Source of the DNA: Marinobacter sp. F4218
Lineage (GTDB): Bacteria > Pseudomonadota > Gammaproteobacteria > Pseudomonadales > Oleiphilaceae
NCBI RefSeq assembly: GCF_019443085.1
Contig: NZ_JAHZIL010000003.1
Location: 620,001 to 684,000, forward strand
Length of the DNA: 64,000 bases
Direction of reading: 5' to 3'
Every line of letters begins with the position of its first letter. Position 1 is the first letter of the stretch. Positions 1-64,000 of the stretch are shown here, piece by piece. The notes under the pieces were generated by a model, which saw nothing but the letters and a program-made list of their open reading frames with translations, did not search any database and had not been told where the DNA came from. Position numbers and translations under genes: made by a program.

Positions 1-161
1 GGGAGGCACGCTGGTCGGAAATGGCCGAGCGCCTGCAACTGACCGAAGAGCAGCTCGAAACCTGGGAAGAGATCCGACAGGAGAAACAAGAGAAATACGA
101 GCAACGCCGGGCAGAATGGCAGAAGGAGCTGAAGGAACGCTGTGAACCCGTCGCACAGTGA
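1..161 (+). CDS. C-terminal end of a small LTXXQ-like protein (partial)
   Basis: The window opens inside a gene read in the frame that ends with TGA at 159-161. The 52 visible residues are strongly charged and helical, starting around EARWSEMAERLQLTEEQ. The LTEEQ string followed by a basic/acidic helix resembles the LTXXQ repeat of the Spy/CpxP family of periplasmic proteins (family knowledge), but only the tail is visible and the signal peptide, if any, lies outside. The next gene starts about 58 bases downstream on the same strand. The functional assignment is weak. Confidence 0.5.
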   Translation, partial: EARWSEMAERLQLTEEQLETWEEIRQEKQEKYEQRRAEWQKELKERCEPVAQ

Positions 162-218
162 TCAGATCCCGGGTTTTGGCGTATGGTATCGGGATATCCT
201 CAAGGAGCCACCCGAGCC

Positions 219-1397
219 ATGCCCGAACCCGGACACCTCTCCCCTTCCGTTTCGCTGACTGTCGAAACCTGCCAGTCCATCGCGGACATTACCCGGTCGG
301 ACTGGGAGCGACTCGCCGGCAGGAATAACCCGTTTCTGCGCCATGAGTTCCTCCACGCGCTGGAGCTTTCCGGGTGCACCAGGGCGGAAACCGGATGGCA
401 ACCCAGCCACCTGGTGTTCCGGGTCAACGGCGAGCTTGCCGGGATCGCACCCGCCTACCTGAAGACTCACTCCATGGGCGAGTATGTATTCGACTGGGCC
501 TGGGCGGACGCCTATCAGCGCCACGGCCTGGCCTATTACCCCAAGCTCCTGATCGCCATCCCGTTTACACCATCCCAGGGCCCTCGGCTGCTGCTGGAGC
601 CCGGACTCCGGCAAAAACTCGGCCCAGGCCAGGTCCCGGAACTTCTGGATTCCTTGATGCCACAACTGGGCGCCCATTCCTGGCACCTGTTGTTCCCCGA
701 CGCCGCAGACCAGGCGCTGCTGACGCACGAACAGGAACTGCATCGCACCGGTTGCCAGTTCCACTGGCACAACCGGAATTATGACGGCTTCGATGACTTC
801 CTGGCACAGCTGACCTCCCGCAAACGCAAATCTATCCGCAAGGAACGACGCCAGGTGTCTGAACAGGGCATCAGCTTTCAGCGGTTTCACGGGCGCGACA
901 TTCCCGATCACGTGCTTTCCGCCTTTTACGTGTTTTACCAGGCCACCTACCTGAAACGCGGCCAACGCCCCTACCTGAACAGGCAGTTCTTTGAACTGGT
1001 GCGAGAGAACCTCTCCGAGCACCTACATCTTGTGATGGCAGTCAGGGACGGGGAAATGATCGCCGGAGCCCTTTTCCTTAACGGAGCGAATACGCTCTAT
1101 GGCCGTTACTGGGGCTGCCTCGACGAGTTCAATCACCTGCACTTCGAGACCTGCTATTACCAGGGCATTGAGTTGGCCATCGAGCTCGGACTGACGCACT
1201 TTGACGCCGGCGCCCAGGGCGAACACAAGCTCGTACGGGGATTCGAACCCGTCATCACCCATTCCTGGCACGGGATCCGCCACCCCGGTTTCCGGGAGGC
1301 CATAGCGGCGTTTACCGAGGACGAAGCCGAGCATGTTGCCGGGTATTACGAGGAGGCCCTTACCCTTCTGCCATTTCGACAGCGCAACGGTGATTAG
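219..1397 (+). CDS. GNAT-fold N-acyltransferase, COG3146/DUF482 family
   Basis: A 392-residue cytosolic protein of the COG3146 (DUF482, peptidogalycan biosynthesis-like) family, in which two GNAT-like domains occur as in FemAB enzymes. Family-typical strings are NPFLRHEFLHALE near the N-terminus, the tract around YFPKLL-like AYYPKLL, SRKRKSIRKER in the middle and HFDAGAQGEHKL-like THFDAGAQGEHK near the end. I chose the ATG at 219 because AAGGAG sits at 202-207 with good spacing; an upstream in-frame ATG at 183 lacks a ribosome binding site. Substrate is unknown in the family; a role as an aminoacyl or acyl transferase is inference. It stands alone between the partial gene and a membrane-anchored protein. 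Confidence 0.85.
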   Translation: MPEPGHLSPSVSLTVETCQSIADITRSDWERLAGRNNPFLRHEFLHALELSGCTRAETGWQPSHLVFRVNGELAGIAPAYLKTHSMGEYVFDWAWADAYQRHGLAYYPKLLIAIPFTPSQGPRLLLEPGLRQKLGPGQVPELLDSLMPQLGAHSWHLLFPDAADQALLTHEQELHRTGCQFHWHNRNYDGFDDFLAQLTSRKRKSIRKERRQVSEQGISFQRFHGRDIPDHVLSAFYVFYQATYLKRGQRPYLNRQFFELVRENLSEHLHLVMAVRDGEMIAGALFLNGANTLYGRYWGCLDEFNHLHFETCYYQGIELAIELGLTHFDAGAQGEHKLVRGFEPVITHSWHGIRHPGFREAIAAFTEDEAEHVAGYYEEALTLLPFRQRNGD

Positions 1398-1447
1398 CTT
1401 CTATACTGAAAGTCCAACGCAATGTTTTTGTAAAGGGATTCAACCCC

Positions 1448-2119
1448 ATGGAAACGGACCCACTTCTGAGCGTTCTCGACGGCCCCCATTTCCCACTACT
1501 GATTGCCGCACTGGCCTTGCTTGTCGGCCTCGCTGCCCTCTGGGTGGCATCCAGTGCCAAACGGACCGCCAGCCGGGAGGTCGAAACGCTTCGGCAGCGG
1601 ACCGGCTCTCTCGGCCGGGAGGTGGATGAACTTCGCGTCGGTCAGTTCAACGGCCCGGATCAGGACCGCCCCGGCTCTTCCGGTTCCGAAGCCGGCGCCG
1701 CCAAATACCAAGCCGAGAAAGACGCCTATGACCAGATCTGGCCCCAACTCTGGATCCTACATGACCGGCTGGGCATGTTTCTTCGAGCTGTGGAAAATGG
1801 CGAGTCAGCGGGCGACCTTCGGCTGGAAGCACGAAACGCCGCACTGGAAGCACGCAACCTGCTGAACCGGAACCGGCCTTTCTGCAGCGAATCGGTGGAG
1901 GAACTGGTGACCAGGCTGATCGACACCGAGATCAAGGCGCACCTGGCAGCCTGCCAGCACCTGGACATGTCGAAGGAAGTATCCGGCTCCGCCTCCGATC
2001 ATGAGCGCCGCGTGTTGCGGGACAAATGTCACGCCCTTTACGACGGCGAAGCCCGGGACCTGATGAGCCGCCTGGCCGGCGCCATCCGGAACCGGGTTAT
2101 CAACGTCAGCTATCCTTGA
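1448..2119 (+). CDS. Membrane-anchored coiled-coil protein of unknown function
   Basis: A 223-residue protein. Residues about 14-34 form one hydrophobic helix (FPLLIAALALLVGLAALWVA), followed by a heptad-like stretch (REVETLRQRTGSLGREVDEL) that probably makes a coiled coil, a proline/glycine-rich linker and a helical C-terminal domain with conserved-looking tryptophans (YDQIWPQLWILHDRL). The expected topology is a single N-terminal anchor with a cytoplasmic body. I do not recognise a named family. The last 14 bases overlap the 3' end of the convergent dodecin gene. Confidence 0.75.
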   Translation: METDPLLSVLDGPHFPLLIAALALLVGLAALWVASSAKRTASREVETLRQRTGSLGREVDELRVGQFNGPDQDRPGSSGSEAGAAKYQAEKDAYDQIWPQLWILHDRLGMFLRAVENGESAGDLRLEARNAALEARNLLNRNRPFCSESVEELVTRLIDTEIKAHLAACQHLDMSKEVSGSASDHERRVLRDKCHALYDGEARDLMSRLAGAIRNRVINVSYP

Positions 2120-2321
2120 TGCGGAATCCCACCTTCATGACAACCTGATAATGGCCGACCTTGCCATCGACGATATGGCCGCGGGTCTCGACCACCTCGA
2201 ACCACTCCATGTTGCGGATACTCTTGCCACACTCCTCCAGGGCATTTTCAATGGCGTTCTCGATGCTTTTGCGCGACGAACCGACGATTTCGACTTTTTT
2301 GTACACATGGTGATCGGTCAT
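2106..2321 (-). CDS. Dodecin, flavin-binding protein
   Basis: 71 residues, the normal size for dodecin. Dodecins assemble into hollow dodecamers that bind riboflavin, FMN or related flavins between aromatic side chains and are thought to buffer free flavin (family knowledge). Family features seen are the HVYKKVEIVGSS start, the SIENAIENAL helix, the NMEWFEVVETRG strand with the flavin-stacking Trp, and the C-terminal VGHYQVVMKVGFR strand. The gene is transcribed alone and its 3' end overlaps the convergent coiled-coil gene by 14 bases. Confidence 0.93.
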   Translation of the reverse strand: MTDHHVYKKVEIVGSSRKSIENAIENALEECGKSIRNMEWFEVVETRGHIVDGKVGHYQVVMKVGFRIKDS

Positions 2322-2471
2322 AACGCCACTCCTCTCTCTTCAATGACTGTTACCTTGAGCCTAGAAGACAAGCGGAACCCCGGCAAACCCGCACTGTCCA
2401 GAACGGATCCGGCGACAGGGCCATGTCGTACCGACTAGAATTAAAGCACCCAACCTATCCGGAACCCTGAT

Positions 2472-3242
2472 ATGAAGCGTCTCCTGAAGTACACCGCCTG
2501 GCCCCTGGCCGGCCTGTTCCTGTTATTGGTAGGGCCGGTACTGCTGGCCACCAGCAGCAGCCTCCAGGGCGCAGAAAGCTGGCAAACTGCCAGCCGGGAA
2601 AGCGCCGGAATTGCGCCCCGGCCGGAGCAACATGAAGGCGCCATCATCCAGGTTTACGGTGCCCGGGCCTGGAGCTGGCGCGGCTACTTTGCCGTCCACA
2701 CCTGGATTGCCACCAAGGAGAAGGGGGCCGACGAGTACCGGGTTCACGAAGTTACCGGGTGGCGCAGCTATGTGGTCAACTCCCGCCCGGGCGAGCCGGA
2801 CCGCCACTGGTACGGGGCCAGGCCCGAACTCTACGCAGACGTTCGCGGGGCCGAGGCCGAGACGCTGATTCCGTCGATCTACGAGGCGATCGAGCGTTAC
2901 CCCTACCCAACGGAGTATGAGGCCTGGCCCGGACCGAACAGCAATACCTTTATCGCCTGGGTGATTCGGGAGGTCCCCGGCCTCGAGGTTGCCTTACCCA
3001 GTAACGCCATTGGCAAGGATTATCTGGGTAACAGCGTGGTTGCCGAGGTACCCGGCGGCGCCGGTTACCAGTTCTCCCTGGGGGGGTATTTCGGCCTGCT
3101 GGCCGGTGTCCGGGAAGGACTGGAGCTGAACATTCTGGGCCTGTCACTGGGGGTTAATCCCCTGGCCCTGGGTATCAAACTGCCCGGTATCGGCGAGCTG
3201 GCGCTGCGCAACCCCAACCCGATGCAAGACGGTGCCCCCTAG
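2472..3242 (+). CDS. DUF3750 domain protein
   Basis: 256 residues. The N-terminus has a short basic start and one membrane helix or uncleaved signal (WPLAGLFLLLVGPVLLATSS). The body carries DUF3750 hallmarks: VYGARAWSWRGYFAVHTWIA, a HWYGARPEL tract, YPYPTEYEAWPGPNSNTF and PSNAIGKDYL. The fold resembles that of papain-like or LD-transpeptidase-like envelope proteins only by my impression, and no enzymatic activity is established. It is probably anchored in the inner membrane and faces the periplasm. It is convergent with azlD, with 18 bases between stops. Confidence 0.85.
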   Translation: MKRLLKYTAWPLAGLFLLLVGPVLLATSSSLQGAESWQTASRESAGIAPRPEQHEGAIIQVYGARAWSWRGYFAVHTWIATKEKGADEYRVHEVTGWRSYVVNSRPGEPDRHWYGARPELYADVRGAEAETLIPSIYEAIERYPYPTEYEAWPGPNSNTFIAWVIREVPGLEVALPSNAIGKDYLGNSVVAEVPGGAGYQFSLGGYFGLLAGVREGLELNILGLSLGVNPLALGIKLPGIGELALRNPNPMQDGAP

Positions 3243-3260
3243 CGCGAGCACGCGCCGATT

Positions 3261-3572
3261 TCAGATCAGATAGCGGACGATACCGGCAGCGGCGATGCCG
3301 GCGGCGATCGCGGGCAGGGGTTTCCTGAGCGCCAGCATGGTGACGGTGGTAACCGACAGCGCCGCGATGGCCCCGAGGTCCCCGGCAAAGGCCATGGGCA
3401 CGACAATGGCGATCAGTACGGAGCTGGCCATGGTATTGATGAAACTCTCGATGCGGGGGCTGATTCGTACGAACGACATGACAAACACACCACCGAATCG
3501 AGTCGCCAGGGTGACGATCGTCATGATGGCGATCAATGCCAGAACGCCTGCCGTCGTGGTTTCGATGGTCAC
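3261..3572 (-). CDS. azlD: AzlD-family subunit of branched-chain amino acid exporter
   Basis: A 103-residue protein with about four hydrophobic helices and the family strings LATRFGGVFVMSFV and ALRKPLPAIAAGIAAAGIVRYLI. AzlD is the small partner of AzlC; the pair exports branched-chain amino acids or their analogues (known for Bacillus azlCD and the E. coli YgaZH pair). Its start overlaps the stop of the upstream azlC (ATGA-type overlap, 3569-3572), which indicates translational coupling and a two-subunit carrier. Leucine dehydrogenase lies 1.4 kb away on the other strand, so the substrate fits the neighbourhood. Confidence 0.88.
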   Translation of the reverse strand: MTIETTTAGVLALIAIMTIVTLATRFGGVFVMSFVRISPRIESFINTMASSVLIAIVVPMAFAGDLGAIAALSVTTVTMLALRKPLPAIAAGIAAAGIVRYLI

Positions 3573-4306
3573 GCCGCTTCTCCCTCGGCAGCGGCACTGA
3601 CCGGTTTTTTATCCAGCCAGAAGTACCCGATTACACCACCGGCCAGCGCCCCCACCACCACGTGAGTATTCGGTGGCAGCCACTTCCACGCCGCCAGGGA
3701 TGCCAGTGCGGCCACAGTCCAGGCAACCAGCACCCGCGGCGATTTCTTCCCCCCGAGCGCCATGGCCAGCAGGAAGCACCCGAGCACCATATCCAACCCT
3801 AGACTCTTCGGGTTCTGCAGCAGTCCGCCGAAGTAAACACCCAGCCAGGTGCCTACAAGCCAGGCCATCCAGAGCACCAGGCCTCCGCCCAGAATCACTT
3901 CCAGATTGCGTTTGCCATTCTGGTAATCCTGGGCAGATACCGCCCAGTTCGCGTCCGTTAGCAGCAAAAGCAACCCATACCGTTTCGCCGGAGCAACGTC
4001 TTTGAGCATCGGATACAACGACGCGCCCATGAGCAGATGACGGGAATTGATGGCAAACACAACCGCGATCAGTGGCAGGACCGAAACCTCACTGCCCCAC
4101 ATGTCCGTCGCCGCAAACTGCGAAGCACCGGCAAACACCGCCGTGCTCATCAGGAGTGCTTCCAGCGGCAACAGGCCTTTCTGGGTAGCCGCGAGCCCAA
4201 AGGCAGCACCGAATGCCACCACAAACAGGGAGATGGGAAAAAGCCGGACAAACTCCTGACGGACTTTTCGCGGCTGAATGGTATAAGAATAGGAAGCGAC
4301 AGACAT
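3569..4306 (-). CDS. azlC: AzlC-family permease, branched-chain amino acid exporter
   Basis: 245 residues with multiple hydrophobic helices. Recognisable AzlC features are the early FPISLFVVAFGAAFGLAA segment, STAVFAGASQFAATDMW (the A-G-A-S-Q-F tract is the family signature) and NSRHLLMGASL. It forms the large subunit with the overlapping AzlD to export branched-chain amino acids (family knowledge). The promoter should lie in 4307-4436, where I see no recognisable operator. Confidence 0.9.
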   Translation of the reverse strand: MSVASYSYTIQPRKVRQEFVRLFPISLFVVAFGAAFGLAATQKGLLPLEALLMSTAVFAGASQFAATDMWGSEVSVLPLIAVVFAINSRHLLMGASLYPMLKDVAPAKRYGLLLLLTDANWAVSAQDYQNGKRNLEVILGGGLVLWMAWLVGTWLGVYFGGLLQNPKSLGLDMVLGCFLLAMALGGKKSPRVLVAWTVAALASLAAWKWLPPNTHVVVGALAGGVIGYFWLDKKPVSAAAEGEAA

Positions 4307-4436
4307 CAGAGGAAGCTAAGGCAGATCCCCCGGATCGCGTATAGGTGAATACCGAAGTTTGCGGCCTTTCTCAGACTAAGGTCCTATCTGCAAGGTCATC
4401 TCTGAGGCCAGTACCTGAGACCCGATCCAGGACCGC

Positions 4437-4979
4437 CTAGTGAATGACATGAACCCGACCGTCGCCCGCTGCGAAAGGATTATTGAAGCTGCTGCCCTCT
4501 CCCTGCAGGACCGCCTCCGGATGGTTCTTTGCCATCAGTGCTTTCATCTGATCAACATTCGCTTTCGGCGCATCCACCATGATCAGGTACTTCCCGGCTT
4601 CAATGTCCTTGTGGAATCGCCGGATCCGGTAGTTTTCGGTTCCGATCCCGCCAAAACCACCGAGCCAGCCACCCGCCAGCACCATAAACACGCCCATGGC
4701 AACAAAAGCGGACGCCGGCCAGTCCAGGCCGCCCCACAGCGCCAGTGGCAACACGAAGCACAGGGCGAACAACCCACCGATAATCAGCCCGCGCTCCACG
4801 AACCTGGCCAGATCGGTCCGGTCCAGAACGCTGGCAGAGTGAAGGCGGTGAGTATAGAGACCCGCTTCATCCTTGCTGACGATGTGGAAACGCCAGTTGG
4901 TGACGCCTTCCTGATGCAGGTCATCGGAAATGCTTTCGACGCTGTCGATGGAATCAACCAGGTAGAAAAGCCGTTTCAT
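4437..4979 (-). CDS. Two-helix membrane protein with cytosolic flanking domains, unknown function
   Basis: 180 residues. An N-terminal soluble part (MKRLFYLVDSIDSVESI, then NWRFHIVSKDEAGLYTHRLHSAS) resembles a small ferredoxin-like alpha/beta domain. Two membrane helices follow at about 67-83 and 89-110 (a glycine-rich hairpin GGWLGGFGGIG ends the second), and then another soluble strand-helix unit with YLIMVDAPKANVDQM. The mirrored layout suggests a duplicated sensory or regulatory domain around a membrane hairpin. The ATG at 4979 has an AGGAGAG site just upstream. Similar proteins in Pseudomonas relatives are left as hypothetical or loosely called magnesium-transporter-like; I make no functional claim. 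Confidence 0.75.
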   Translation of the reverse strand: MKRLFYLVDSIDSVESISDDLHQEGVTNWRFHIVSKDEAGLYTHRLHSASVLDRTDLARFVERGLIIGGLFALCFVLPLALWGGLDWPASAFVAMGVFMVLAGGWLGGFGGIGTENYRIRRFHKDIEAGKYLIMVDAPKANVDQMKALMAKNHPEAVLQGEGSSFNNPFAAGDGRVHVIH

Positions 4980-5189
4980 AACTCTCTCCTTCGCTCAGTC
5001 AGAGCGGGTCGCCACAGCTTTCTTATCCGAGTATAACCCACACCGGAGCGGCCACCGGCGAGGGACTGAAAACGATTCGCGCTAACGAAAAGCGGGATAT
5101 ATTCATTTCCTATAAAAAAATTTTTGCCCGGTGCACAAAACCTTGCGGGGGTTTGCCTTAGCTCACCCGAATTGTTCGCGCCTTTCGCA

Positions 5190-5218
5190 TTGACGTTAAC
5201 GTAAAAAGTCACTAATTT
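5190..5218 (+). promoter_or_regulatory. LiuR-like (MerR-family) operator overlapping a sigma70 promoter
   Basis: Positions 5190-5205 read TTGACGTTAACGTAAA, with a perfect central palindrome ACGTTAACGT. This resembles, from memory, the operator of LiuR, the MerR-family regulator of leucine/isovalerate catabolism in gamma- and betaproteobacteria. The same bases supply a -35 box (TTGACG, 5190-5195), followed after 17 bases by TAATTT (5213-5218) as a -10. An operator covering the -35 and spacer fits repression of the downstream leucine dehydrogenase and NSS transporter genes. No liuR gene lies in this window. Confidence 0.65.
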
Positions 5219-5356
5219 ATTTTCCGTCCGGCCCCAAAAGGGCAATTCCTCTCTAGGAAAGCGGACACCTGAAATCAAAAGGCCGGCCACAAGCCGGACG
5301 ACAAAAACAAGACAGCCACTCATGCCGAGATCCGGCCAGGTGGAGAGGATTTCATT

Positions 5357-5524
5357 ATGTCAGACACAACACGCCCCCCGGCGGGAGTGCGCCTCGCGTA
5401 TTCGTGCCCGCCCAATACCATCGACGTCTTCCGTTTCCAGAGGCCAGCCCGGCCCCGATTTTCGCTCCGCCATGGTCAGCCAACGCAGGCCCCAGCCCCG
5501 TTTGCGGCTGACTGCACCTGCTGA
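5357..5524 (+). CDS. Possible small leader ORF, 55 codons
   Basis: An ATG at 5357 is preceded by GGAGAGG at 5342-5348, a good ribosome binding site, and opens a 55-codon frame ending in TGA at 5522-5524. The peptide (starts MSDTTRPPAGVRLAY) is rich in proline and arginine, has no membrane helix or recognisable domain and contains only two leucines. It is therefore not a classical leucine attenuator peptide. It lies in the predicted leader of leucine dehydrogenase. It may be spurious; codon composition alone does not settle it. Confidence 0.2.
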   Translation: MSDTTRPPAGVRLAYSCPPNTIDVFRFQRPARPRFSLRHGQPTQAPAPFAADCTC

Positions 5525-5672
5525 TTTCTGGAAACGGTGATAGCCAATCAGGAAGGACGCACCGCGCGCCCTGAGTACCAACCAATCGCGACTACCGCGG
5601 TCTAACAACAAAACATCGGCTACCGCAGGCCCCACAAGGGTAGCGACAGCCAAGGAAGAAAGGTGAAACGCC

Positions 5673-6773
5673 ATGAACGTATTCAGCCATCCCGAGTTCG
5701 ATAACCACGAGCACCTGTCCTTTTTCTGCGATCCGGAAACCGGACTGAAAGCCATTGTTGCGATTCACAACACCTCGCGCGGCCCTGCCCTGGGCGGTTG
5801 CCGGATGTTCCCCTACACCACCGACGAGCAGGCACTGCGCGACGTACTGCGCCTGTCCAAAGGCATGACCTACAAATCAGCACTTGCCAACCTGGACCTG
5901 GGTGGCGGCAAGTCCGTCATTATTGGTGATCCTCGCAAAGAGAAGAGCGAAGCCCTGCTCGAAGCCATGGGCAAGCATCTGGAGGGTCTGGGCGGCCAAT
6001 ACATTGCCGCCGAGGATTCCGGAACCAGCGTACCGGACCTGAAAGTTATGGGGCGACACACACAGCATGTCGCCGGCATTGCAGAGCGCATTGGCTTTGA
6101 CGGCCAGCCCAGCAACGGCGATCCATCTCCGGCCACGGCCTATGGCACTTTTATCGGCCTGAAAGCCGCCGTCCGCCACAAGCTGGGCCGGGATGACCTC
6201 AGCGGCCTGAAGGTCGCCATCCAGGGCATCGGCAATGTCGGCTTCCGCCTGGCCAGGCACCTGAAAGAAGCCGGTGCCCAACTCTGGGTGTACGACATCT
6301 TTGCCGAGAACATGCAACGCGCCGTGGATGAACTGGGTGCCAAGCCCGCCTCCGCTGAGGACATTCTGTACCTGCCGGTGGACGTGGTGGCGCCCTGCGC
6401 CATGGGTGCGGTGCTGAACGACGACAGTATTCCGCAGCTGAAGGCCAAGGTGGTAGCCGGAGCAGCCAACAACCTGCTCGAACGCGCGGACCACGATCAG
6501 GCCCTGAAAGACCGGGGCATTCTTTATGCCCCGGACTTCGCCATCAATGCCGGTGGCATCATTGACGTGTTCTACGAGCGCACCGGGGCAACGCCCGAAA
6601 CGGTTCGCGCCCATGTGGACGCCATCGGCGACACCCTGACGGAAATCTTTACCCGCTCTGATCGCAGTGGCCGTCCGACGGGCGCCATCGCCAATGAGCT
6701 GGCGGAAGAACGTTTCCGCAAACACGAGGCCCGGGGCAATGCAAACCCCGAGCGTCTGGCCCGGGTCGGGTAA
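5673..6773 (+). CDS. ldh: Leucine dehydrogenase (Glu/Leu/Phe/Val dehydrogenase family)
   Basis: 366 residues, normal for leucine dehydrogenase. It reversibly deaminates leucine, valine and isoleucine to the 2-oxo acids with NAD+ in the cytosol, the first step of branched-chain amino acid catabolism (family knowledge). The substrate-binding part shows [12 protein letters not shown] and [13 protein letters not shown], where the lysine of GGGK is catalytic. The NAD-binding Rossmann domain shows [13 protein letters not shown]. The start is preceded by AGAAAGG. An NSS-type transporter follows 83 bases later, and the upstream promoter carries a LiuR-like operator, so import and deamination are probably co-regulated. 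Confidence 0.93.
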
Positions 6774-6793
6774 CAGCCGGGCCCAGTGTCTTT

Positions 6794-6816
6794 GAGGCCG
6801 TGCCTGGCGCGGCCTC
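6794..6816 (+). other. Intercistronic stem-loop without U tract
   Basis: GAGGCCG at 6794-6800 pairs with CGGCCTC at 6810-6816 around a nine-base loop, in the gap between leucine dehydrogenase and the NSS transporter. It is followed by a C-run rather than a T-run, so it is unlikely to be a strong terminator. A role in mRNA stability or partial attenuation between the two genes is possible. Confidence 0.35.
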
Positions 6817-6856
6817 TCCCCCCCCAACAAAAACAAGTATCAAGCAGGAGACAGTT

Positions 6857-8269
6857 ATGTCTGTATCACAATCAGGTAGTGCCACCTATTCGGAGGCACT
6901 GGAAGGTTCCAACGCCAAGCGCGGGCTCTGGTCCTCGCGCCTTGCCTTCGTTCTCGCGGCGACTGGCTCCGCCGTGGGTCTCGGCAACATCTGGAAGTTC
7001 CCGTACATTACTGGTGAAAACGGCGGTGGCGCTTTTGTCCTGGTCTATCTTCTCTGCATCGCCGCGGTCGGCCTGCCGATCATGATGGCGGAAGTGCTTA
7101 TTGGTCGCCGGGGCGGCCGCAGCCCGGTCAACAGCCTGCGACTGATCGCAGAACGAGACCGGCTGAAGCCGGCCTGGCGCATGGTGGGCGCTGTTGGCGT
7201 GCTCGCCGGTTTCCTGATTCTGTCCTTCTATTCCGTGATCGGTGGCTGGGCGGTGTCCTATGTTGGCACAGCGGCCAGTGGTCAGTTGGTGGGCCAGTCC
7301 GCAGAGGCAGTTGGCGCCATTTTCTCCGGCCTGCTGAGCGATCCAATGACGCTGCTGACCTGGCACACCGTTTTCATGGCGTTGGTCATGGTGGTGGTTG
7401 CCAAGGGTGTTCGCTCAGGCCTTGAGCGGGCCGTGAGCATCCTTATGCCCGGTTTGTTTGTCCTGTTGATGATTGTGGTGGGTTACGCCATGACGACCGG
7501 CGAGTTCGGTCGTGCGGCCAGCTTCCTGTTCCAGCCGGACTTCTCCAAGCTCACCACCTCCGGCATCCTGGTGGCACTCGGCCACGCCTTCTTCACCCTG
7601 AGCCTGGGTATGGCGGTGATGATGGCCTACGGTTCTTACCTGCCAAAGAACATTTCCATTGCCAAGACGTCCATTGCCGTCTCGGTGATCGACACGGGCG
7701 TTGCCCTGCTGGCCGGTCTGGCCATCTTCCCGATCGTCTTTGCCAACGGCCTGGAGCCGGGCGCAGGACCTGGCCTGATTTTCCAGACCCTGCCACTGGC
7801 ATTCGGTCAGATGCCTATGGGCAGTCTGTTTGGCACCCTGTTCTTCGTACTGTTGATTTTTGCCGCCTGGACGTCCGGTATTTCCCTGCTGGAGCCGATC
7901 GTGGAGTGGCTCGAAGAACAGAAAGGCATGAACCGCACCATCAGTACCCTCGGCGCCGGCTTCGTATGCTGGGCGCTGGGCATTGCCTCAATCCTGTCCC
8001 TGAACCTGTGGTCCGATTTCGCACCGCTGGGCAGCATCGCGATGTTCGAAGGCAAGACCATCTTCGACCTGCTCGACTTCTTCACCGCCAACGTCCTGTT
8101 GCCGCTGGGCGGACTGCTGGTGGCTGTCTTCGCCGGCTGGGTCATGTCCCGGGAGGCCATCGAGAACGAGCTGTCGCTGTCCGAGCCGATGTTCAAGCTG
8201 TGGTACATCACCATCCGCTACTTCACCCCCATTGCCGTGGCGGCGGTGTTCATCTACAACCTCGTTTAA
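6857..8269 (+). CDS. Sodium-dependent amino acid transporter, NSS/SNF family
   Basis: A 470-residue inner-membrane protein with about 11-12 helices. The first helix holds the conserved NSS segment SAVGLGNIWKFPY followed by ENGGGAFVLVYL, the unwound sodium/substrate-binding region in LeuT-type carriers. Helix 6 region residues (GHAFFTLSLGMAVMMAYGSY) are also typical. I place the start at the ATG at 6857, which has AGGAG seven bases upstream, rather than at an upstream in-frame start at 6800. Located downstream of leucine dehydrogenase, it probably imports a branched-chain or other hydrophobic amino acid with Na+ (inference from context). Confidence 0.9.
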   Translation: MSVSQSGSATYSEALEGSNAKRGLWSSRLAFVLAATGSAVGLGNIWKFPYITGENGGGAFVLVYLLCIAAVGLPIMMAEVLIGRRGGRSPVNSLRLIAERDRLKPAWRMVGAVGVLAGFLILSFYSVIGGWAVSYVGTAASGQLVGQSAEAVGAIFSGLLSDPMTLLTWHTVFMALVMVVVAKGVRSGLERAVSILMPGLFVLLMIVVGYAMTTGEFGRAASFLFQPDFSKLTTSGILVALGHAFFTLSLGMAVMMAYGSYLPKNISIAKTSIAVSVIDTGVALLAGLAIFPIVFANGLEPGAGPGLIFQTLPLAFGQMPMGSLFGTLFFVLLIFAAWTSGISLLEPIVEWLEEQKGMNRTISTLGAGFVCWALGIASILSLNLWSDFAPLGSIAMFEGKTIFDLLDFFTANVLLPLGGLLVAVFAGWVMSREAIENELSLSEPMFKLWYITIRYFTPIAVAAVFIYNLV

Positions 8270-8276
8270 CACTCTC

Positions 8277-8310
8277 CCGGGGGCCGCTGAGGCGGCCCCC
8301 GGATCTTCTT
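8277..8310 (+). terminator. Rho-independent terminator of the ldh-transporter unit
   Basis: A perfect 11-bp GC stem (CCGGGGGCCGC at 8277-8287 with GCGGCCCCCGG at 8292-8302), a four-base TGAG loop and a T-rich tail ATCTTCTT. It lies eight bases after the transporter stop codon. Confidence 0.85.
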
Positions 8311-8419
8311 ATCCGGTCCCTCGCCAGAGATGACCGGTTTATGGCCCGTAATAACCGGCGATTATCCCCACCTTTACCGTAACCTCACTGCGTCGAACAA
8401 TCATGCAATGAGGTAGTCC

Positions 8420-8886
8420 ATGTCAGCAGTCACCGCGTCTTTTCCCGTACGTCGTCAGGACTTCAGCTTCGATGAAGTGCCCCGGCACTGGGTCGACAGC
8501 GACCCGTCCATGCGCACCCTGTGGGCGTGGCACTGCATCGAAGAAAATGAACACAAGGCGGTGGCTTTCGATACCTACCAGCAGCTCAATGACAAAACCG
8601 TGGTGGATTACGCCATCCGGATGGGGTGATGGCCCTGATCACGACGCTGATCATGGTTGCCATTCACAGCTTCATTGTAGAGTTGATGCGGGAGGACAAA
8701 CAGCTTCTGAACCTGCGTTCCTGGGCGCAAGGCCTGAACCGCGTATGGGGCCCAAATGGCATGTTCACCGCCATCATTCCGGGGTATCTGGAATACTTCA
8801 GGCCCGAATTCCATCCCTGGGACCACCACACGGAGTTCTTGCTGAATCGCTGGCGAAAACTGCTCGGATTCAACAAATCCCGGTAA
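8420..8886 (+). pseudogene. Decayed COG3687-type metal-dependent hydrolase
   Basis: Two overlapping frames together resemble both ends of the COG3687/PF10118 predicted metal-dependent hydrolase, normally about 270-300 residues. The first (8420-8629) starts with the N-terminal [16 protein letters not shown], then jumps directly to the C-terminal half ([20 protein letters not shown]). The usual central block with the acidic and QE..H metal-binding residues is missing. A frameshift near 8626 then splits the rest (LMREDKQLLNLRSWA, EYFRPEFHPWDHH) into the next frame, ending at 8886. An internal deletion plus a frameshift makes a functional product very unlikely. A ribosome binding site (gAGGTAG) remains before the original start. 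Confidence 0.8.
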
Positions 8887-8888
8887 CC

Positions 8889-9791
8889 CTAAAGTTGGTC
8901 GAGGGAGGCCTTAAGGGTCTCCCCGATCCGCGCATTCAGTTTCAGATCCGCCAGCGGCTCGGCCCGGGTCCGCCCCAGGTTCAGCGTGGCAATCGGTTTG
9001 TCCCACTCTTTCGCATACCGGCAGAAACGAAATCCCGAGTACACCATCAGCGAAGAGCCGACCACCAGCAAACCGTCGCTGGCCTTGAGCACATCCAGCG
9101 CGGAGTAGACCCGTTCCCTGGGCACGTAATCCCCGAAGAAGACCACATCCGGTTTCAGAATGCCGGCACACTTGGGGCAATCCGCTGGCCGGAAGTCACT
9201 GAAGTCCACCTCCAGATCCGCATCACCGTCTGGCGCCGTGTCAGCGCGGTAATGGCCAAAGCCCGGATTCAGCTCGGCACAGCGATGATGCACCTCATCC
9301 CGGGGACAACGGTAGCCGCAACTCATGCAGAGGACTTCGTCGGCGCGGCCATGCAAATCCGTCACGGCTCGGGTACCTGCTTTCTGGTGCAACCGGTCCA
9401 CATTCTGGGTGACCACCAGACTGCTGTGGTTGAGCAGCTCCAGGTCGGAGATATGGTGGTGTGAGGGGTTCGGGGTGGCATTGCGCATCACCGGCCAGCC
9501 AATCAGGCTTCGTCCCCAGTAACGCTGCCGGGTTTCGTAGCTGTCCATGAAGGCCTGGTGCTGAACCGGCTGTTTGCGCTTCCAGGCACCCTCGCCATCC
9601 CGATAATCCGGAATACCCGAGTCTGTGCTCACACCCGCCCCCGTGAGGATCAGCAGCCGCGGGTGCTTCCGGATAAAATCCGCCAGCAGGTGGCCGGCGT
9701 GCACCGGTTCGTGCCGAACCGGTGCTTCATCAGACGCCGGCAAGCGGTAACTGGAGCTGAAGGGGCGGGTTCGGTGGCGCATTACAGGCAT
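8889..9791 (-). CDS. SIR2-family NAD-dependent protein deacylase
   Basis: 300 residues. Sirtuins remove acyl groups from lysine using NAD+, giving nicotinamide and O-acyl-ADP-ribose. The NAD-binding start ILTGAGVSTDSGIPDYR, the TQNVDRLHQKAG motif and the catalytic His in DLHGRADEVLC are present. Two zinc pairs are visible (LCMSCG and DCPKC), followed by LKPDVVFFGD and VVGSSLMVYSG. The long, slightly basic N-terminus and the motif variants resemble the SIRT4-like class. The ATG at 9791 has CGGAG just upstream. The gene is downstream of, and on the same strand as, the spermidine-synthase-like gene. Confidence 0.92.
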   Translation of the reverse strand: MPVMRHRTRPFSSSYRLPASDEAPVRHEPVHAGHLLADFIRKHPRLLILTGAGVSTDSGIPDYRDGEGAWKRKQPVQHQAFMDSYETRQRYWGRSLIGWPVMRNATPNPSHHHISDLELLNHSSLVVTQNVDRLHQKAGTRAVTDLHGRADEVLCMSCGYRCPRDEVHHRCAELNPGFGHYRADTAPDGDADLEVDFSDFRPADCPKCAGILKPDVVFFGDYVPRERVYSALDVLKASDGLLVVGSSLMVYSGFRFCRYAKEWDKPIATLNLGRTRAEPLADLKLNARIGETLKASLDQL

Positions 9792-9807
9792 ACAAACTCC
9801 GGATAGT

Positions 9808-10539
9808 TCAGCCCGGTTTTCGGGCTACATACACGGTGTTGAACGACTCCCTGTTCTGGAACGGATTGAAGAAGGTTACAACATGGCAGGCGACATCGGT
9901 AAACACCTCACGCAACACCGTCATGAACTCGTCATCTTCGCCTTCATTTGACCACATGGCAAAGATTCCACGTGGCTTCAGCTGTCCGGCCATCCGACCG
10001 ATGTTTTCGGCGGTGTAGAAGCTGGCGTTGGAATCGTGCAGCAGAGCCCTGGGTGAGTGGTCGATGTCGAGCAGGATGGCATCGAAGGTCTTGCCGGGCG
10101 ATTCGGGGTCGAATCCCCCGATATCCGGCTCGCCAATGGCGAGGTCGAAGAAGCTACCGTGGACGTAGCGGCTGCGGGCGTCGGCGTTAATGTCCTTGCC
10201 CAGGGGTACCAGTTCCTGCTGGTGCCAGCGGATGACCGGCTCCAGGTATTCGACGATCAGCAGTTCCCCCACCCGCTCGTGTTTGAGCGCCGCCACCGCT
10301 GTGTAGCCGAGGCCCAGGCCGCCAACGACCACGCTGAGGTCATCGCCTTCGGTTTCGTTCAGGCCAAGGTCTGACAGGGCGACCTCAGCATCCACGAACA
10401 TGCTCGACATCAGGAATTCTTCGCCGAGCTTGACCTCGAAGATATCCCGGTCGCCGATCGCCGGAATCCGTCGGCGACGGAGGGTAATCTCACCGATTTC
10501 GGAGGGTTGGCTGTCGATCTGTTCGAAAAGAAGTCCCAA
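9808..10539 (-). CDS. Spermidine-synthase-like SAM-fold protein
   Basis: 243 residues with a Rossmann methyltransferase/aminopropyltransferase fold: VVVGGLGLGYTAVAAL is the nucleotide loop, LLIVEYLEPVIRWH the acidic strand, and FDAILLDIDHSPRALL the segment where polyamine synthases hold a catalytic Asp. The C-terminus (GIFAMWSNEGEDDEF, NTVYVARK) fits the group. The start appears to be TTG at 10537-10539, with AGAGG seven bases upstream. The family includes orphan homologues that do not make spermidine, so I call it spermidine-synthase-like only. It sits between sirtuin and DUF1415 genes on the same strand. Confidence 0.82.
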   Translation of the reverse strand: MGLLFEQIDSQPSEIGEITLRRRRIPAIGDRDIFEVKLGEEFLMSSMFVDAEVALSDLGLNETEGDDLSVVVGGLGLGYTAVAALKHERVGELLIVEYLEPVIRWHQQELVPLGKDINADARSRYVHGSFFDLAIGEPDIGGFDPESPGKTFDAILLDIDHSPRALLHDSNASFYTAENIGRMAGQLKPRGIFAMWSNEGEDDEFMTVLREVFTDVACHVVTFFNPFQNRESFNTVYVARKPG

Positions 10540-10611
10540 GGGTTTGCCTCTTTGTCTGAGTTCTTGGCTGGCCTGTTTCGGCTCCGTGCTATCGCAGGCA
10601 GAGCCCCCTTT

Positions 10612-11175
10612 TTACTCCCCGGCAACCCTGGAGTCTTTCAGGCAATTGGCGAGAGTTTTCCGCATCTTGTCTGCCCCGAGCTGTTCCATCAGTTCAATGT
10701 TTCTATCCGGGATACCATTTACGTCAGGATAGCTGTCAATCGCGGCTTCCAGACTGGCTTCCCGTAACAGGTGAAGCATCGGGTACGGCGACCGGTTGGT
10801 GTAGTTCTCCGCCGAATCCGGCTCCGTGCCTTCGAACTGATAGTCCGGATGGAAACTCGCAATCTGGTAAATGCCTTCCATCTCCAGATACGCCAGCAAA
10901 CCATCAGCGGCATCCAGAAACTCATTGTAGGCTGCGAAGTCCTGCAATACACCCGGATGGATCAGTACCGTGGTTTCGACCTCAGGCTCATCGTTGAGGC
11001 GCTGGAGTTCGGAATGAAGCGCCTGCAGCAGGGCATCTTCATCGGCAGCGTCAGAGACGGCGAACCGTACCCGATCCCGAACCAACTCCCGCTTCGCAAA
11101 TGGGCAGAGGTTGTAACCAACGACTACGTCCTCGACCCATTTCCGTGTTGCGTTTATGACGTCTGTCTCTTCCAT
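10612..11175 (-). CDS. DUF1415 family protein
   Basis: 187 residues. DUF1415 is recognisable from the start TRKWVEDVVVGYNLCPFAKREL, the middle LIHPGVLQDFAAYNEFLD, and IASFHPDYQFEGTEPDSAENYTNRSPYPMLH-type residues, of which PDYQFEGTEPDSAENY is the best conserved. The family is common in gammaproteobacteria and has no established biochemical role. The NLCPF and HPDYQF motifs could be metal or redox sites (inference). The ATG is preceded by AGAGAG. Confidence 0.9.
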   Translation of the reverse strand: MEETDVINATRKWVEDVVVGYNLCPFAKRELVRDRVRFAVSDAADEDALLQALHSELQRLNDEPEVETTVLIHPGVLQDFAAYNEFLDAADGLLAYLEMEGIYQIASFHPDYQFEGTEPDSAENYTNRSPYPMLHLLREASLEAAIDSYPDVNGIPDRNIELMEQLGADKMRKTLANCLKDSRVAGE

Positions 11176-11260
11176 GCTGGTCTCTCTTTAAAATGTGAGG
11201 GCCGCGCAAAGTTTTGATCGGGCGGCCGGGAAGAGCTGCCCAAGCCCCATCGCAAATTGA

Positions 11261-12847
11261 TCAAAGGTAACCCTGACTCCGAAGATAATCATCGTAGGAG
11301 CCACTGAAATCCGTCACCCCGTCCGCACTCAGTTCGATAATGCGCGTCGCCAGCGAAGAAACAAACTCCCGATCATGACTGACAAAGATCAGTGTGCCGG
11401 GGTAGTTCTCCAGCGCCAGGTTCAACGCCTCGATGGATTCCATGTCCAGGTGGTTGGTGGGCTCATCCATCAGCATGACGTTGGGCTTTTGCAGGATAAG
11501 CTTGCCAAAGAGCATACGTCCCTGCTCACCACCCGAAATCACCTTTACCGATTTTCCGATGTCGTCGCCGGAAAACAACATACGGCCGAGGGTGCCCCGC
11601 ACCAGTTGCTCGCCGCCGGTGGTCCACTGGGCCATCCAGTCAGTCAGGGTGTCGTCGGCGGCGAAATCGGCGGTGTGGTCCTGAGCGAAGTAGCCGACCT
11701 CGGCACTGTCGGTCCACTTAACTTCGCCGCCGTCGAGCTCATAGGCGCCGGCCATGCACTGAAGCAGCGTGGTTTTGCCGATACCGTTGGGCCCAATGAT
11801 GGCCACGCGCTCGCCGGCCTCGACCTGCAGGTTCAGTTTGTTGAACAGGGGCTGGCCATCGAAACCCTTGGTCAGATCCCTGAGCGTAACGGCCTGACGG
11901 TGCAGTTTCTTGCCCTGCTCGAAACGGATGAACGGACTCACCCGGCTGGACGGCTTGACCTCTTCCAGCTGGATCTTGTCGATCTGACGGGCCCGGGAGG
12001 TGGCCTGTTTGGCTTTTGAAGCGTTCGCAGAGAAGCGGCTGACGAACTGCTGCAGTTCGGCAATCTGAGCCTTCTTCTTGGCGTTGTCGGCCTGCATGCG
12101 CTCGCGGGCCTGGGTGGCCGCGGTCATGTACTCGTCGTAGTTGCCCGGGAACAGGCGCAGCTCGCCGTAGTCCAAATCCGCCATGTGGGTGCACACACTG
12201 TTCAGGAAGTGGCGGTCGTGAGAAATAATGATCATGGTGCTGTTGCGGGCAACCAGGATGTTTTCCAACCAACGGATGGTGTTGATATCCAGATGGTTGG
12301 TGGGCTCGTCGAGCAACAGCACGTCCGGATCGGAGAACAGGGCCTGAGCCAGCAATACCCTCAGCTTCCAGCCCGGCGCCAGCGCACTCATCGGTCCGTT
12401 ATGGTCCTCCAGTGGGATTTCCAGCCCCAGCAACAGCTCCCCGGCACGGGCCTCGGCGGTGTAACCGTCCATCTCGGCGAACTGGACTTCCAAATCCGCC
12501 ACGGCCATGCCGTCTGCCTCGCTCATCTCGGCCTGGGAATAGATCCGGTCCCGCTCCTTCTTCACCTGCCAGAGTTCTTCGTGGCCCATGATCACGGTAT
12601 CCATCACCGTGCAGTCCTCGTAGGCGAACTGGTCCTGGCGCAGTTTACCCAGCCGGACGTTCGGCTCCAGCATGACCTGGCCGGCAGAGGGTTCGAGATC
12701 GCCACCGAGAATCTTCATCAGCGTGGATTTTCCGCAGCCGTTGGCGCCGATCAGGCCGTAGCGGTTGCCATTGCCGAACTTGGCGGAAACGTTTTCGAAC
12801 AGGGGCCTGGCCCCGAACTGCATGGTGATATTGGCGGTGGAGATCAA
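11261..12847 (-). CDS. ybiT: ABC-F ATPase, YbiT type
   Basis: 528 residues with two ABC domains and no membrane part, so a ribosome-associated ABC-F protein acting on translation. Domain 1 has Walker [10 protein letters not shown], a divergent signature [15 protein letters not shown] characteristic of YbiT, and Walker [13 protein letters not shown]. The linker carries the basic helical [19 protein letters not shown]. Domain 2 has Walker [10 protein letters not shown], signature [10 protein letters not shown] and Walker [13 protein letters not shown]. The start seems to be TTG at 12845-12847, giving [11 protein letters not shown], which matches the family N-terminus. YbiT proteins bind the ribosomal E site like EttA (family knowledge). 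Confidence 0.93.
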
Positions 12848-13042
12848 GAAAGAAACCTATACACGTGAGGGCCGGCGGGGTACGGGCACCCTGGCACCGG
12901 CGAGAGAAAGCCGGCATTGTACAGGTTTGGAGTCCCGACCGTGAGACCGCAGAAACACGGATAAAAAGCGCTTGCCTCAGAACGTGGGTACGGGCAGCAT
13001 TCCGGTTCTGTTGTTTTCATTCACCCCAAGAGGAGACCGAGC

Positions 13043-13321
13043 ATGGCACAGGCAACAGCCCGCCACATTCTGGTAGACAGCGAAGCGAAGTGTGAAGAAC
13101 TGAAGAAAGCCATTGAAGGTGGCCAGGATTTCGCGGAAGTCGCGAAGCAGCACTCATCCTGTCCGTCAGGCCGCAATGGCGGCGACCTGGGTGCGTTTGG
13201 CCCGGGCCAGATGGTCCCCGAGTTCGACAAGGCTGTGTTCAACAGCGAACTGAACACCGTGATTGGCCCGATCAAGACCCAGTTCGGCTACCACCTGCTG
13301 GAAGTTACCAGCCGCAGCTGA
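13043..13321 (+). CDS. ppiC: Parvulin-type peptidyl-prolyl cis-trans isomerase
   Basis: 92 residues, a single-domain cytosolic parvulin of PpiC type: ATARHILVDSEAKCEELKK, then FAEVAKQHSSCPSGRNGGDLG, GPGQMVPEFDKAVF and the end GYHLLEVTSRS. It catalyses cis-trans isomerisation of peptidyl-prolyl bonds. The start has AGGAGACC upstream. The stop codon TGA shares its A with the ATG of the following VanZ-like gene, so the two are probably co-translated. Confidence 0.93.
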   Translation: MAQATARHILVDSEAKCEELKKAIEGGQDFAEVAKQHSSCPSGRNGGDLGAFGPGQMVPEFDKAVFNSELNTVIGPIKTQFGYHLLEVTSRS

Positions 13322-14271
13322 TGGGTTTCGGCCCTTCCCCCAGGAACGCCCACAAAGGAAAGCGTCTGATGACGTTGGCCTCTGCGGGCGTTCTTGTCAT
13401 GGCGCCACTGCTTTTTATTGGCAGTCCCGACTGGCTACCCGGCCCGCTGAGCACCTCGGTATGGAATCTGGGCCATATCGTATTCTTCGCCCTGCTGACC
13501 CTGACGCTCCGCCCGTGGCGGTGGCTCGAAGGCTGGCGACTCTGGCTGGCTGCGACCGCGATCATGGTCGTCGTCGGCACACTGATTGAAGCCGCGCAGT
13601 CTCAGCTGGATCGGGAGGCGGACTGGCACGACATCCTGCGCAATCTGATCGGCGTCTGGCTGATTCTGGCGTGGCACCCGCTGATCGCGGGCAGGGTCAG
13701 GCCCAATGCTTTGATGATCGGTCTGGCCGTGGCGAGTACCCTGTTCGTGATGGTCGAACTGGGGTCCACGGGCATGGTGGCGGCCCGGCAGTTCGAGGTG
13801 AGCCACCTGTTGCCGAAGCTGTATGACTTTGAACACGAGGACCCCTCAGCCTTCTGGCACGGCGACCTGGCCCCTTCGCCTCACCCAGTCCGGGATCATG
13901 GCCGAAGCCTCCGGATTGAGCTGGACACAGACCTGTACTCCGGCGCGTCCCTGGTGAACCTCCCGGCCGACTGGCGCGAGTATGACCGGTTGAACATCAG
14001 CCTGTTCAATCCAGACCCGAGCCCCCTGCCCATGACGCTCCGCATCAACGACCTGAAACACGAGCACGGCGATAACGCCCACAACGACCGCTACAACACC
14101 TCGTTCACGCTGACACCGGGCCTTAACACCTTCACTCTGGCTCTGGAGGACATCCGGAACGCGCCGAAGGACCGCACCATGGACATGAGCCGCATCCATC
14201 GGCTCACCCTGTTCGCCAGCCGCCTCCCAGCACTCAGAACCATCTACCTGCTGGACCTCAGACTGGATTGA
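13321..14271 (+). CDS. VanZ-like membrane protein with extra C-terminal domain
   Basis: 316 residues. The first half has about four membrane helices with the VanZ signatures NLGHIVFFALLTL, GTLIEAAQSQLDREADWHDILRNLIGVW-type residues (of which ADWHDILRNLIG is the family core). The second half (about 150 residues) is soluble, with a beta-rich carbohydrate-module-like pattern (LRIELDTDLYSGASLVNLPADW, then NTFTLALEDIRNA), probably periplasmic. VanZ confers low-level teicoplanin resistance in enterococci, but most homologues have unknown roles. Its start overlaps the ppiC stop by one base. Its last 14 bases overlap the convergent M24 gene. Confidence 0.82.
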   Translation: MGFGPSPRNAHKGKRLMTLASAGVLVMAPLLFIGSPDWLPGPLSTSVWNLGHIVFFALLTLTLRPWRWLEGWRLWLAATAIMVVVGTLIEAAQSQLDREADWHDILRNLIGVWLILAWHPLIAGRVRPNALMIGLAVASTLFVMVELGSTGMVAARQFEVSHLLPKLYDFEHEDPSAFWHGDLAPSPHPVRDHGRSLRIELDTDLYSGASLVNLPADWREYDRLNISLFNPDPSPLPMTLRINDLKHEHGDNAHNDRYNTSFTLTPGLNTFTLALEDIRNAPKDRTMDMSRIHRLTLFASRLPALRTIYLLDLRLD

Positions 14272-15442
14272 GCGACCAGGGGTTGGCGGTAATCGGCTCC
14301 GCTCCCGTATTGGTCACCAGAACCGTCTCACTGCAGCCAATGCCCCACTGCCCCGGCACCCTCAGACAAATGGGCAGGTGAAACACCATGCCCGGCCTGA
14401 ACTCGGTATTCCCACCCCGGGCAATGAAACCGGAACCTTCCACCCACGATGGCGGAAACTGGGCGCCAACGGTATAGCCGAACACGCCCGAAAAGAACAC
14501 CATGCCCGCCAATGGCGCCAGGGCCTTTTCCGCCGACTGGGCCGCCGAATCAAAGGTAGTGCCGGGGCGCACTGCAGCCAGAAGGGCATCCACCACGCGG
14601 CGGCAGCCGTCGAACACCCGCCGCATGTCAGCCGAAGGACTACCCGCCACTACGGTTTGCATCATCGGCGCAGTGTAGCGATGCCAGGCGGAACCGAACT
14701 CCAGGAAGACCGGTTCGTCCGGCTCGATGCGGCAGCGTTTGTGGTTGGTGTGGATCACACTGCTGCGCACCCCGGTGGTCACAATCGGCTGCATACTCAT
14801 GAACTCGCTGCCCGCCTCCAGCAGCGCCTTGGCGCCGACAGCGGCAACGTCATTGTCGGTCATGCCCGGGCGTACCGCAGCCACGGCCGCTCTCAGGCCT
14901 TCGGCGGTGATACTCGCGCTGTGGCGCAGGAAACCAATCTCCGCCTCGGACTTAACCAGTCGCACCTTCTTGACCAGTCCCCCGGCGTCAACGAAGCGAA
15001 CCCCCGGCAACCTGGCTTTCAGGCCTTCAAGCACCCCCTGGCGGAGAGAACCGTGCCAGGCGTCGATCCCGACCGTATCAGCCGAGTCATTCAAGGCATC
15101 AATCAGCGGCCCCAGAACTTCACCGATGCCCTCCCAGCGATAACCCGACACCTCCCGGACACGGGTTGTCACCATAGCCGGGCCCATCTCGATGGACGGG
15201 ACCTGGAGCAGCAGAGACGAGGCGGTGACCACCAGAGCAACATGCACGGACACCTCAAAGGTGCTGTAGCCGGTCAGGTAAAAAATGTCAGAGCAGTCGG
15301 TTAAAAGCAGCGCGTCTATGTCCTCGGCTTCCATCCGATTGCGGACGCGAGACAGTCTCTGATCGTACTCCCCAGGCGGGAAAGGACACTCGGAGCCTCG
15401 CGATTGAAGCGACAATGCTTTCTGATAGGCATTGAAATCCAT
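14258..15442 (-). CDS. M24-fold hydrolase, creatinase/ectoine hydrolase-like
   Basis: 394 residues: an N-terminal creatinase domain (RNRMEAEDIDALLLTDCSDIFYLTGY) and a C-terminal pita-bread domain (KSEAEIGFLRHSASITAEGL). The canonical aminopeptidase metal ligands D-D-H-E-E are not kept: the first aspartate tract reads FLEFGSAWHRYTAPMMQT and the His tract GYTVGAQFPPSW. That pattern resembles metal-independent creatinase-type enzymes such as ectoine hydrolase DoeA, which opens the ectoine ring, but no other doe genes are here. The ATG at 15442 has GGAG upstream. Ectoine hydrolase, creatinase-like amidinohydrolase or an unrelated amidase are all possible. Confidence 0.72.
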   Translation of the reverse strand: MDFNAYQKALSLQSRGSECPFPPGEYDQRLSRVRNRMEAEDIDALLLTDCSDIFYLTGYSTFEVSVHVALVVTASSLLLQVPSIEMGPAMVTTRVREVSGYRWEGIGEVLGPLIDALNDSADTVGIDAWHGSLRQGVLEGLKARLPGVRFVDAGGLVKKVRLVKSEAEIGFLRHSASITAEGLRAAVAAVRPGMTDNDVAAVGAKALLEAGSEFMSMQPIVTTGVRSSVIHTNHKRCRIEPDEPVFLEFGSAWHRYTAPMMQTVVAGSPSADMRRVFDGCRRVVDALLAAVRPGTTFDSAAQSAEKALAPLAGMVFFSGVFGYTVGAQFPPSWVEGSGFIARGGNTEFRPGMVFHLPICLRVPGQWGIGCSETVLVTNTGAEPITANPWSLNPV

Positions 15443-15550
15443 GGGAGCAACTCCTTAGTTGCATATACTAATGAGATTGGACCCAAATTCGCCGTTGTAC
15501 AACTTTCGACTAACTTAACGGAACGGCGGTCGGAACCGGAGGCACCCGAG

Positions 15551-16675
15551 ATGCCCCAAAACCATGATGGAACAGGCGCGTTCGAAGTGAGCGTGGAGCT
15601 GGGCGCGCTGACCAGCATTGCCCATGATCCTCAGGTAGCTGTGCGGGTTGGTCCCGCAGTAGCCTCCCTGGTTAATGGCGTTGGCGGCGACCCGCTGCTT
15701 CAGCTCCGCCTGCTTCACCAGTCGCGCAGCCTGCTGTTCGATATGGGGGACAGCGGGCGCATGGCTCTGCGCTCCGCCCACCAGGTCAGCGATGTCTTTA
15801 TCAGTCACGGTCATGCCGACCATATCGGCGGCTTCATGTGGTTCATGCGCAGCCGTATCGGCCATTTTCCGCCGTGTCGGCTCTTTGGCCCGCCGGGGTT
15901 GCTCGGGCACATTACCGGTATGCTGCAGGGGGTCCTTTGGGACCGGGTTGAGGACCGCGGCCCCAGGTTTGTGGTTCATGAGTGGCATGGTGACCACCTC
16001 AAACGCTGGAAACTGGATGCCGGACAGGGACCGCCAGCCCCCCTGGAGGATCTGGCGACCCCGGACAACGTGATCTACAGCGAGCCGGAATTCCGGGTAC
16101 GGGCCGCCATGCTCGATCACGGGACACCAGTCATGGCTTTTTCCTGGGAGCCGTTCGGCAAACTCAATGTGCGGAAAAACGGCGTAGAGGGGATTGACGC
16201 CCGGCCCGGGCCCTGGCTGCATGACCTCAAGATGGCGGTATTGCGGAGCAGCCCGGACAAGCTGATCTCACCCGGCAACGGGTACACCTACCGGGCCGGG
16301 GACCTGGCCGAAAAGCTACTGATTCAGAACACGGGAGAGCCGGTGGTGTACGCCACCGACTTCGCGGACACTCCGGAAAACATCAAGCGAATGACCGACC
16401 TGGCGCGCGACGCCCATACGCTGTTCTGCGAATCGTCTTTCATGCTGGAGGATGCGGACCAGGCCAGACGCACCGGGCATTTGACCACGGAGGCCACCGC
16501 CCGCATCGCCAATGCCGCCGGGGTCCGGCAACTGATCGCCTTTCATTTTTCACACCGCTACGCACGCAGGCGTAATCAGGTGTATTCGGAGCTGCTCCGG
16601 TTCACTGACCGCTTGTTGGTTCCGGAACGAGAAACCGCGCCATCTGGTTGCCGATCGACTCGATCGGGTCGGTGA
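15551..16675 (+). CDS. RNase Z-like metallo-beta-lactamase-fold hydrolase
   Basis: 374 residues from the ATG at 15551, which has GGAGG at 15538-15542; the frame stays open upstream to 15404 but without a ribosome binding site. The MBL metal motif is FISHGHADHIGG, with a further His in LDHGTPVMAFSW, an Asp in VVYATDFADTPEN, and a terminal His in LIAFHFSHRY, in the order of RNase Z/ElaC-type enzymes. Bacterial RNase Z processes tRNA 3' ends, but many such long homologues act on other substrates, so the function is open. The 3' 74 bases overlap the convergent DUF2059 gene. Confidence 0.83.
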   Translation: MPQNHDGTGAFEVSVELGALTSIAHDPQVAVRVGPAVASLVNGVGGDPLLQLRLLHQSRSLLFDMGDSGRMALRSAHQVSDVFISHGHADHIGGFMWFMRSRIGHFPPCRLFGPPGLLGHITGMLQGVLWDRVEDRGPRFVVHEWHGDHLKRWKLDAGQGPPAPLEDLATPDNVIYSEPEFRVRAAMLDHGTPVMAFSWEPFGKLNVRKNGVEGIDARPGPWLHDLKMAVLRSSPDKLISPGNGYTYRAGDLAEKLLIQNTGEPVVYATDFADTPENIKRMTDLARDAHTLFCESSFMLEDADQARRTGHLTTEATARIANAAGVRQLIAFHFSHRYARRRNQVYSELLRFTDRLLVPERETAPSGCRSTRSGR

Positions 16676-17432
16676 TCGCTTTCTGAATGCTGTTGGTGAC
16701 CACCCGGGAGAAGGCCGAGCCCGGGCCGCTTTCCAGGAAGTCCATGTACAGCCCCATTTCCTGGCTGCCGATCTTTTCGTAGGTATACAGATAGCTGTCG
16801 TAAACCTGTTGCCCCACTACGCCCCGAATGGTGCTGCGCTGGCCTTCAATCTGCTGCTTCAACTGGTCGTACTGCATGGAATCATTGCTGAACGCCGCCA
16901 TGGCCGTTGCCAGGCCCAGTTGCACTGCGATGGTGGTATCCACCGCACTTTCGGTGGCTCGGGCTGCGCGATCGAAGCGGTCAAACATGCGGGCCCGATC
17001 AGTGCCCTGATATTTCTTGTTGAGCGCCGGCGCCCGGGCCTGGATTTCTTTCCAGGTGGTGGGATTCGAGGCTGCGATTTCTGCCGCCGAGATCTTCCGG
17101 GCTACCGGCGTTTCATACCAGTCGCGGACGGCTTCCAGCTGTTCGTCGGTGAGATTGGCGTCCAGGTCCTTCACGATCTGCTGTTCGATATCCGCCGCGC
17201 GAAAACTGCTGCTGACCACGTGTCCGAGGGTCTCGGCCACCATCGGTGGCACCTGGCCGCCACGCTTCAGGCCATCCCGGATACCCTGACTCATCATGGC
17301 CGGGTACTGGGCAACAATGTCATCTACCGGTGATGCCGCCAGGACCTGCTGGGGGCTGGGGGCTGCAAATGCGGGCCCAGCTGCGATCAGGCCGATAACT
17401 AAAAGAGGTTTAACTAGGGTGCCAAGCTTCAT
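16602..17432 (-). CDS. Secreted DUF2059-type protein
   Basis: 276 residues from the ATG at 17432, giving the signal peptide MKLGTLVKPLLVIGLIAAG with cleavage near AFA-APS. The mature part is helical, with DANLTDEQLEAVRDWYETPVARK-type residues (the LTDEQLEAVRDWYETP core is typical of DUF2059) and a later helical domain ending in MARFLVPEP. It is expected in the periplasm; the role is unknown. An in-frame start at 17486 would hide the signal peptide. Its 3' end overlaps the convergent MBL-fold gene by 74 bases. Confidence 0.78.
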   Translation of the reverse strand: MKLGTLVKPLLVIGLIAAGPAFAAPSPQQVLAASPVDDIVAQYPAMMSQGIRDGLKRGGQVPPMVAETLGHVVSSSFRAADIEQQIVKDLDANLTDEQLEAVRDWYETPVARKISAAEIAASNPTTWKEIQARAPALNKKYQGTDRARMFDRFDRAARATESAVDTTIAVQLGLATAMAAFSNDSMQYDQLKQQIEGQRSTIRGVVGQQVYDSYLYTYEKIGSQEMGLYMDFLESGPGSAFSRVVTNSIQKAITDPIESIGNQMARFLVPEPTSGQ

Positions 17433-17521
17433 TTCTCTATCATCCCAATGTGTGGATGCCCCGTTTATGACACGTGTTCCGCTCATTCATCAAGCAATCC
17501 CTGGGCTCCGGAGATGACAGT

Positions 17522-18241
17522 TTGGTAGGGAAACTCGGAAAACCCTGGCGCCGGCGCAAACGGCGCCGACAGTCCCGACGTAATGTCTGGCGTTCCCGCG
17601 CCAAATGGTATGGGCTCCCGGTGCTCGGCCTTCTGATTGGAACCTGGGCAACCCTTCGGTTCAGCCTGCTGGCGCCCGACCCGCCGGCCAACCCGGAAAA
17701 CCTCTGCGAAATCTTCCGGGAACATCCGGTGTGGTACGACTACGCCAGCGACTCACAGGCACGCTGGGGCACGCCCATCGCCACTCAGATGGCTTTCGTA
17801 TACTACGAGTCGTCGTTTCGCAGCCACGCCCGGCCGCCCCGGACCCTGTTATGGGGATTGATTCCATGGACCCGGCCCACCTCAGCCTATGGCTACGCCC
17901 AGGCACTGGATCCGGCCTGGCAGGAATATCTGGAGGCCAATGGCGACGGCTGGTTCACGGTTCGCACCGACATGGAACACGCGCTGGACTTTGTCGGCTG
18001 GTATAACCGTTTGACCCACCAGCAACTGGGCATTTCCTTCTACAGCCCCCGCCGCCTCTACCTGGCCTATCATGAGGGCCGAGGCGGCTACAGCCGCAGG
18101 ACGTTTGACAGCAAACCGGCCATCCAGTCGCTGGCCAATCGTGTGCAAAGCCGTGCCTTTCGCTACGACAACCAGCTCCAGACCTGCGAGCAGGAGTTCC
18201 AGTGCTGGCGCTGGTACCAGTTCTGGCCCTTCTGCGGATAA
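17522..18241 (+). CDS. Membrane-anchored SLT-type lytic transglycosylase
   Basis: About 239 residues. A very basic N-terminus (RRRKRRRQSRR), one membrane helix (YGLPVLGLLIGTWATLRF) and a periplasmic catalytic domain related to SLT enzymes. Visible are MAFVYYESSFRSHARPP, with the catalytic Glu in YYESSF, then TSAYGYAQALDPAWQEY and YLAYHEGRGGYSR. It should cleave the glycan strands of peptidoglycan (family knowledge). No ATG is available: TTG at 17522 has GGAG eight bases upstream; GTG at 17474 is the alternative. Cysteine-rich end CEQEFQCWRWYQFWPFC may form disulfides. Confidence 0.82.
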   Translation: MVGKLGKPWRRRKRRRQSRRNVWRSRAKWYGLPVLGLLIGTWATLRFSLLAPDPPANPENLCEIFREHPVWYDYASDSQARWGTPIATQMAFVYYESSFRSHARPPRTLLWGLIPWTRPTSAYGYAQALDPAWQEYLEANGDGWFTVRTDMEHALDFVGWYNRLTHQQLGISFYSPRRLYLAYHEGRGGYSRRTFDSKPAIQSLANRVQSRAFRYDNQLQTCEQEFQCWRWYQFWPFCG

Positions 18242-18247
18242 CCCCTT

Positions 18248-19147
18248 TTAGGGTGCGGTGCTGATTTCGATCGCCGTTTCCAGCGCCTGCAGCCGGTCAA
18301 CCAGATACTCCATGACGATCCGCACCCGTGCCATCTGCTGGGTGTCCTGGCTCACATGCAGCCACAGGTCGACACTCTCGCCCTCCAGCGGATCTGACAG
18401 CCGGCGAAGCTCCCGGGCGCTCTCGCCGAGGTAACAGGGCAACACCGCAAGCCCGGCTCCGGCACACGCCAACGCGTGCATGGACTGGAGGCTGTTGCAT
18501 CGAATCAGTGACTGAGCATTCTTGAGGTGTTTCCGGTACCAGCGTCCGGTCGCCAGATGACTGAATGTTTCATCCGGCACAATCCAGACACACTGCTCCG
18601 GGTGATTCTCGATATCCATCTCCCGGTGCCGGCGGCAGTAACGCGCCGAACCGTAGACCGCGGAATCCACGGCTGCGATCCGCTCCCCATCCAGTGTTGC
18701 CTGGGGTTTGTTTTCGCAGCGCAGGGTGAGGTCGGCTTCCCGATGGCTCAGGTTGGCCACGTCGTTGTCTGTCAGCACTTCCAGCTCGATGTCCGGGAAC
18801 TCGCGCACCAGCTCGGCCAGAATCGGGCTGAGCAGCGCGTTCATCGCGGCGTCTTCCGCCGCCAGGCGAACCTTGCCGACCGGGGAAGCATCCTGACCAA
18901 CCAGCTTGCGCTCCAGATTCTCCATGGCCACTGCCAGCCTTTCGGCTTCCCGAAATGCGGTTTCACCAACCGGCGTAAGCTGCAAGCCGTCCCGGTTCCG
19001 TTCAAAGAATTGCACCCCCATCGACTCTTCCATCTGATCAAGTCGACGCAAAACAGTGGTTTGGTGCACACCCAGCATTTCACCGGCCCTGGCAAGCGTT
19101 CCGCCTATTGCCAGGGCACGTATATATCGAAGATAATCCCAATCCAT
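18248..19147 (-). CDS. LysR-family transcriptional regulator
   Basis: 299 residues. N-terminal winged helix-turn-helix (LRYIRALAIGGTLARAGEMLGVHQTTVLRRLDQME; the GVHQTTVLRRL part is the recognition helix) and a periplasmic-binding-like effector domain (AGLAVLPCYLGESAREL). It is divergent from a small protein gene at 19280, the normal LysR target position. A short TGCA-TATT-TGCA dyad lies 7-18 bases upstream of its start. The start ATG at 19147 is clear. Target and effector are unknown. Confidence 0.9.
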   Translation of the reverse strand: MDWDYLRYIRALAIGGTLARAGEMLGVHQTTVLRRLDQMEESMGVQFFERNRDGLQLTPVGETAFREAERLAVAMENLERKLVGQDASPVGKVRLAAEDAAMNALLSPILAELVREFPDIELEVLTDNDVANLSHREADLTLRCENKPQATLDGERIAAVDSAVYGSARYCRRHREMDIENHPEQCVWIVPDETFSHLATGRWYRKHLKNAQSLIRCNSLQSMHALACAGAGLAVLPCYLGESARELRRLSDPLEGESVDLWLHVSQDTQQMARVRIVMEYLVDRLQALETAIEISTAP

Positions 19148-19153
19148 AATAAC

Positions 19154-19165
19154 TGCATATTTGCA
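19154..19165. promoter_or_regulatory. Short dyad upstream of lysR (possible operator)
   Basis: TGCA-TATT-TGCA, a 4+4 inverted repeat, lies in the 132-base gap between the LysR gene and the divergent small ORF. It could be part of an autoregulatory LysR site. Such short dyads are common by chance, so this is only a candidate. Confidence 0.3.
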
Positions 19166-19279
19166 ACGTGAGTAAGGATTTTACCGTATTACTACTGCAA
19201 AAAAGAACCCTTACACTCTCTCGTAAATTAAAGGTAGATCGCTAACTAATTCACCCAAGTAAGTAAGGAGGAAGGCGCT

Positions 19280-19474
19280 ATGACTCAGAACCATATCGCA
19301 ACTGTTCACCCGCTGCCGTCCACGATCCTCCACAATAGTGCTGAGGTCAGGCGCCAGTATACCCGTGCTGCTTCAAAGCAGGCGGTTCAGTTTATCAGCC
19401 GTAAGATTCGTTCCTGGAACAGGAAAGCAGGAGCAGTTTCACCGGATATGACTCAGATGCAGGGCGGTCACTGA
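19280..19474 (+). CDS. Small basic protein, 64 residues, unknown
   Basis: A 64-codon gene with an excellent ribosome binding site (TAAGGAGGAAGG just upstream) and its own terminator at 19535-19568, so it is very probably expressed. The middle is basic and amphipathic (SKQAVQFISRKIRSWNRKAG), reminiscent in size and charge of DUF1127-like small proteins, but without that family's conserved C-terminal motif. It is divergent from a LysR gene that may control it. I do not recognise the family. Confidence 0.65.
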   Translation: MTQNHIATVHPLPSTILHNSAEVRRQYTRAASKQAVQFISRKIRSWNRKAGAVSPDMTQMQGGH

Positions 19475-19534
19475 ACCCGATCTGAACAGGCGCGGGACGC
19501 GCGAAGCTGATAACCGCACATAAGGATTTGATAG

Positions 19535-19568
19535 CGCCGGTGACACCGAAAGGGGTCACCGGCGTTTT
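19535..19568 (+). terminator. Rho-independent terminator after the small protein gene
   Basis: CGCCGGTGAC (19535-19544) pairs perfectly with GTCACCGGCG (19555-19564). The loop is closed further by CC-GAAA-GG, a stable tetraloop, and a TTTT run follows. It lies between the 19280 gene and the end of the convergent acyl-CoA ligase. Confidence 0.85.
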
Positions 19569-19579
19569 ACGTCCGGGAC

Positions 19580-21262
19580 TCAGAATTCCCAGACCACCTT
19601 CTTCTTCTGACCGAACCACTCGTCCATTTTTCGATTGTAGAAGTCTTCGATCACGTTGCGCTTGATTTTCATGGTCGGGGTCAGCATGCCGTTCTCCATG
19701 GTCCAGGGTTCCTTGACGACCACGACAAAGGCCAGCTTCTCATGCGCCTCGCATTGGGCGTTCACGGCGTCCAGTTCCCGGGCAAGTTCCTGCTCCAGTT
19801 CCCCGCGATCCCTGCCCGACAGCAGTTCGTCCCGGGCTTCCTCTGACAACAACACCATCAGGCAGGGTTGCGGCTGATTCGCTCCGGCCACACACACCAC
19901 TTCAGCCTTCGGATGATTAAACCGGCTCTCGATCGGCACCGGAACCACGTACTTGCCTTTCGACGTCTTGAACAGATCCTTGACCCGCCCGGTGATACGC
20001 AGGCAGCCATCACTGTCGATCTCGCCCATATCGCCGGTCTTCAGGAAGCCATCGTCGGTGACGTCCTCCCGGGTTTTTTCCTCATTCTTGTAGTACCCGA
20101 GCATCTGACCGGGGCTCTTGACCTGGACTTCTCCCCCTTCAGCGATGCGATGCTCCACGCCCGGATTGGCATTACCCACGGTGCCCACCTTGGCCTGGCC
20201 CGGCCGGTTGGCATGGGAATAGCCAAAGTTTTCCGACATGCCATACACTTCCAGCAATTCCAGACCCAGGTTCCGGTACCAGGCAATGATGTCCGCAGAC
20301 AGCGGCGCGGCGCCGGTCAAGGCGGCACGGCAATGGTCCAGGCCCAACTGTTTCAGCACCTTCTTTTTCACCAGTGAGCGGACCACCGGAATATTGAACA
20401 GCAGCTTCTGTTTCTTGGGCGGCAGTTTGGCATTCACTCCCAGGTAGAACTTCATCCACAGGCGGGGCACCGAGAAGAAAAGCGTCGGCCGCGCACGCTG
20501 AAGATCCTCCTGGAAGGTATCCAGGGAATTGGCAAAATACAGATGGAAACCGTAATACAGCGACTGGGTTTCCACCGCCGCGCGTTCCGCCACATGGGCC
20601 AGGGGCAGGTACGACAGCATGCGCTCCTCGCCAGAAACGGGGAACAGCTGCTGGAGACCGTCGGCCACCGAAATCATGGTCCGGAAACTGTGCATAACCC
20701 CTTTGGGCTGACCAGTGCTGCCGGAGGTGTAGACCAGGGTGGCCAGCGAGTCGGGATCGGGCAGCTTGGGTTCTGTCGGCTGAGTCTCCGCCACCAGGTC
20801 GAGCCACTTGGGAGTATCGTCCCTTGGCGACATGGGCAGGGAGATGATCGGAAGCTCCTCGGGGATGTGATCCTTGATGTCATTCCAGCCGTCGGCGGTT
20901 CCATCCAGCTTACCCAGGAACATGAGCCTGGCCTCACTGTGTTCGAGCACATAAGCGGCGGTGTCACCGTTGAGTGTCGGATACAGGGGCACCGACGCGT
21001 GCCCGGCGGCCCAGATGGCGAGATCCGCGAGAATCCAGTGCGCACTGTTCTTGCCCAGAATGGCAATGTTGCTTCGTTCCGGAAGATCCAGGCTGTTCAG
21101 GTGCGCTGCGATTCGGGAAACCTGATCAGCGGCTTCCTTCCAGGTAATGTCCTCAACCCGGCCGTCGCTGAACGGTTGCGTCAAATAGACCTTATCGGGG
21201 GTGGTTTCGGCCCAGTAATAGAGGCAATGCAGGGAGGTCTGCTTTCGGGGATCGACAGCCAT
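19580..21262 (-). CDS. AMP-forming acyl-CoA ligase
   Basis: 560 residues of the ANL superfamily, activating a carboxylic acid as acyl-AMP and then transferring it to CoA in the cytosol. Motifs: the P-loop-like LVYTSGSTGQPKGVMHS, the YGMSENFG motif, TGDMGEIDSDG and the hinge GRVKDLFKTSKGKYV, then the C-terminal catalytic-lysine region PTMKIKRNVIEDFY. The layout (a lid domain ending in KRNVIEDFYNRK) is that of long-chain fatty acyl-CoA ligases of the FadD15/ACSL type. The chain-length preference cannot be read from sequence. Confidence 0.9.
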   Translation of the reverse strand: MAVDPRKQTSLHCLYYWAETTPDKVYLTQPFSDGRVEDITWKEAADQVSRIAAHLNSLDLPERSNIAILGKNSAHWILADLAIWAAGHASVPLYPTLNGDTAAYVLEHSEARLMFLGKLDGTADGWNDIKDHIPEELPIISLPMSPRDDTPKWLDLVAETQPTEPKLPDPDSLATLVYTSGSTGQPKGVMHSFRTMISVADGLQQLFPVSGEERMLSYLPLAHVAERAAVETQSLYYGFHLYFANSLDTFQEDLQRARPTLFFSVPRLWMKFYLGVNAKLPPKKQKLLFNIPVVRSLVKKKVLKQLGLDHCRAALTGAAPLSADIIAWYRNLGLELLEVYGMSENFGYSHANRPGQAKVGTVGNANPGVEHRIAEGGEVQVKSPGQMLGYYKNEEKTREDVTDDGFLKTGDMGEIDSDGCLRITGRVKDLFKTSKGKYVVPVPIESRFNHPKAEVVCVAGANQPQPCLMVLLSEEARDELLSGRDRGELEQELARELDAVNAQCEAHEKLAFVVVVKEPWTMENGMLTPTMKIKRNVIEDFYNRKMDEWFGQKKKVVWEF

Positions 21263-21483
21263 TCACGGCTCCTCGTTGTTGTTATCGGTTATGGGTTGCA
21301 TTGAATCCGGTGCCATTCATAGTAGCGGTATTTCCAAACCGCTCAATAGCCACAATCTCCTGCACGAGTGGCCAAAGTCACCACAAATGAGCAATCGGTC
21401 ACACTTTTATCCGTGACAACCCTCCAGCGTAGTCTAGAGTGACACCTGAAGCGTATCGGTTCTCACCACTGTAGGAGGTGACC

Positions 21484-21591
21484 ATGAAGACATCGTCCCG
21501 CTCATTCCTGATCTTCCCCGCCTGGGGCGTCATCCTGATGGGCTCCGGTGCCTTCCTGTACTGTGCTTACGCGGGCCTGCTCGGTACCTGA
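21484..21591 (+). CDS. 35-residue single-helix membrane peptide
   Basis: ATG at 21484 is preceded by a near-perfect Shine-Dalgarno (GGAGGTGA, 21475-21482). The 35-residue product begins MKTSSRSFLIFPAWGVILMG and continues as one hydrophobic helix with small residues and a single Cys. The pattern of a short charged N-terminus followed by a helix suggests an inner-membrane peptide. I know no function. It lies in the gap between the acyl-CoA ligase and GST genes. Confidence 0.6.
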   Translation: MKTSSRSFLIFPAWGVILMGSGAFLYCAYAGLLGT

Positions 21592-21686
21592 ACCTGCAGG
21601 ACTAGCCCCCGACAGACTGAACACAGGCCTGGCACAGGTCGCATCCTGCTGTACACTGCTTTTTTCCGAGAATGGATGCTTCCGAC

Positions 21687-22601
21687 ATGTCAGATCTTGT
21701 GCTGTTCCACTACCCCATGTCCCCTTTTTCCGAGAAAATCCGGACGATGCTGGGCTATGCCAACGTTTCCTGGTCTTCGGTGAACGTCAGCGAAATGCCA
21801 CCTCGCCCCGAACTCAACGTTCTCGCCGGCGGCTATCGCAAGATTCCGGTGGCCCAACTGGGCGCCGACATTTTCTGTGACACTCGCACCATTGCGTCCG
21901 AAATTGCCCGCCTGGCGGACAAGCCCGAGCTGATTCTGGAACAGCAACCCGAAGACGTTCAGGTCTTTGTCGAGAAAGTTGACCTGGACATTTTCATGGC
22001 CTGCGTGATTGCGGCGAGTGATGGCCGACTCCTGCGCAAACTGATCCGCGAGACCTCCCTGATCCATGCCTTCCGATTCCTCAAGGACCGGATCAGCATG
22101 GGCAAGAAATCCCGGATCAAAGCCGTCCGAGGCGCTGAGGCCAAAGACAAAGTCATCGCCCACATCGCCGATCTGGAGCGCCGGCTGAACCAGGACTTTC
22201 TTTTTGGCACCACACCATGCATCGCGGATTTCTCCGCGTACCATGGATTGTGGTTCGTCTGTGAACTGGCTGGAAAACCCTGGCTTCGGGACTACCCGAA
22301 AGTGGCCTCGTGGATGTCCCGCATGAAGGGCTTCGGCCACGGCGACTGGCACGATCTGTCGGCGGATGAGGCCATTGAACGGGCCCGGGAAGCCGAGCCA
22401 AGGGAGCTGCCGTCTGGTGGCGATAGCGAGATGCTGGGCAGCACCGTCAGCATTGCACCAACGGATTACGGTCGCGATCCGGTCACCGGAACACTGGTCC
22501 ATGCCGGCGCCCGCGAAGCGATCCTCGCCCGCGAGGTACCGGAGGCGGGGCGGCTACACGTGCACTTTCCCAAACAGGGGTTCCGTATCCAACCGGCGTA
22601 A
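21687..22601 (+). CDS. Glutathione S-transferase family protein
   Basis: 304 residues. An N-terminal thioredoxin-like domain (SDLVLFHYPMSPFSEKIRTMLGY, with the Ser/Tyr active-site region at YPMSPFSEK) and a helical C-terminal domain with the GST-typical LFGTTPCIADFSAYHGLWF. The sequence runs on about 80 residues beyond a normal GST (VSIAPTDYGRDPVTGTL onward). The start could also be the in-frame ATG at 21672; neither has a clear ribosome binding site. Substrate unknown. It is convergent with the Lrp-type regulator. Confidence 0.85.
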   Translation: MSDLVLFHYPMSPFSEKIRTMLGYANVSWSSVNVSEMPPRPELNVLAGGYRKIPVAQLGADIFCDTRTIASEIARLADKPELILEQQPEDVQVFVEKVDLDIFMACVIAASDGRLLRKLIRETSLIHAFRFLKDRISMGKKSRIKAVRGAEAKDKVIAHIADLERRLNQDFLFGTTPCIADFSAYHGLWFVCELAGKPWLRDYPKVASWMSRMKGFGHGDWHDLSADEAIERAREAEPRELPSGGDSEMLGSTVSIAPTDYGRDPVTGTLVHAGAREAILAREVPEAGRLHVHFPKQGFRIQPA

Positions 22602-22603
22602 CC

Positions 22604-23032
22604 TCAACGACGGAAGCGGGTCTCCAGCACCACTGCCGAGTTGGTTCGCTCCACTCCCTCCAGATTGCCGATGTCGTCCAGTACCGCGCTCAGTTCCTCC
22701 AGGGACTGGGCCTGGACGATGGCGATCAGATCGTACTCGCCGCTCACCGAGAACAGCTGCGACACCTGTGTAATCTCCTCCAGCGCGGCGTTGGTTCTCG
22801 CGGTCAGTTTCTGTAACACCTTGATAGAGACATGCGCCTCCACCTGATTGGCGGAAAACTCTCCCCCCAGCTGCACGGAATAGCCTCGAATAACACCATT
22901 GGCTTCCAATCGGGCAATGCGGTTCTGCACCGTGGATCTGGACACGTGCAGGGTCCTGGCGAGTTCGGTGATGCTCGCCCGGGCATTCTGGCGCAGCAGC
23001 ATCAGTAGCTTCTGATCCTGTTTTCCAATCAT
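22604..23032 (-). CDS. Lrp/AsnC-family transcriptional regulator
   Basis: 142 residues: N-terminal winged helix (LLMLLRQNARASITELARTL, recognition helix VSRSTVQNRIARLEANG) and a C-terminal RAM domain (VSGEYDLIAIVQAQSLEELSAVLDDI). Such regulators respond to amino acids and commonly control a divergent gene. Here the divergent gene is astA (start 23148) with a 115-base shared region, so arginine or ornithine-linked control is a reasonable inference. Confidence 0.9.
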   Translation of the reverse strand: MIGKQDQKLLMLLRQNARASITELARTLHVSRSTVQNRIARLEANGVIRGYSVQLGGEFSANQVEAHVSIKVLQKLTARTNAALEEITQVSQLFSVSGEYDLIAIVQAQSLEELSAVLDDIGNLEGVERTNSAVVLETRFRR

Positions 23033-23147
23033 TTTGTCAGCTCATGTATTCATTTTGCCATCAGCATACCGCATTTCGATCATTCTGCATCTGCAAATCG
23101 ACAGATTCACTGTTCATACTGTGCCAAACCATTTCAGGATGTTGGTT

Positions 23148-24263
23148 ATGATCATTCGCCCGATTGCGCCTACCGATCTGGACACGCTGCACCAGATTGC
23201 CATCGAGTCCGGACCGGGGTTCACTTCCCTGATGCCGGACCGGGACGCGCTTGCGCGCAAGATTGAGCACTCCATGGCCAGCTTTCGCCGAGCGGTGACC
23301 GAGCCCGGCGACGAGCACTACCTGTTTGTTCTGGAGGACGAGGCGACCGGGGACATCATGGGCACGACCGGCATCGAAGCCTCGGCCGGGCACACCAGAC
23401 CGCTCTATCACTTCCATCGCAATACCGTCACCCACCATTCCCGTGACCTGGGACTGCGACGGAGCGTGGAGACGCTGACCCGCTGCAATCACTATTCCGG
23501 ATGTTCAGAGATCTGCTCACTCTACCTGCGACCGGAATTCCGACGCGCCAACGCGGGCAAGCTTCTGTCGAGAGTACGTTTTCTGTTCATGGCATTGCAC
23601 CCCGAGCGCTTCTCCGAGACGGTGATTGCCGAAATGCGCGGAGTGTCGGACAGCAGCGGCCAGTCCCCCTTCTGGGACTGGCTGAAAGCGCACTTCGTCG
23701 ACATGGAATTCGCCTCGGCCACAAGCCTTGTCGGCTCAGGCTACACCGACTTCATCGAGGAGCTCATGCCAGCGCATCCGCTCTATACCTGCCTGATGAG
23801 CCCCGAGGCGAGGGCCGTTATCAGCCAGGTCCACGCGCACACCCGTCCGGCACTGCACATGCTGGAGGCCGAAGGCTTCCGCCATAAGGGACTGGTCGAC
23901 CTGTTCGACGCCGGCCCCACGGTGGAATGCGCGCTCTCCGACATCCGCAGCGTTCGGGGGTCCCAGAGCTGGCAGATCGAGGTGGATGCAGGTCCGGCAA
24001 CCCAGTTCCGGCAACGGGCCCGTGAACGGATTGCCACTCCGCTGCTGATCACCAATACTGGAACGGCGGGATTCCGGGCAACCGTCGTGACCGGAGCGGA
24101 AATCCGGTCTGGTACCCATACTCTGTGCCTGAGCCCGGAACAGGCCCGCGACCTGGACCTTGAGCAGGGCGGCACTTGCCTGGCCCTGTCGCTGATTAAT
24201 TCGCTGCCCAACGCAACGGCAGACCTAAACCCAATTCGTCCGGAGATCCATTATGCACACTGA
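23148..24263 (+). CDS. astA: Arginine N-succinyltransferase
   Basis: 371 residues, slightly longer than the usual 340 or so. It transfers succinyl from succinyl-CoA to arginine (or ornithine), the first step of the ammonia-producing AST pathway in the cytosol. Family strings: IIRPIAPTDLDTLHQIA, GPGFTSLMPDRDAL, SEICSLYLRPEFRRANAGKLLSR-type residues (CSLYLRPEFR core), and SPFWDWLKAHFVDMEF. I set the start at the ATG at 23148, as the upstream extension has no homology. No astB, astC, astD or astE is nearby; a DUF1338 gene overlaps its end by 11 bases. Confidence 0.93.
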   Translation: MIIRPIAPTDLDTLHQIAIESGPGFTSLMPDRDALARKIEHSMASFRRAVTEPGDEHYLFVLEDEATGDIMGTTGIEASAGHTRPLYHFHRNTVTHHSRDLGLRRSVETLTRCNHYSGCSEICSLYLRPEFRRANAGKLLSRVRFLFMALHPERFSETVIAEMRGVSDSSGQSPFWDWLKAHFVDMEFASATSLVGSGYTDFIEELMPAHPLYTCLMSPEARAVISQVHAHTRPALHMLEAEGFRHKGLVDLFDAGPTVECALSDIRSVRGSQSWQIEVDAGPATQFRQRARERIATPLLITNTGTAGFRATVVTGAEIRSGTHTLCLSPEQARDLDLEQGGTCLALSLINSLPNATADLNPIRPEIHYAH

Positions 24264-25059
24264 CCGCGCTTCCCTTTTCCAACACCTCTGGCAGAGTTAC
24301 CGGGAGGTCACGCCATCGGCCGAGGAAATACATCGCATCCTGGGTGCCGAGGAAGGTCAGGCCATCGTTAACGATCATATCGCCCTGCGGACCTTCAACC
24401 TGCCACCGGTCGGCCTGGATGCCCTTGCAGAACATTTCCTGAGTCTGGGCTATCGCCAGGGTGGCGAATACCATTTTGAAGCCAAGAAACTCTACGCCCG
24501 GCACTACGAACATCCGGATCCGGACGCACCCAAGGTATTTATCTCCGAACTGCTGGTTGAACAGTGCTCGCCGGCGTTGCAGGCGATCGTCAAGGACCTG
24601 GTCGCCCAGGTGTCACCCGACAGTGTGACCGCGGACAACTTCCTGTATTCCGGCCGGCACTGGGAGGTGGATTACCAGACCTACCGGACGCTGCTGGAGG
24701 AGAGCGAATACGCAGCCTGGATGGCAGCCTGGGGTTATCGCGCCAATCACTTTACCGTCAGCATCAATCATCTGACACAGTTCCATACCGTGCCGGAAAT
24801 CAACCAGCTGCTGAAGAATCACGGGTACACGGTCAACGCCTCGGGCGGCGAGGTCAAAGGCTCACCGGACGACCTTCTGGAGCAGTCCTCCACCATGGCC
24901 GACCGCATGCCAGTCCGCTTCTCGGACCGGGAGGAAACCGTGCCCAGCTGCTTCTACGAGTTTGCCCTGCGCTACCCGACAGCGGATGGCACACTGTACA
25001 GCGGATTCGTTGCCGCCTCGGCCGACAAGATCTTCGAAAGCACCAACGCGGCCGGGTAG
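24253..25059 (+). CDS. DUF1338 protein, 2-oxoadipate dioxygenase/decarboxylase-like
   Basis: 268 residues. DUF1338 includes HglS/YdcJ, a non-heme iron enzyme converting 2-oxoadipate to 2-hydroxyglutarate in lysine catabolism (family knowledge). Expected metal ligands are visible: His in VNDHIALRTFN, His in RANHFTVSIN and Glu in SCFYEFALRY. This is the short form of the family. The gene starts inside the end of astA (11-base overlap), so the two are translated together. A link between succinylation of basic amino acids and 2-oxo acid decarboxylation is suggested but unproven. Confidence 0.85.
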   Translation: MHTDRASLFQHLWQSYREVTPSAEEIHRILGAEEGQAIVNDHIALRTFNLPPVGLDALAEHFLSLGYRQGGEYHFEAKKLYARHYEHPDPDAPKVFISELLVEQCSPALQAIVKDLVAQVSPDSVTADNFLYSGRHWEVDYQTYRTLLEESEYAAWMAAWGYRANHFTVSINHLTQFHTVPEINQLLKNHGYTVNASGGEVKGSPDDLLEQSSTMADRMPVRFSDREETVPSCFYEFALRYPTADGTLYSGFVAASADKIFESTNAAG

Positions 25060-25077
25060 TCCCTGGCGGGCGACGGC

Positions 25078-25096
25078 GGGTGGTTCAGGACCACCC
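25078..25096. terminator. Small GC hairpin at the 3' ends of DUF1338 and pcm
   Basis: GGGTGGT (25078-25084) pairs with ACCACCC (25090-25096) around a five-base loop, between the convergent DUF1338 and pcm genes. It overlaps the last codons of pcm. It lacks a clear U tract on either side, so it is a weak bidirectional terminator at best. Confidence 0.35.
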
Positions 25097-25741
25097 CTGT
25101 TCCCCCAGCAGCGGCACGAACCGGACATCGCCCAGGTTCTCACTGTGGAATTCGGTGTCCGAAACCCGGGTAATCCGGCGCAGGGACTGCACCGTGTGCA
25201 CAGAACCCACCGGTATCACCAGATGGCCACCGATACTGAGTTGCTGCTTCAGGGATTCCGGCACGACAGGGGCGCCGGCGGCAACACAGATGCCATCGAA
25301 GGGTGCCTGCTCAGGCCAGCCCAGGGTGCCGTCGCCACACCGAACCACCACGTTGTCATACCCCTCCGCTGCCAGCGTTTTCGCCGCGGCGTCCGCCAGC
25401 TCAGGAATGCGCTCGATGCTGAAAACCCGGGCCGCAATCGAGGCAAGCACAGCCGCCGCATACCCCGAGCCGGTGCCAATGTCCAGCACCACTTCCCCGC
25501 CCTTCAGGTCCAACGCATCCGCCATCAATGCAACGATGTAGGGCTGGGAAATGGTCTGCCCCGCCCCTATGGGCAAGGGCCCATCGTCATAGGCACAGTC
25601 CATCATGCTGCGGGTCACGAACTTTTCCCGGGGAACCCGCCTCATTGCCTCAATAACCAGCGGCGAAGAGATCCCCCGCCCGACGATCTGATCCTCTACC
25701 ATCCAGGCCCGACGCGACGCAAAATCACTCTGCTCGTTCAT
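25085..25741 (-). CDS. pcm: Protein-L-isoaspartate O-methyltransferase
   Basis: 218 residues. It methylates isoaspartyl residues in aged proteins using SAM so that they can revert to aspartate. Motifs: VPREKFVTRSMMDCAYDDGPLPIGAGQTIS-type substrate loop (GPLPIGAGQTIS core), the SAM motif VLDIGTGSGYAAAVLA, and FDGICVAAGAPVVPE. A strong GGGGAGGGG precedes the ATG at 25741. In many gammaproteobacteria pcm sits with surE, nlpD and rpoS; that context is absent here. Confidence 0.93.
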   Translation of the reverse strand: MNEQSDFASRRAWMVEDQIVGRGISSPLVIEAMRRVPREKFVTRSMMDCAYDDGPLPIGAGQTISQPYIVALMADALDLKGGEVVLDIGTGSGYAAAVLASIAARVFSIERIPELADAAAKTLAAEGYDNVVVRCGDGTLGWPEQAPFDGICVAAGAPVVPESLKQQLSIGGHLVIPVGSVHTVQSLRRITRVSDTEFHSENLGDVRFVPLLGEQGWS

Positions 25742-25932
25742 GATGCCCCTCCCCGAGCGGCTGATTTACCGACCGTTACAAAGCGGTAACTTTTTTACAA
25801 CGGCGCCCCACCTCGGGGCTGTCTATTTTCTAGGCACGGCCAACCGAATCAACAAATGTTCGGCGCCTCAAAACAACAACAATCAGGACAGCCGGAACCA
25901 ACTCCGGAGCTTCCGCTGTCGAGGAGAAGTCA

Positions 25933-26598
25933 ATGTCTGCATCCGTCAATCACCTCGAAGAGCGGACCCAGGATTCGTCCGAGCTGCTCGAACACATCAT
26001 GCCTTCCGCTATAACACTTGCGATGATGTTGCGCCACAAAAAAATGGCGGCCTGGCTCCGGGCGGAATTCGATGGCTACGAGGACAGGGAAAAGGCGCCA
26101 CCGTACCGGCATGACCTGCCCGGCCACATTGTCGCCCGGTCGCCCCAATATGGCTGGATTCCTGCCCCGGTCAACGAGCAACAGAAAAAGGAATACGGTC
26201 ACCTTGATCTGATCGAGGGCACCAAGGCGCTGGAAAAAATCTGCGTGAACAGCAAGAAAGGCGACGGCAACCGGGTATTGCTCAGTCCGGAAGACATGGT
26301 GGTACTGCAGAATCAGATCAACCTGAGCGCGGAACTGGCGATCAACCTGAGCCGCGACGAATATTGCAGACTACTTCGAACCGTTCGGGGCTCGGTGTTC
26401 CTGTGGGCGCGGGCACTGATGGCCAAGGGCCTGTCCGGCGAGCACAACCACTACAGTCCCGATGAACGCGCTCTGGTGGCGGATCTTGACGATCCCGAAC
26501 GGTTCTGGCGCCAGGCCATGGAGGACCTGGACAGTCTGCCTGTTCCGGATGTGAAACCCGCCGGTTTCCTTGAGCGGGTGTTTGGCCGGGCCAGCTAG
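25933..26598 (+). CDS. Protein with AbiTii-like N-terminal domain
   Basis: 221 residues. The N-terminal part (about 15-75) fits the AbiTii pattern: helical start, then MAAWLRAEFDGYEDRE, PPYRHDLPGHI and a strand. AbiTii is the toxin-side domain of a type of abortive-infection system (family knowledge). The remainder is helical (SPEDMVVLQNQINLSAELAINL) with no motif I recognise and no obvious antitoxin gene adjacent; neighbours are pcm and a TauE-type exporter. The start has GAGAAG upstream. A standalone regulatory role is possible. Confidence 0.6.
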   Translation: MSASVNHLEERTQDSSELLEHIMPSAITLAMMLRHKKMAAWLRAEFDGYEDREKAPPYRHDLPGHIVARSPQYGWIPAPVNEQQKKEYGHLDLIEGTKALEKICVNSKKGDGNRVLLSPEDMVVLQNQINLSAELAINLSRDEYCRLLRTVRGSVFLWARALMAKGLSGEHNHYSPDERALVADLDDPERFWRQAMEDLDSLPVPDVKPAGFLERVFGRAS

Positions 26599-26611
26599 AC
26601 AGCCCGTCCCA

Positions 26612-27403
26612 TCAGCCAAGTACGCTAACCATACCGATGCTGCTGACAATCAGCAGCACGGTGCCCAGAACCCGGAAGAAGACCGGCGTTTCAGCCCGGA
26701 GAATGCGGTCATGGGCCCGGAGCCCGATAACGTGGCCCACCGCAGCGCAGGGAAGCAACCACACGTGATGAATCAGTTGAAGGTCAATGCCCGCCCACAC
26801 GAATGCCCCCATCTTGATCAGCACCAGAATAAACCAGAGAGCGAAAAGCGTATCCCTCAATTTTTCCTTCGGCAGGTGCTGTGCCGCTACCGCAATGATC
26901 AGTGGAGCCCCGATCAGGGACGTTCCGCTGATGTAACCACCGACCATCAGGAACAGCGCGTCCACCGTCTTGCTGCCACTGCGGAAGGGTTTGTTGATGA
27001 TGTAAGACACCGAGTACAGGGCCACGATCACGAAGATGATGGCGCTGAGGACATCACCGGGCATGGTGATCAGGCCAAAGACGCCGATCAGCTTGGGCAC
27101 GATCATGATGGCCAGGATGCGCCACAGGTACTGCCAGTCCACTGTACTCTCGACAGCAGCCACCCCCGTCTCACCCGATTGTGAGGGAGACTGCTTGCGG
27201 TTGTTGAGCCAGATCGTCAGCGAAGAGAACACCAGAAGGTGCACGGCGATGATTGGCAAAAACACCAGCGGCTCGTCCAGCACGAGCAGCAGGAAAGGCA
27301 ACGACAGTACGGCACCACCGAAACCGAGGCCGGAACGGACAAACCCGCTCCAGATGAAGATCAACGCGATCAAAGCGTACTGGATAAGACTGAGATCAGA
27401 CAT
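26612..27403 (-). CDS. TauE/SafE-family membrane exporter
   Basis: 263 residues with eight or so hydrophobic helices. Family features: an N-terminal GFVRSGLGFGGAVLSLPF with the G-x-G-G-x-hydrophobic motif, and VGGYISGTSLIGAPLII as its repeat in the second half. TauE/SafE proteins move sulfonates, sulfite or organic acids outward (family knowledge); the substrate here is unknown. AAGGG precedes the ATG. It is convergent with the AbiTii-like gene. Confidence 0.88.
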   Translation of the reverse strand: MSDLSLIQYALIALIFIWSGFVRSGLGFGGAVLSLPFLLLVLDEPLVFLPIIAVHLLVFSSLTIWLNNRKQSPSQSGETGVAAVESTVDWQYLWRILAIMIVPKLIGVFGLITMPGDVLSAIIFVIVALYSVSYIINKPFRSGSKTVDALFLMVGGYISGTSLIGAPLIIAVAAQHLPKEKLRDTLFALWFILVLIKMGAFVWAGIDLQLIHHVWLLPCAAVGHVIGLRAHDRILRAETPVFFRVLGTVLLIVSSIGMVSVLG

Positions 27404-27502
27404 AAAGCCCTTTTACTGAATGATTGCTCCAGTTATGCAACGCGGAGCCGATAACATCCTTAACCCGATGTGTCGGACGAACAATGAAACCGGAGGACCG
27501 TG

Positions 27503-29383
27503 ATGGCCCTGTCCTGGAAACAGAAATTCTCCCTACTGATTGCGGCCACCTTCATTGGCCTTGCCATCGCCATGCTGGCTTCCCTGAGCGGACTGAGCAA
27601 AGTGTCAGAGGCCTACGAGGCTCGCGGCGAAGCAAGAGCCTATGGCACTGCCTCATTGAGCCTGCTCAATGACTGGCTGGCCCTGGAGCGCATCAGTGAA
27701 GACCTGACATCGGACCGGGTCGACGCGTTCCAGGCCGGCCTCGATTTACTGCTTCGCCAGGCCGACGAGCTGGCAGTGTCAGCACAGCGCCTGCCGGACG
27801 CGGCCGGGATCGAGAAAACCTCCGCCAAGATTCGTAGCAAAGTTGGGGAGTATACAGAACTCCGGCGTCAATGGCTGGAGGCAAGCCAGACGCTTGGCCT
27901 CAGCAACGACGATGGCCTGAAATCGACAATATCGGCCTACGTCGATAACGACCTCCGTCAAATCAGCATTTCCATCTTCAACGACGACATCAACATCATC
28001 GCCTCCAACTATCGGGACTACCTGAATACCTTTGACAGAACCTACGCCGAACGGACCAGGGAGGCTGTGGCCCGGATGCAGGCCGTAGTGGCAGACATGG
28101 ACTGGCAGGAAATTGAAATTGGCCAGGCAGTAAAGGGCCTGTCCGAGTCCTTCGCCGAGGCCGAAAAGGTCATCAGCGGCCTGGCCGAACTTGAAAGCCG
28201 GCTGGAGGCCAGCGGATCCTCGCTCCGGGCTCTGATCGACCAACAGAACGAGGCGCTCAGTAACGGCCTGATCCTGGCCACCAGCGAACAGGCTGAGCAA
28301 GCCCGCACGGCCTCGACCTGGCTGATCGTGGCTACGTCGGCAGCGGTGCTGGCTGTGCTGATCCTGACCCTGACGGGCGCATCGCGCACACTGGTCAGGC
28401 GCCTGAATCAGGTCGTTACGCTGTTGAGCCAGGTAGCTTCCGGCGATCTCAGTCAGCGGCTGGATCCGGGCAGAAATCCCCGGGATGAATTCAACAAACT
28501 CGGTGCCGCAACCAACAAGATGCTGGATGACGTATCCGGGGTAATCGACCAGGTGATCGAGGGCAACAAGACCCTGGCCACCCTGCAGGGCGAACTCGAC
28601 ACCCTGATTGCACAGATGGGTCGAAACGGTGAGCAGGTAGAAGAAGAAACCGAGCAGACTGCCACCGCCGTTCAGGAAATTTCCCACACCGCGGTCGACA
28701 TCGCGCAGTACACCCAGTCAGTGAATGCTGCCACCCAGAACGCCAATGGCGCCGCCCAATCTGGTGCCAACGTGGTCAAACGCAGCGCTGACAGCATGAG
28801 TGCCCTGGCGGCCCGAATCCAGGAAGCCCACGATCAGATCGGTCAGCTCAGCAAAACCGGCGAAAAGGTCAATTCCATTGTCGACGTGATCAATGGCCTC
28901 GCCGAACAAACCAACCTGCTCGCCTTGAACGCAGCCATTGAGGCCGCAAGGGCTGGCGAAGCCGGCCGGGGATTCTCGGTCGTGGCAGATGAAGTACGGT
29001 CGCTCGCAGAGAAAACGGTTTCGGCGACCAACGGTATCGCTGGCATCGTGGATTCCCTGAATCGGGAAACCGCCGCCATCACCACCATGATGAAAGAAGG
29101 CCTGGTTTCCGCGAGCGAGGGCGAAAAGAGCGCCGGTGAAGCCGCCCAGGCCATCGACCAGATAACGGGTTCGATCAACCAGTTAGCCGGCGACATGAAT
29201 CAGGTGGTGTCGTCCGTGGAAGGCATCTCCACCACCACAGAGGAAATCGCCCAGAAGGTGGAACAGATCCACGGCCACACCCGGGAAACGGCCAACATCC
29301 GCCAACAGCTCAACAGGCACATTGACCGGCTGTCCTCCCAAACCACGGTTCTGACCGAGGCCTCCCAGAGGTTCCGGCTCTAG
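27503..29383 (+). CDS. Methyl-accepting chemotaxis protein
   Basis: 626 residues. First membrane helix about 13-32 ([20 protein letters not shown]), a helical periplasmic sensor of about 230 residues, second helix ([20 protein letters not shown]), a HAMP domain ([22 protein letters not shown]) and a signalling domain with the hairpin [19 protein letters not shown] and [13 protein letters not shown]. The helical sensor resembles the four-helix-bundle type, with no Cache fold evident. There is no CheR-binding pentapeptide at the C-terminus. I choose ATG 27503 over GTG 27500 because of spacing from GGAGG at 27492-27496. Confidence 0.93.
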
Positions 29384-29442
29384 TCGTATTCGATGCTTCG
29401 GCGACCCTTGCATCCACCGGGCAGCAGGGGTAGCATGCCAAT

Positions 29443-29462
29443 TACTGTACATTTAAACAGTA
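29443..29462 (+). promoter_or_regulatory. LexA (SOS) box upstream of the radical SAM gene
   Basis: TACTGTACATTTAAACAGTA, ending ten bases before the ATG at 29473. It matches the gammaproteobacterial LexA consensus (TACTGTATATATATACAGTA) at 17 of 20 positions, with intact CTGT and ACAG half-sites. The downstream gene belongs to the PA0069 family, and PA0069 is one of the few genes known to be LexA-controlled in Pseudomonas aeruginosa, which supports the call. Confidence 0.88.
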
Positions 29463-29472
29463 TTGGTATCCC

Positions 29473-30534
29473 ATGAAAACTCGCGCGACCGGCCTCAATC
29501 CACACAACCGCTTCCAGACCATCGTTACCGACCGTGACGTGGATGATGGCTGGCACCACGCGCCAGAGGACGACCTGAACCCGGACTCCCTCGCCACCGA
29601 GGTTGTCAACGAAACGGTCCGGTCGATCATCAGCCGCAACACTTCGCCGGACGTTCCCTTCGATCAGTCCATCAACCCCTACCGTGGCTGCGAACACGCC
29701 TGCATCTACTGTTTTGCCCGCCCGACCCATGCCTACTGGGACATGTCGCCAGGACTGGATTTCGAAACCCGCCTGATCGCCAAGCCCAATGCCGCCCGAA
29801 AACTCCGGGAGGAACTGGACAAGCCCGGCTATCGCGTCTCACCCATCGCGCTCGGGGTAAACACGGATGCCTATCAGCCACTTGAACGCAAACGGCGAAT
29901 TACCCGCGAACTGCTCGAGGTATTGCTCGAATACCGTCACCCGGTATCCATCATCACCAAGGGTGCGCTGATCCTCAGGGACCTCGACTTACTGTCTGAG
30001 CTCGCAGATCAGGGACTGTGTTCGGTTCGCATCAGCCTGACCACCCTCAGCAACGACCTGAAACGCCGCATGGAACCGCGAACCGCGGCACCGGCAACAC
30101 GGCTTAAAATGATCGAACAGCTAACCGGAGCGGGTATTCCAACCGGCATCATTCTCGGGCCCGTCATCCCCTTTGTGAACGATCAGGAAATCGAGGCGAT
30201 CCTGACCGCAGCTGCATCGGCGGGTGCGACCCGCGCCAGCTGGATCATGTTGCGCCTGCCCCTGGAACTGGACGAGCTCTTCACGGACTGGCTGCAGCGG
30301 CATTTTCCTCAACGGGCCGAGCATGTCATGAACCGGATCCGGGATTTGCGGGGCGGCAAGAGCTACGATGCCACATTCGGGCGCAGGATGACCGGCACCG
30401 GCCCCTATTCGGACCTGATTCGCCAGCGTTTTTCAAAGAAGGCAAGGCAGCTGGGGCTGAACCTGCACGAAGCCGAGCCACTCCGGAACGATCTGTTTCG
30501 AAGACCTGCTGGCGAGCAAATGGGGCTTTGGTAG
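29473..30534 (+). CDS. PA0069-family radical SAM protein (SplB-like)
   Basis: 353 residues. The radical SAM cluster motif is [14 protein letters not shown] (CxxxCxxC), followed by YWDMSPGLDFETRLIAK-type residues typical of the family, then ALGVNTDAYQPLER. The group is related to spore photoproduct lyase (COG1533). The enzymatic reaction is not established, but the SOS box just upstream and the SplB relation suggest a DNA damage or repair role. The SAM cluster should hold a [4Fe-4S] centre. The ATG has only a weak ribosome binding site. Confidence 0.92.
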   Translation: MKTRATGLNPHNRFQTIVTDRDVDDGWHHAPEDDLNPDSLATEVVNETVRSIISRNTSPDVPFDQSINPYRGCEHACIYCFARPTHAYWDMSPGLDFETRLIAKPNAARKLREELDKPGYRVSPIALGVNTDAYQPLERKRRITRELLEVLLEYRHPVSIITKGALILRDLDLLSELADQGLCSVRISLTTLSNDLKRRMEPRTAAPATRLKMIEQLTGAGIPTGIILGPVIPFVNDQEIEAILTAAASAGATRASWIMLRLPLELDELFTDWLQRHFPQRAEHVMNRIRDLRGGKSYDATFGRRMTGTGPYSDLIRQRFSKKARQLGLNLHEAEPLRNDLFRRPAGEQMGLW

Positions 30535-30688
30535 CATCCGTACCCGACGCCATTGGGCAACGAGCCGGGCAATCCCATCTATAATCGTGGTAGTTGTCTG
30601 ATTACTCGCCGCCGAAAATGACCGCCAGGCAATGCCCGGCAGCCGTTTTACCCAGGGAACGCGCAAGGACCAGAAGCCAGGAGCAGCC

Positions 30689-31141
30689 ATGAATCGCCTC
30701 TTCGCCGTTCTGACATCCATCCTCACGCTCGCCGGGTGCCAGTCCCTTCCTGACAAGCAGGAGGGTGCCGCCCGCAATGTCGTGTTCCTGAGTGCCCAGC
30801 ACTGCCTGAGCGAATATCTGGAAGACCTCGATAAGAATCACTACGGGCCGTGTCTCAAAGTCGCCGCTGTGGACGGTAACCCACCGCAGGTCCGCGACGA
30901 CGGGTTTATAGAGTTGCCGGTCGCCACACCCCTGACCCTCGCCACCAGCTGCGTTTACCGACACGCCGACGGCTCGCCGATTCCGCAGACGATGGAAACC
31001 GTGGAGTTCACCGTCACCGACCAGACTTTTACCAAGGCCGGTCAACGCTGGTACCTTCACGCCCATAAGCAGGCCCGGGGCGTGATTGGTTGCGAGCCAA
31101 CGCTCTCACGGTCGACCTATCCGACCTACGAAACGGATTAA
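30689..31141 (+). CDS. Small lipoprotein, unknown function
   Basis: 150 residues from the ATG at 30689, which has AGGAG upstream. Signal peptide type II: MNRLFAVLTSILTLAGCQ, with the lipobox LAGC. The mature protein has four further cysteines (QHCLSEYL, GPCLKVA, SCVYRH, IGCEPT), suggesting two disulfides, and predicted beta strands in the second half. It is probably attached to the outer membrane. I do not recognise the family. Confidence 0.72.
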   Translation: MNRLFAVLTSILTLAGCQSLPDKQEGAARNVVFLSAQHCLSEYLEDLDKNHYGPCLKVAAVDGNPPQVRDDGFIELPVATPLTLATSCVYRHADGSPIPQTMETVEFTVTDQTFTKAGQRWYLHAHKQARGVIGCEPTLSRSTYPTYETD

Positions 31142-31170
31142 ACCCTCCCGAGACAGGAAGCCCGCGTTTG

Positions 31171-32109
31171 GTGGCAAAGTCCCCGTTACACCGACCGACC
31201 CCGATCAAAGGCGACCAGAGCCTGCAATTGTGCGATGGCCGGCGCCTGGCCTATACCGACCTGGGCGATCCGGCCGGCTATCCGCTGATCTTCGGCCACG
31301 GCATGCCCGGTTGTCGACTGGAGGGTCGGTTCCTGCACGAACGGGCGCGGCGTCACCGCTTCAGGTTACTCACACCAGACCGGCCGGGCATTGGCGCGTC
31401 AGACTATCAACCCGGGCGAACGCTACTCCATTATCCGGAAGACATCCGCCAGCTGGCAGACCACCTTGCCCTGGACCGCTTCAGCCATCTGGGTTGGTCC
31501 AGCGGCGGCTCGCGCACCCTGGCCTGTTGCTATGGACTCGGCCACCGGGTCGATCTCGGCGTCTGCCTGTCCGGCTACACCAATTTTTCCGAATACCCGG
31601 GTGCGCAGAACCTGATCGAAGCGACCCGCTGGCCCGGGCCCAGGCTGGCCCGACACAGCCCCGGGCTGACCCGGCTGGTGGTAAGACTGGTCGCCTGGCT
31701 GTCACGGCGACATCCTGGCCTGTACCTGCGTGAAGCCGAACAACTGGTCAGTGAAGAGGACCGGAATCTGCTTCGTTTCTTTCTCAAGGGCGAGTCCTTT
31801 CGGCGCGACCAGCTGATGTGCCTTGCCAGCGGAGGCAGGGCAATTGCCACCGATCTGATGACCGAACTGGAGGACTGGGGCTTCCAGCTCGCCGACATTG
31901 CCACCCCGGTTCTGGTTTACCAGGGCGAACAGGATCCTTTCATACCGGTGGACTACGCGCGCCACCTCGCTGACAATCTGCCCCACGCAGAACTGACCCT
32001 GCTGCCGGGTGCAGGTCACCTTTACCCGCTGGCGGAGCAGTTCCAGGACCAATTGTTCCTGCGGATACGGCAGCACCTGAACCACACGACTTTCGCAACG
32101 GAGGCCTGA
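31171..32109 (+). CDS. Alpha/beta hydrolase
   Basis: About 312 residues. The fold motifs are FGHGMPGCRLEGRF (oxyanion region), the nucleophile elbow LGWSSGGSRTLA (Ser in GxSxG), the acid VLVYQGEQDPFIP and the base PGAGHLYPL. Substrate cannot be inferred. No ATG exists near the homologous start; GTG 31171 or TTG 31168 lie after AGGAAG (31155-31160). An in-frame ATG at 31090 would overlap the lipoprotein gene. A SelW-like gene follows four bases after its stop. Confidence 0.82.
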   Translation: MAKSPLHRPTPIKGDQSLQLCDGRRLAYTDLGDPAGYPLIFGHGMPGCRLEGRFLHERARRHRFRLLTPDRPGIGASDYQPGRTLLHYPEDIRQLADHLALDRFSHLGWSSGGSRTLACCYGLGHRVDLGVCLSGYTNFSEYPGAQNLIEATRWPGPRLARHSPGLTRLVVRLVAWLSRRHPGLYLREAEQLVSEEDRNLLRFFLKGESFRRDQLMCLASGGRAIATDLMTELEDWGFQLADIATPVLVYQGEQDPFIPVDYARHLADNLPHAELTLLPGAGHLYPLAEQFQDQLFLRIRQHLNHTTFATEA

Positions 32110-32113
32110 CACC

Positions 32114-32386
32114 ATGACCAACCGCGTCGACATTCACTATTGCACAGGCTGTCGCTGGCTCCTGCGTTCAGCCTGGATGGCGCAGGAACTGCTCACCACC
32201 TTCGAAGGCGAATTGAACGAACTCACCCTGCACCCGGGTACCGGTGGCATTTTCGAGGTTTGGGTAAATGGCCGGCGCATCTGGTCCCGTAAAGAGCAGC
32301 AGGGGTTTCCGGAAATCACCAAACTCAAGCAACTGGTCCGGGATGAAATCGATCCGGATCGTTCGCTGGGCCACACCGACCGCTAA
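32114..32386 (+). CDS. SelT/SelW/SelH (Rdx) family redox protein
   Basis: 90 residues with a thioredoxin-like fold. The redox motif is YCTGCRWLLRSAWMAQELL, a cysteine version of the CxxC/CxxU motif; no in-frame TGA is present, so it is not a selenoprotein. HPGTGGIFEVWVNG and RRIWSRKEQQGFPEI complete the family pattern. It starts four bases after the hydrolase stop, so the two are likely co-transcribed. Confidence 0.92.
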   Translation: MTNRVDIHYCTGCRWLLRSAWMAQELLTTFEGELNELTLHPGTGGIFEVWVNGRRIWSRKEQQGFPEITKLKQLVRDEIDPDRSLGHTDR

Positions 32387-32512
32387 CCGAATGGCGATTT
32401 CAGGCCGGTTCAAAATTTCTGACCGGATTCATCGGAAGAATCCACTTTCAACCTGAACTGCCAGCACCGACCATGCGTACTTGAGCATTCAATCAAGAAT
32501 GGGAGGAACGAC

Positions 32513-33613
32513 ATGAGCGACGTGATGCAGAGTACCCGCTTTACCAACCTGACACTGGCCAACCGATTCGCACTGGCACCCATGACGCGGACCAGCGCCG
32601 AGCCGGACGGCACCCCGAACGAGCTGATGGCCGACCACTATGAGGCCTACGCCAGAGGCGGCTTTGGCCTGCTGATCACCGAGGGCACCTACACCGACGA
32701 TGACGCCAGCCAGGGCTATGCGAACCAGCCGGGTATCATCAACGACGCCCAGCGCGACGGCTGGAAAGCCATCGTCGACCGGGTCCACGCCGCGGGCAGC
32801 AAGATTTTCGTTCAGCTCATGCACGCTGGCGCACAGTTCCAGGCCAGCCACTACACCGATCAGCCCAAGGCGCCGAGCGCGGTCTTGCCCAAAGGTGAAC
32901 CGCTCAGCTTTTACGGTGATCAGACCGAATGGCAGACGCCCGCCGTTATGACCCAGGCCGACATCAAGGCTGCGATTCGTGGCTTTGTCCAATCGGCAGA
33001 GAACGCCAAGGCCGCCGGGTTCGACGGCATTGAGCTCCACGGTGCCAACGGTTACCTGCTGAATCAGTTCCTGAGCACCCACTTCAACCACCGTGATGAT
33101 GAGTACGGCGGTTCGCTCGAGAATCGTCTGCGGATCGTGGTCGAGACCATCAAAGCCGTGCGGGATGCCGTGGGCAACGAGTTCACACTCGGCATTCGAC
33201 TGTCCCAGGGTACCGTGACCGATCCGGACTACCAGCTTCCGGAGGGCGAATCCGGCTTCCGCCAGATTGTCGAGGCCGCGCGGGACGCTGGTGCAGATTT
33301 CATCCACACTACAGACGGAGACGTGCGCCGCGCCGCCTTCGTCGAGGGTGAGAAATCCCTTGCCGATGTAGTCCGTGACGTAGGGGGCGTGGCGCTGATC
33401 ATCAATGGCGGCATTGACGAAACCAGCCACCCGGACCTCGCTGCGCAGTATCCGGATGCACTCCTGGCCGTCGGCAAAAAAGCCCTGGCCAATCCCGACT
33501 TTGTCCAGAGGCTCAAAGATGGCAAAGAGATCGACGATCTGGACTTTGCCATGCTGCAGCCCAAGGCCACCCTCCGGAACGAACTGGAATGGCGCCGTAA
33601 ACAGGCCGCCTGA
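32513..33613 (+). CDS. Old Yellow Enzyme-type alkene reductase
   Basis: 366 residues, an FMN-containing TIM barrel that reduces activated C=C bonds with NAD(P)H. Motifs: NRFALAPMTRTSA, FVQLMHAGAQF, GFDGIELHGANGYLLNQFLS and DEYGGSLENRLRI. The GIELHGANGYLL His/Asn pair binds the substrate carbonyl. There is no C-terminal iron-sulfur or second flavin domain, so it is the single-domain class. AGGAACG precedes the ATG. Neighbours (SelW-like protein and ZIP transporter) give no pathway. Confidence 0.92.
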   Translation: MSDVMQSTRFTNLTLANRFALAPMTRTSAEPDGTPNELMADHYEAYARGGFGLLITEGTYTDDDASQGYANQPGIINDAQRDGWKAIVDRVHAAGSKIFVQLMHAGAQFQASHYTDQPKAPSAVLPKGEPLSFYGDQTEWQTPAVMTQADIKAAIRGFVQSAENAKAAGFDGIELHGANGYLLNQFLSTHFNHRDDEYGGSLENRLRIVVETIKAVRDAVGNEFTLGIRLSQGTVTDPDYQLPEGESGFRQIVEAARDAGADFIHTTDGDVRRAAFVEGEKSLADVVRDVGGVALIINGGIDETSHPDLAAQYPDALLAVGKKALANPDFVQRLKDGKEIDDLDFAMLQPKATLRNELEWRRKQAA

Positions 33614-33639
33614 ATCGGACATCAGACCCGGGAGAATGA

Positions 33640-34425
33640 ATGAGCACGGACATCAGCATTGTCTGGCTGGGCACGCTGGCGAGTCTTCTGGCCGGCCTGG
33701 CCAGCGGCCTCGGCGCGCTGGCCGTGTTCTTTCTCCGGACCCTGACCGACCGGCTTCAGGACAGCATGCTGGCCGGTGCGGCCGGCGTGATGCTGGCCGC
33801 CTCGTTCTTCTCGTTGCTGCTTCCGGGACTGGAGTATGGCGAGGACCTGATCGGAACAACCTGGGCCGCGGCCCTGTTCGTGATCCTTGGCGTCCTGTCC
33901 GGCGCCGGGGCGTTGTTCTATATCCATCAGAAGCTGCCCCACGAACACTTCAATCTGGGGCTCGAAGGCCCTCACCCGGCGCACATCCGTCGGATATGGC
34001 TGTTCATCATTGCCATCACCCTGCACAACTTCCCCGAAGGCATGGCCGTGGGGGTCGGTTTTGCCGGAGGCGATGTGCGCAACGGCTACGTTCTGGCAAC
34101 CGGCATCGGGATCCAGAACATTCCGGAGGGGTTGGCGGTCGCCTTCTCACTGCTGGCGATCAACTACTCCCGGCTGCGGGCATTCGGCATTGCCCTGCTT
34201 ACCGGACTGGCCGAACCGGTCGGCGGTATCTTCGGCGCTACACTGGTGTGGCTGGCCGAACCGATCATGCCCTGGACCCTGGGCTTTGCGGCCGGTGCCA
34301 TGCTGTTCATCATCAGCAACGAGATCATCCCCGAAACCCATCGGAACTCCTACAAGACCCTGGCCACCTTTTCGCTACTCGCGGGCTTCGTGATCATGAT
34401 GTTCCTTGATGCGACCCTGGGTTAG
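33640..34425 (+). CDS. ZIP-family divalent metal transporter
   Basis: 261 residues with eight or so helices. The metal site motifs are HNFPEGMAVGVGF in helix 4 and QNIPEGLAVAFSLL in helix 5, with EPVGGIFGA after. These are the GufA-like ZIP signature and suggest zinc, iron or related metal uptake across the inner membrane. It starts 26 bases after the reductase stop. Its last 51 bases overlap the 3' end of the convergent LysR gene. Confidence 0.92.
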   Translation: MSTDISIVWLGTLASLLAGLASGLGALAVFFLRTLTDRLQDSMLAGAAGVMLAASFFSLLLPGLEYGEDLIGTTWAAALFVILGVLSGAGALFYIHQKLPHEHFNLGLEGPHPAHIRRIWLFIIAITLHNFPEGMAVGVGFAGGDVRNGYVLATGIGIQNIPEGLAVAFSLLAINYSRLRAFGIALLTGLAEPVGGIFGATLVWLAEPIMPWTLGFAAGAMLFIISNEIIPETHRNSYKTLATFSLLAGFVIMMFLDATLG

Positions 34426-35337
34426 GCCCTCTGAGCCGAACGTCCCGAGCAACCATACGCCAGCCAGGGCCTCCAGTGCTTCGGCAATCACCGGTTCATC
34501 CGATCGGTCCTTGCGCCAGATAAAGCTCAGTGCACAGGGCAAACGGACACCGCCGACCACCACCAGTCCGCGTTCCTGGCGTTCGGCCATGGCAAGGGCA
34601 TCCCGAGCCAGGCTCAGCCCGACCCCCGCGCGAACCAGATCCAGCATGCACGCCTCCTGATCAACCTGGGCGACACCGTGCGGCACCAACCCCAGGGGCT
34701 CCATGACATTGGCCAGCAGGCGGTTATGCACAGAATCCGGCGGGGTCACGATCCACGGCAGGCTGGCCAGATGTTGCCACCGGGTGTCTGCCACCCGGGT
34801 TGCCCATCCCGCCGGCGCTATCACGTGATAGTCGAACAGCGCCAGTTCCCGGTGCGCCAGCTCGGACAAGGCGGGCCCGGTTCCGGGTGGCGCCAGAAAA
34901 TAGCCGACGTCCAGCGTGCCACTACGAACCTGCTCAAGCACGCTGCCACTCATTCCCTGGTGCAATTCGGTTTCCAGTTGAGGCGCCCGGTCCACCAGCC
35001 GGTGCAGGAACGCCCCCAGTCGAATGAACTCAGGATCCACGATGGTCCCGATTTTCAGTCGTCCCCTCACGGTGCTGTGAAGCGCGCGGGCACTTTGTTC
35101 AAAGGCCGCGAGTCCGGCCAGCGCCTTTTCAGCCACCGGCAGCAGGCTCTGGCCATCGGCGGTCAAAACCAACCCCTGGGGTTTACGCCGAAACAATTTC
35201 AGCTCCAGATCATCCTGCAACTGCTTGAGTTTGAGGCTGACGGCGGGCTGGGTGAGATGGAGGCGTTCGGCCGCCCGCGAGACACTGCCTTCCCGCGCCA
35301 CCGTGACAAATGCCCGCAACCCCTGCAGATGTTGCAT
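34375..35337 (-). CDS. LysR-family regulator, probable HpdR-type
   Basis: 320 residues from the ATG at 35337 (GGGAG upstream): LRAFVTVAREGSVSRAAERLHLTQPAVSLKLKQLQ is the winged helix, and the effector domain carries GRLKIGTIVDPEFIRLG. It is divergent from mmsA and a GMC oxidoreductase. In Pseudomonas denitrificans a LysR protein (HpdR) controls 3-hydroxypropionate dehydrogenase and mmsA in a similar setting (family knowledge), so the same role is inferred. A perfect 8+5+8 dyad lies upstream of its start. Confidence 0.85.
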   Translation of the reverse strand: MQHLQGLRAFVTVAREGSVSRAAERLHLTQPAVSLKLKQLQDDLELKLFRRKPQGLVLTADGQSLLPVAEKALAGLAAFEQSARALHSTVRGRLKIGTIVDPEFIRLGAFLHRLVDRAPQLETELHQGMSGSVLEQVRSGTLDVGYFLAPPGTGPALSELAHRELALFDYHVIAPAGWATRVADTRWQHLASLPWIVTPPDSVHNRLLANVMEPLGLVPHGVAQVDQEACMLDLVRAGVGLSLARDALAMAERQERGLVVVGGVRLPCALSFIWRKDRSDEPVIAEALEALAGVWLLGTFGSEGLTQGRIKEHHDHEARE

Positions 35338-35358
35338 CACTGACTCCCACACCGAAAC

Positions 35359-35379
35359 GATATAAGCTTTTCTTATATC
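35359..35379. promoter_or_regulatory. LysR-type operator dyad
   Basis: GATATAAG-CTTTT-CTTATATC is a perfect 8-bp inverted repeat with a five-base centre. It contains the T-N11-A arrangement of LTTR boxes. It sits 22 bases before the lysR start and about 145 bases before mmsA, the typical place for a regulator's primary binding site. It is likely used both for autorepression and for activation of mmsA. Confidence 0.7.
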
Positions 35380-35523
35380 ATGATTTTGAAAATCTCAATT
35401 GCTTCACGGGCCTGCCGACACTAAGTTAACTGTTTAATTCTTCATCAACCCCGATTAAAACCCCAATTAGCGGGTTATGACGAGGAAGATGAAAAAACGG
35501 ACCGGAGCAGGAACACGAAAACC

Positions 35524-37035
35524 ATGAGCAACTCAACGATCCAGCATTATATCAATGGACAAATGTCAGAGGGTACGTCGGGCCAAAGCCAGGACGTGTT
35601 CAATCCCGCCACCGGCTCGGTGACCGGTCAGGTTGCTCTGGCAAACCGGGACGATGTTGCTCAGGCGGTAGCTGCGGCCAGCGCCGCCTTCCCCAGCTGG
35701 GCCGACACGCCGCCAATTCGCCGCGCCCGCGTGATGTTCCGGTTCCTGGCCCTGCTCAATGCCCACAAAGACGAACTTGCCGGGGCCATCACCCGCGAAC
35801 ACGGCAAGGTCTTTACCGATGCCCAGGGTGAAGTTGCCCGCGGCATCGACATTGTCGAGTTTGCATGTGGCATCCCGCAGCTGCTGAAAGGCGACTACAC
35901 CGAACAGGTAAGCACCGGTATCGACAACTGGACGACCCGCCAGCCGCTGGGTGTGGTTGCCGGCATTACCCCGTTCAATTTCCCGGCAATGGTGCCCATG
36001 TGGATGTTCCCGGTGGCGATTGCCGCGGGCAACACCTTCATCCTCAAGCCCAGCCCGATCGACCCGAGCGCGTCCCTGATGCTTGCGGATCTGCTCAAGC
36101 AGGCGGGCCTGCCCGATGGCGTGTTCAACGTGATACAGGGTGACAAGACGGCCGTGGAGGCCCTGATCGAGCATCCGGACGTGATGGCGCTGAGTTTCGT
36201 CGGGTCCACGCCCATTGCCAACCTGATCTATGAGAACGGCGCCCGTCACGGAAAGCGCATCCAGGCACTTGGCGGCGCCAAGAATCACATGGTGGTAATG
36301 CCCGATGCCGACCTGGACAAGGCCGTCGATGCCCTGATCGGGGCCGCCTATGGCAGCGCCGGCGAGCGCTGCATGGCGATCAGCGTGGCAGTACTGGTTG
36401 GCGATGTCGCCGACAAGATCATGCCGCGTCTTGCCGAGCGGGCGCGCGACCTGAAGGTCAAGAACGGCATGGAACTGGATGCCGAGATGGGACCGATCGT
36501 CAGCGCCGCAGCGCACCAGCGCATTACCGGCTACATTGAGAAAGGCGTGACAGAAGGCGCCGAACTGGTTGTCGATGGCCGCGAATTCAACAGCGCCAGC
36601 ACCGGCGAGGGATGCGATGAGGGGTTCTGGATGGGCGGCAGCCTGTTCGACCATGTCACGCCGGAGATGACCATCTACAAGGAAGAGATCTTCGGACCGG
36701 TTCTGGCCTGTGTCCGGGTTCCGGATGTGGCCACCGCAATCCGGTTGATCAACGACCACGAGTTCGGCAACGGCGTCAGCTGTTTCACCGAAAGTGGCAG
36801 TGTTGCCCGTGAGTTCGGACGCCGCATCCAGATTGGCATGGTCGGCATCAACGTGCCCATCCCGGTACCCATGGCCTGGCACGGGTTCGGTGGCTGGAAG
36901 CGCTCGATGTTTGGCGACACCCACGCCTACGGCGAGGAAGGGGTGCGCTTCTACACCCGGCAGAAATCCATCATGCAGCGCTGGTCCGATTCCATTGATG
37001 CCGGCGCTGAATTTGTGATGCCCACGGCCAAGTAA
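35524..37035 (+). CDS. mmsA: CoA-acylating methylmalonate-semialdehyde dehydrogenase
   Basis: 503 residues, normal for MmsA. It oxidises methylmalonate semialdehyde or malonate semialdehyde to propionyl-CoA or acetyl-CoA with NAD+ and CoA. Motifs: [31 protein letters not shown], and the catalytic Cys in [11 protein letters not shown], with [11 protein letters not shown] as the expected MmsA-specific replacement of the general ALDH Glu. It is the first gene after the divergent LysR gene, and a GMC oxidoreductase follows 41 bases later. The context suggests malonate semialdehyde (from 3-hydroxypropionate) as substrate, though valine catabolism is also possible. Confidence 0.93.
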
Positions 37036-37076
37036 CGCCGTGGCCTCTACCGTTAAGACAGGATTCGGAGAAAGCC

Positions 37077-38744
37077 ATGTCCGACAACAAGAACGCACAG
37101 GGACAGCTTGAGTTCGACTACATCGTGGTGGGTGCCGGCTCCGCCGGCTGCCTGCTGGCCAACCGTCTGAGCGCAGACCCCAACAACCGGGTTCTCTTGA
37201 TCGAAGCGGGTGGCCGGGATAACTACCACTGGATTCACATTCCGGTGGGTTACCTCTACTGCATCGACAATCCGCGCACCGACTGGTGTTTCCGCACCGA
37301 TCCGACGCCAGGACTCAATGGCCGCACGCTGATCTACCCCCGGGGCAAGACCCTCGGAGGTTGCTCCAGCATCAACGGCATGCTGTACATCCGCGGCCAG
37401 GCCCGGGATTACGATCAATGGGCTGAACTCACCGGCGAAGACGCCTGGACCTGGGACAACTGCCTGCCGGATTTCATGCGGCACGAGGATCACTATCGCC
37501 TCGACGACGGTGGTGACGCCGACCCGGATCATCGCAAATACCACGGCCACGGCGGGGAATGGCGCATTGAGCACCAGCGTCTGAAATGGAAGGTCCTCGA
37601 GGACTTTGCCGAAGCCTGCGTTCAGGCCGGCATCCCCCGAACCCGGGACTTCAACCGGGGTGATAACGAGGGCGTTGATTATTTCGAGGTCAACCAGCGT
37701 TCGGGTTGGCGCTGGAACACCTCCAAGGCCTTCCTCAGGGAAGCCGAGAAGCGCCCCAACCTGACCCTGTGGCACTCCACCCACGTGCTCGGCCTGGAGA
37801 CGACCGGTGGCGCTGAACCCCACTGCACCGGGGTCCGGGTTGAGCGGCCCGGTGAAGGCGAGATCGCAGCCCAGGCAAGCCGGGAGGTCATTCTGTCCGC
37901 CGGCGCCATTGGTTCGCCCCAACTGCTGCAGCTATCAGGCATCGGGCCGGCTGACCTGTTGAAAGCGCACGACATACCGGTGGTGGCCGACTTGCCTGGT
38001 GTGGGCGAGAACCTGCAGGACCACCTGCAGATTCGTTCGATCTACAAAGTCCACGGCGCCACCACCCTGAACACCATGGCAAATTCGCTGGTGGGCAAGG
38101 CCCGCATCGGCCTGGAATACCTGTTGACCCGGTCTGGCCCCATGAGCATGGCGCCCTCGCAGTTGTGCCTGTTTACCCGCAGCTCCGAGGAATTCGAGCA
38201 CGCCAACATCGAGTACCACGTCCAGCCATTGAGCCTGGATGCCTTCGGGCAACCCCTGCACAACTTCCCGGCGATCACCGCCAGCGTGTGCAACCTCAAT
38301 CCGACCAGCCGCGGCACCGTGCGCATTCGCAGCCGGGATCCGAAACAGGCGCCCGCAATTGCGCCCAATTACCTGAGCACGCCCGAGGACCGGAAGGTGG
38401 CAGCGGATTCCCTCAGGGTGACCCGCCGCATTGCCGAGCAGGAAGCCTTTGCCCAGTACCAGCCAGAGGAGTTCAAACCCGGCCTGCAATATCAGACCGA
38501 CGACGAACTGACCAAGCTGGCGGGTGACATCGGCACCACCATCTTCCACCCGGTAGGCACCACACGCATGGGCCGGCCCGATGACGACATGGCCGTGGTC
38601 GATCCCCGCCTGAAGGTCCGGGGCGTGAGCGGCCTGCGAGTAGTCGACGCAGGTGTCATGCCGACGATTACCAGCGGCAACACCAACTCACCTACCCTGA
38701 TGATTGCGGAAAAGGCCGCAGCCTGGATTCTGGCCGGAGAGTAA
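37077..38744 (+). CDS. GMC-family FAD oxidoreductase, candidate 3-hydroxypropionate dehydrogenase
   Basis: 555 residues. The FAD-binding N-terminus YIVVGAGSAGCLLANRL, LIEAGGRD, the GMC signature RGKTLGGCSSINGMLYIRG, and ILSAGAIGSPQLLQLSGIG are present. The catalytic His/Asn regions are HPVGTTRMG and GNTNSPTLMIAEKAA. These enzymes oxidise alcohols while reducing FAD. Following mmsA in one operon behind a LysR gene, it fits HpdH, the 3-hydroxypropionate dehydrogenase of Pseudomonas (context inference). Choline dehydrogenase or another alcohol oxidase cannot be excluded. Confidence 0.88.
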   Translation: MSDNKNAQGQLEFDYIVVGAGSAGCLLANRLSADPNNRVLLIEAGGRDNYHWIHIPVGYLYCIDNPRTDWCFRTDPTPGLNGRTLIYPRGKTLGGCSSINGMLYIRGQARDYDQWAELTGEDAWTWDNCLPDFMRHEDHYRLDDGGDADPDHRKYHGHGGEWRIEHQRLKWKVLEDFAEACVQAGIPRTRDFNRGDNEGVDYFEVNQRSGWRWNTSKAFLREAEKRPNLTLWHSTHVLGLETTGGAEPHCTGVRVERPGEGEIAAQASREVILSAGAIGSPQLLQLSGIGPADLLKAHDIPVVADLPGVGENLQDHLQIRSIYKVHGATTLNTMANSLVGKARIGLEYLLTRSGPMSMAPSQLCLFTRSSEEFEHANIEYHVQPLSLDAFGQPLHNFPAITASVCNLNPTSRGTVRIRSRDPKQAPAIAPNYLSTPEDRKVAADSLRVTRRIAEQEAFAQYQPEEFKPGLQYQTDDELTKLAGDIGTTIFHPVGTTRMGRPDDDMAVVDPRLKVRGVSGLRVVDAGVMPTITSGNTNSPTLMIAEKAAAWILAGE

Positions 38745-38751
38745 CTCCGGC

Positions 38752-39423
38752 TCAGTGCGCCAGTGCGACGATGTCCGGGTACTCACGGGTCTGCGTGCCC
38801 TGCCCGGCCATTCGCTCGGGGGGCAACGCACACACCTCGTTGACCATGGCCCGGGCCACGGTGGCCGCCGGCACGCCCCGGAATTTCTCCAACGGGCCTA
38901 TGAGCGCCCGGTTTACCAGGGGCATCACTCTGATCCCCAGCGCCTCTGTGGTGCGTTGTTCTTGCCTGTCGCCCAGCAACAGGCTCGGATGATAGATCGA
39001 CAGGTAGGGGTAACCCAGCCCGCGCACAGCGTCTTCCAGCTCCCCCTTCACCCGATTGTAGAAGATGGTTGAATCGGACGAGGCCGCAATGGCGGACATC
39101 AGGATAAACCCGCCAGCACCGGCCGCCCGGCCCAGTTCCGCGGTTTTCAGGCAATAGCCGTAATCCACCTTTCGAAACTGTTCCCGGGATCCGGCTTTCT
39201 TGATGGTGGTGCCAAGACAGCAGACGATGGCATCGACGCTGAACAACCCGGACGACGCCTCCAGGTTGTCAAAATTGACCTCGTGTTCCGTCAGTTTGGG
39301 GTGAACCCTGTCGGTCTTTCGCCGTACCAGGGTGACCACCGCCTCGACTTCAGGGCGCGCCAGCAACCCCTCAACGACTTTGGCGCCGGTAAGTCCGGTT
39401 GCCCCCACTACCATTACCTTCAA
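38752..39423 (-). CDS. NAD(P)-binding Rossmann protein, HTATIP2/YbjT-like
   Basis: 223 residues. The dinucleotide motif is VMVVGATGLTGAKVVEGL, with the SDR-like DAIVCCLGTTIKKAG, KVDYGYCLKTAEL and the Tyr/Lys-like FYNRVKGELEDAVRGLGY. YPYLSIYHPSLLLGDR completes the pattern of atypical short-chain dehydrogenases related to human HTATIP2. Activity and substrate unknown. It is convergent with the GMC gene. Confidence 0.85.
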   Translation of the reverse strand: MKVMVVGATGLTGAKVVEGLLARPEVEAVVTLVRRKTDRVHPKLTEHEVNFDNLEASSGLFSVDAIVCCLGTTIKKAGSREQFRKVDYGYCLKTAELGRAAGAGGFILMSAIAASSDSTIFYNRVKGELEDAVRGLGYPYLSIYHPSLLLGDRQEQRTTEALGIRVMPLVNRALIGPLEKFRGVPAATVARAMVNEVCALPPERMAGQGTQTREYPDIVALAH

Positions 39424-39536
39424 AGCCCTATCTCCTCCCCAGTCTCTGATGCCAGTCTCTCACAATGCCGGGCGCACCGCCTTTAAATCGGCACGGCGGA
39501 AGTCAGTTACGGCAGTGTGGGCCGGCCGGAACGGCG

Positions 39537-40238
39537 CTACTGCAGCACGCCACGCAGGTAATTCAGGCCCGACAACTGGCCCATCTGGTCCCGGATCCAG
39601 TAGACCCGATCCCAGACGTAGGCCGAGGGGCTCACCGCACTCAACACTTTCGGATTTGGCAGCACCGCCGCCAGCCTGGCCGCCTGAACCTGGGAGAGCC
39701 GGCTGGCCGCAACACCGAAGTAAAGACGGCTCGCGGCCTCCACGCCATAAATGCCGGGGCCAAACTCCGCGATGTTCAGGTACACCTCGAGAATGCGCTT
39801 CTTCGGCCAGAGTGCGTCAATGCCCAACGCCAGCCCGGCCTCCAGCGCCTTACGCACAAAACTGCGACCGTTCCACAGAAACAGGTTCTTCGCCGTCTGT
39901 TGAGTGATGGTGCTGGCACCTCGCAGGCCTTCACCCGCGTTGTATTCCGCCAGGGCCTTGCGGATGGCATTAAAATCCACGCCCCAATGATGAGGAAAAC
40001 GCTGATCTTCACTGGCCACAACGGCCAGCGGCATCCAGGGAGAAATCGCCTCCAAATCGACCCACTCCTGATGCAATGACTGCCCCGGAGCCGACACCCG
40101 ATAGCCCAGCATGAAGCTTGAGGTCGGCGGATCCACGAACCGGAACAGGGTGATCACGGCGAACACCAGCACCAGGGCACCCACCAACGTCCACGCCAGT
40201 GCGTTCAGGGATTTTCTGATCAGGGATTGTCGTGCCAC
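39537..40238 (-). CDS. mtgA: Monofunctional biosynthetic peptidoglycan transglycosylase
   Basis: 233 residues of the GT51 family. One N-terminal helix (LNALAWTLVGALVLVFAVITL) anchors it in the inner membrane, and a periplasmic domain polymerises lipid II into glycan strands. The GT51 motifs are SEDQRFPHHWGVDF (catalytic Glu in SEDQ), GASTITQQTAKNLFLW and KKRILEVYLNIAEFG. No transpeptidase domain, so monofunctional. An SLT-type enzyme is also in this window. Confidence 0.93.
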   Translation of the reverse strand: MARQSLIRKSLNALAWTLVGALVLVFAVITLFRFVDPPTSSFMLGYRVSAPGQSLHQEWVDLEAISPWMPLAVVASEDQRFPHHWGVDFNAIRKALAEYNAGEGLRGASTITQQTAKNLFLWNGRSFVRKALEAGLALGIDALWPKKRILEVYLNIAEFGPGIYGVEAASRLYFGVAASRLSQVQAARLAAVLPNPKVLSAVSPSAYVWDRVYWIRDQMGQLSGLNYLRGVLQ

Positions 40239-40397
40239 AGGTTCGTCACCAGACAGTTTTGACTATCATCAATTAAGGGCGCTCAGTATGTCGTGGTTTG
40301 AATCCTGTTTGAATTACCAATCTTTCAGGCTACCCCATCATCGGAGCGCTGCAACACGTCGTATACCGAAAAGGCCTGACTCGAAAGGCATCGGACT

Positions 40398-40910
40398 ATG
40401 GTGGAGCATCTCACGCATCCGGAGGGCTTCCGGCTTCTGCTGACCCCCAATCACTCCCTGAGCTGGCGTGGCAATGTCAGGATCTGGCTGGGCCTGCTGA
40501 CTGTTTCTGCAGTGATTGCCGCTGGCATGGCGGTCGCTGGCGCCTGGGTCATCATTCCTTTCGCCGGACTGGAACTGGCTGCCCTAGCGGCGGGTTTCTA
40601 CCTCACCTCACGGGCCTGCCAGCGCCGGGAAGTTCTGACCATCAATGACGCCGACATCCATCTGGAGAAAGGACGGACGCGGAAACTGGCGGAATGGACC
40701 TTGCCCAGGCGCTATGCGCGTCTGCGCCTGAGTGCTCCGCCACATCCCTTCACGCCACCCAAACTGGAATTGATCCACCGGGACACCAGTGTGACGCTCG
40801 GCACCTTCCTGAACATTGAGGACACCGAGACCCTGGTGCAGTTATTGGAAGCACGCGGCCTGGCGATTGAACGAAGAGAGCCCGATCCTGAGATCGGGCT
40901 CTGGTTCTAG
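40398..40910 (+). CDS. DUF2244 membrane protein
   Basis: 170 residues: two helices in the first third (LGLLTVSAVIAAGMAVAGAW and PFAGLELAALAAGFYL) and a soluble C-terminal part with HLEKGRTRKLAEWTLPRRYARLRL-type residues (KGRTRKLAEWTLPR core). DUF2244 is frequent beside cytochrome oxidase genes in proteobacteria, but none is here. The final codons contain a perfect 11-bp hairpin described separately. It is convergent with a hydrolase gene, with a four-base overlap. Confidence 0.88.
   Translation: MVEHLTHPEGFRLLLTPNHSLSWRGNVRIWLGLLTVSAVIAAGMAVAGAWVIIPFAGLELAALAAGFYLTSRACQRREVLTINDADIHLEKGRTRKLAEWTLPRRYARLRLSAPPHPFTPPKLELIHRDTSVTLGTFLNIEDTETLVQLLEARGLAIERREPDPEIGLWF
40877..40902. terminator. 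Hairpin inside the 3' end of the DUF2244 gene
   Basis: AGAGCCCGATC (40877-40887) pairs perfectly with GATCGGGCTCT (40892-40902) around CTGA. The stem lies in the final codons and ends eight bases before the gene's end. The next bases (GGTTCTAG) are only partly T-rich. As the convergent hydrolase gene ends at 40907, this may serve as a bidirectional terminator embedded in coding sequence. Confidence 0.55.
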
Positions 40911-41809
40911 CCCGCGGTCGCGAGCCGCTGGTATATCCGTTCCACCACACTCGGGTGCCACAGCAATTTGTAATGCCCCAGGCCTTCTGTCTGCAATTTT
41001 TCCGAGCCGGGCCATTTCAGGTGGACCCGATCACTGTGACTGGCCGGAACAGATTGATCATCGCGATCGATCACCACCAGCCCCCGGGGGGCCAGCTCCG
41101 GTGCCAGATCATCGAACGAAAACTGGCGCCAGACATCCGGGCCAAATCGCTGCTCCATCCGCCGGCGCTGCTCGGAAACCAGAGCTTCTGAAAGCCCGAG
41201 TGTGGCCCCGAAGCCGGCAACCACGGAAGCCAGATCCCGCGGCGGAGCCAGCATGATCAGATGCTTGGCCCGAACCCCATCCACCACGGCCCGCGCGGCC
41301 GCAAGCGAACCAATGGAATGGGCAATGATGGCCTCGACCGGTCCCACGCTGGCGGCGACCTTGAACACCACATCCGCCATCTCGTATAGGTTGGTCTGGC
41401 TCCCCTGGGCCCGGCCATGGGCGGGCGCATCAAACACCACAACCCGAAAACCGGCCTTGACCAGAGGCTTTACAAACGCTCCGAACTGGATGCCGCCGCC
41501 GGACCAGCCGTGCACCATCATGACCACCGGACCATCCCCCCAGCTGAATACCGGGATGGTGTGGGCACCGTACTGGAGCTGCGTGTAACTGCTCGCCTCG
41601 TCGAGCAGGTATTCATAGCGAATTGGCAGTGGCAGCCGCTGGGGCGAAAAGAACAGGTTCTCGACAATATTCCCGGCTGTGCGGGGCGCGACCCGATGCA
41701 GCCATTGCAGGGCCGTTCCCACGGCAGCCACCCGTCCGTTGCGATGAGCCAGTGGAGCCTCGGGAAGCCGTTTTGCGGCGTCTGTGTTGGTTGTGAATTG
41801 GGCAGTCAT
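40907..41809 (-). CDS. Alpha/beta hydrolase
   Basis: 300 residues. The oxyanion region is VMMVHGWSGGGIQFGAF, the nucleophile elbow AIIAHSIGSLAAAR (Ser in HSIG), and a likely acid/base pair in GLVVIDRDDQSVP and GLGHYKLLWHP. DAPAHGRAQGSQTNLYEMA is typical of lysophospholipase-like or esterase groups. It is divergent from a GlxA-type regulator whose operator-like palindrome lies between them, so it may be the regulator's target. Confidence 0.86.
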   Translation of the reverse strand: MTAQFTTNTDAAKRLPEAPLAHRNGRVAAVGTALQWLHRVAPRTAGNIVENLFFSPQRLPLPIRYEYLLDEASSYTQLQYGAHTIPVFSWGDGPVVMMVHGWSGGGIQFGAFVKPLVKAGFRVVVFDAPAHGRAQGSQTNLYEMADVVFKVAASVGPVEAIIAHSIGSLAAARAVVDGVRAKHLIMLAPPRDLASVVAGFGATLGLSEALVSEQRRRMEQRFGPDVWRQFSFDDLAPELAPRGLVVIDRDDQSVPASHSDRVHLKWPGSEKLQTEGLGHYKLLWHPSVVERIYQRLATAG

Positions 41810-41888
41810 GACAATCCCTCCTTCGCTGTTGGCCGGGTGGCCAACCTGATTGACCGTTTCAGATTACGACTTGCCAGACCGGCCCGTG

Positions 41889-41906
41889 AGTGTCATATTT
41901 GACACT
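41889..41906. promoter_or_regulatory. 18-bp palindromic operator between hydrolase and GlxA-type regulator
   Basis: AGTGTCA-TATT-TGACACT is a perfect 7-bp inverted repeat with a four-base centre, 26 bases before the ATG of the AraC/GlxA-type gene and 79 bases from the start of the divergent hydrolase. Its position and symmetry fit an operator. Which protein binds it is not shown by sequence. Confidence 0.65.
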
Positions 41907-41932
41907 GTAGATGCGAAAAAGGACACCCCACC

Positions 41933-42961
41933 ATGAACAAGATCGCCATTGTCGCCCTGCCCTTCTGCCACGGCAGTGGCATTGTCGGTGTCATGGATTT
42001 TTTCGCCACCGCCAACTACTGCGACCGGGGCACAGCCCGGAACGAGCCGTTGTTCGATTGCCAGATCGTGACCATCGATAATGAGCCGGTCCACTCCTTC
42101 AGCAGGATTCCGATTGCACCAACGGTGCGCTGGGAGGATTTCCAGCCCGATGTCATCATCGTTGGGTCGGCGATGGAGGCCGTGATCGGTGACCGTCACA
42201 TCAGTGCGGCGCTCGACCAGTCCCGCCCACTTCATCCCTGGTTGCGCTCGGCCGTGGACCGGGGAGCGATTGTCGCCAGCGTCTGCACTGGCAGTTTCGT
42301 GCTTGCCGAGGCCGGGTTGCTGGAACAACACGTCGCCACAACCCACTGGCGCGCGGCTCCGGCCTTTCGCCGGCGCTACCCGGGCATCAGGCTGGAAGCG
42401 GAGCAATTGCTGATCGATAACGGCCAGATCATCTGTGCCGGTGGCGCAACCTCGTTCATTGACCTGTGCCTCTACCTGGTCGAGAGGCTGGGTTCCCCCG
42501 CGCTCGCAGTGGCCTGCAGCAAATTACTGATCCTGGACGCACGCCGGGCCGAGCAGACGCCCTACATGAACTTTTATAGCAGCAGGGCCCACCAAGACGA
42601 GGTAATTGGAGACATCCAGAGTTGGCTGGAGCAGCACTACGCCGACCCAATCGCCATCGACGACCTGGCCGAACGGGCCAGACTGGGGCCGAGAACGTTC
42701 AAGCGCCGGTTCAAGGATGCCACGGGCGAAACACCATTGAATTACCTGCAACACCTGCGGATTGAAGCCGCCAAACATGGCCTGGAATCGACCCGGCGCC
42801 AGACCGCCCAGATTATCTGGGATGTCGGCTACGAAGATGCCAGCTCGTTCCGGCGCCTGTTCAAACGGAATGTCGGCTGCACCATGGAGGAATACCGCCG
42901 CCGTTTCAGCTACGTAACGCCCGCGCGTGCCCGGCCCCAGCTCGCGGCACACACTGACTGA
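41933..42961 (+). CDS. GlxA-family transcriptional regulator (DJ-1/PfpI plus AraC domains)
   Basis: 342 residues. The N-terminal DJ-1/PfpI-like domain (about 1-190) shows IAIVALPFCHGSGIVGVMDFF and GAIVASVCTGSFVLAEAGLL, with the Cys in the usual nucleophile position. The C-terminal AraC domain shows IDDLAERARLGPRTFKRRFKDATGETP and IWDVGYEDASSFRRLFKRNVGCT, the two helix-turn-helix motifs. Relatives of this architecture sense small metabolites such as carnitine, betaine or dimethylglycine (CdhR, GbdR). Its neighbours suggest the hydrolase and the desaturase-family gene as targets. Confidence 0.92.
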   Translation: MNKIAIVALPFCHGSGIVGVMDFFATANYCDRGTARNEPLFDCQIVTIDNEPVHSFSRIPIAPTVRWEDFQPDVIIVGSAMEAVIGDRHISAALDQSRPLHPWLRSAVDRGAIVASVCTGSFVLAEAGLLEQHVATTHWRAAPAFRRRYPGIRLEAEQLLIDNGQIICAGGATSFIDLCLYLVERLGSPALAVACSKLLILDARRAEQTPYMNFYSSRAHQDEVIGDIQSWLEQHYADPIAIDDLAERARLGPRTFKRRFKDATGETPLNYLQHLRIEAAKHGLESTRRQTAQIIWDVGYEDASSFRRLFKRNVGCTMEEYRRRFSYVTPARARPQLAAHTD

Positions 42962-43035
42962 GAATTACTATCATTGCGTTTCCTGCAGATATTCCATAAA
43001 CTTCGCCGCCATTGGCAGTCGTGGGTGGTGGCGCG

Positions 43036-44076
43036 TTGGAGCAGCTGGATTTTCTCTTTTCTGAATTGAACCGTGTCGTTCTCGATCCGGTTTTCGATCG
43101 ATTTACCGGGATATTTGATCTGAACGGACGCTTTGGCGTGTTCTTTCTGTGCGTTTCCTACGCGGTAGCCTACGGTCTGTTCCGCTTCAGAAAACACCGC
43201 GGACAGACCGATGCACCCTCTTTCTGGCAGTTTATCGGCGGTCGCAGCGTGAACTTGCATCGCTCGGCCCTGCTCGATTACCAGTACTATCTGGTTCGCG
43301 CCATCCTCAAAGTTGTCCTGGTCCTGCCGGCAGTGGCCCTGGTGGATCCCCTGATCCTGACCTCCGGCGACTACATTGCCTTTTTCAACAACCTGTGGGG
43401 AGCCAGGCCCGAGATGGGCAACAATCTCGCCCTGTCATTGCTGTATGGCCTGGGCGTATTCCTGGTTCAGGACTTCAAGCATTACTGGGTACACCGGGCG
43501 TTCCATTCACGCTGGCTCTGGGAATTCCATAAGGTGCATCACTCGGCACCGGTGCTGGTGCCGGTGACGGCCAGCCGGATACATTTCGTTGAAAAAATAG
43601 TGGAGCGCCTGGCAACAGCCCTCTGCATCGGGCTTTACGCGGGGATTTTCTGGTACCTGTGCGGCGGTGAAATCAGTCGGTATACCCTGTTCGGCGTGAC
43701 CTACCTGGTGTTCGTTTTCAATGCCCTTGCCGCCAACCTCCGGCACAGTCATGTCTGGCTGTCGTTCGGCCCGAATCTCGAACACATACTCAACAGTCCC
43801 GCCCAGCACCAGATTCACCACAGTGATGCCCCACGGCACTTCAACAAGAACTTCGGGACCAACCTCTCACTCTGGGACTGGATGTTCGGCACCCTGTACA
43901 CCACCACGAACAACCCCGAACCCATTCGCTTCGGAACCGGGGCGCTGGACCAGGAACGCTACCTGACCCTGTACAGCCTGATTGTCACCCCGTTTGTCGA
44001 ACTGGCACGCAGGCTCCGCCGCCCGGTTTCAGCCCGCCCTGGCAGCGCGGGCCCCGAGAACAGCCCCTACTCGTAA
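43036..44076 (+). CDS. Sterol desaturase/fatty acid hydroxylase family membrane protein
   Basis: About 346 residues with four or so membrane helices. The diiron His-rich motifs are present: HYWVHRAFH, HKVHHSAP and HQIHHSDAP. This family hydroxylates or desaturates lipid-like substrates using a membrane diiron site and oxygen (family knowledge). The C-terminal run ends in SPYS. There is no ATG near the start; TTG 43036 gives a natural N-terminus (EQLDFLFSE), while GTG 43021 and TTG 43012 are alternatives. Its end overlaps the convergent substrate-binding gene by ten bases. Confidence 0.85.
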   Translation: MEQLDFLFSELNRVVLDPVFDRFTGIFDLNGRFGVFFLCVSYAVAYGLFRFRKHRGQTDAPSFWQFIGGRSVNLHRSALLDYQYYLVRAILKVVLVLPAVALVDPLILTSGDYIAFFNNLWGARPEMGNNLALSLLYGLGVFLVQDFKHYWVHRAFHSRWLWEFHKVHHSAPVLVPVTASRIHFVEKIVERLATALCIGLYAGIFWYLCGGEISRYTLFGVTYLVFVFNALAANLRHSHVWLSFGPNLEHILNSPAQHQIHHSDAPRHFNKNFGTNLSLWDWMFGTLYTTTNNPEPIRFGTGALDQERYLTLYSLIVTPFVELARRLRRPVSARPGSAGPENSPYS

Positions 44077-44849
44077 CGCGCCGCGATGGCGTCAAGCTCG
44101 CCGGCAGCGCGGGCGGCATCCAGAGCCTGCTGCAGGTCGGCGACAATGGCGGGATCGGTGTTCTTGCTGAAGGCCAGATACATGGGTGTCTCACGGAAAA
44201 CCAGAACCGGTTTCAGCCCGGTAATCCCATGCTCCTGCTCGGCGACCAGTGGCCCGACCAAACCGTCCGTTACCCATAGATCTGCCTGCCCCAGCATCAG
44301 TCGCCGGGTGTTCACGTCACCCGACATACCCATGGCCACATTGAATCCCTGACCCACCAGGTACTCCGACATGACATCGCCTTTGTAACCGGCAATCTGA
44401 AGCTCCCTGGCGTCCTCCAGGCTATCCAGGGTGATGTCCGAATCCGGGGCGGCAAACAGCGTCCACTTTATCGAGGCCAATGGCCCGACCCACTGGAACA
44501 GGTCTTCACGCTCCTCGGTTCGGGCCGTGCAGAACAGCCCATGGTTCTCGCGGCCCTGGACCCAGTCATAGGCGTAGCTCCAGGCCCGCATCTTCATCAC
44601 GTAGTCATAGTCCACCCGGGCCAGCATGGCCTTAACCATATCGCTGCAGATACCGGTGATGTCATCCTCGTCATGGGCAAAGCTCTTACCGGATACCGAC
44701 GCGTTGTAGGGCGGGTAGTTCTCGGTAAAAATGTAGAGCCTTTCGGCGGCAACCGAGGCAGTAGCGAAGGCTGCGAGTGTGAGAGCCAGAACACCGGATT
44801 TGGCGGCCTTGAATAGGGTGGTTACGACCGCTGTTGATTCACTGGGCAT
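44067..44849 (-). CDS. Periplasmic solute-binding protein, PBP type 2
   Basis: 260 residues with an N-terminal signal peptide (SGVLALTLAAFATASVAA, cleavage near AAE) and an amino-acid-binding type fold: LYIFTENYPPYN, GICSDMVKAML, then VQGRENHGLFCTARTEER and DLFQWVGPLASIKW. No permease or ATPase is beside it, so it may be a sensor-linked or orphan binding protein. The divergent region 44850-45077 has no recognisable gene. Confidence 0.85.
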   Translation of the reverse strand: MPSESTAVVTTLFKAAKSGVLALTLAAFATASVAAERLYIFTENYPPYNASVSGKSFAHDEDDITGICSDMVKAMLARVDYDYVMKMRAWSYAYDWVQGRENHGLFCTARTEEREDLFQWVGPLASIKWTLFAAPDSDITLDSLEDARELQIAGYKGDVMSEYLVGQGFNVAMGMSGDVNTRRLMLGQADLWVTDGLVGPLVAEQEHGITGLKPVLVFRETPMYLAFSKNTDPAIVADLQQALDAARAAGELDAIAARYE

Positions 44850-45077
44850 TTCGTGTCCTTGATCAAAGATAGGGTTGATGAAGAGGGACCATTCACCGGC
44901 AGGTTACCTGACCGAGCCAGACGCCATCATTGCAAAAGCTACATACTGTACGTTCCGGCCAGTCGACTTGAGCGATTCTGCCAATAACGCCCATGATTGC
45001 GCGTCCACGAAAAAAAGTCAGTGACAAAACGTATCCGGAAAGGAAACGAATCGAAATCAATACCTTGAAAAGATCCT

Positions 45078-45980
45078 TCAGTGTCGGTCACGACCGCTGG
45101 AAGGCGGCTCGCCGGTACTGACTACCGTGGGGCCGATCACCGACAGTACGTGCGGCCGACACACCACATCAAGTGGCGTTTTTCCTACGACGTCGCCATC
45201 CGCGGTGACCGTTTTCGGCTTCCCGGTCCGTACCGAACAGCGTATGCCCTTCAGGTGGACAATAGTGCTGGTCCGCTGGGGGGAGCGCCGGTGTAGCCGG
45301 ACCATCAGAAAGGTGAGCAGCAGTTGGAACAGGTGCCGTGGTTTTACTGCGATGACATCCAGCTGACCGTCATTGGCGGACGCCTCGGGAATCTCGTTCC
45401 CGCCACCGAAAAAGGCGCCGCTGGCCACGGCAATGGACAGCCACCGCCCTTTGACAAAAGCCTTGTCACAGCGAATTTCCGCCCGGAAACCTCGTTTGGC
45501 GTTGATCCGCCGTAACAACCCCAGGCCGTAACTGAAGCGACCGAACAGTTTTTTTTCCGTACCTTCCGACTCCCGCACGGGCAAGGTTCCGAGGCCAATA
45601 TGGGCGACATTGAGAAACAGCGATTGGCCGAATTCCGCAACATCCACCCACTGTCGGGTACCGCTGGCAATGAGGGCACACAGCTCGGCGGGCTCTTCGG
45701 GCAGTCCCAGATTACGGGCGAAGTCATTAGCGGTGCCCGACGGCAGAACCGCCAGGGTGGCCTCTTTTTCCACGCACAACTGCGCTCCGCGATTCACTGA
45801 GCCATCACCGCCGGCTACCATAACCACATCCCCGGCTTTCACTCTGTCGGCCCAATCATCGTCGCCGAAGTCACAGCATTCCGGATCCGGGATACCGGCT
45901 GACGCCAGTGCGTCACGCCAGAATTCTCGCCCCCGTTCGCCCGAACCGGCTTTCCGGTTTGCCACCAGCCAATGGGTCAT
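45078..45980 (-). CDS. Diacylglycerol/lipid kinase family protein (YegS-like)
   Basis: 300 residues from the ATG at 45980; the frame is open further upstream but without homology. Family features: LVANRKAGSGERG near the start, VMVAGGDGSVNRGAQ (the GGDG phosphate loop), LAVLPSGTANDFARNLGLP and FLNVAHIGLG. DAG-kinase-like enzymes phosphorylate lipids or related alcohols with ATP; the substrate is not determined. Convergent with nothing; the next gene is divergent at 46091. Confidence 0.88.
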   Translation of the reverse strand: MTHWLVANRKAGSGERGREFWRDALASAGIPDPECCDFGDDDWADRVKAGDVVMVAGGDGSVNRGAQLCVEKEATLAVLPSGTANDFARNLGLPEEPAELCALIASGTRQWVDVAEFGQSLFLNVAHIGLGTLPVRESEGTEKKLFGRFSYGLGLLRRINAKRGFRAEIRCDKAFVKGRWLSIAVASGAFFGGGNEIPEASANDGQLDVIAVKPRHLFQLLLTFLMVRLHRRSPQRTSTIVHLKGIRCSVRTGKPKTVTADGDVVGKTPLDVVCRPHVLSVIGPTVVSTGEPPSSGRDRH

Positions 45981-46090
45981 TTCAGATCGTTCCTGTATCT
46001 GCCCGTTCGATCGCGCATCGCACACAGCACCGTATTCAGACAAACGATAACCCATTGGCCCCGAATCCGCCTCACGACTATGGTTGATGT

Positions 46091-46828
46091 ATGGAGAACA
46101 ATGGTTATGTCGCCCATATCGGTTTCCTGTATCCCGGCCACGCTGCCGAGGATGATTATCCGCGCCTGGCCAGGATGGTGCACCCGGCCGCAGACATCCG
46201 GGTCATCCACACGAACTTTACTGCAGACGCTCACACGGTGGAGGCGCTGACCGAGATGGGGAGCCCCCCGAGACTGATCGAGGGTGCGGCCCGGCTTCGC
46301 GACTCGGGCATTGAAGCGGTTCTATGGACCTCCACCAGCGCCAGTTTTGTCCGGGGGCTCGATGGCATCCGGGAGCAGATCGATACCCTGGAGAAAGCCT
46401 TGCAGGTTCCAGCGTCCACCACCGCCATGGCGTTCGCCCGGGCAGTCACTGCGATCGATGCCCGGAAGGTAGCCATCGCGGCCACCTATCCGGACGACGT
46501 GGCCGCCCTGTTCCAGAGCTTTCTGGAACACTTCGACATTGAGGTGGTGAGACTGGCTAGCCACGGTATTGCCACCGCCGCCGAAGCCGGCATGCTGGGC
46601 AGGGACGCCGTGCTGCGGTTCGTTAGCGAGAACAATCACCCGGATGCCGATGCCGTGCTGATCCCGGACACCGCACTGCACTCGGCAAGCTGGTTGGAGG
46701 AGCTGGAAACCGCGGCCGGCAAACCGGTACTCACCGCCAACCAGGTCAGCTTCTGGGAAGGGCTGCGTCTGTGTGGCAAATTGACGCCCCAGCAGGGACT
46801 GGGCACACTCTTCGCCACAGAACTCTGA
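46091..46828 (+). CDS. Maleate isomerase/Asp-Glu racemase-superfamily protein lacking the catalytic cysteines
   Basis: 245 residues. The overall pattern (HIGFLYPGHAAEDDYPRLA, AVLWTSTSASFVRG, ASTTAMAFARAV, ADAVLIPDTALHS) is that of maleate cis-trans isomerase and arylmalonate decarboxylase relatives. The family's two active-site cysteines normally lie in a C-T-S type motif in the middle and in a second motif near residue 193. Here those places read W79-T80-S81 and D193-T194, and the only cysteine is C228. Unless another residue substitutes, it is not a classic racemase/isomerase. It is followed 51 bases later by a haloalkane dehalogenase. Confidence 0.75.
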   Translation: MENNGYVAHIGFLYPGHAAEDDYPRLARMVHPAADIRVIHTNFTADAHTVEALTEMGSPPRLIEGAARLRDSGIEAVLWTSTSASFVRGLDGIREQIDTLEKALQVPASTTAMAFARAVTAIDARKVAIAATYPDDVAALFQSFLEHFDIEVVRLASHGIATAAEAGMLGRDAVLRFVSENNHPDADAVLIPDTALHSASWLEELETAAGKPVLTANQVSFWEGLRLCGKLTPQQGLGTLFATEL

Positions 46829-46879
46829 AGCCGACCGGCCTCAGCCAGACGAACAAAAAAGGATAACAAGGCCTCCGCC

Positions 46880-47770
46880 ATGGATTTCGTCAGAACCCCC
46901 GATAAGCGATTTGAACGCCTGCTGGATTACCCCTTCGAGCCCCACTACGTCCAGCTTGATAACCTGCGAATGCATTATGTCGACGAGGGACCCGCGGAGG
47001 CCAGGCCGATACTGATGCTGCACGGTGAGCCCTCCTGGTCCTACCTCTACCGGCACATGATTCCGGTCTGTGCGGCGGCGGGCCATCGGGTCATTGCGCC
47101 GGACCTGATCGGCTTCGGCAAATCCGACAAACCCACGTCGATTGATGATTACAGTTACCAGCAGCATATGGACTGGATGCAGTCGTTCATTGACCAGCTC
47201 GAACTGACTGACATCACCCTGGTGTGCCAGGACTGGGGATCGTTACTGGGCCTGCGCCTTGCAGCCGAGAACCCGGACCGGTTCCGGGCCATTGTAGTGG
47301 GCAACGGCATGCTGCCGACCGGCGATCAGAAAGCGCCACCGGCGTTCAAGATCTGGAAGAATTTTGCCCTGTACAGCCCGTGGTTCCCCATTGCCCGGAT
47401 CATCAGGACCGGCTCGTTCCGCAAACTGGGGCCGGAGGAGATGCGCGCCTACGACGCTCCGTTTCCCGGCAAAAAGTACAAGGCAGGTGCCCGGGCCTTT
47501 CCCAGGCTGGTGCCCATGACCCCGGACGACCCGGCCACAGACGCCAATCGATCCGCCTGGAAGGTACTGGAACAATGGGAAAAGCCATTCCTCACCACCT
47601 TCAGTAATGGCGATCCGATTACCCGGGGTGGCGACCGGTACCTGCAGGAGCGAATTCCGGGCGCCAAAAACCAGCCCCACGTCACCCTCAAGGGCGGCCA
47701 CTTCCTTCAGGAAGATTCCCCAGTGCCCTTCGCCCGGGCGATCAACGACCTGCTGGCCACCATGGCCTGA
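46880..47770 (+). CDS. Haloalkane dehalogenase, subfamily I type
   Basis: 296 residues, an alpha/beta hydrolase that hydrolyses carbon-halogen bonds to alcohol, halide and proton. The nucleophile is the Asp in LVCQDWGSLLGL, with the following Trp as halide ligand. LHGEPSWSYLYRHM has the second halide ligand Trp and the HGEPSW signature. Then come SNGDPITRGG (acid) and LKGGHFLQEDSP (catalytic His). Subfamily I enzymes (DhlA-like) have this acid placement. The isomerase-like gene upstream is in the same direction and may be co-transcribed. Confidence 0.9.
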   Translation: MDFVRTPDKRFERLLDYPFEPHYVQLDNLRMHYVDEGPAEARPILMLHGEPSWSYLYRHMIPVCAAAGHRVIAPDLIGFGKSDKPTSIDDYSYQQHMDWMQSFIDQLELTDITLVCQDWGSLLGLRLAAENPDRFRAIVVGNGMLPTGDQKAPPAFKIWKNFALYSPWFPIARIIRTGSFRKLGPEEMRAYDAPFPGKKYKAGARAFPRLVPMTPDDPATDANRSAWKVLEQWEKPFLTTFSNGDPITRGGDRYLQERIPGAKNQPHVTLKGGHFLQEDSPVPFARAINDLLATMA

Positions 47771-47784
47771 TCTGGCCGGGCACG

Positions 47785-48675
47785 TCAGTTCTGTCCTGCC
47801 GGCACCCGTGGCCGGTAGTGCCAGGACGACCAGGTGTACAGGGCCAGGGCGACCCAGATCACCACGAAACTGACCAGCTGGACCTGACTCAGGGGTTCCC
47901 CGAAGACCAGCAGCGCGATGAAGAACTGCAGCGTCGGGTTGATGTACATCAGAAACCCTACCGTAGCCAGGCGAAGGCGGCGCGCCGCGCCCGCGAACAA
48001 CAGCAGCGGAATGGCGGTGACGATTCCGCTCGCCATCAGCAGTGCGCCGATAGAAACGCTGTCGCCGAAGTGGGACAGCTCCGCATGGCGAAGCCAGCCG
48101 AAGGTCATCAACCCGACGGGCAACAGCAACAGAGTTTCCACAAACAGACCCGACAGCCCGTCCAGCACGACCTGCTTGCGCAGCAAACCGTAGGTGCCGA
48201 AACTGATCGCCAGCGCCAGGGTAATCCAGGGCAACTCGCCGAGCATGACCAATTGGATCAGAATACCGATGCCGGCCAGCATCACTGCCGCCATTTGCCA
48301 CGGCCCCATCCGCTCGCGAAGCACCAGCATGCCCAGGGCGACGTTCACCAGCGGCGTCAGGAAATAGCCAAGACTTGCCTGCAGTACGTGCCGGGTCTCC
48401 ACGGAATAGATGTATATACCCCAGTTCGCCGCGATCAGCAGGGCACAGCCCAGCACCCGCCATAACTGCCTGGGATTCCCGAGCGCTGCCCGCACGGCTG
48501 GCCAACGACGCAGCCCCGTGATCACCAAAGCCAGAAAGACGCAGGACCAGATAATCCGGTGAACCAGGATTTCGAACGCCGGCACCCCTTCGAAAAGCGC
48601 GAAGAACAGCGGGAAACAGCCCCAGATGGTGTAGGCAGACAGTCCATAACAGACGCCCCGGGTGGTCTCGTTCAT
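47785..48675 (-). CDS. rarD: RarD-type EamA transporter
   Basis: 296 residues with about ten helices and two EamA repeats. RarD strings: GVCYGLSAYTIWGCFPLFFALFEGVP, HRIIWSCVFLALVI, NWGIYIYSVETRHVLQASLGYFLTPLVNVALG-type residues (ETRHVLQASLGYF core). The family is linked to chloramphenicol sensitivity and drug/metabolite export. It overlaps the preceding DMT gene by four bases (ATGA at 48672-48675), so both are expressed together. Confidence 0.92.
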   Translation of the reverse strand: MNETTRGVCYGLSAYTIWGCFPLFFALFEGVPAFEILVHRIIWSCVFLALVITGLRRWPAVRAALGNPRQLWRVLGCALLIAANWGIYIYSVETRHVLQASLGYFLTPLVNVALGMLVLRERMGPWQMAAVMLAGIGILIQLVMLGELPWITLALAISFGTYGLLRKQVVLDGLSGLFVETLLLLPVGLMTFGWLRHAELSHFGDSVSIGALLMASGIVTAIPLLLFAGAARRLRLATVGFLMYINPTLQFFIALLVFGEPLSQVQLVSFVVIWVALALYTWSSWHYRPRVPAGQN

Positions 48676-49559
48676 GCGGACTTCTTCTGGGTAACGACCA
48701 GGGCCACCCCGGTAATGGCCACCAGGCCGCCAATCATGGCCAGGCCCCCGAGGCGCTCATCGAACAGCAGGTAGGCTTCCAGTGCCGTAACCGGGGGCAC
48801 CAGGTAGAACAGGCTCGCCACCTGGGAGGCAGCGCCCTGGCGAATGAGCCACATCAGCAGCAGGATTGCACCGATGGACACACCGAGGACCAGCCAGGCC
48901 ATGGACAGCTGCAGTTGCAGGCTCCACTCAACCTCCCTGGACTCCAGGGCGAAGGCACCGATGGCAAAGAAGGTGGCGGCAGCGCCGTACTGGATCAGGG
49001 TACCGGCAACCAGATCCGCTCCGGTGCCGTGGCGTTTCTGGTACACCGTGCCCATGGAGATCCCCGCCAGCGCGAAGACTGCCCACAGCAGGGCCCAAGG
49101 CGAAAACCCGACACTGGATCCGGTGCCGCCGAACTTTTCCACCAGCACCAGGGTCACGCCAACCAGCCCCAGCGCCAGGCCCAGCCATTGGCGACGACTC
49201 ACGGTCTCTTTCAGGAACACGACCGCCGCCGCCGCGGTGACCAGCGGCTGAAGGCCAACAATCAGCGACACAATACCCGATGCCATCCCACCCTCAATGG
49301 CATAGTAAACGCCGCCCAGGTAACAGCCGTGAACCAGGATGCCGGTGACGGCCAGGTGGCCGGCGCCGCGCCAGCCCGGCCAGCGAGTCTTCATCAGCCA
49401 GGCCAGCCCGAGCAGCAAAACCAGCGTCAACAGCATACGGATCAACAGGAGCGTAAACGGCTCCGCAAAGGGCAAACCGTATTTGGCGCCAATAAAACCG
49501 GTGCTCCAGAGCCAGACAAACAGGGCGGGAACAAAAAACGAATAGAAGAATGAACGCAT
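48672..49559 (-). CDS. DMT-superfamily EamA exporter
   Basis: 295 residues from the ATG at 49559, with ten helices and two EamA repeats: VPALFVWLWSTGFIGAKYGL and TLIQYGAAATFFAIGA. The substrate is unknown; related proteins export amino acids or metabolites. It is the first gene of a two-exporter unit with rarD. An upstream in-frame TTG at 49568 is an alternative start. Confidence 0.88.
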   Translation of the reverse strand: MRSFFYSFFVPALFVWLWSTGFIGAKYGLPFAEPFTLLLIRMLLTLVLLLGLAWLMKTRWPGWRGAGHLAVTGILVHGCYLGGVYYAIEGGMASGIVSLIVGLQPLVTAAAAVVFLKETVSRRQWLGLALGLVGVTLVLVEKFGGTGSSVGFSPWALLWAVFALAGISMGTVYQKRHGTGADLVAGTLIQYGAAATFFAIGAFALESREVEWSLQLQLSMAWLVLGVSIGAILLLMWLIRQGAASQVASLFYLVPPVTALEAYLLFDERLGGLAMIGGLVAITGVALVVTQKKSA

Positions 49560-49660
49560 GCGTTGCAACCGAAATCAGTGATGGCTTCCAGTACGGCCAC
49601 TATAGTAGTTAGCTGGCAAACAAAACAGATACAGAAAACCGGGTGAATAACCAGTACAGA

Positions 49661-51859
49661 TCATCGGGTTTCCCTACCGGGCAGGTGCACCTCAACGGTT
49701 GGTTCTTCTGCATGCCAATGGCCGCTCCAGGTAACATCCGGCGCGGCCCCCTGACGCGGCTGAATGGCTATGGAGATGGGTCCGAAACTGGTGGGCGCGG
49801 GCCCGAAACGGATGGGCCGGTCCTGGTCCAGCCAGCGCTCAGGCACCCCGGCGCAGAGAATCAGCCGGTCACCCTCCTCCCGTACGAAACAGTTCCGAAC
49901 CATCAGCACCCACTCGGCCGAGGCCCAGACGTGGTGACCGTCGCCCATGCATCCACCCCCGGTGCCGGGATGGATAGCCTCCGGCCACTGACCCGTTGGC
50001 GAGGCGAGGCCCGCCACGGAGTCCATCAGGTCAAGATAACGGGCATCGCCGGCCCGAAGCAGTACCTGGGCCACATGCAGGGTGAGGTATGCGTTCAGTC
50101 CGGAGTGGATCATATCCTGGTAGAACGCCCCCTTCACAAAACAGTTCTCCAGCAGGAATTCGACACAATCGAGCAACCGGCGATCATCCGGCTGGCAGAG
50201 CTGGGTCGGATACCCCATTGCCAGGGACCCGATAGCTCCGGCATCCATCCGTCGATAGGGGGACGCTGGCATGCCAGGGCGTTTGAGCCGGCGTTCACAG
50301 CCGGCGAGGCTGCGGTCCACGGTCTGGGTGAATTCCCGGGCCCCGGCCGCAAACATGTCACTGGTGTCCGGATCGTCCGAGGCCAGCAGTTCGGAGGCTG
50401 CTCTCAAACCGGCGATACCCCAGAAATCATCCCAGTAATAGTAATCGTTGGGGCCCAAATGTTCGGCACTGAACCCTGCCGGCAACAGCCCGGCATGGGG
50501 CTTGTCCAGGGTACCGCTCACGCGTTTCTTCTGGATCCAGTGAGCGCCCTTGCTGACCGGTTCAAACCAGTCGATGGGCATTTTCCGCCCCGTCATCGCG
50601 AAAAAGCGCTGCAAAATCCACAGAACTTCGCCGTTGGCATCCCACTCGCCCTCCTGGGACCGGAAATACCCGTTCTTCAGCTGGCGGTCCGGGAACTGGT
50701 TCAGGGCGCGCTCGGCACGCTCGGTCATTCCGGCACACAGCAGCGCATGGATAATAAACGCGGCGTCCCGGAACCAGAATCGCTTGTAGGTATAGGGACC
50801 GGGGTAGACGTCTTCAGGCGAATGGAGCACCAGCGACCGGATTGCGGCCTCGTACAGAAACTGCCAGGTTTCATCCGGGCACTCCAGCCGGGCGTGGCCC
50901 TCCAGTGTTTCGTCCCAGGCTTCCGGGCGCAGACCAGCCACCGGTTCATCTGCCAGGGGCACGGTAACCGTCAGCTTGGCAGCTTTCCCAGCCTGTACCG
51001 GAAACAGCGCTGCCGCGGTAACCATACCCACGTCACATACGCCTTCGGTCTGATCTTCCTTGTCCGCCAGATGGATATGAACATCCCCCTGCCGGTAGTC
51101 AGAGACGTGGTGGCTGCGAGCCGGCTCACTGAAGAACACCGGCTGTTTGCCCTCCACCCGCCAGGCGTCGCGTTGGTCCGACAGGTTCACCCGGTGAATG
51201 AAGGCGACCCCTTCCGGATTGGCGGGGCGCAGCGATAACACCAATGAACCGGAAACGTCAGAGTGCCCCTCCAATTCAAGCTGGCATACCGGTCGGCCAT
51301 GCTCGATCACGACCCGCGCACGGCTGATCAGCTTCAGCCCCTCCATCTCCGATTCAGTGACCACGCAGGGATTGCTACCGAGCTCCTGCCACTGCCGGCT
51401 GACCCGGCAACGAGATGGCAGCAGGCAACGGCCGTCGTCCGCCAGGAGCCAGCCATCCAGGGACCAGCCATCGTACAACGGGGTCAACAGCCCCCGTGGA
51501 TCCACAACCGGCAAGGCTTCCACATCCGGCTGGCCCACGGCAGTCCAGTTGCGGTTACTCAGGTTGATGTGGGTAATCGAGAAAGCCCGGGGGATGAAGG
51601 CAGCGTCTGTGGGGTCAAACTGGCGCTCCACCCAATAGGGCCAGACCCAATCCAGATTGTGCTGGATCACCCGGCTGTTGATCAGGCCTCGGGCATGGAA
51701 CACCACCCCGGCCCGCAGCAGCTCGATAGGCTCGCCCACTTCCGACGGCTGGGCAAAGCCATGCAGTTTGCCCAGCAGAGCGATCGGGTCGAGAAAACCA
51801 TGCCGATGGGCCATATGCTTGACCAGATAACGCCAGGGCAACCATTTCATCCAGCTCAT
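49661..51859 (-). CDS. Six-hairpin glycosidase-like protein
   Basis: 732 residues from the ATG at 51859. The N-terminal half has beta-rich domains (QFDPTDAAFIPRAFSITHINLS, LELEGHSDVSGSLVLSLRP). The C-terminal half is an (alpha/alpha)6 toroid like glycogen debranching enzymes and GH15-type glycosidases: YTYKRFWFRDAAFIIHALL, EWDANGEVLWILQRFF and DYYYWDDFWGIAGLRA. The RD and E/D positions are those of catalytic acid/base residues in such barrels. There is no signal peptide, so it acts in the cytosol. Its ATG overlaps the stop of the VTT protein gene. The substrate is unknown. Confidence 0.78.
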   Translation of the reverse strand: MSWMKWLPWRYLVKHMAHRHGFLDPIALLGKLHGFAQPSEVGEPIELLRAGVVFHARGLINSRVIQHNLDWVWPYWVERQFDPTDAAFIPRAFSITHINLSNRNWTAVGQPDVEALPVVDPRGLLTPLYDGWSLDGWLLADDGRCLLPSRCRVSRQWQELGSNPCVVTESEMEGLKLISRARVVIEHGRPVCQLELEGHSDVSGSLVLSLRPANPEGVAFIHRVNLSDQRDAWRVEGKQPVFFSEPARSHHVSDYRQGDVHIHLADKEDQTEGVCDVGMVTAAALFPVQAGKAAKLTVTVPLADEPVAGLRPEAWDETLEGHARLECPDETWQFLYEAAIRSLVLHSPEDVYPGPYTYKRFWFRDAAFIIHALLCAGMTERAERALNQFPDRQLKNGYFRSQEGEWDANGEVLWILQRFFAMTGRKMPIDWFEPVSKGAHWIQKKRVSGTLDKPHAGLLPAGFSAEHLGPNDYYYWDDFWGIAGLRAASELLASDDPDTSDMFAAGAREFTQTVDRSLAGCERRLKRPGMPASPYRRMDAGAIGSLAMGYPTQLCQPDDRRLLDCVEFLLENCFVKGAFYQDMIHSGLNAYLTLHVAQVLLRAGDARYLDLMDSVAGLASPTGQWPEAIHPGTGGGCMGDGHHVWASAEWVLMVRNCFVREEGDRLILCAGVPERWLDQDRPIRFGPAPTSFGPISIAIQPRQGAAPDVTWSGHWHAEEPTVEVHLPGRETR

Positions 51860-52590
51860 GGGGTGTAGTCCTCCTCCGTGGTTTCCGTCTCTATCCGGTA
51901 ACGGGCCAGTGCCCGGCGGGCCAGCCGATTGAGAAACACCACCGCCAGCACGGTACCGGCAAAACCGGCCCCGTAGATGGTCCATTCCAACGGCGTGCGG
52001 GCGCTTTCGCGAGCACCGAGCGTTGACAGATCCGCCGCCAGCGAGCCCAGGTAAACGTTATGCAGGGAAAACGGAATCACGCCAAAGAACGTCCCCACGA
52101 TAAAGCCACCGAACGAAAAGTTGGTCAGACCAAACAGGAAATTGGAGAGCTTGCCCGGAAAGAACGGGATCAGTCGCGTGAGCAACACGATTTTCCAGCC
52201 GTGGGGAGCCATCTCACTACTGACCACTGACAGCCGGGCCCTGCTCCGGATATAGACATGGGCGTGTTCGCCCAGAAAATGACGGGCAATTAGAAACGCG
52301 ATGGCTGATCCCAGGGTTGTCCCTACTACCACGTAGGTGGTGCCCTGGACCACGCCAAACACAAATCCCGCGCCAGTAGTCAGCAAGACCCCGGGCAGCA
52401 GGAGCACCATGGCCAGTGCCATGATGCCGATGAACATCGCCGCCGCCCACATACCTTGACTATCGACCCAGCGCAGCAGCTCAAGCACCTGATGGTGAAC
52501 GCCGAACGCGTACAGGAGTCCGACTATCGCGCCGACTCCGGCAACGCTGCCCGCCATCCACAGAATCGGAGACTTTTTCCAGTTGCCCAT
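51856..52590 (-). CDS. TVP38/TMEM64-family VTT-domain membrane protein
   Basis: 244 residues. Six or so membrane helices with the VTT (DedA-like) domain: LTTGAGFVFGVVQGTTYVVVGTTLGSA-type residues (GFVFGVVQGTTYVVVG core), the conserved FPGKLSNFLFGLTNFSFGGF, and GTFFGVIPFSLHNVYLG. These proteins are implicated in lipid scrambling or undecaprenyl-phosphate handling. Its last bases overlap the start of the glycosidase-like gene (ATGA), suggesting linked function, possibly in envelope glycan handling. Confidence 0.9.
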   Translation of the reverse strand: MGNWKKSPILWMAGSVAGVGAIVGLLYAFGVHHQVLELLRWVDSQGMWAAAMFIGIMALAMVLLLPGVLLTTGAGFVFGVVQGTTYVVVGTTLGSAIAFLIARHFLGEHAHVYIRSRARLSVVSSEMAPHGWKIVLLTRLIPFFPGKLSNFLFGLTNFSFGGFIVGTFFGVIPFSLHNVYLGSLAADLSTLGARESARTPLEWTIYGAGFAGTVLAVVFLNRLARRALARYRIETETTEEDYTP

Positions 52591-52654
52591 GGCAACACCC
52601 TAACGCGCGAGCAGACTGGCGCTCAAAGCCGACTTCATCGGCAACGCCTTACCG

Positions 52655-52894
52655 TCACTGGTTGCTGAAAATGGCGTGGAGTTTCTGGGTGAGCTCGACG
52701 GCCTCGGCCCCCAACGGCGTCAGGTAACCACCATCCTTCTGGCTGATCAGGCCCCGGGCAAACAGATTCTCCGCTGCCCTGACGGTTTCCGCAGACGCAG
52801 AATGGGCATGCACCTTGATCCCCTCCTGGGTGGAGCTCGACGGAAACTGGGCCAGAAGATTGAGTTCGGCAAGGTGATCAGCAGAGAATGGCAT
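52655..52894 (-). CDS. TIGR02647-family small protein
   Basis: 79 residues from the ATG at 52894: MPFSADHLAELNLLAQFPSS, STQEGIKVH, ETVRAAENLFARGLISQ and GGYLTPLGAEAVELTQKL. It matches the TIGR02647 small winged-helix-like family, mostly from Pseudomonas-related bacteria, with no known role. A longer in-frame extension to 53560 lies antisense to the pseudouridine synthase and is not credible. It is divergent from that gene. Confidence 0.8.
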   Translation of the reverse strand: MPFSADHLAELNLLAQFPSSSTQEGIKVHAHSASAETVRAAENLFARGLISQKDGGYLTPLGAEAVELTQKLHAIFSNQ

Positions 52895-52948
52895 GGCAAT
52901 TCCTCGTATTATTGTCGTGACTTCCTCACAGCATAGTCGATTAACACC

Positions 52949-53677
52949 ATGAAGCTTTCCAGAATTCTCAGCAACCGGGACGGGGTCAGCCGCAAGCGAG
53001 CCAACGCGCTGATCGCAGCGGGTCGGGTGACTGTAAACGGGACACCCTGCCGGGTTCCGGCCAGGGATGTGGATCGTTTTTCCACGGTCAGAGTCGACGA
53101 GGCAATCATCCAGCCCGGCGACACTGCCCACTACCTGATGCTTCACAAACCCGCGGGCTACCTCAGCGCCACCGTGGATGACGTTCACACGACGGTGCTG
53201 GATCTCATTGCCCCATCCCTGCGCCAGGAACTGCACATCGCCGGGCGGCTGGACCGAGCCAGTACCGGCTTGCTGATTCTCACCAACGACGGCACCTGGT
53301 CGCGTCAGCTGACGGAGCCGAAAATCAAACTGCCGAAGGTGTATCGGGTCGAGACCGCCGACCCTATCAGCCAAGAGACTGCACAATGCTTTGCCGAAGG
53401 CATCTGGTTTGAGTTCGAACAGCTGAGGACGTCCCCGGCCACGCTGGAACTGCTCGGGCCGCAGGCAGCGCGAGTAACGATTTACGAGGGCCGCTACCAC
53501 CAGGTGAAGCGAATGTTTCATGCTGTCGGCAACCGCATTACCTCGCTGCATCGGGAACAAATGGGAGCCATCGAACTGGACGCCGCCCTGGCGCCCGGGG
53601 ACTCTCGGCCGCTGACAGCCCCGGAGATCGACTCCGTTCGTCCGGCAACGGTTGACCGGCTTCTGGTTCAGAGTTGA
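52949..53677 (+). CDS. RsuA/RluB-family pseudouridine synthase
   Basis: 242 residues. N-terminal S4 RNA-binding domain (KLSRILSNRDGVSRKRANALIAAGRV) and the catalytic domain with PAGYLSATVDD, GRLDRASTGLLILTNDG (catalytic Asp in GRLDRAS), LPKVYRVETAD and YHQVKRMFHAVGNRI. It isomerises a uridine in rRNA to pseudouridine; the RsuA branch acts on 16S rRNA position 516 in E. coli, but the target here is not certain. Confidence 0.92.
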   Translation: MKLSRILSNRDGVSRKRANALIAAGRVTVNGTPCRVPARDVDRFSTVRVDEAIIQPGDTAHYLMLHKPAGYLSATVDDVHTTVLDLIAPSLRQELHIAGRLDRASTGLLILTNDGTWSRQLTEPKIKLPKVYRVETADPISQETAQCFAEGIWFEFEQLRTSPATLELLGPQAARVTIYEGRYHQVKRMFHAVGNRITSLHREQMGAIELDAALAPGDSRPLTAPEIDSVRPATVDRLLVQS

Positions 53678-53765
53678 CCCAGCTCAGGGCCACACCGCCC
53701 GCGCTGTTGTGTAATGCACTAAGCTTCCGGAAGGCAACGTACAGACACACGGACGACTCCCCGCC

Positions 53766-55133
53766 ATGGCCAACAACACCTACTATCCGCGACAGCTACG
53801 CAATCTGAGCAGCTACCTCTCCGCACTGGTTCAGGGGCGGCTTTGGCTGAAAGTTCTGGTCGGCATGTTCCTGGGGCTTATCGTGGGCACCATACTGGGG
53901 CCGTCAGTGGGTCTGGTGGAACCCAATACCGGTACTTTGATCGGGAACTGGCTGGCTTTCCCCGGACAGTTGTTCCTGGCCACCATCCAGATGATTGTCA
54001 TTCCCCTGGTCATCGCCTCCGTTGTACGAGGCCTGGCCGCCAGCGAGAATCTTGATCAGCTGCGTAAACTGGGGCTGCGAGTCACCGGCTTCTTTGTCAT
54101 CACCACCGCCATCGCCGCCGCCATTGGCCTCTGGATTGGCAACCTGATGAACCCCGGCAGCATGTTGAAGGGACTGGCCACGCCGGCACCGGCAACAAAC
54201 GACGTTACTGCGGCGGACATGCCCGGCGTCGACGAACTGCCCGCGACCCTGATCGGCCTGTTGCCGGGCAACCCGCTCGACGCCATGGTCGAAGGTCAGA
54301 TGCTTCAAGTGGTCATCTTCTCGATTATTGTCGGCATCGCGCTGGTCAGTATGGAACCCCGGAAATCGCGCCCGATGCTCGAACTGCTGGATTCGCTGCA
54401 ACAGATCTGCATGACCGTGGTGGGCTGGGCCATGAGGCTCGCCCCATTTGCGGTCTTTGGCCTGATGGCGCAACTGACCACCACCATTGGTTTCAATGCC
54501 ATGCTGGGCATGGCGTCCTACGTTGCCACCGTACTGATGGGCCTGCTCCTGATGCTCGGCGTCTACATGCTGATCCTGAAACTGGTGGCCGGCCAGCCGC
54601 CGTTTCGTTTTCTGAAAGACAGCCGGGACGTTCTGCTGCTGGCGTTCTCCACGTCCAGCTCCGCCGCCGTTATGCCGTTATCCATCCGGACCGCGGAGGA
54701 CAAGCTCGGGGTGCGGCCCTCGGTCTCCCAGTTCGTCATCCCGCTCGGGGCTACCATCAACATGAATGGTACGGCGCTTTACCAGGCCGTTGCGACGGTG
54801 TTCCTGGCCCAGGTCTATGGCGTCGACCTCGGCATGGGCAGTATGGCGCTGGTGGTTGCCATGGCCGTGGGCGCCTCCATTGGTTCGCCAGCAACTCCGG
54901 GCGTGGGTATCGTCATCCTGGCCATGGTGCTGCAGACCGTCGGTGTACCACCCAGCGGCATCGCGCTGATCATGGGGGTCGATCGGATATCTCGATATGT
55001 GTCGTACTGCCATCAACGTTACCGGGGACCTGGTCACCTGCAAGCTGATGGAAAACTGGTCCGGAAAACGCCTGACTCCAGAGCCGCTGACCCAGGAATC
55101 CTGACCACGACACAGCGGTCCGCTTTCCGGTAA
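53766..55133 (+). CDS. Dicarboxylate/amino acid:cation symporter with +1 frameshift near the C-terminus
   Basis: 455 residues as read. The family strings are clear to residue about 408: LFLATIQMIVIPLVIASVV, TFSTSSSAAVMPLSI-type (LLAFSTSSSAAVMPLSI), SQFVIPLGATINMNGTAL and GSPATPGVGIVIL. After the ALIMGVDRI at 54960-54989 the frame changes. Dropping one T near 54990 restores LDMCRTAINVTGD, the transport core helix whose D, R and N residues bind sodium and substrate, and a stop at 55103-55105 with a normal tail. As read, the last 49 residues are unrelated. It is either a real inactivating mutation or a sequencing error. Substrate unknown (glutamate/aspartate or C4-dicarboxylate). Confidence 0.85.
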   Translation: MANNTYYPRQLRNLSSYLSALVQGRLWLKVLVGMFLGLIVGTILGPSVGLVEPNTGTLIGNWLAFPGQLFLATIQMIVIPLVIASVVRGLAASENLDQLRKLGLRVTGFFVITTAIAAAIGLWIGNLMNPGSMLKGLATPAPATNDVTAADMPGVDELPATLIGLLPGNPLDAMVEGQMLQVVIFSIIVGIALVSMEPRKSRPMLELLDSLQQICMTVVGWAMRLAPFAVFGLMAQLTTTIGFNAMLGMASYVATVLMGLLLMLGVYMLILKLVAGQPPFRFLKDSRDVLLLAFSTSSSAAVMPLSIRTAEDKLGVRPSVSQFVIPLGATINMNGTALYQAVATVFLAQVYGVDLGMGSMALVVAMAVGASIGSPATPGVGIVILAMVLQTVGVPPSGIALIMGVDRISRYVSYCHQRYRGPGHLQADGKLVRKTPDSRAADPGILTTTQRSAFR

Positions 55134-55165
55134 CCTGACCAGACGACACCAAACCGGGAGCTCTC

Positions 55166-55810
55166 ATGACAACTGTTCGCATCGACATCGTTTCCGACAT
55201 CGCCTGCCCCTGGTGTGCGATCGGATATGCCCGCCTGGAAAAGGCCATGGCGGAACTGAAAGATGAAATGACGTTCAGTATCGAGTGGCACGCATTCGAG
55301 CTGAACCCGGACCCCGCCGGGGACGGTGAACCCATCCTTCAGGCCCTGAGCCGGAAGTACGGCCGCAGCCCCGAGGAAATGCAGGCCAATCAGGCCCACA
55401 TGATGGAAATCGCCAGCGGGCTGGGGCTCAACTTCAGCAAGCTTCAGGAACGGCATACACGCAACACCTTTGATGCCCACCGCCTGGTCAAATGGGCCGG
55501 TGAACAGGGCCGGCAAACCGAAATGAAAATGGCCTGCTTCGAGGCCTACTTCGGCCATGCCGAGAATATTGCCAGCCCGGAGGTACTCGTTAAGTGTGCG
55601 GAAAGCATTGGTCTGGACGGGGATGAAGCCCGGGCGGTCCTGGCCTCGGATCGCTACGCAACAACCGTGCGCGAAGACGAGGCTCGATACCAACAGGCCG
55701 GCGTGTCCGCCGTGCCGGCCTACATCGTCAATCAGAAATACATGATTTCCGGTGCGCAGGAGCCGGACACGCTGGTCGGGGCATTCAGGGAAATCGCCTC
55801 GGAACCCTAG
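55166..55810 (+). CDS. DsbA-family FrnE-like oxidoreductase
   Basis: 214 residues, no signal peptide, so cytosolic. The active site is SDIACPWCAIGYARLE (CPWC), followed by a helical insertion domain (EMQANQAHMMEIASGLGLNF, HRLVKWAGEQGRQTEM) and the cis-Pro strand GVSAVPAYIVNQKYMISGAQ. It matches FrnE/2-hydroxychromene-2-carboxylate isomerase-like proteins of the DsbA superfamily. GGGAGC precedes the ATG. Its role is probably redox or disulfide exchange on cytosolic substrates. Confidence 0.9.
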   Translation: MTTVRIDIVSDIACPWCAIGYARLEKAMAELKDEMTFSIEWHAFELNPDPAGDGEPILQALSRKYGRSPEEMQANQAHMMEIASGLGLNFSKLQERHTRNTFDAHRLVKWAGEQGRQTEMKMACFEAYFGHAENIASPEVLVKCAESIGLDGDEARAVLASDRYATTVREDEARYQQAGVSAVPAYIVNQKYMISGAQEPDTLVGAFREIASEP

Positions 55811-55836
55811 GCGCCCGAACGCGTCCGCCAAACTCC

Positions 55837-57399
55837 TTAAACCGGGATGCTCTGTGCCCGGGCCATTGCGTAGGCAGCTTTTGGTCCGGTCCACAGCGAC
55901 GGCAAAATGATCAGCGAGACGGGAATCGCCGTCAGCACGATAAACTGCTGCAGTACGCCAATCTGGCCCGCGCCCATATACAGAAGAATCGCTGCCATGA
56001 TCGCCATGGCTCCACCCCAGAACGCCCTCACCAGGTAGTGCGGTTCATCATGGCCAGCGCCTACGGTGGCAATCGCATAGCTCATGGAATCCCCGGTGGT
56101 CGCCACAAAAATGGTGGTCAGCAGGAGGATGGCGGCTGCCATGAACGTCCCCCCCGGTAAAGCCTCTGCCACGGTCAGGGTAGCGACATCGAATGAGAAA
56201 CCGTTGAGCGCTTCGGTCAGGTCAAAGGTTCCGGCCAGCTGGTTATAGATGCCGGAGCCGCCCAGCAGGGTAAACCAGATCGACGTGGCAATCGGCGCCA
56301 GGACGGCAACGGCCAGGATGGTCTGCCGAATGCTGCGGCCACGGGAGATCCGTGCCACAAAGATGGACATGAGCGGCGTATAGCCGATGAACCAGGCAAA
56401 GAAGAACACTGTCCACCACTTCATCCACCAATCCGGCGCGGTTTCTGCCGTCACCGTCGACATCGCGAAGAACGAAGACAGGTATTCGCCAGCAGAGGAC
56501 AGATAGGTATTGGTCAGGAACAGAGTGGGACCGAACACGAAAATCACGGCTGCAATCCCCAGGGCCAGGATAACGTTGAAACGACTCAGCATCTGAATGC
56601 CGCGGTGCAAGCCACTCACGGCCGATGCCATGTACAACCCGGCCAGCAACGCCAGGATGGTGAGTTGTGTGGAAAAATCATCCGCAATGCCGAACAGCTC
56701 GTGCAGCCCAAAACTCATCTGGGTTGCCAGGAAGCCGATGGGGCCAACGGTCCCGGCCACGACAGCAATCACGCAGAGGGCATCCACCAGGCCGCCAAAC
56801 CAGCCCGTCATCAGCCGTTCACCGAGTACCGGATAGAGCAGTGTGCGCGGTTGCAGGGGCTTGCCCTGGACATAGTGGGCATGGGCGAGCACCAGCGCCG
56901 TCAGTGACCCGAGCACGGCCCAGGCCAGAAAGCCCCAGTGCATGAACGACTGCGCCATAGCCGGAGCCACCGCTGCCGCCGTTCCCGCCTCGGCGCTGGA
57001 GACCGGCGGCGATACCACAAAATGGTACACCGGCTCGCCGGCCGCGAAGAAGACACCGCCTCCGGCCAGCAGCGTGCAAAGAATCATCGACATCCAGCGG
57101 AAGGTGCTGATTTCCGGCCGGGCCAAGCCGCCGAGCCGGGCAACGCCGGCGCGGCTAAACGCGACAACCAGGGCGATGAAAAAGGTCAGTAACAGGAGCA
57201 GCTGGAAAAACGAACCAAGGTATTTGGCGGTCCAGGTAAAGCCGTCACCGATCACGGAGGCCAGGCCCTCGGCATCGTTCAGGGACCAGCCAACGAACAG
57301 GAGGATGAATCCAATGGTAAGCACCAGGACGACAGGATCGCCCAGCCGCTGAAGCCCGGAGGCATCTTTGAGGGGAAGCGTTGCACTACTTGAGGACAT
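55837..57399 (-). CDS. BCCT-family transporter with altered aromatic box
   Basis: 520 residues with about 12 helices. It belongs to the betaine/carnitine/choline transporter family (ISTFRWMSMILCTLLAGGGVFF, FGLHELFGIADDF). In BetP-like members helix 8 reads W-T-x-F-Y-W-A-W-W-I-S-W. Here it reads WTVFFFAWFIGYTPLMS, changing three of the aromatic-box Trp residues to F, F and Y while keeping one W. That suggests a substrate other than glycine betaine or choline. GRSIRQTI follows as usual. Confidence 0.9.
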   Translation of the reverse strand: MSSSSATLPLKDASGLQRLGDPVVLVLTIGFILLFVGWSLNDAEGLASVIGDGFTWTAKYLGSFFQLLLLLTFFIALVVAFSRAGVARLGGLARPEISTFRWMSMILCTLLAGGGVFFAAGEPVYHFVVSPPVSSAEAGTAAAVAPAMAQSFMHWGFLAWAVLGSLTALVLAHAHYVQGKPLQPRTLLYPVLGERLMTGWFGGLVDALCVIAVVAGTVGPIGFLATQMSFGLHELFGIADDFSTQLTILALLAGLYMASAVSGLHRGIQMLSRFNVILALGIAAVIFVFGPTLFLTNTYLSSAGEYLSSFFAMSTVTAETAPDWWMKWWTVFFFAWFIGYTPLMSIFVARISRGRSIRQTILAVAVLAPIATSIWFTLLGGSGIYNQLAGTFDLTEALNGFSFDVATLTVAEALPGGTFMAAAILLLTTIFVATTGDSMSYAIATVGAGHDEPHYLVRAFWGGAMAIMAAILLYMGAGQIGVLQQFIVLTAIPVSLIILPSLWTGPKAAYAMARAQSIPV

Positions 57400-57458
57400 G
57401 AAACTCGCCGGTTATTGAATGGGCCGGGCACCCTACGCAGCGACTAATGAGGTTGCTA

Positions 57459-57474
57459 TCGGTAATTCTACCGA
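57459..57474. promoter_or_regulatory. Inverted repeat at the aroK stop, upstream of the BCCT gene
   Basis: TCGGTA-ATTC-TACCGA is a perfect 6+4+6 dyad covering the shikimate kinase stop codon and lying 60 bases before the BCCT gene start. It has no U tract, so an operator for the BCCT gene is more likely than a terminator. Chance occurrence cannot be excluded. Confidence 0.35.
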
Positions 57475-57995
57475 ACCGAATCTGAACAGAGCCCCCGAAC
57501 GACCGCCTCACAGACCTCGTCCTGATTCCGGCCCTCACCGGTCACCGTCAGGTCAGCGTACTGGCAATAGAGTTGATAACGCTCTTCAAACAGCTCGTCA
57601 AGGGACTGGTCCGGCCGCCGTGAAATGCCCCGGGCGCTGTGGTCACCGATGCGTTCGATAACCAGAGCCAGGGGAATATCCAGAAACACCACTGTGCCAT
57701 TCGCCTTGAGGTGATGCATGGCCCTGGCACTGTAGACCGCACTGCCACCTGTGCTGATGATCTGGTGTTGCACATTCAGGTCCAGCAGCACCTGTTCCTC
57801 GATGTGCCGAAGCGCCCGGTAACCATCCTGGTCGACGATTTCCTGAAGAGTGCGCCCGGCCTTTTCCTGGATCAGCAGGTCGGTATCGACAAAGCCCATG
57901 CCCAGGCGCTTGGCCAACAGAACGCCAACGGTACTCTTGCCGCTGCCCGGCATACCTATCAGGATGAGGTTCTTGGCAGGATCAAGCTTGGGCAT
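57468..57995 (-). CDS. Shikimate kinase family protein
   Basis: 175 residues from the ATG at 57995. Walker A LIGMPGSGKSTVGVLLAK, DTDLLI (shikimate-binding Asp), GYRALRHIEEQVL (Arg) and IISTGGSAVYS, where the third Gly of the usual GGG is Ser, then the lid RRPDQSLDELF. It would phosphorylate shikimate at O3 in aromatic amino acid synthesis. It is not next to aroB, where the housekeeping aroK usually lies in gammaproteobacteria, so it may be a second copy or a related kinase. Confidence 0.82.
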   Translation of the reverse strand: MPKLDPAKNLILIGMPGSGKSTVGVLLAKRLGMGFVDTDLLIQEKAGRTLQEIVDQDGYRALRHIEEQVLLDLNVQHQIISTGGSAVYSARAMHHLKANGTVVFLDIPLALVIERIGDHSARGISRRPDQSLDELFEERYQLYCQYADLTVTGEGRNQDEVCEAVVRGLCSDSVR

Positions 57996-58083
57996 CGGAA
58001 CTCCAAAAAATGACAGGGCTGGCTGTAACAACCGCAGACCGGAACTGTCTGAAGTCTATAATGACTCCCGGGAGGATTTCACC

Positions 58084-58530
58084 ATGTTTCGAGCCGTTGC
58101 ACTGTCACTCGTTCTGATCGTTTTCTCAGCGCATTCAGTCGCTGCAGAAGACCCGGTTTACACGGGCCTGCTGTCCAACACCGGGGCCGGCGGCTATGAC
58201 GTGGTGAGCTATTTTGACCCGGGAAAACCGGTCAAAGGCTCGTCCAGTCTCACCTCGGAGTATCTGGGTGTGACCTGGCGGTTTGCCAGCGCCGACAACA
58301 AAGCCAGGTTCGACGCCAATCCCGAGGAGTACGTCCCGGCCTATGGCGGTTACTGCGCCTGGGCGGTCAGCCAGGGCTACCTTGCCAAGGGGGATCCTGA
58401 ACACTGGACGGTACGGGACGGCAGGCTCTACCTGAACTACAACCAGGAAATCCAGGATCGCTGGCTGAAAGACACCGAGAACTTCATTCGACTTGCCAAT
58501 GAGAACTGGCCGGCAGTACTCGAAAAGTAA
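58084..58530 (+). CDS. Exported YHS-domain protein
   Basis: 148 residues. Signal peptide FRAVALSLVLIVFSAHSVAA, then the YHS motif GGYDVVSYFDPGKPVKGSSSL, WRFASADNKARFDANPEEYVPAYGGYCAWA-type residues (YGGYCAWAVSQGYLAKGD core). YHS domains bind metal and occur in copper and other metal handling proteins. The ATG at 58084 follows GGGAGGATTTCACC. It is expected in the periplasm. It is divergent from the shikimate kinase gene. Confidence 0.87.
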   Translation: MFRAVALSLVLIVFSAHSVAAEDPVYTGLLSNTGAGGYDVVSYFDPGKPVKGSSSLTSEYLGVTWRFASADNKARFDANPEEYVPAYGGYCAWAVSQGYLAKGDPEHWTVRDGRLYLNYNQEIQDRWLKDTENFIRLANENWPAVLEK

Positions 58531-58553
58531 CAGTTTTCAGACAATTCGTGCGG

Positions 58554-58581
58554 TTCCATAGCCGGGTTAAAGCCGTATAAT
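58554..58581 (+). promoter_or_regulatory. Candidate sigma70 promoter of the lytic transglycosylase gene
   Basis: TTCCAT (58554-58559) and TATAAT (58576-58581) are separated by 16 bases, about 65 bases before the ATG of the transglycosylase gene. The -10 is perfect and the -35 is poor. Confidence 0.45.
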
Positions 58582-58645
58582 CGGGCCAGCAGGGATTGGA
58601 GACCGATCTCTGACCATCGACCGACCGGAACTGCACGGACACCGA

Positions 58646-59356
58646 ATGAGATCAGGCCAGACAAACGCTGCCCTTCCCCTCGTCATGCTCGCACTTGCGA
58701 CCCTGATTCTCGCTGCCTCAACGGTACAGGCAGACGGCGTCAAACGCATCGTGCATCCGGACGGTACCGTCGAGTTCACGAACGTCGGGGAGGCCCAGCC
58801 GCGGGCGTCCAGCGGCAACGATACGGTCTATCGCTACAAGGATGACAGCGGCGTGGTTGCCTACAGCAGTATCCGGCCCGCCTCAGCAGACTTCGAGGTC
58901 ATCCGCTTCCACTGCTACGCCTGTGACCCGGACTCCAACGTCGACTGGCGCAAGACCCCCCTGTTCACCCGGCCCTATAGCAACGAAATCAAGACCGCTG
59001 CGCGGGAGTTCGGGGTCGATCCTGCCCTGGTGCGCGCGGTTATCCACGCCGAGTCCGCCTTCAATGAAAAAGCGCTGTCACCGGTGGGGGCACAGGGGCT
59101 GATGCAGTTGATGCCGGGCACTGCGAGCGAACTGGGGGTCGAGAACGCGCTGATCGCCGCCGAAAACATCCGCGGCGGGGTGAATTACCTGGCGAAAATG
59201 CTGAAGCAATTCAATGGCGATATCCGGCTGGCCACCGCCGCCTACAACGCGGGCCCGGGAGCCGTATCCCGCTACAACGGCATTCCACCCTACGCCGAGA
59301 CCAAGGCCTACGTGCATCGGGTCGGCATCCTTCATGAGCGCTACGCGGCGCGCTGA
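58646..59356 (+). CDS. Lytic transglycosylase with N-terminal DUF4124-like part
   Basis: 236 residues. Signal peptide ([20 protein letters not shown]), then a short region with [15 protein letters not shown] and [17 protein letters not shown], which fits the DUF4124/SH3-like modules seen in such proteins. The SLT catalytic domain follows: [36 protein letters not shown] residues, with catalytic Glu in HAESAF and the [10 protein letters not shown] motif, then [11 protein letters not shown]. It cleaves peptidoglycan glycan strands, forming 1,6-anhydro ends, in the periplasm. Confidence 0.9.
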
Positions 59357-59448
59357 GCCCATCGCCGGAGTTCCTGCCAATTTCGATTGACACCTGACCG
59401 TCCCCGCGTCTATGACATATAAACACACGTCGACCCGTTGGCGATGTC

Positions 59449-60768
59449 ATGGAATCCTCACGAAAGAACATTTTCGTTTTTGGTTCGGACGACTTTAATC
59501 TTTCCCTGATCAGGGCGCTGGATACTGCTGGCCAGTACGAACTCCATTCTCTGTTCAGTTACGGTGAAGTGAAGGGCGGCGATGAGTTTCCGGTAAAGGC
59601 ACTGTATGAAGGAGCCTTGGCGCGCCTGAACGCCTTTCCTGGCACCGTTGACGCCATCGTCGGCTATTGGGATTTCCCCGTGAGCACGCTGCTTCCTCTG
59701 CTGCGCGCCCCTTTTGGCCTGCCGTCACCCAGTTTCGAGTCGGTCCTGAAATGTGAACACAAGTACTGGAGCCGGTTGGAGCAGGCCCGTGTTGTACCCG
59801 ACCATATTCCCGATTTCTGCGTCGTCGATCCGTTTTCAGAGGATTACCGCCAACAGATCTCTATTCCCTACCCTTTCTGGATCAAGCCGGTCAAGGCAGC
59901 CTCTTCCTACCTCGGCTTCAACGTTCACAACGATGCCGACCTCGATCATGCCATTGCACAGACCCGCAGGGGCATCGCCCGATTCTCACAACCGTTCAAC
60001 TACCTCCTGCAATTCGCCAACCTGCCAGAGGACATTGCCCCCGTTGACGGCAATCACTGCATCGTCGAGAGCATGATATCCGAGGGGCGACAGTGCACAC
60101 TTGAGGGATACGTCCATGCCGGCGAAATGACAGTCTATGGCAACGTGGACTCCATTCGGGAGGGTAAGCACCACTCAAGCTTCTCACGGTACCAATATCC
60201 GTCTTCCATCCCCCACCGGGTTCAGAATCGGATGATTTCCGTCACGGAACAATTCCTCAGCCATATTGATTTCGATAACGGCCCCTTCAACATCGAGTAC
60301 TACTGGAATCAAAACAGCGACCGGATCTGGTTGCTGGAAATAAATACTCGGATCTCAAAGTCTCATTGCCCCCTTTTTCTAAAGGTGGACGGCGCGTCCC
60401 ATCACAAAGTGATGGTCGAAACCGCCCTTGGTAGAAAACCTGACTTCCCTCACCGGAAGGGCAGTTTTCGCGTTGCTGCAAAATTCATGTGGCGTGTCTA
60501 TGGCAATGCCCGGGTAAAAAAGGTGCCCTCCGCAGACCAGATAGCAGCACTCCAAGAGCGCTTCCTCGATGCCGACATACAGCTGCACATCAAACCCGGA
60601 ATGGCACTGTCTGATCTGAAAGATCAGGACAGCTATAGCTACGAGATTGCCATCATCTATATGGGAGCCGATAGCCAGAAGGAGCTGTTGCAGAAATACC
60701 GTGACGTAACCAACGCAACGGGCATAGAGCTTGAGGACCTGCACTCCGGAAGAGGGTACAACCCATGA
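59449..60768 (+). CDS. ATP-grasp ligase-like protein
   Basis: 439 residues. The N-terminal domain resembles a pre-ATP-grasp Rossmann domain (NIFVFGSDDFNLSLIRAL). The ATP-grasp part has YPFWIKPVKAASSYLGFNV (ATP-binding lysine), HCIVESMISEGRQCTLEGYV, and the metal-binding GPFNIEYYW and LLEINTRIS (E-x-N-x-R). Such enzymes join a carboxylate to an amine, thiol or hydroxyl via acyl-phosphate. The end overlaps the start of the following hydrolase by four bases, so the two enzymes are made together. I do not recognise a characterised member with this partner. Confidence 0.8.
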   Translation: MESSRKNIFVFGSDDFNLSLIRALDTAGQYELHSLFSYGEVKGGDEFPVKALYEGALARLNAFPGTVDAIVGYWDFPVSTLLPLLRAPFGLPSPSFESVLKCEHKYWSRLEQARVVPDHIPDFCVVDPFSEDYRQQISIPYPFWIKPVKAASSYLGFNVHNDADLDHAIAQTRRGIARFSQPFNYLLQFANLPEDIAPVDGNHCIVESMISEGRQCTLEGYVHAGEMTVYGNVDSIREGKHHSSFSRYQYPSSIPHRVQNRMISVTEQFLSHIDFDNGPFNIEYYWNQNSDRIWLLEINTRISKSHCPLFLKVDGASHHKVMVETALGRKPDFPHRKGSFRVAAKFMWRVYGNARVKKVPSADQIAALQERFLDADIQLHIKPGMALSDLKDQDSYSYEIAIIYMGADSQKELLQKYRDVTNATGIELEDLHSGRGYNP

Positions 60769-62777
60769 ACATCGTCCAGGATCTCCCCGAAACGGTCCAG
60801 CACATTGAAAACGAGTGGATCCCCATGCCCGACGGTGTGCGACTGGCTGCTCGATTGTGGTTGCCGGCGAGCGCGAGTACGAATCCGGTGCCTGCAATTC
60901 TCGAATACATCCCCTATCGGAAAAGGGATGGCTCACGCCTGCGCGATGACCAGATGCACCCCTACTTTGCCGGCCATGGCTACGCCTGCATTCGGGTCGA
61001 CATCCGGGGGAGCGGTGACTCTGAAGGCGTACTGAAGGATGAGTATCTCCAACAGGAACTGGATGACGGCGTATCGATTATGGAGTGGCTTGCCAGCCAA
61101 CCCTGGTGTAATGGCCGGATCGGCATGATTGGCATCTCCTGGGGCGGCTTCAACGGCCTGCAAATCGCATCCCTGCAGCCTCCCCAGCTCAAGGCCGTGA
61201 TCAGCGTCTGCTCAACGGATGACCGGTACGCCGACGATGTTCATTACATGGGTGGCTGCCTGCTCGGTGACAATCTGTCCTGGGCCTCCACCATGTTTGC
61301 TTACAACTCCCTGCCCCCCGACCCGGAAATCGTGGGCGACCGCTGGCGCGAGATGTGGTTCCAGCGGCTCGAACACAGCGGATTGTGGCTCGAAACCTGG
61401 TTGCATCACCAGCATCGGGACGACTACTGGCGCCACGGGTCCATTTGCGAGGATTTCTCGCGGATTGAAGTACCTGTGATGGCGGTCAGTGGCTGGGCGG
61501 ATGGGTACTCCAATGCTGTGTTCCGGCTGTTGGAAAACCTGCCCGGGAAGCGCATGGGCTTGATCGGCCCCTGGAGCCACAAATACCCGCACATCGGGGT
61601 ACCGGGACCGGCGATCGGGTTTCTGCAGGAATCCCTGCGCTGGTGGGACACGTGGCTGAAAGGCAAAGAAACCGGCATCATGGACGAACCGATGCTGCGA
61701 GCCTGGATGCTGGACAGCATGTCCCCCTCAACGTCCTACCATCAGCGCTACGGGCGGTGGATCAGCGAAGACGCCTGGCCTCCCTCCGACCCGCGGGAAC
61801 GCACCTACAAATTTGCGCCCTACCGGCTGATCGAAGCCACCGCAACAGCACCCAACGCCGAACTGGCGTTGCAATCGCCCCTGAGCAACGGGTTGTTCGC
61901 CGGCAAATGGTGCTCTTACAGCAATACGCCCGACCTGCCCCATGACCAGAGGGAAGAAGATGGGGGAGCCTTGATCTTCACTACCGAACCGCTTGAAGAC
62001 CCGCTGGAAATCCTTGGCGCTCCAGTGGTGGATCTGGAACTCTCGTCATCACAGCCTGTCGCCATGGTTGCTGTGCGTCTATCCGATGTGCGCCCTGACA
62101 ACAAGTCGACCAGGGTAAGCTATGGCCTGTTGAACCTGACGCATCGGAACAGCCATGCCAAGCCGTCCGCCCTGAAGTCCGATGAACACTACACCGTCCG
62201 CGTGCAATTGAACGGCATCGCCCAGAAATTCCCGCGCGGGAACCGGATTCGTGTCGCCATTTCAACCTCCTACTTCCCTCTCGCCTGGCCACCTCCGGAA
62301 TCAACCCGGCTGAAAATACATACCGCGGGCTGCCGCCTGACTTTGCCCGCCAGGCCCCCAAGGCGCGAGAGCATTTGCTTTCCGGACGCCGAAATGACCG
62401 CCAGCGGAAAAAAACGTCAACTCAGGAAGGGGCATCACGACTGGCGGGTCATCCGGGAACTCGACCGGGATAACTCGACACTGGAAGTCATCAATGACAA
62501 CGGTCGGTACTACCTGGAGGATGTCGATCTGACGATCGAGCACTGCGTAAGCGAGTGGTACAGCTATCAAGCCGACGATTTTGGCTCGGCCAGAGGGGAA
62601 ACCCTGACGACGAGGAGCTACCGGCGCGGCGACTGGCGCATCAAAACGGTCACCCGGACGTTGCTGACCTGCGACCAGAGAAACTTTTATCTGGATGCGG
62701 AACTGGATGCCTACGAAGGCGAACGCCGGATCTACTCCAGGAACTGGAACCGTGTTATCCGACGCAACCTGGTATAG
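60765..62777 (+). CDS. CocE/NonD-family serine hydrolase
   Basis: 670 residues, large for the family. The X-Pro dipeptidyl peptidase/cocaine esterase fold has RLAARLWLPA, ILEYIPYRKRDG, VDIRGSGDSEGVL, the nucleophile GMIGISWGGFNGLQIA (Ser in GISWGG), the acid AVSGWADGYSNAVF and the His in GPWSHKYPH. A C-terminal beta domain (PDLPHDQREEDGG onward) and an extra tail of about 110 residues follow. It hydrolyses an ester, amide or peptide bond; no signal peptide is seen. Overlap with the ATP-grasp gene implies a shared pathway, with the ligase forming and this enzyme trimming or releasing a product. Confidence 0.85.
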   Translation: MNIVQDLPETVQHIENEWIPMPDGVRLAARLWLPASASTNPVPAILEYIPYRKRDGSRLRDDQMHPYFAGHGYACIRVDIRGSGDSEGVLKDEYLQQELDDGVSIMEWLASQPWCNGRIGMIGISWGGFNGLQIASLQPPQLKAVISVCSTDDRYADDVHYMGGCLLGDNLSWASTMFAYNSLPPDPEIVGDRWREMWFQRLEHSGLWLETWLHHQHRDDYWRHGSICEDFSRIEVPVMAVSGWADGYSNAVFRLLENLPGKRMGLIGPWSHKYPHIGVPGPAIGFLQESLRWWDTWLKGKETGIMDEPMLRAWMLDSMSPSTSYHQRYGRWISEDAWPPSDPRERTYKFAPYRLIEATATAPNAELALQSPLSNGLFAGKWCSYSNTPDLPHDQREEDGGALIFTTEPLEDPLEILGAPVVDLELSSSQPVAMVAVRLSDVRPDNKSTRVSYGLLNLTHRNSHAKPSALKSDEHYTVRVQLNGIAQKFPRGNRIRVAISTSYFPLAWPPPESTRLKIHTAGCRLTLPARPPRRESICFPDAEMTASGKKRQLRKGHHDWRVIRELDRDNSTLEVINDNGRYYLEDVDLTIEHCVSEWYSYQADDFGSARGETLTTRSYRRGDWRIKTVTRTLLTCDQRNFYLDAELDAYEGERRIYSRNWNRVIRRNLV

Positions 62778-62805
62778 CCATCAAGGGTTGGGAGGGGCGA
62801 CGGCC

Positions 62806-63438
62806 TCAGCCGAGGGCCAGCCAGGCGCCCACCAGCATCATCAGGCTGCCCGCGACACGGTTAACGGTGCGCACGCCACCGCCCTGACGCAGCAGCTTGC
62901 GCAAACCGCGGCCACCATGGGCGTACAGCTGCAGGCACAAAAACTCCAGCGACAGGATAATCAGGATGAGCGCCGACAACTGGGGAGCCATCGGCAACTG
63001 GCTGTCGATAAACGGGGGTAACAGGGCAACAAAAAATGCCCAGCCCTTGGGATTGGCAATCGCGGTAACGAATCCCTGCATGGCGAGCTGGCCACGGGAG
63101 GCCTGCACGGTTTCCAAGTCCTCGCTCTCCGGCATGGCCATTTTCCCCCGGGACAACCACATCTGAATGCCCAGCCACACCAGATAGGCGCCGCCGGCGT
63201 ACTTGAAGACCGCAAACGCCGTCGGGTACTTGAGCATGAAGGTTGCGACACCGACAGCAGCGGCCGACGCCACAACCGCAACGCCCACCAGCTCGCCAGC
63301 CATCATCCAGAGCGCCCGGCGCACACCAATGGTGATACCCATGGAGAGCGCCAGTGTCATGCACATACCGGGGGTAATGGACACCACGAAAAAGGTGGGG
63401 ATGAAGACCGACAACAGGGACCAGTTCAATGACAACAA
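62806..63438 (-). CDS. LysE-family amino acid exporter
   Basis: 210 residues with about six helices. The N-terminal SLLSVFIPTFFVVSITPGMCMTL carries the LysE/RhtB SxTPGP-like motif as SITPGM, then VGVRRALWMMAGELVG and GGAYLVWLGIQMW. AIANPKGWAFFVALLPPFI is also family-typical. It exports an amino acid or homoserine lactone-type metabolite; the substrate is unknown. It is convergent with the CocE/NonD gene. Confidence 0.9.
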   Translation of the reverse strand: MLSLNWSLLSVFIPTFFVVSITPGMCMTLALSMGITIGVRRALWMMAGELVGVAVVASAAAVGVATFMLKYPTAFAVFKYAGGAYLVWLGIQMWLSRGKMAMPESEDLETVQASRGQLAMQGFVTAIANPKGWAFFVALLPPFIDSQLPMAPQLSALILIILSLEFLCLQLYAHGGRGLRKLLRQGGGVRTVNRVAGSLMMLVGAWLALG

Positions 63439-63533
63439 GGCGGCGTACTCACACAGTCGATAATTTTTTCAGGATGCGATGGCGCGAGCAACAATAGCAG
63501 AACCAGCAGCACACTCCGAAATCGGCCCTGTAG

Positions 63534-63554
63534 AGAACGCACTTATATCGTTCT
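63534..63554. promoter_or_regulatory. Inverted repeat AGAACG-N9-CGTTCT
   Basis: Two 6-bp half-sites with a nine-base spacer lie in the 224-base region between the LysE gene and the last, partial gene. It may be an operator. Nothing in this window identifies a binding protein. Confidence 0.3.
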
Positions 63555-63579
63555 GCGCTCTGACTTCCCGGTTAAGAAT

Positions 63580-63594
63580 GCATTGGTCCAATGC
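63580..63594. promoter_or_regulatory. 15-bp palindrome GCATTGG-T-CCAATGC
   Basis: A perfect 7-bp inverted repeat with a one-base centre, 68 bases before the start of the partial secreted protein gene and within the shared LysE/secreted-protein promoter region. Symmetry and position suggest an operator. Confidence 0.45.
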
Positions 63595-63662
63595 GCCAGC
63601 AATAACCACCCATAATTGCTTAAAGCAGTATCCGGTTTCAATACACACTGAGGATCAGACAC

Positions 63663-64000
63663 ATGAAAACAGCTACGACCCTGTTGGCCGCTCTGGTTCT
63701 GACAATCCCAGCGGGCCAGACTTTATCAGAGGAGAGCAGCCAACTGCTCGATGACGCCCTGAGTGCAGCCCCTCCCGGGCTTCGGGACAAGGTCACTGTC
63801 ATGGACTGGGAAAACAATGTGCTTCAGGAAGGCAGCAGTAATTACGTCTGTTTCCCGACTCCGCCAACCCTGCAAGGCACCGCTCCAATGTGTCTTGACG
63901 GTCCCTGGCAAGAGTGGGCAGGCGCCTGGATGAACAAGCAGCCTTTCACCACCTCCTCGCTCGGCATCGCATACATGCTGGCCGGTGATGAAGGGGCAAG
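63663..64000 (+). CDS. Secreted protein of unknown function (partial)
   Basis: 112 residues are visible before the window ends. The start MKTATTLLAALVLTIPAG is a signal peptide, with cleavage probably near LSE. The mature part (DDALSAAPPGLRDKVTVMDW, VCFPTPPTLQGTAPMCLDGP) has two cysteines in the spacing of a disulfide and a metal- or substrate-binding-like tract. I do not recognise the family. The ATG has TGAGGATC upstream. Confidence 0.7.
   Translation, partial: MKTATTLLAALVLTIPAGQTLSEESSQLLDDALSAAPPGLRDKVTVMDWENNVLQEGSSNYVCFPTPPTLQGTAPMCLDGPWQEWAGAWMNKQPFTTSSLGIAYMLAGDEGA

What the first reader, a model, noticed from the sequence alone, without database searches (positions are those of the whole stretch)
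59449..62777. ATP-grasp ligase translationally coupled to an oversized CocE/NonD hydrolase
The two genes overlap by four bases (ATGA at 60765-60768), so ligase and hydrolase are made together. ATP-grasp enzymes make amide or ester bonds; CocE/NonD enzymes cut them, often at the N-terminal side of a peptide or at acyl groups. No carrier protein, transporter or regulator is in the pair, and neither protein has a signal peptide. The hydrolase has an extra tail of about 110 residues beyond the usual C-terminal beta domain. Possible meanings are synthesis and tailoring of a small peptide-like metabolite, or a ligase/hydrolase cycle on a cellular amide. It is the best candidate here for an undescribed small system.
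Basis: partly seen in the sequence, partly recalled or inferred. Interest (0 to 1): 0.72.

Follow-up and report, generated by a model that had tools for sequence, protein, structure and literature searches.

The report
Make-and-break gene pair of salt-loving bacteria
Two overlapping genes that recur side by side in distantly related bacteria, mostly from groups known from salty habitats, encode an enzyme predicted to join small molecules and one predicted to split them, and together they likely make and recycle a still unidentified peptide-like protectant against salt stress.

Summary
In detail: an ATP-grasp gene (59449-60768) overlaps a CocE/NonD hydrolase gene (60765-62777) by ATGA. The adjacency is strongly conserved: 72 of 80 named-genome loci carry the hydrolase in the same locus, 69 directly downstream; in the genus, 21 of 23 ligase copies are followed by it. 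No other neighbour is shared beyond close relatives, so the pair looks like a self-contained, horizontally spread cassette. The ligase model is closest to L-amino acid (dipeptide) ligases; catalytic residues of both enzymes are invariant in the alignments. Four lines point to compatible-solute chemistry: hosts mostly from marine, halophilic or soda-lake groups by name; ectoine synthase enriched in ligase genomes; a ligase branch fused to an ectoine-synthase-like domain (15 proteins); and sister hydrolases without a ligase often beside betaine or peptide importers. My best reading is a make-and-break module for a peptide-like compatible solute, analogous to but not a member of the NAGGN system. 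The substrate is unknown, neighbours of the pairs themselves give little osmolyte evidence, and the fused domain lacks one iron ligand. The hydrolase's tail is real but shared by a much wider clade. My searches found no paper describing the pair.

The parts
59449..60768 (+). ATP-grasp ligase gene, 439 aa, predicted L-amino-acid-ligase-like amide-bond-forming enzyme
60765..62777 (+). CocE/NonD (S15) serine hydrolase gene, 670 aa
   Evidence: ORF; PF02129, PF08530, TIGR00976; fold closest to cocaine esterase
60765..60768 (+). ATGA stop/start overlap (translational coupling inferred)
   Evidence: sequence; exact 4-base overlap in 18 of 72 same-order pairs
59387..59416 (+). promoter-like TTGACA-N18-TATGAC (inferred); the TTGACA-N18-TAT pattern recurs upstream in 4 of 8 genus relatives printed: 4 of the 5 in the window's own ligase group, 0 of the 3 in another
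   Evidence: read by eye; not found by the stricter consensus scan
60295..60351 (+). ligase residues E283, E297, N299, R301 (metal/ATP-site role recalled from the ATP-grasp family), invariant in the 51 aligned sequences
   Evidence: alignment A2
61137..61139 (+). hydrolase Ser125 (GISWGG), predicted nucleophile, invariant in the 42 aligned sequences
   Evidence: alignment A3; aligned with cocaine esterase
61500..61502 (+). hydrolase Asp246, predicted catalytic, invariant in the 42 aligned sequences
61578..61580 (+). hydrolase His272, predicted catalytic, invariant in the 42 aligned sequences
62361..62774 (+). C-terminal region, residues 533-670, ending in a predicted all-beta tail not covered by solved CocE structures
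   Evidence: also present in unpaired sister hydrolases

Best explanation
The two overlapping genes are a conserved two-gene cassette, an ATP-grasp enzyme predicted to join amino-acid-type substrates through an amide bond and a serine hydrolase predicted to split that bond, which likely make and recycle a peptide-like compatible solute. Shown: the pair's conservation, co-occurrence, occurrence across phyla, conserved catalytic residues, the EctC-ligase fusion branch and the importer-linked sister hydrolases. Inferred: the ligase activates a carboxylate as an acyl phosphate with ATP and joins it to an amine, the product accumulates in the cytoplasm under salt, and the hydrolase cleaves it when salt falls or nutrients are needed. 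The exact substrates are not known; an amino acid, diaminobutyrate or betaine moiety would fit the fusion and the sister hydrolases' neighbours best.
Confidence: 0.5

Rival explanations
1. The hydrolase is a biosynthetic partner: it trims or transfers an acyl group (as alpha-amino acid ester hydrolases can, recalled) on the ligase product, so both enzymes work in one direction towards a finished metabolite.
For: Tight coupling; alpha-amino acid ester hydrolases are among the near folds.
Against: Sister hydrolases without a ligase sit with importers, which suggests breakdown. Some ligases occur without the hydrolase.
Confidence: 0.15
2. The ligase makes a bioactive dipeptide (bacilysin-like) and the hydrolase detoxifies or activates it.
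For: The closest folds are bacterial dipeptide ligases including BacD/YwfE; spread by horizontal transfer is likely.
Against: No exporter, immunity gene or further biosynthetic gene is shared widely among neighbours; host habitats look salt-linked.
Confidence: 0.1
3. The pair stores and releases nitrogen or an amino acid as a dipeptide, as cyanophycin systems do.
For: In L091 and L092 the ligase lies beside cyanophycinase, with a cyanophycin synthetase gene next to that (92% identical in L092).
Against: Seen in only 2 of 80 loci.
Confidence: 0.12
4. The pair reversibly conjugates a signal or a toxic carboxylate with an amino acid.
For: A ligase/hydrolase pair without a pathway fits conjugation cycles; neighbours vary.
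Against: EctC fusion, betaine/peptide importers beside sister hydrolases and the ectC association point elsewhere.
Confidence: 0.1

Closest known systems
L-amino acid ligases (BL00235 3VOT, RizA 4WD3, BacD/YwfE 3VMM)
   Same: ATP-grasp fold over nearly the whole model; conserved ATP-grasp residues
   Different: Only about 15% identity; those enzymes are known alone or in antibiotic clusters (recalled), not paired with a CocE/NonD hydrolase
CocE/NonD family (cocaine esterase, alpha-amino acid ester hydrolase, S15 peptidases)
   Same: Ser/Asp/His in the expected places, both Pfam domains, TIGR00976 above cut-off
   Different: About 23% identity to cocaine esterase, an extra all-beta tail, and a fixed ligase partner
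NAGGN osmolyte system (amidotransferase, GNAT/ATP-grasp synthetase, M42 peptidase; composition recalled)
   Same: Works alike in the proposed reading: an ATP-grasp ligase and a hydrolase around a dipeptide-type compatible solute
   Different: Different ligase and hydrolase families; no amidotransferase or acetyltransferase in the pair; no match to the NAGGN synthetase model TIGR03103
Ectoine synthase and orphan EctC proteins
   Same: A branch of the ligase family carries an EctC-like domain at its N terminus
   Different: That domain lacks the third iron ligand, which published orphans keep; the window's own ligase has no EctC domain
Cyanophycin synthetase/cyanophycinase
   Same: ATP-grasp ligation and peptide hydrolysis; two lone ligases lie in such a locus
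   Different: Different hydrolase family; the window's ligase showed no Mur-ligase domain

Membership tests
CocE/NonD family hydrolase (TIGR00976) | score above the curated cut-off | tested here: met
   249.4 bits against 66.3
CocE/NonD family hydrolase (TIGR00976) | Ser-Asp-His catalytic triad | tested here: met
   S125, D246, H272 invariant in 42 sequences, aligned with cocaine esterase
L-amino acid ligase (ATP-grasp dipeptide ligase) | ATP-grasp fold with N-terminal domain, like BL00235/BacD | tested here: met
L-amino acid ligase (ATP-grasp dipeptide ligase) | forms a dipeptide from free amino acids and ATP | not testable with these tools
   needs an enzyme assay
NAGGN osmolyte system | ligase of the N-acetylglutaminylglutamine synthetase family (TIGR03103) | tested here: not met
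   no match at E<=0.01 in NCBIfam; the model is in that library
NAGGN osmolyte system | M42-family hydrolase (recalled) | tested here: not met
   the hydrolase is S15/CocE
Ectoine synthase (for the fused domain of the sister branch) | PF06339 domain | tested here: met
   E 9.7e-39 in L178:9056-10735
Ectoine synthase (for the fused domain of the sister branch) | three iron ligands Glu57, Tyr84, His92 (PMC6344544, passages) | tested here: not met
   Glu and Tyr kept, His replaced by Ile or Val in all 16 fusions P0241-P0256 aligned
Compatible-solute synthesis/turnover module | product accumulates with salt | not testable with these tools
   only genomic association

The most novel reading that the evidence does not exclude
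The cassette makes a new class of compatible solute, amides of diaminobutyrate, betaine or an ectoine-like molecule, by direct ATP-grasp ligation rather than by acetylation. The branch fused to an EctC-like domain works on a close chemical relative of the ectoine precursor, using a reshaped EctC fold. The importer-linked sister hydrolases let other bacteria scavenge the same solutes.
Probability: 0.25. Interest if true: 0.8.

Novelty: new variant of a known kind. Interest (0 to 1): 0.62.

Why it matters
If the reading holds, salty-habitat bacteria from several phyla share an unrecognised, transferable two-gene way to make and recycle an osmoprotectant, and a chemically new solute is waiting to be found by metabolomics. 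It would also bear on an open question: papers state that the role of solitary EctC proteins is unresolved and may involve a substrate related to the ectoine precursor (PMC5924519 and PMC6344544, passages). Here a ligase is physically joined to an EctC-like domain, which gives a concrete substrate-search route, with the caution that this domain, unlike the published orphans, has lost one iron ligand.

Tried and rejected
Chance neighbours: rejected by conservation over phyla and by co-occurrence.

Membership in the NAGGN system: rejected, no match to its synthetase model and a different hydrolase family. Graspetide-type peptide modification: no widely conserved neighbour was found, but open frames under 90 aa were not clustered, so a very short precursor is not excluded.

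Tail as a ligase-contact domain: not supported as special to the pair, because unpaired sister hydrolases have it.

Idea that the fused EctC cyclises the ligase product as a normal ectoine synthase: weakened by loss of the iron-binding His. In that alignment the own-genome EctC row was put in from the wrong strand; its correct translation is printed in the same output and was compared by eye.

Apparent lack of hydrolase in several loci by open-frame calling was partly an artefact of long antisense frames; tblastn found it. An apparent 1176-aa two-enzyme fusion in L054 is a frame artefact: the long frame is the hydrolase's.

ABC transporter beside the unpaired hydrolase in L113 is a sulfate/thiosulfate type and is not counted as support; the aldehyde dehydrogenase fragment there scores below the betaine-aldehyde dehydrogenase cut-off.

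Literature (open-licence PMC papers only): no paper holds both 'ATP-grasp' and 'CocE'. For ectoine synthase/EctC/fusion/ATP-grasp, 20 of 29 papers were listed and none of the 20 holds ATP-grasp. Listings only were seen (20 of 41, 20 of 72, 20 of 556, 20 of 38, 15 of 427 and 12 of 29,327 papers); no title or abstract start shown describes the pair. PMC5924519, PMC6344544, PMC7824335 and PMC10873239 were seen as passages only.

Full report
What is there. The window lies in a Marinobacter-like genome (G000:C3:620001-684000; close relatives of both proteins are named Marinobacter). An ATP-grasp gene at 59449-60768 and a CocE/NonD hydrolase gene at 60765-62777 overlap by ATGA; family scans agree. 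By sequence the ligase has no close characterised relative: the best phmmer hit in the PDB has E 0.061, and a profile of 51 relatives reaches urea amidolyase, carbamoyl-phosphate synthase, the L-amino acid ligase BL00235 and a biotin carboxylase.

Conservation of the pair. A scan of named genomes gave 260 relatives of the ligase; the best 80 were kept. With tblastn, 72 of 80 loci contain the hydrolase: 69 directly downstream on the same strand (gap up to 214 bases), 2 adjacent but divergent (L065, L079), and 1 about 1.7 kb away on the other strand and in two pieces (L092). Eight have none (L032, L033, L039, L074, L075, L077, L078, L091), of which L039 and L078 end within 1 kb. In 124 genomes of the genus, 16 have the ligase (23 copies) and 18 the hydrolase at E<=1e-100. 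All 16 ligase genomes have it, 21 of 23 ligase copies are followed by it on the same strand, and the two lone copies are both in G093. The two hydrolase-only genomes have much weaker matches (1e-206 and 1e-207). In 369 genomes of the class, 19 have the ligase at 1e-40 and 31 the hydrolase at 1e-100, with 15 in common (15 of 19 versus 16 of 350). Restricted to strong matches (ligase E<=1e-120, hydrolase E=0) it is 15 of 16 against 1 of 353. In G265 and G379 both genes are present but unlinked. Order can be reversed (G465, G390) or divergent, so linkage is kept through rearrangement.

Co-inheritance. Of 78 loci with both proteins long enough and intact, 72 run ligase then hydrolase, 2 run hydrolase then ligase and 4 are on opposite strands. 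One of those four is L178, where the script took the EctC-fused ligase although another ligase stands directly before the hydrolase, and L181 duplicates L065. 18 of the 72 overlap by exactly 4 bases, 16 as ATGA and 2 as GTGA; a few loci are the same sequence from two sources, such as L037 and L197. Distance matrices of the two proteins correlate at r 0.87 against a maximum of 0.21 in 2000 shuffles, which does not separate co-inheritance from shared ancestry. The hydrolase tree puts all 62 paired rows used and 7 unpaired ones in one supported group (98*), with most other unpaired hydrolases outside it. Planctomycetota, Actinomycetota and Bdellovibrionota rows lie among Gammaproteobacteria, which suggests horizontal spread; many of these are metagenome bins, so single labels may be wrong. 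In one search the largest clusters of other genes were antisense frames over the pair and a gene shared by six Halomonas loci; among 109 neighbours scanned no Pfam family has more than 3 members.

Link to salt. Sixty of the 80 loci carry names of groups that I know as marine, halophilic or soda-lake, such as Halomonas, Thioalkalivibrio, Thiohalocapsa, Shewanella, Photobacterium, Nitrosomonas marina and Kangiella (names, habitats recalled; the other 20 not judged; the 80 are the best matches to a Marinobacter query). Ectoine synthase (over cut-off in 53 of 369 genomes) is in 9 of 19 ligase genomes and 44 of 350 others (p 4e-4, not corrected for kinship). One genus pair (L119) follows malto-oligosyltrehalose synthase and a GH65 enzyme; a lone ligase (L115) lies a few kb from a trehalose-phosphatase-like protein and a GH65 fragment. 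Against this, the loci held otherwise show no EctC, BCCT or TreY relative near a pair, and the pair is absent from most of the genus, although 228 of 250 Marinobacter isolates have ectABC (PMC10873239, passages).

The EctC fusion. In G422 a 560-residue protein joins an ectoine-synthase domain (PF06339, E 9.7e-39, residues 1-125) to this ligase (PF13535), 1.4 kb from a complete ligase+hydrolase pair, with an M20 peptidase gene between them. A protein search with the EctC part alone, limited by the tool to proteins of roughly the fusion's length, gave 18 hits, 15 with both PF06339 and PF13535, one of them named Salinisphaera; P0242 looks like a truncated sixteenth. The seven fusions put in the ligase tree form one clade (100*), sister to a paired Halomonadaceae ligase and an unpaired Alcanivorax one. 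In the alignment the iron ligands Glu57 and Tyr84 are kept but His92 is Ile or Val in all 16 (P0241-P0256); two EctC proteins fused to another domain and the window genome's own EctC keep the His. A paper reports that changing any of the three ligands to Ala leaves essentially no activity, that 582 EctC-type proteins keep them, and that the role of orphan EctC proteins is unclear (PMC6344544, passages; also PMC5924519, passages). So the fused domain is not a standard ectoine synthase and differs from the described orphans, but its presence ties the ligase family to that chemistry.

The sister hydrolases. Another, L187, lies by cytochrome bd oxidase genes; the neighbours of L184, L186 and L193-L196 were not annotated. 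On plasmids the hydrolase has 476 matching records, all below 60% identity. Ten loci were opened, chosen near the top of the list, not at random. One had no annotation; the nine others have ABC importer genes within 4 kb, seven immediately adjacent: mostly peptide-type or unspecified cassettes, and in Ancylobacter two hydrolase copies around a transporter annotated for glycine betaine (family checks of three binding proteins, none above its model's cut-off). In Fuscovulum the neighbours include a trimethylamine-methyltransferase-family protein, also below that model's cut-off. The ligase itself is almost absent from plasmids: 8 records, at most 31% identity.

Judgement. The existence of a conserved, probably mobile ligase-hydrolase cassette is secure. 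The best single mechanism is synthesis and recycling of a peptide-like compatible solute, at about 0.5. The most novel reading, a new solute class sharing chemistry with ectoine, is not excluded (about 0.25).

Noticed in passing
L113, L114, L168, L169: Unpaired relatives of the hydrolase lie next to BCCT-family (betaine/carnitine/choline) transporter genes; in L168 the transporter frame ends 14 bases before the hydrolase.
   Followed up: partly
P0257, P0258: Ectoine synthase domain joined to a PF05721 domain (PhyH-type dioxygenase, name recalled), perhaps ectoine synthase with an ectoine-hydroxylase-like part.
   Followed up: no
L091, L092: Lone members of the ligase family sit beside cyanophycinase and cyanophycin synthetase genes; the ligase's role there is unexplained.
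   Followed up: partly
L191 3015-6359 (L192 has a similar-sized gene upstream of its ligase): A distant ligase follows a long open frame that matches both molybdopterin oxidoreductase and class-V aminotransferase families, an odd combination.
   Followed up: no
G093 (L115-L118): One genome of the window's genus carries four ligase copies and two hydrolases.
   Followed up: partly
G290 (L179); L068 is apparently the same genome: Two different ligases stand in tandem before one hydrolase, which may mean different substrates for sister ligases.
   Followed up: no
window 59387-59416: TTGACA-N18-TAT promoter-like pattern shared upstream of the pair with 4 of the 5 relatives printed from the window's ligase group, and with none of 3 others.
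   Followed up: partly
window 57471-58031 (-): Shikimate-kinase-type protein whose best NCBIfam match is a homoserine kinase model (E 1.1e-52, 178 bits, below its cut-off of 197).
   Followed up: no
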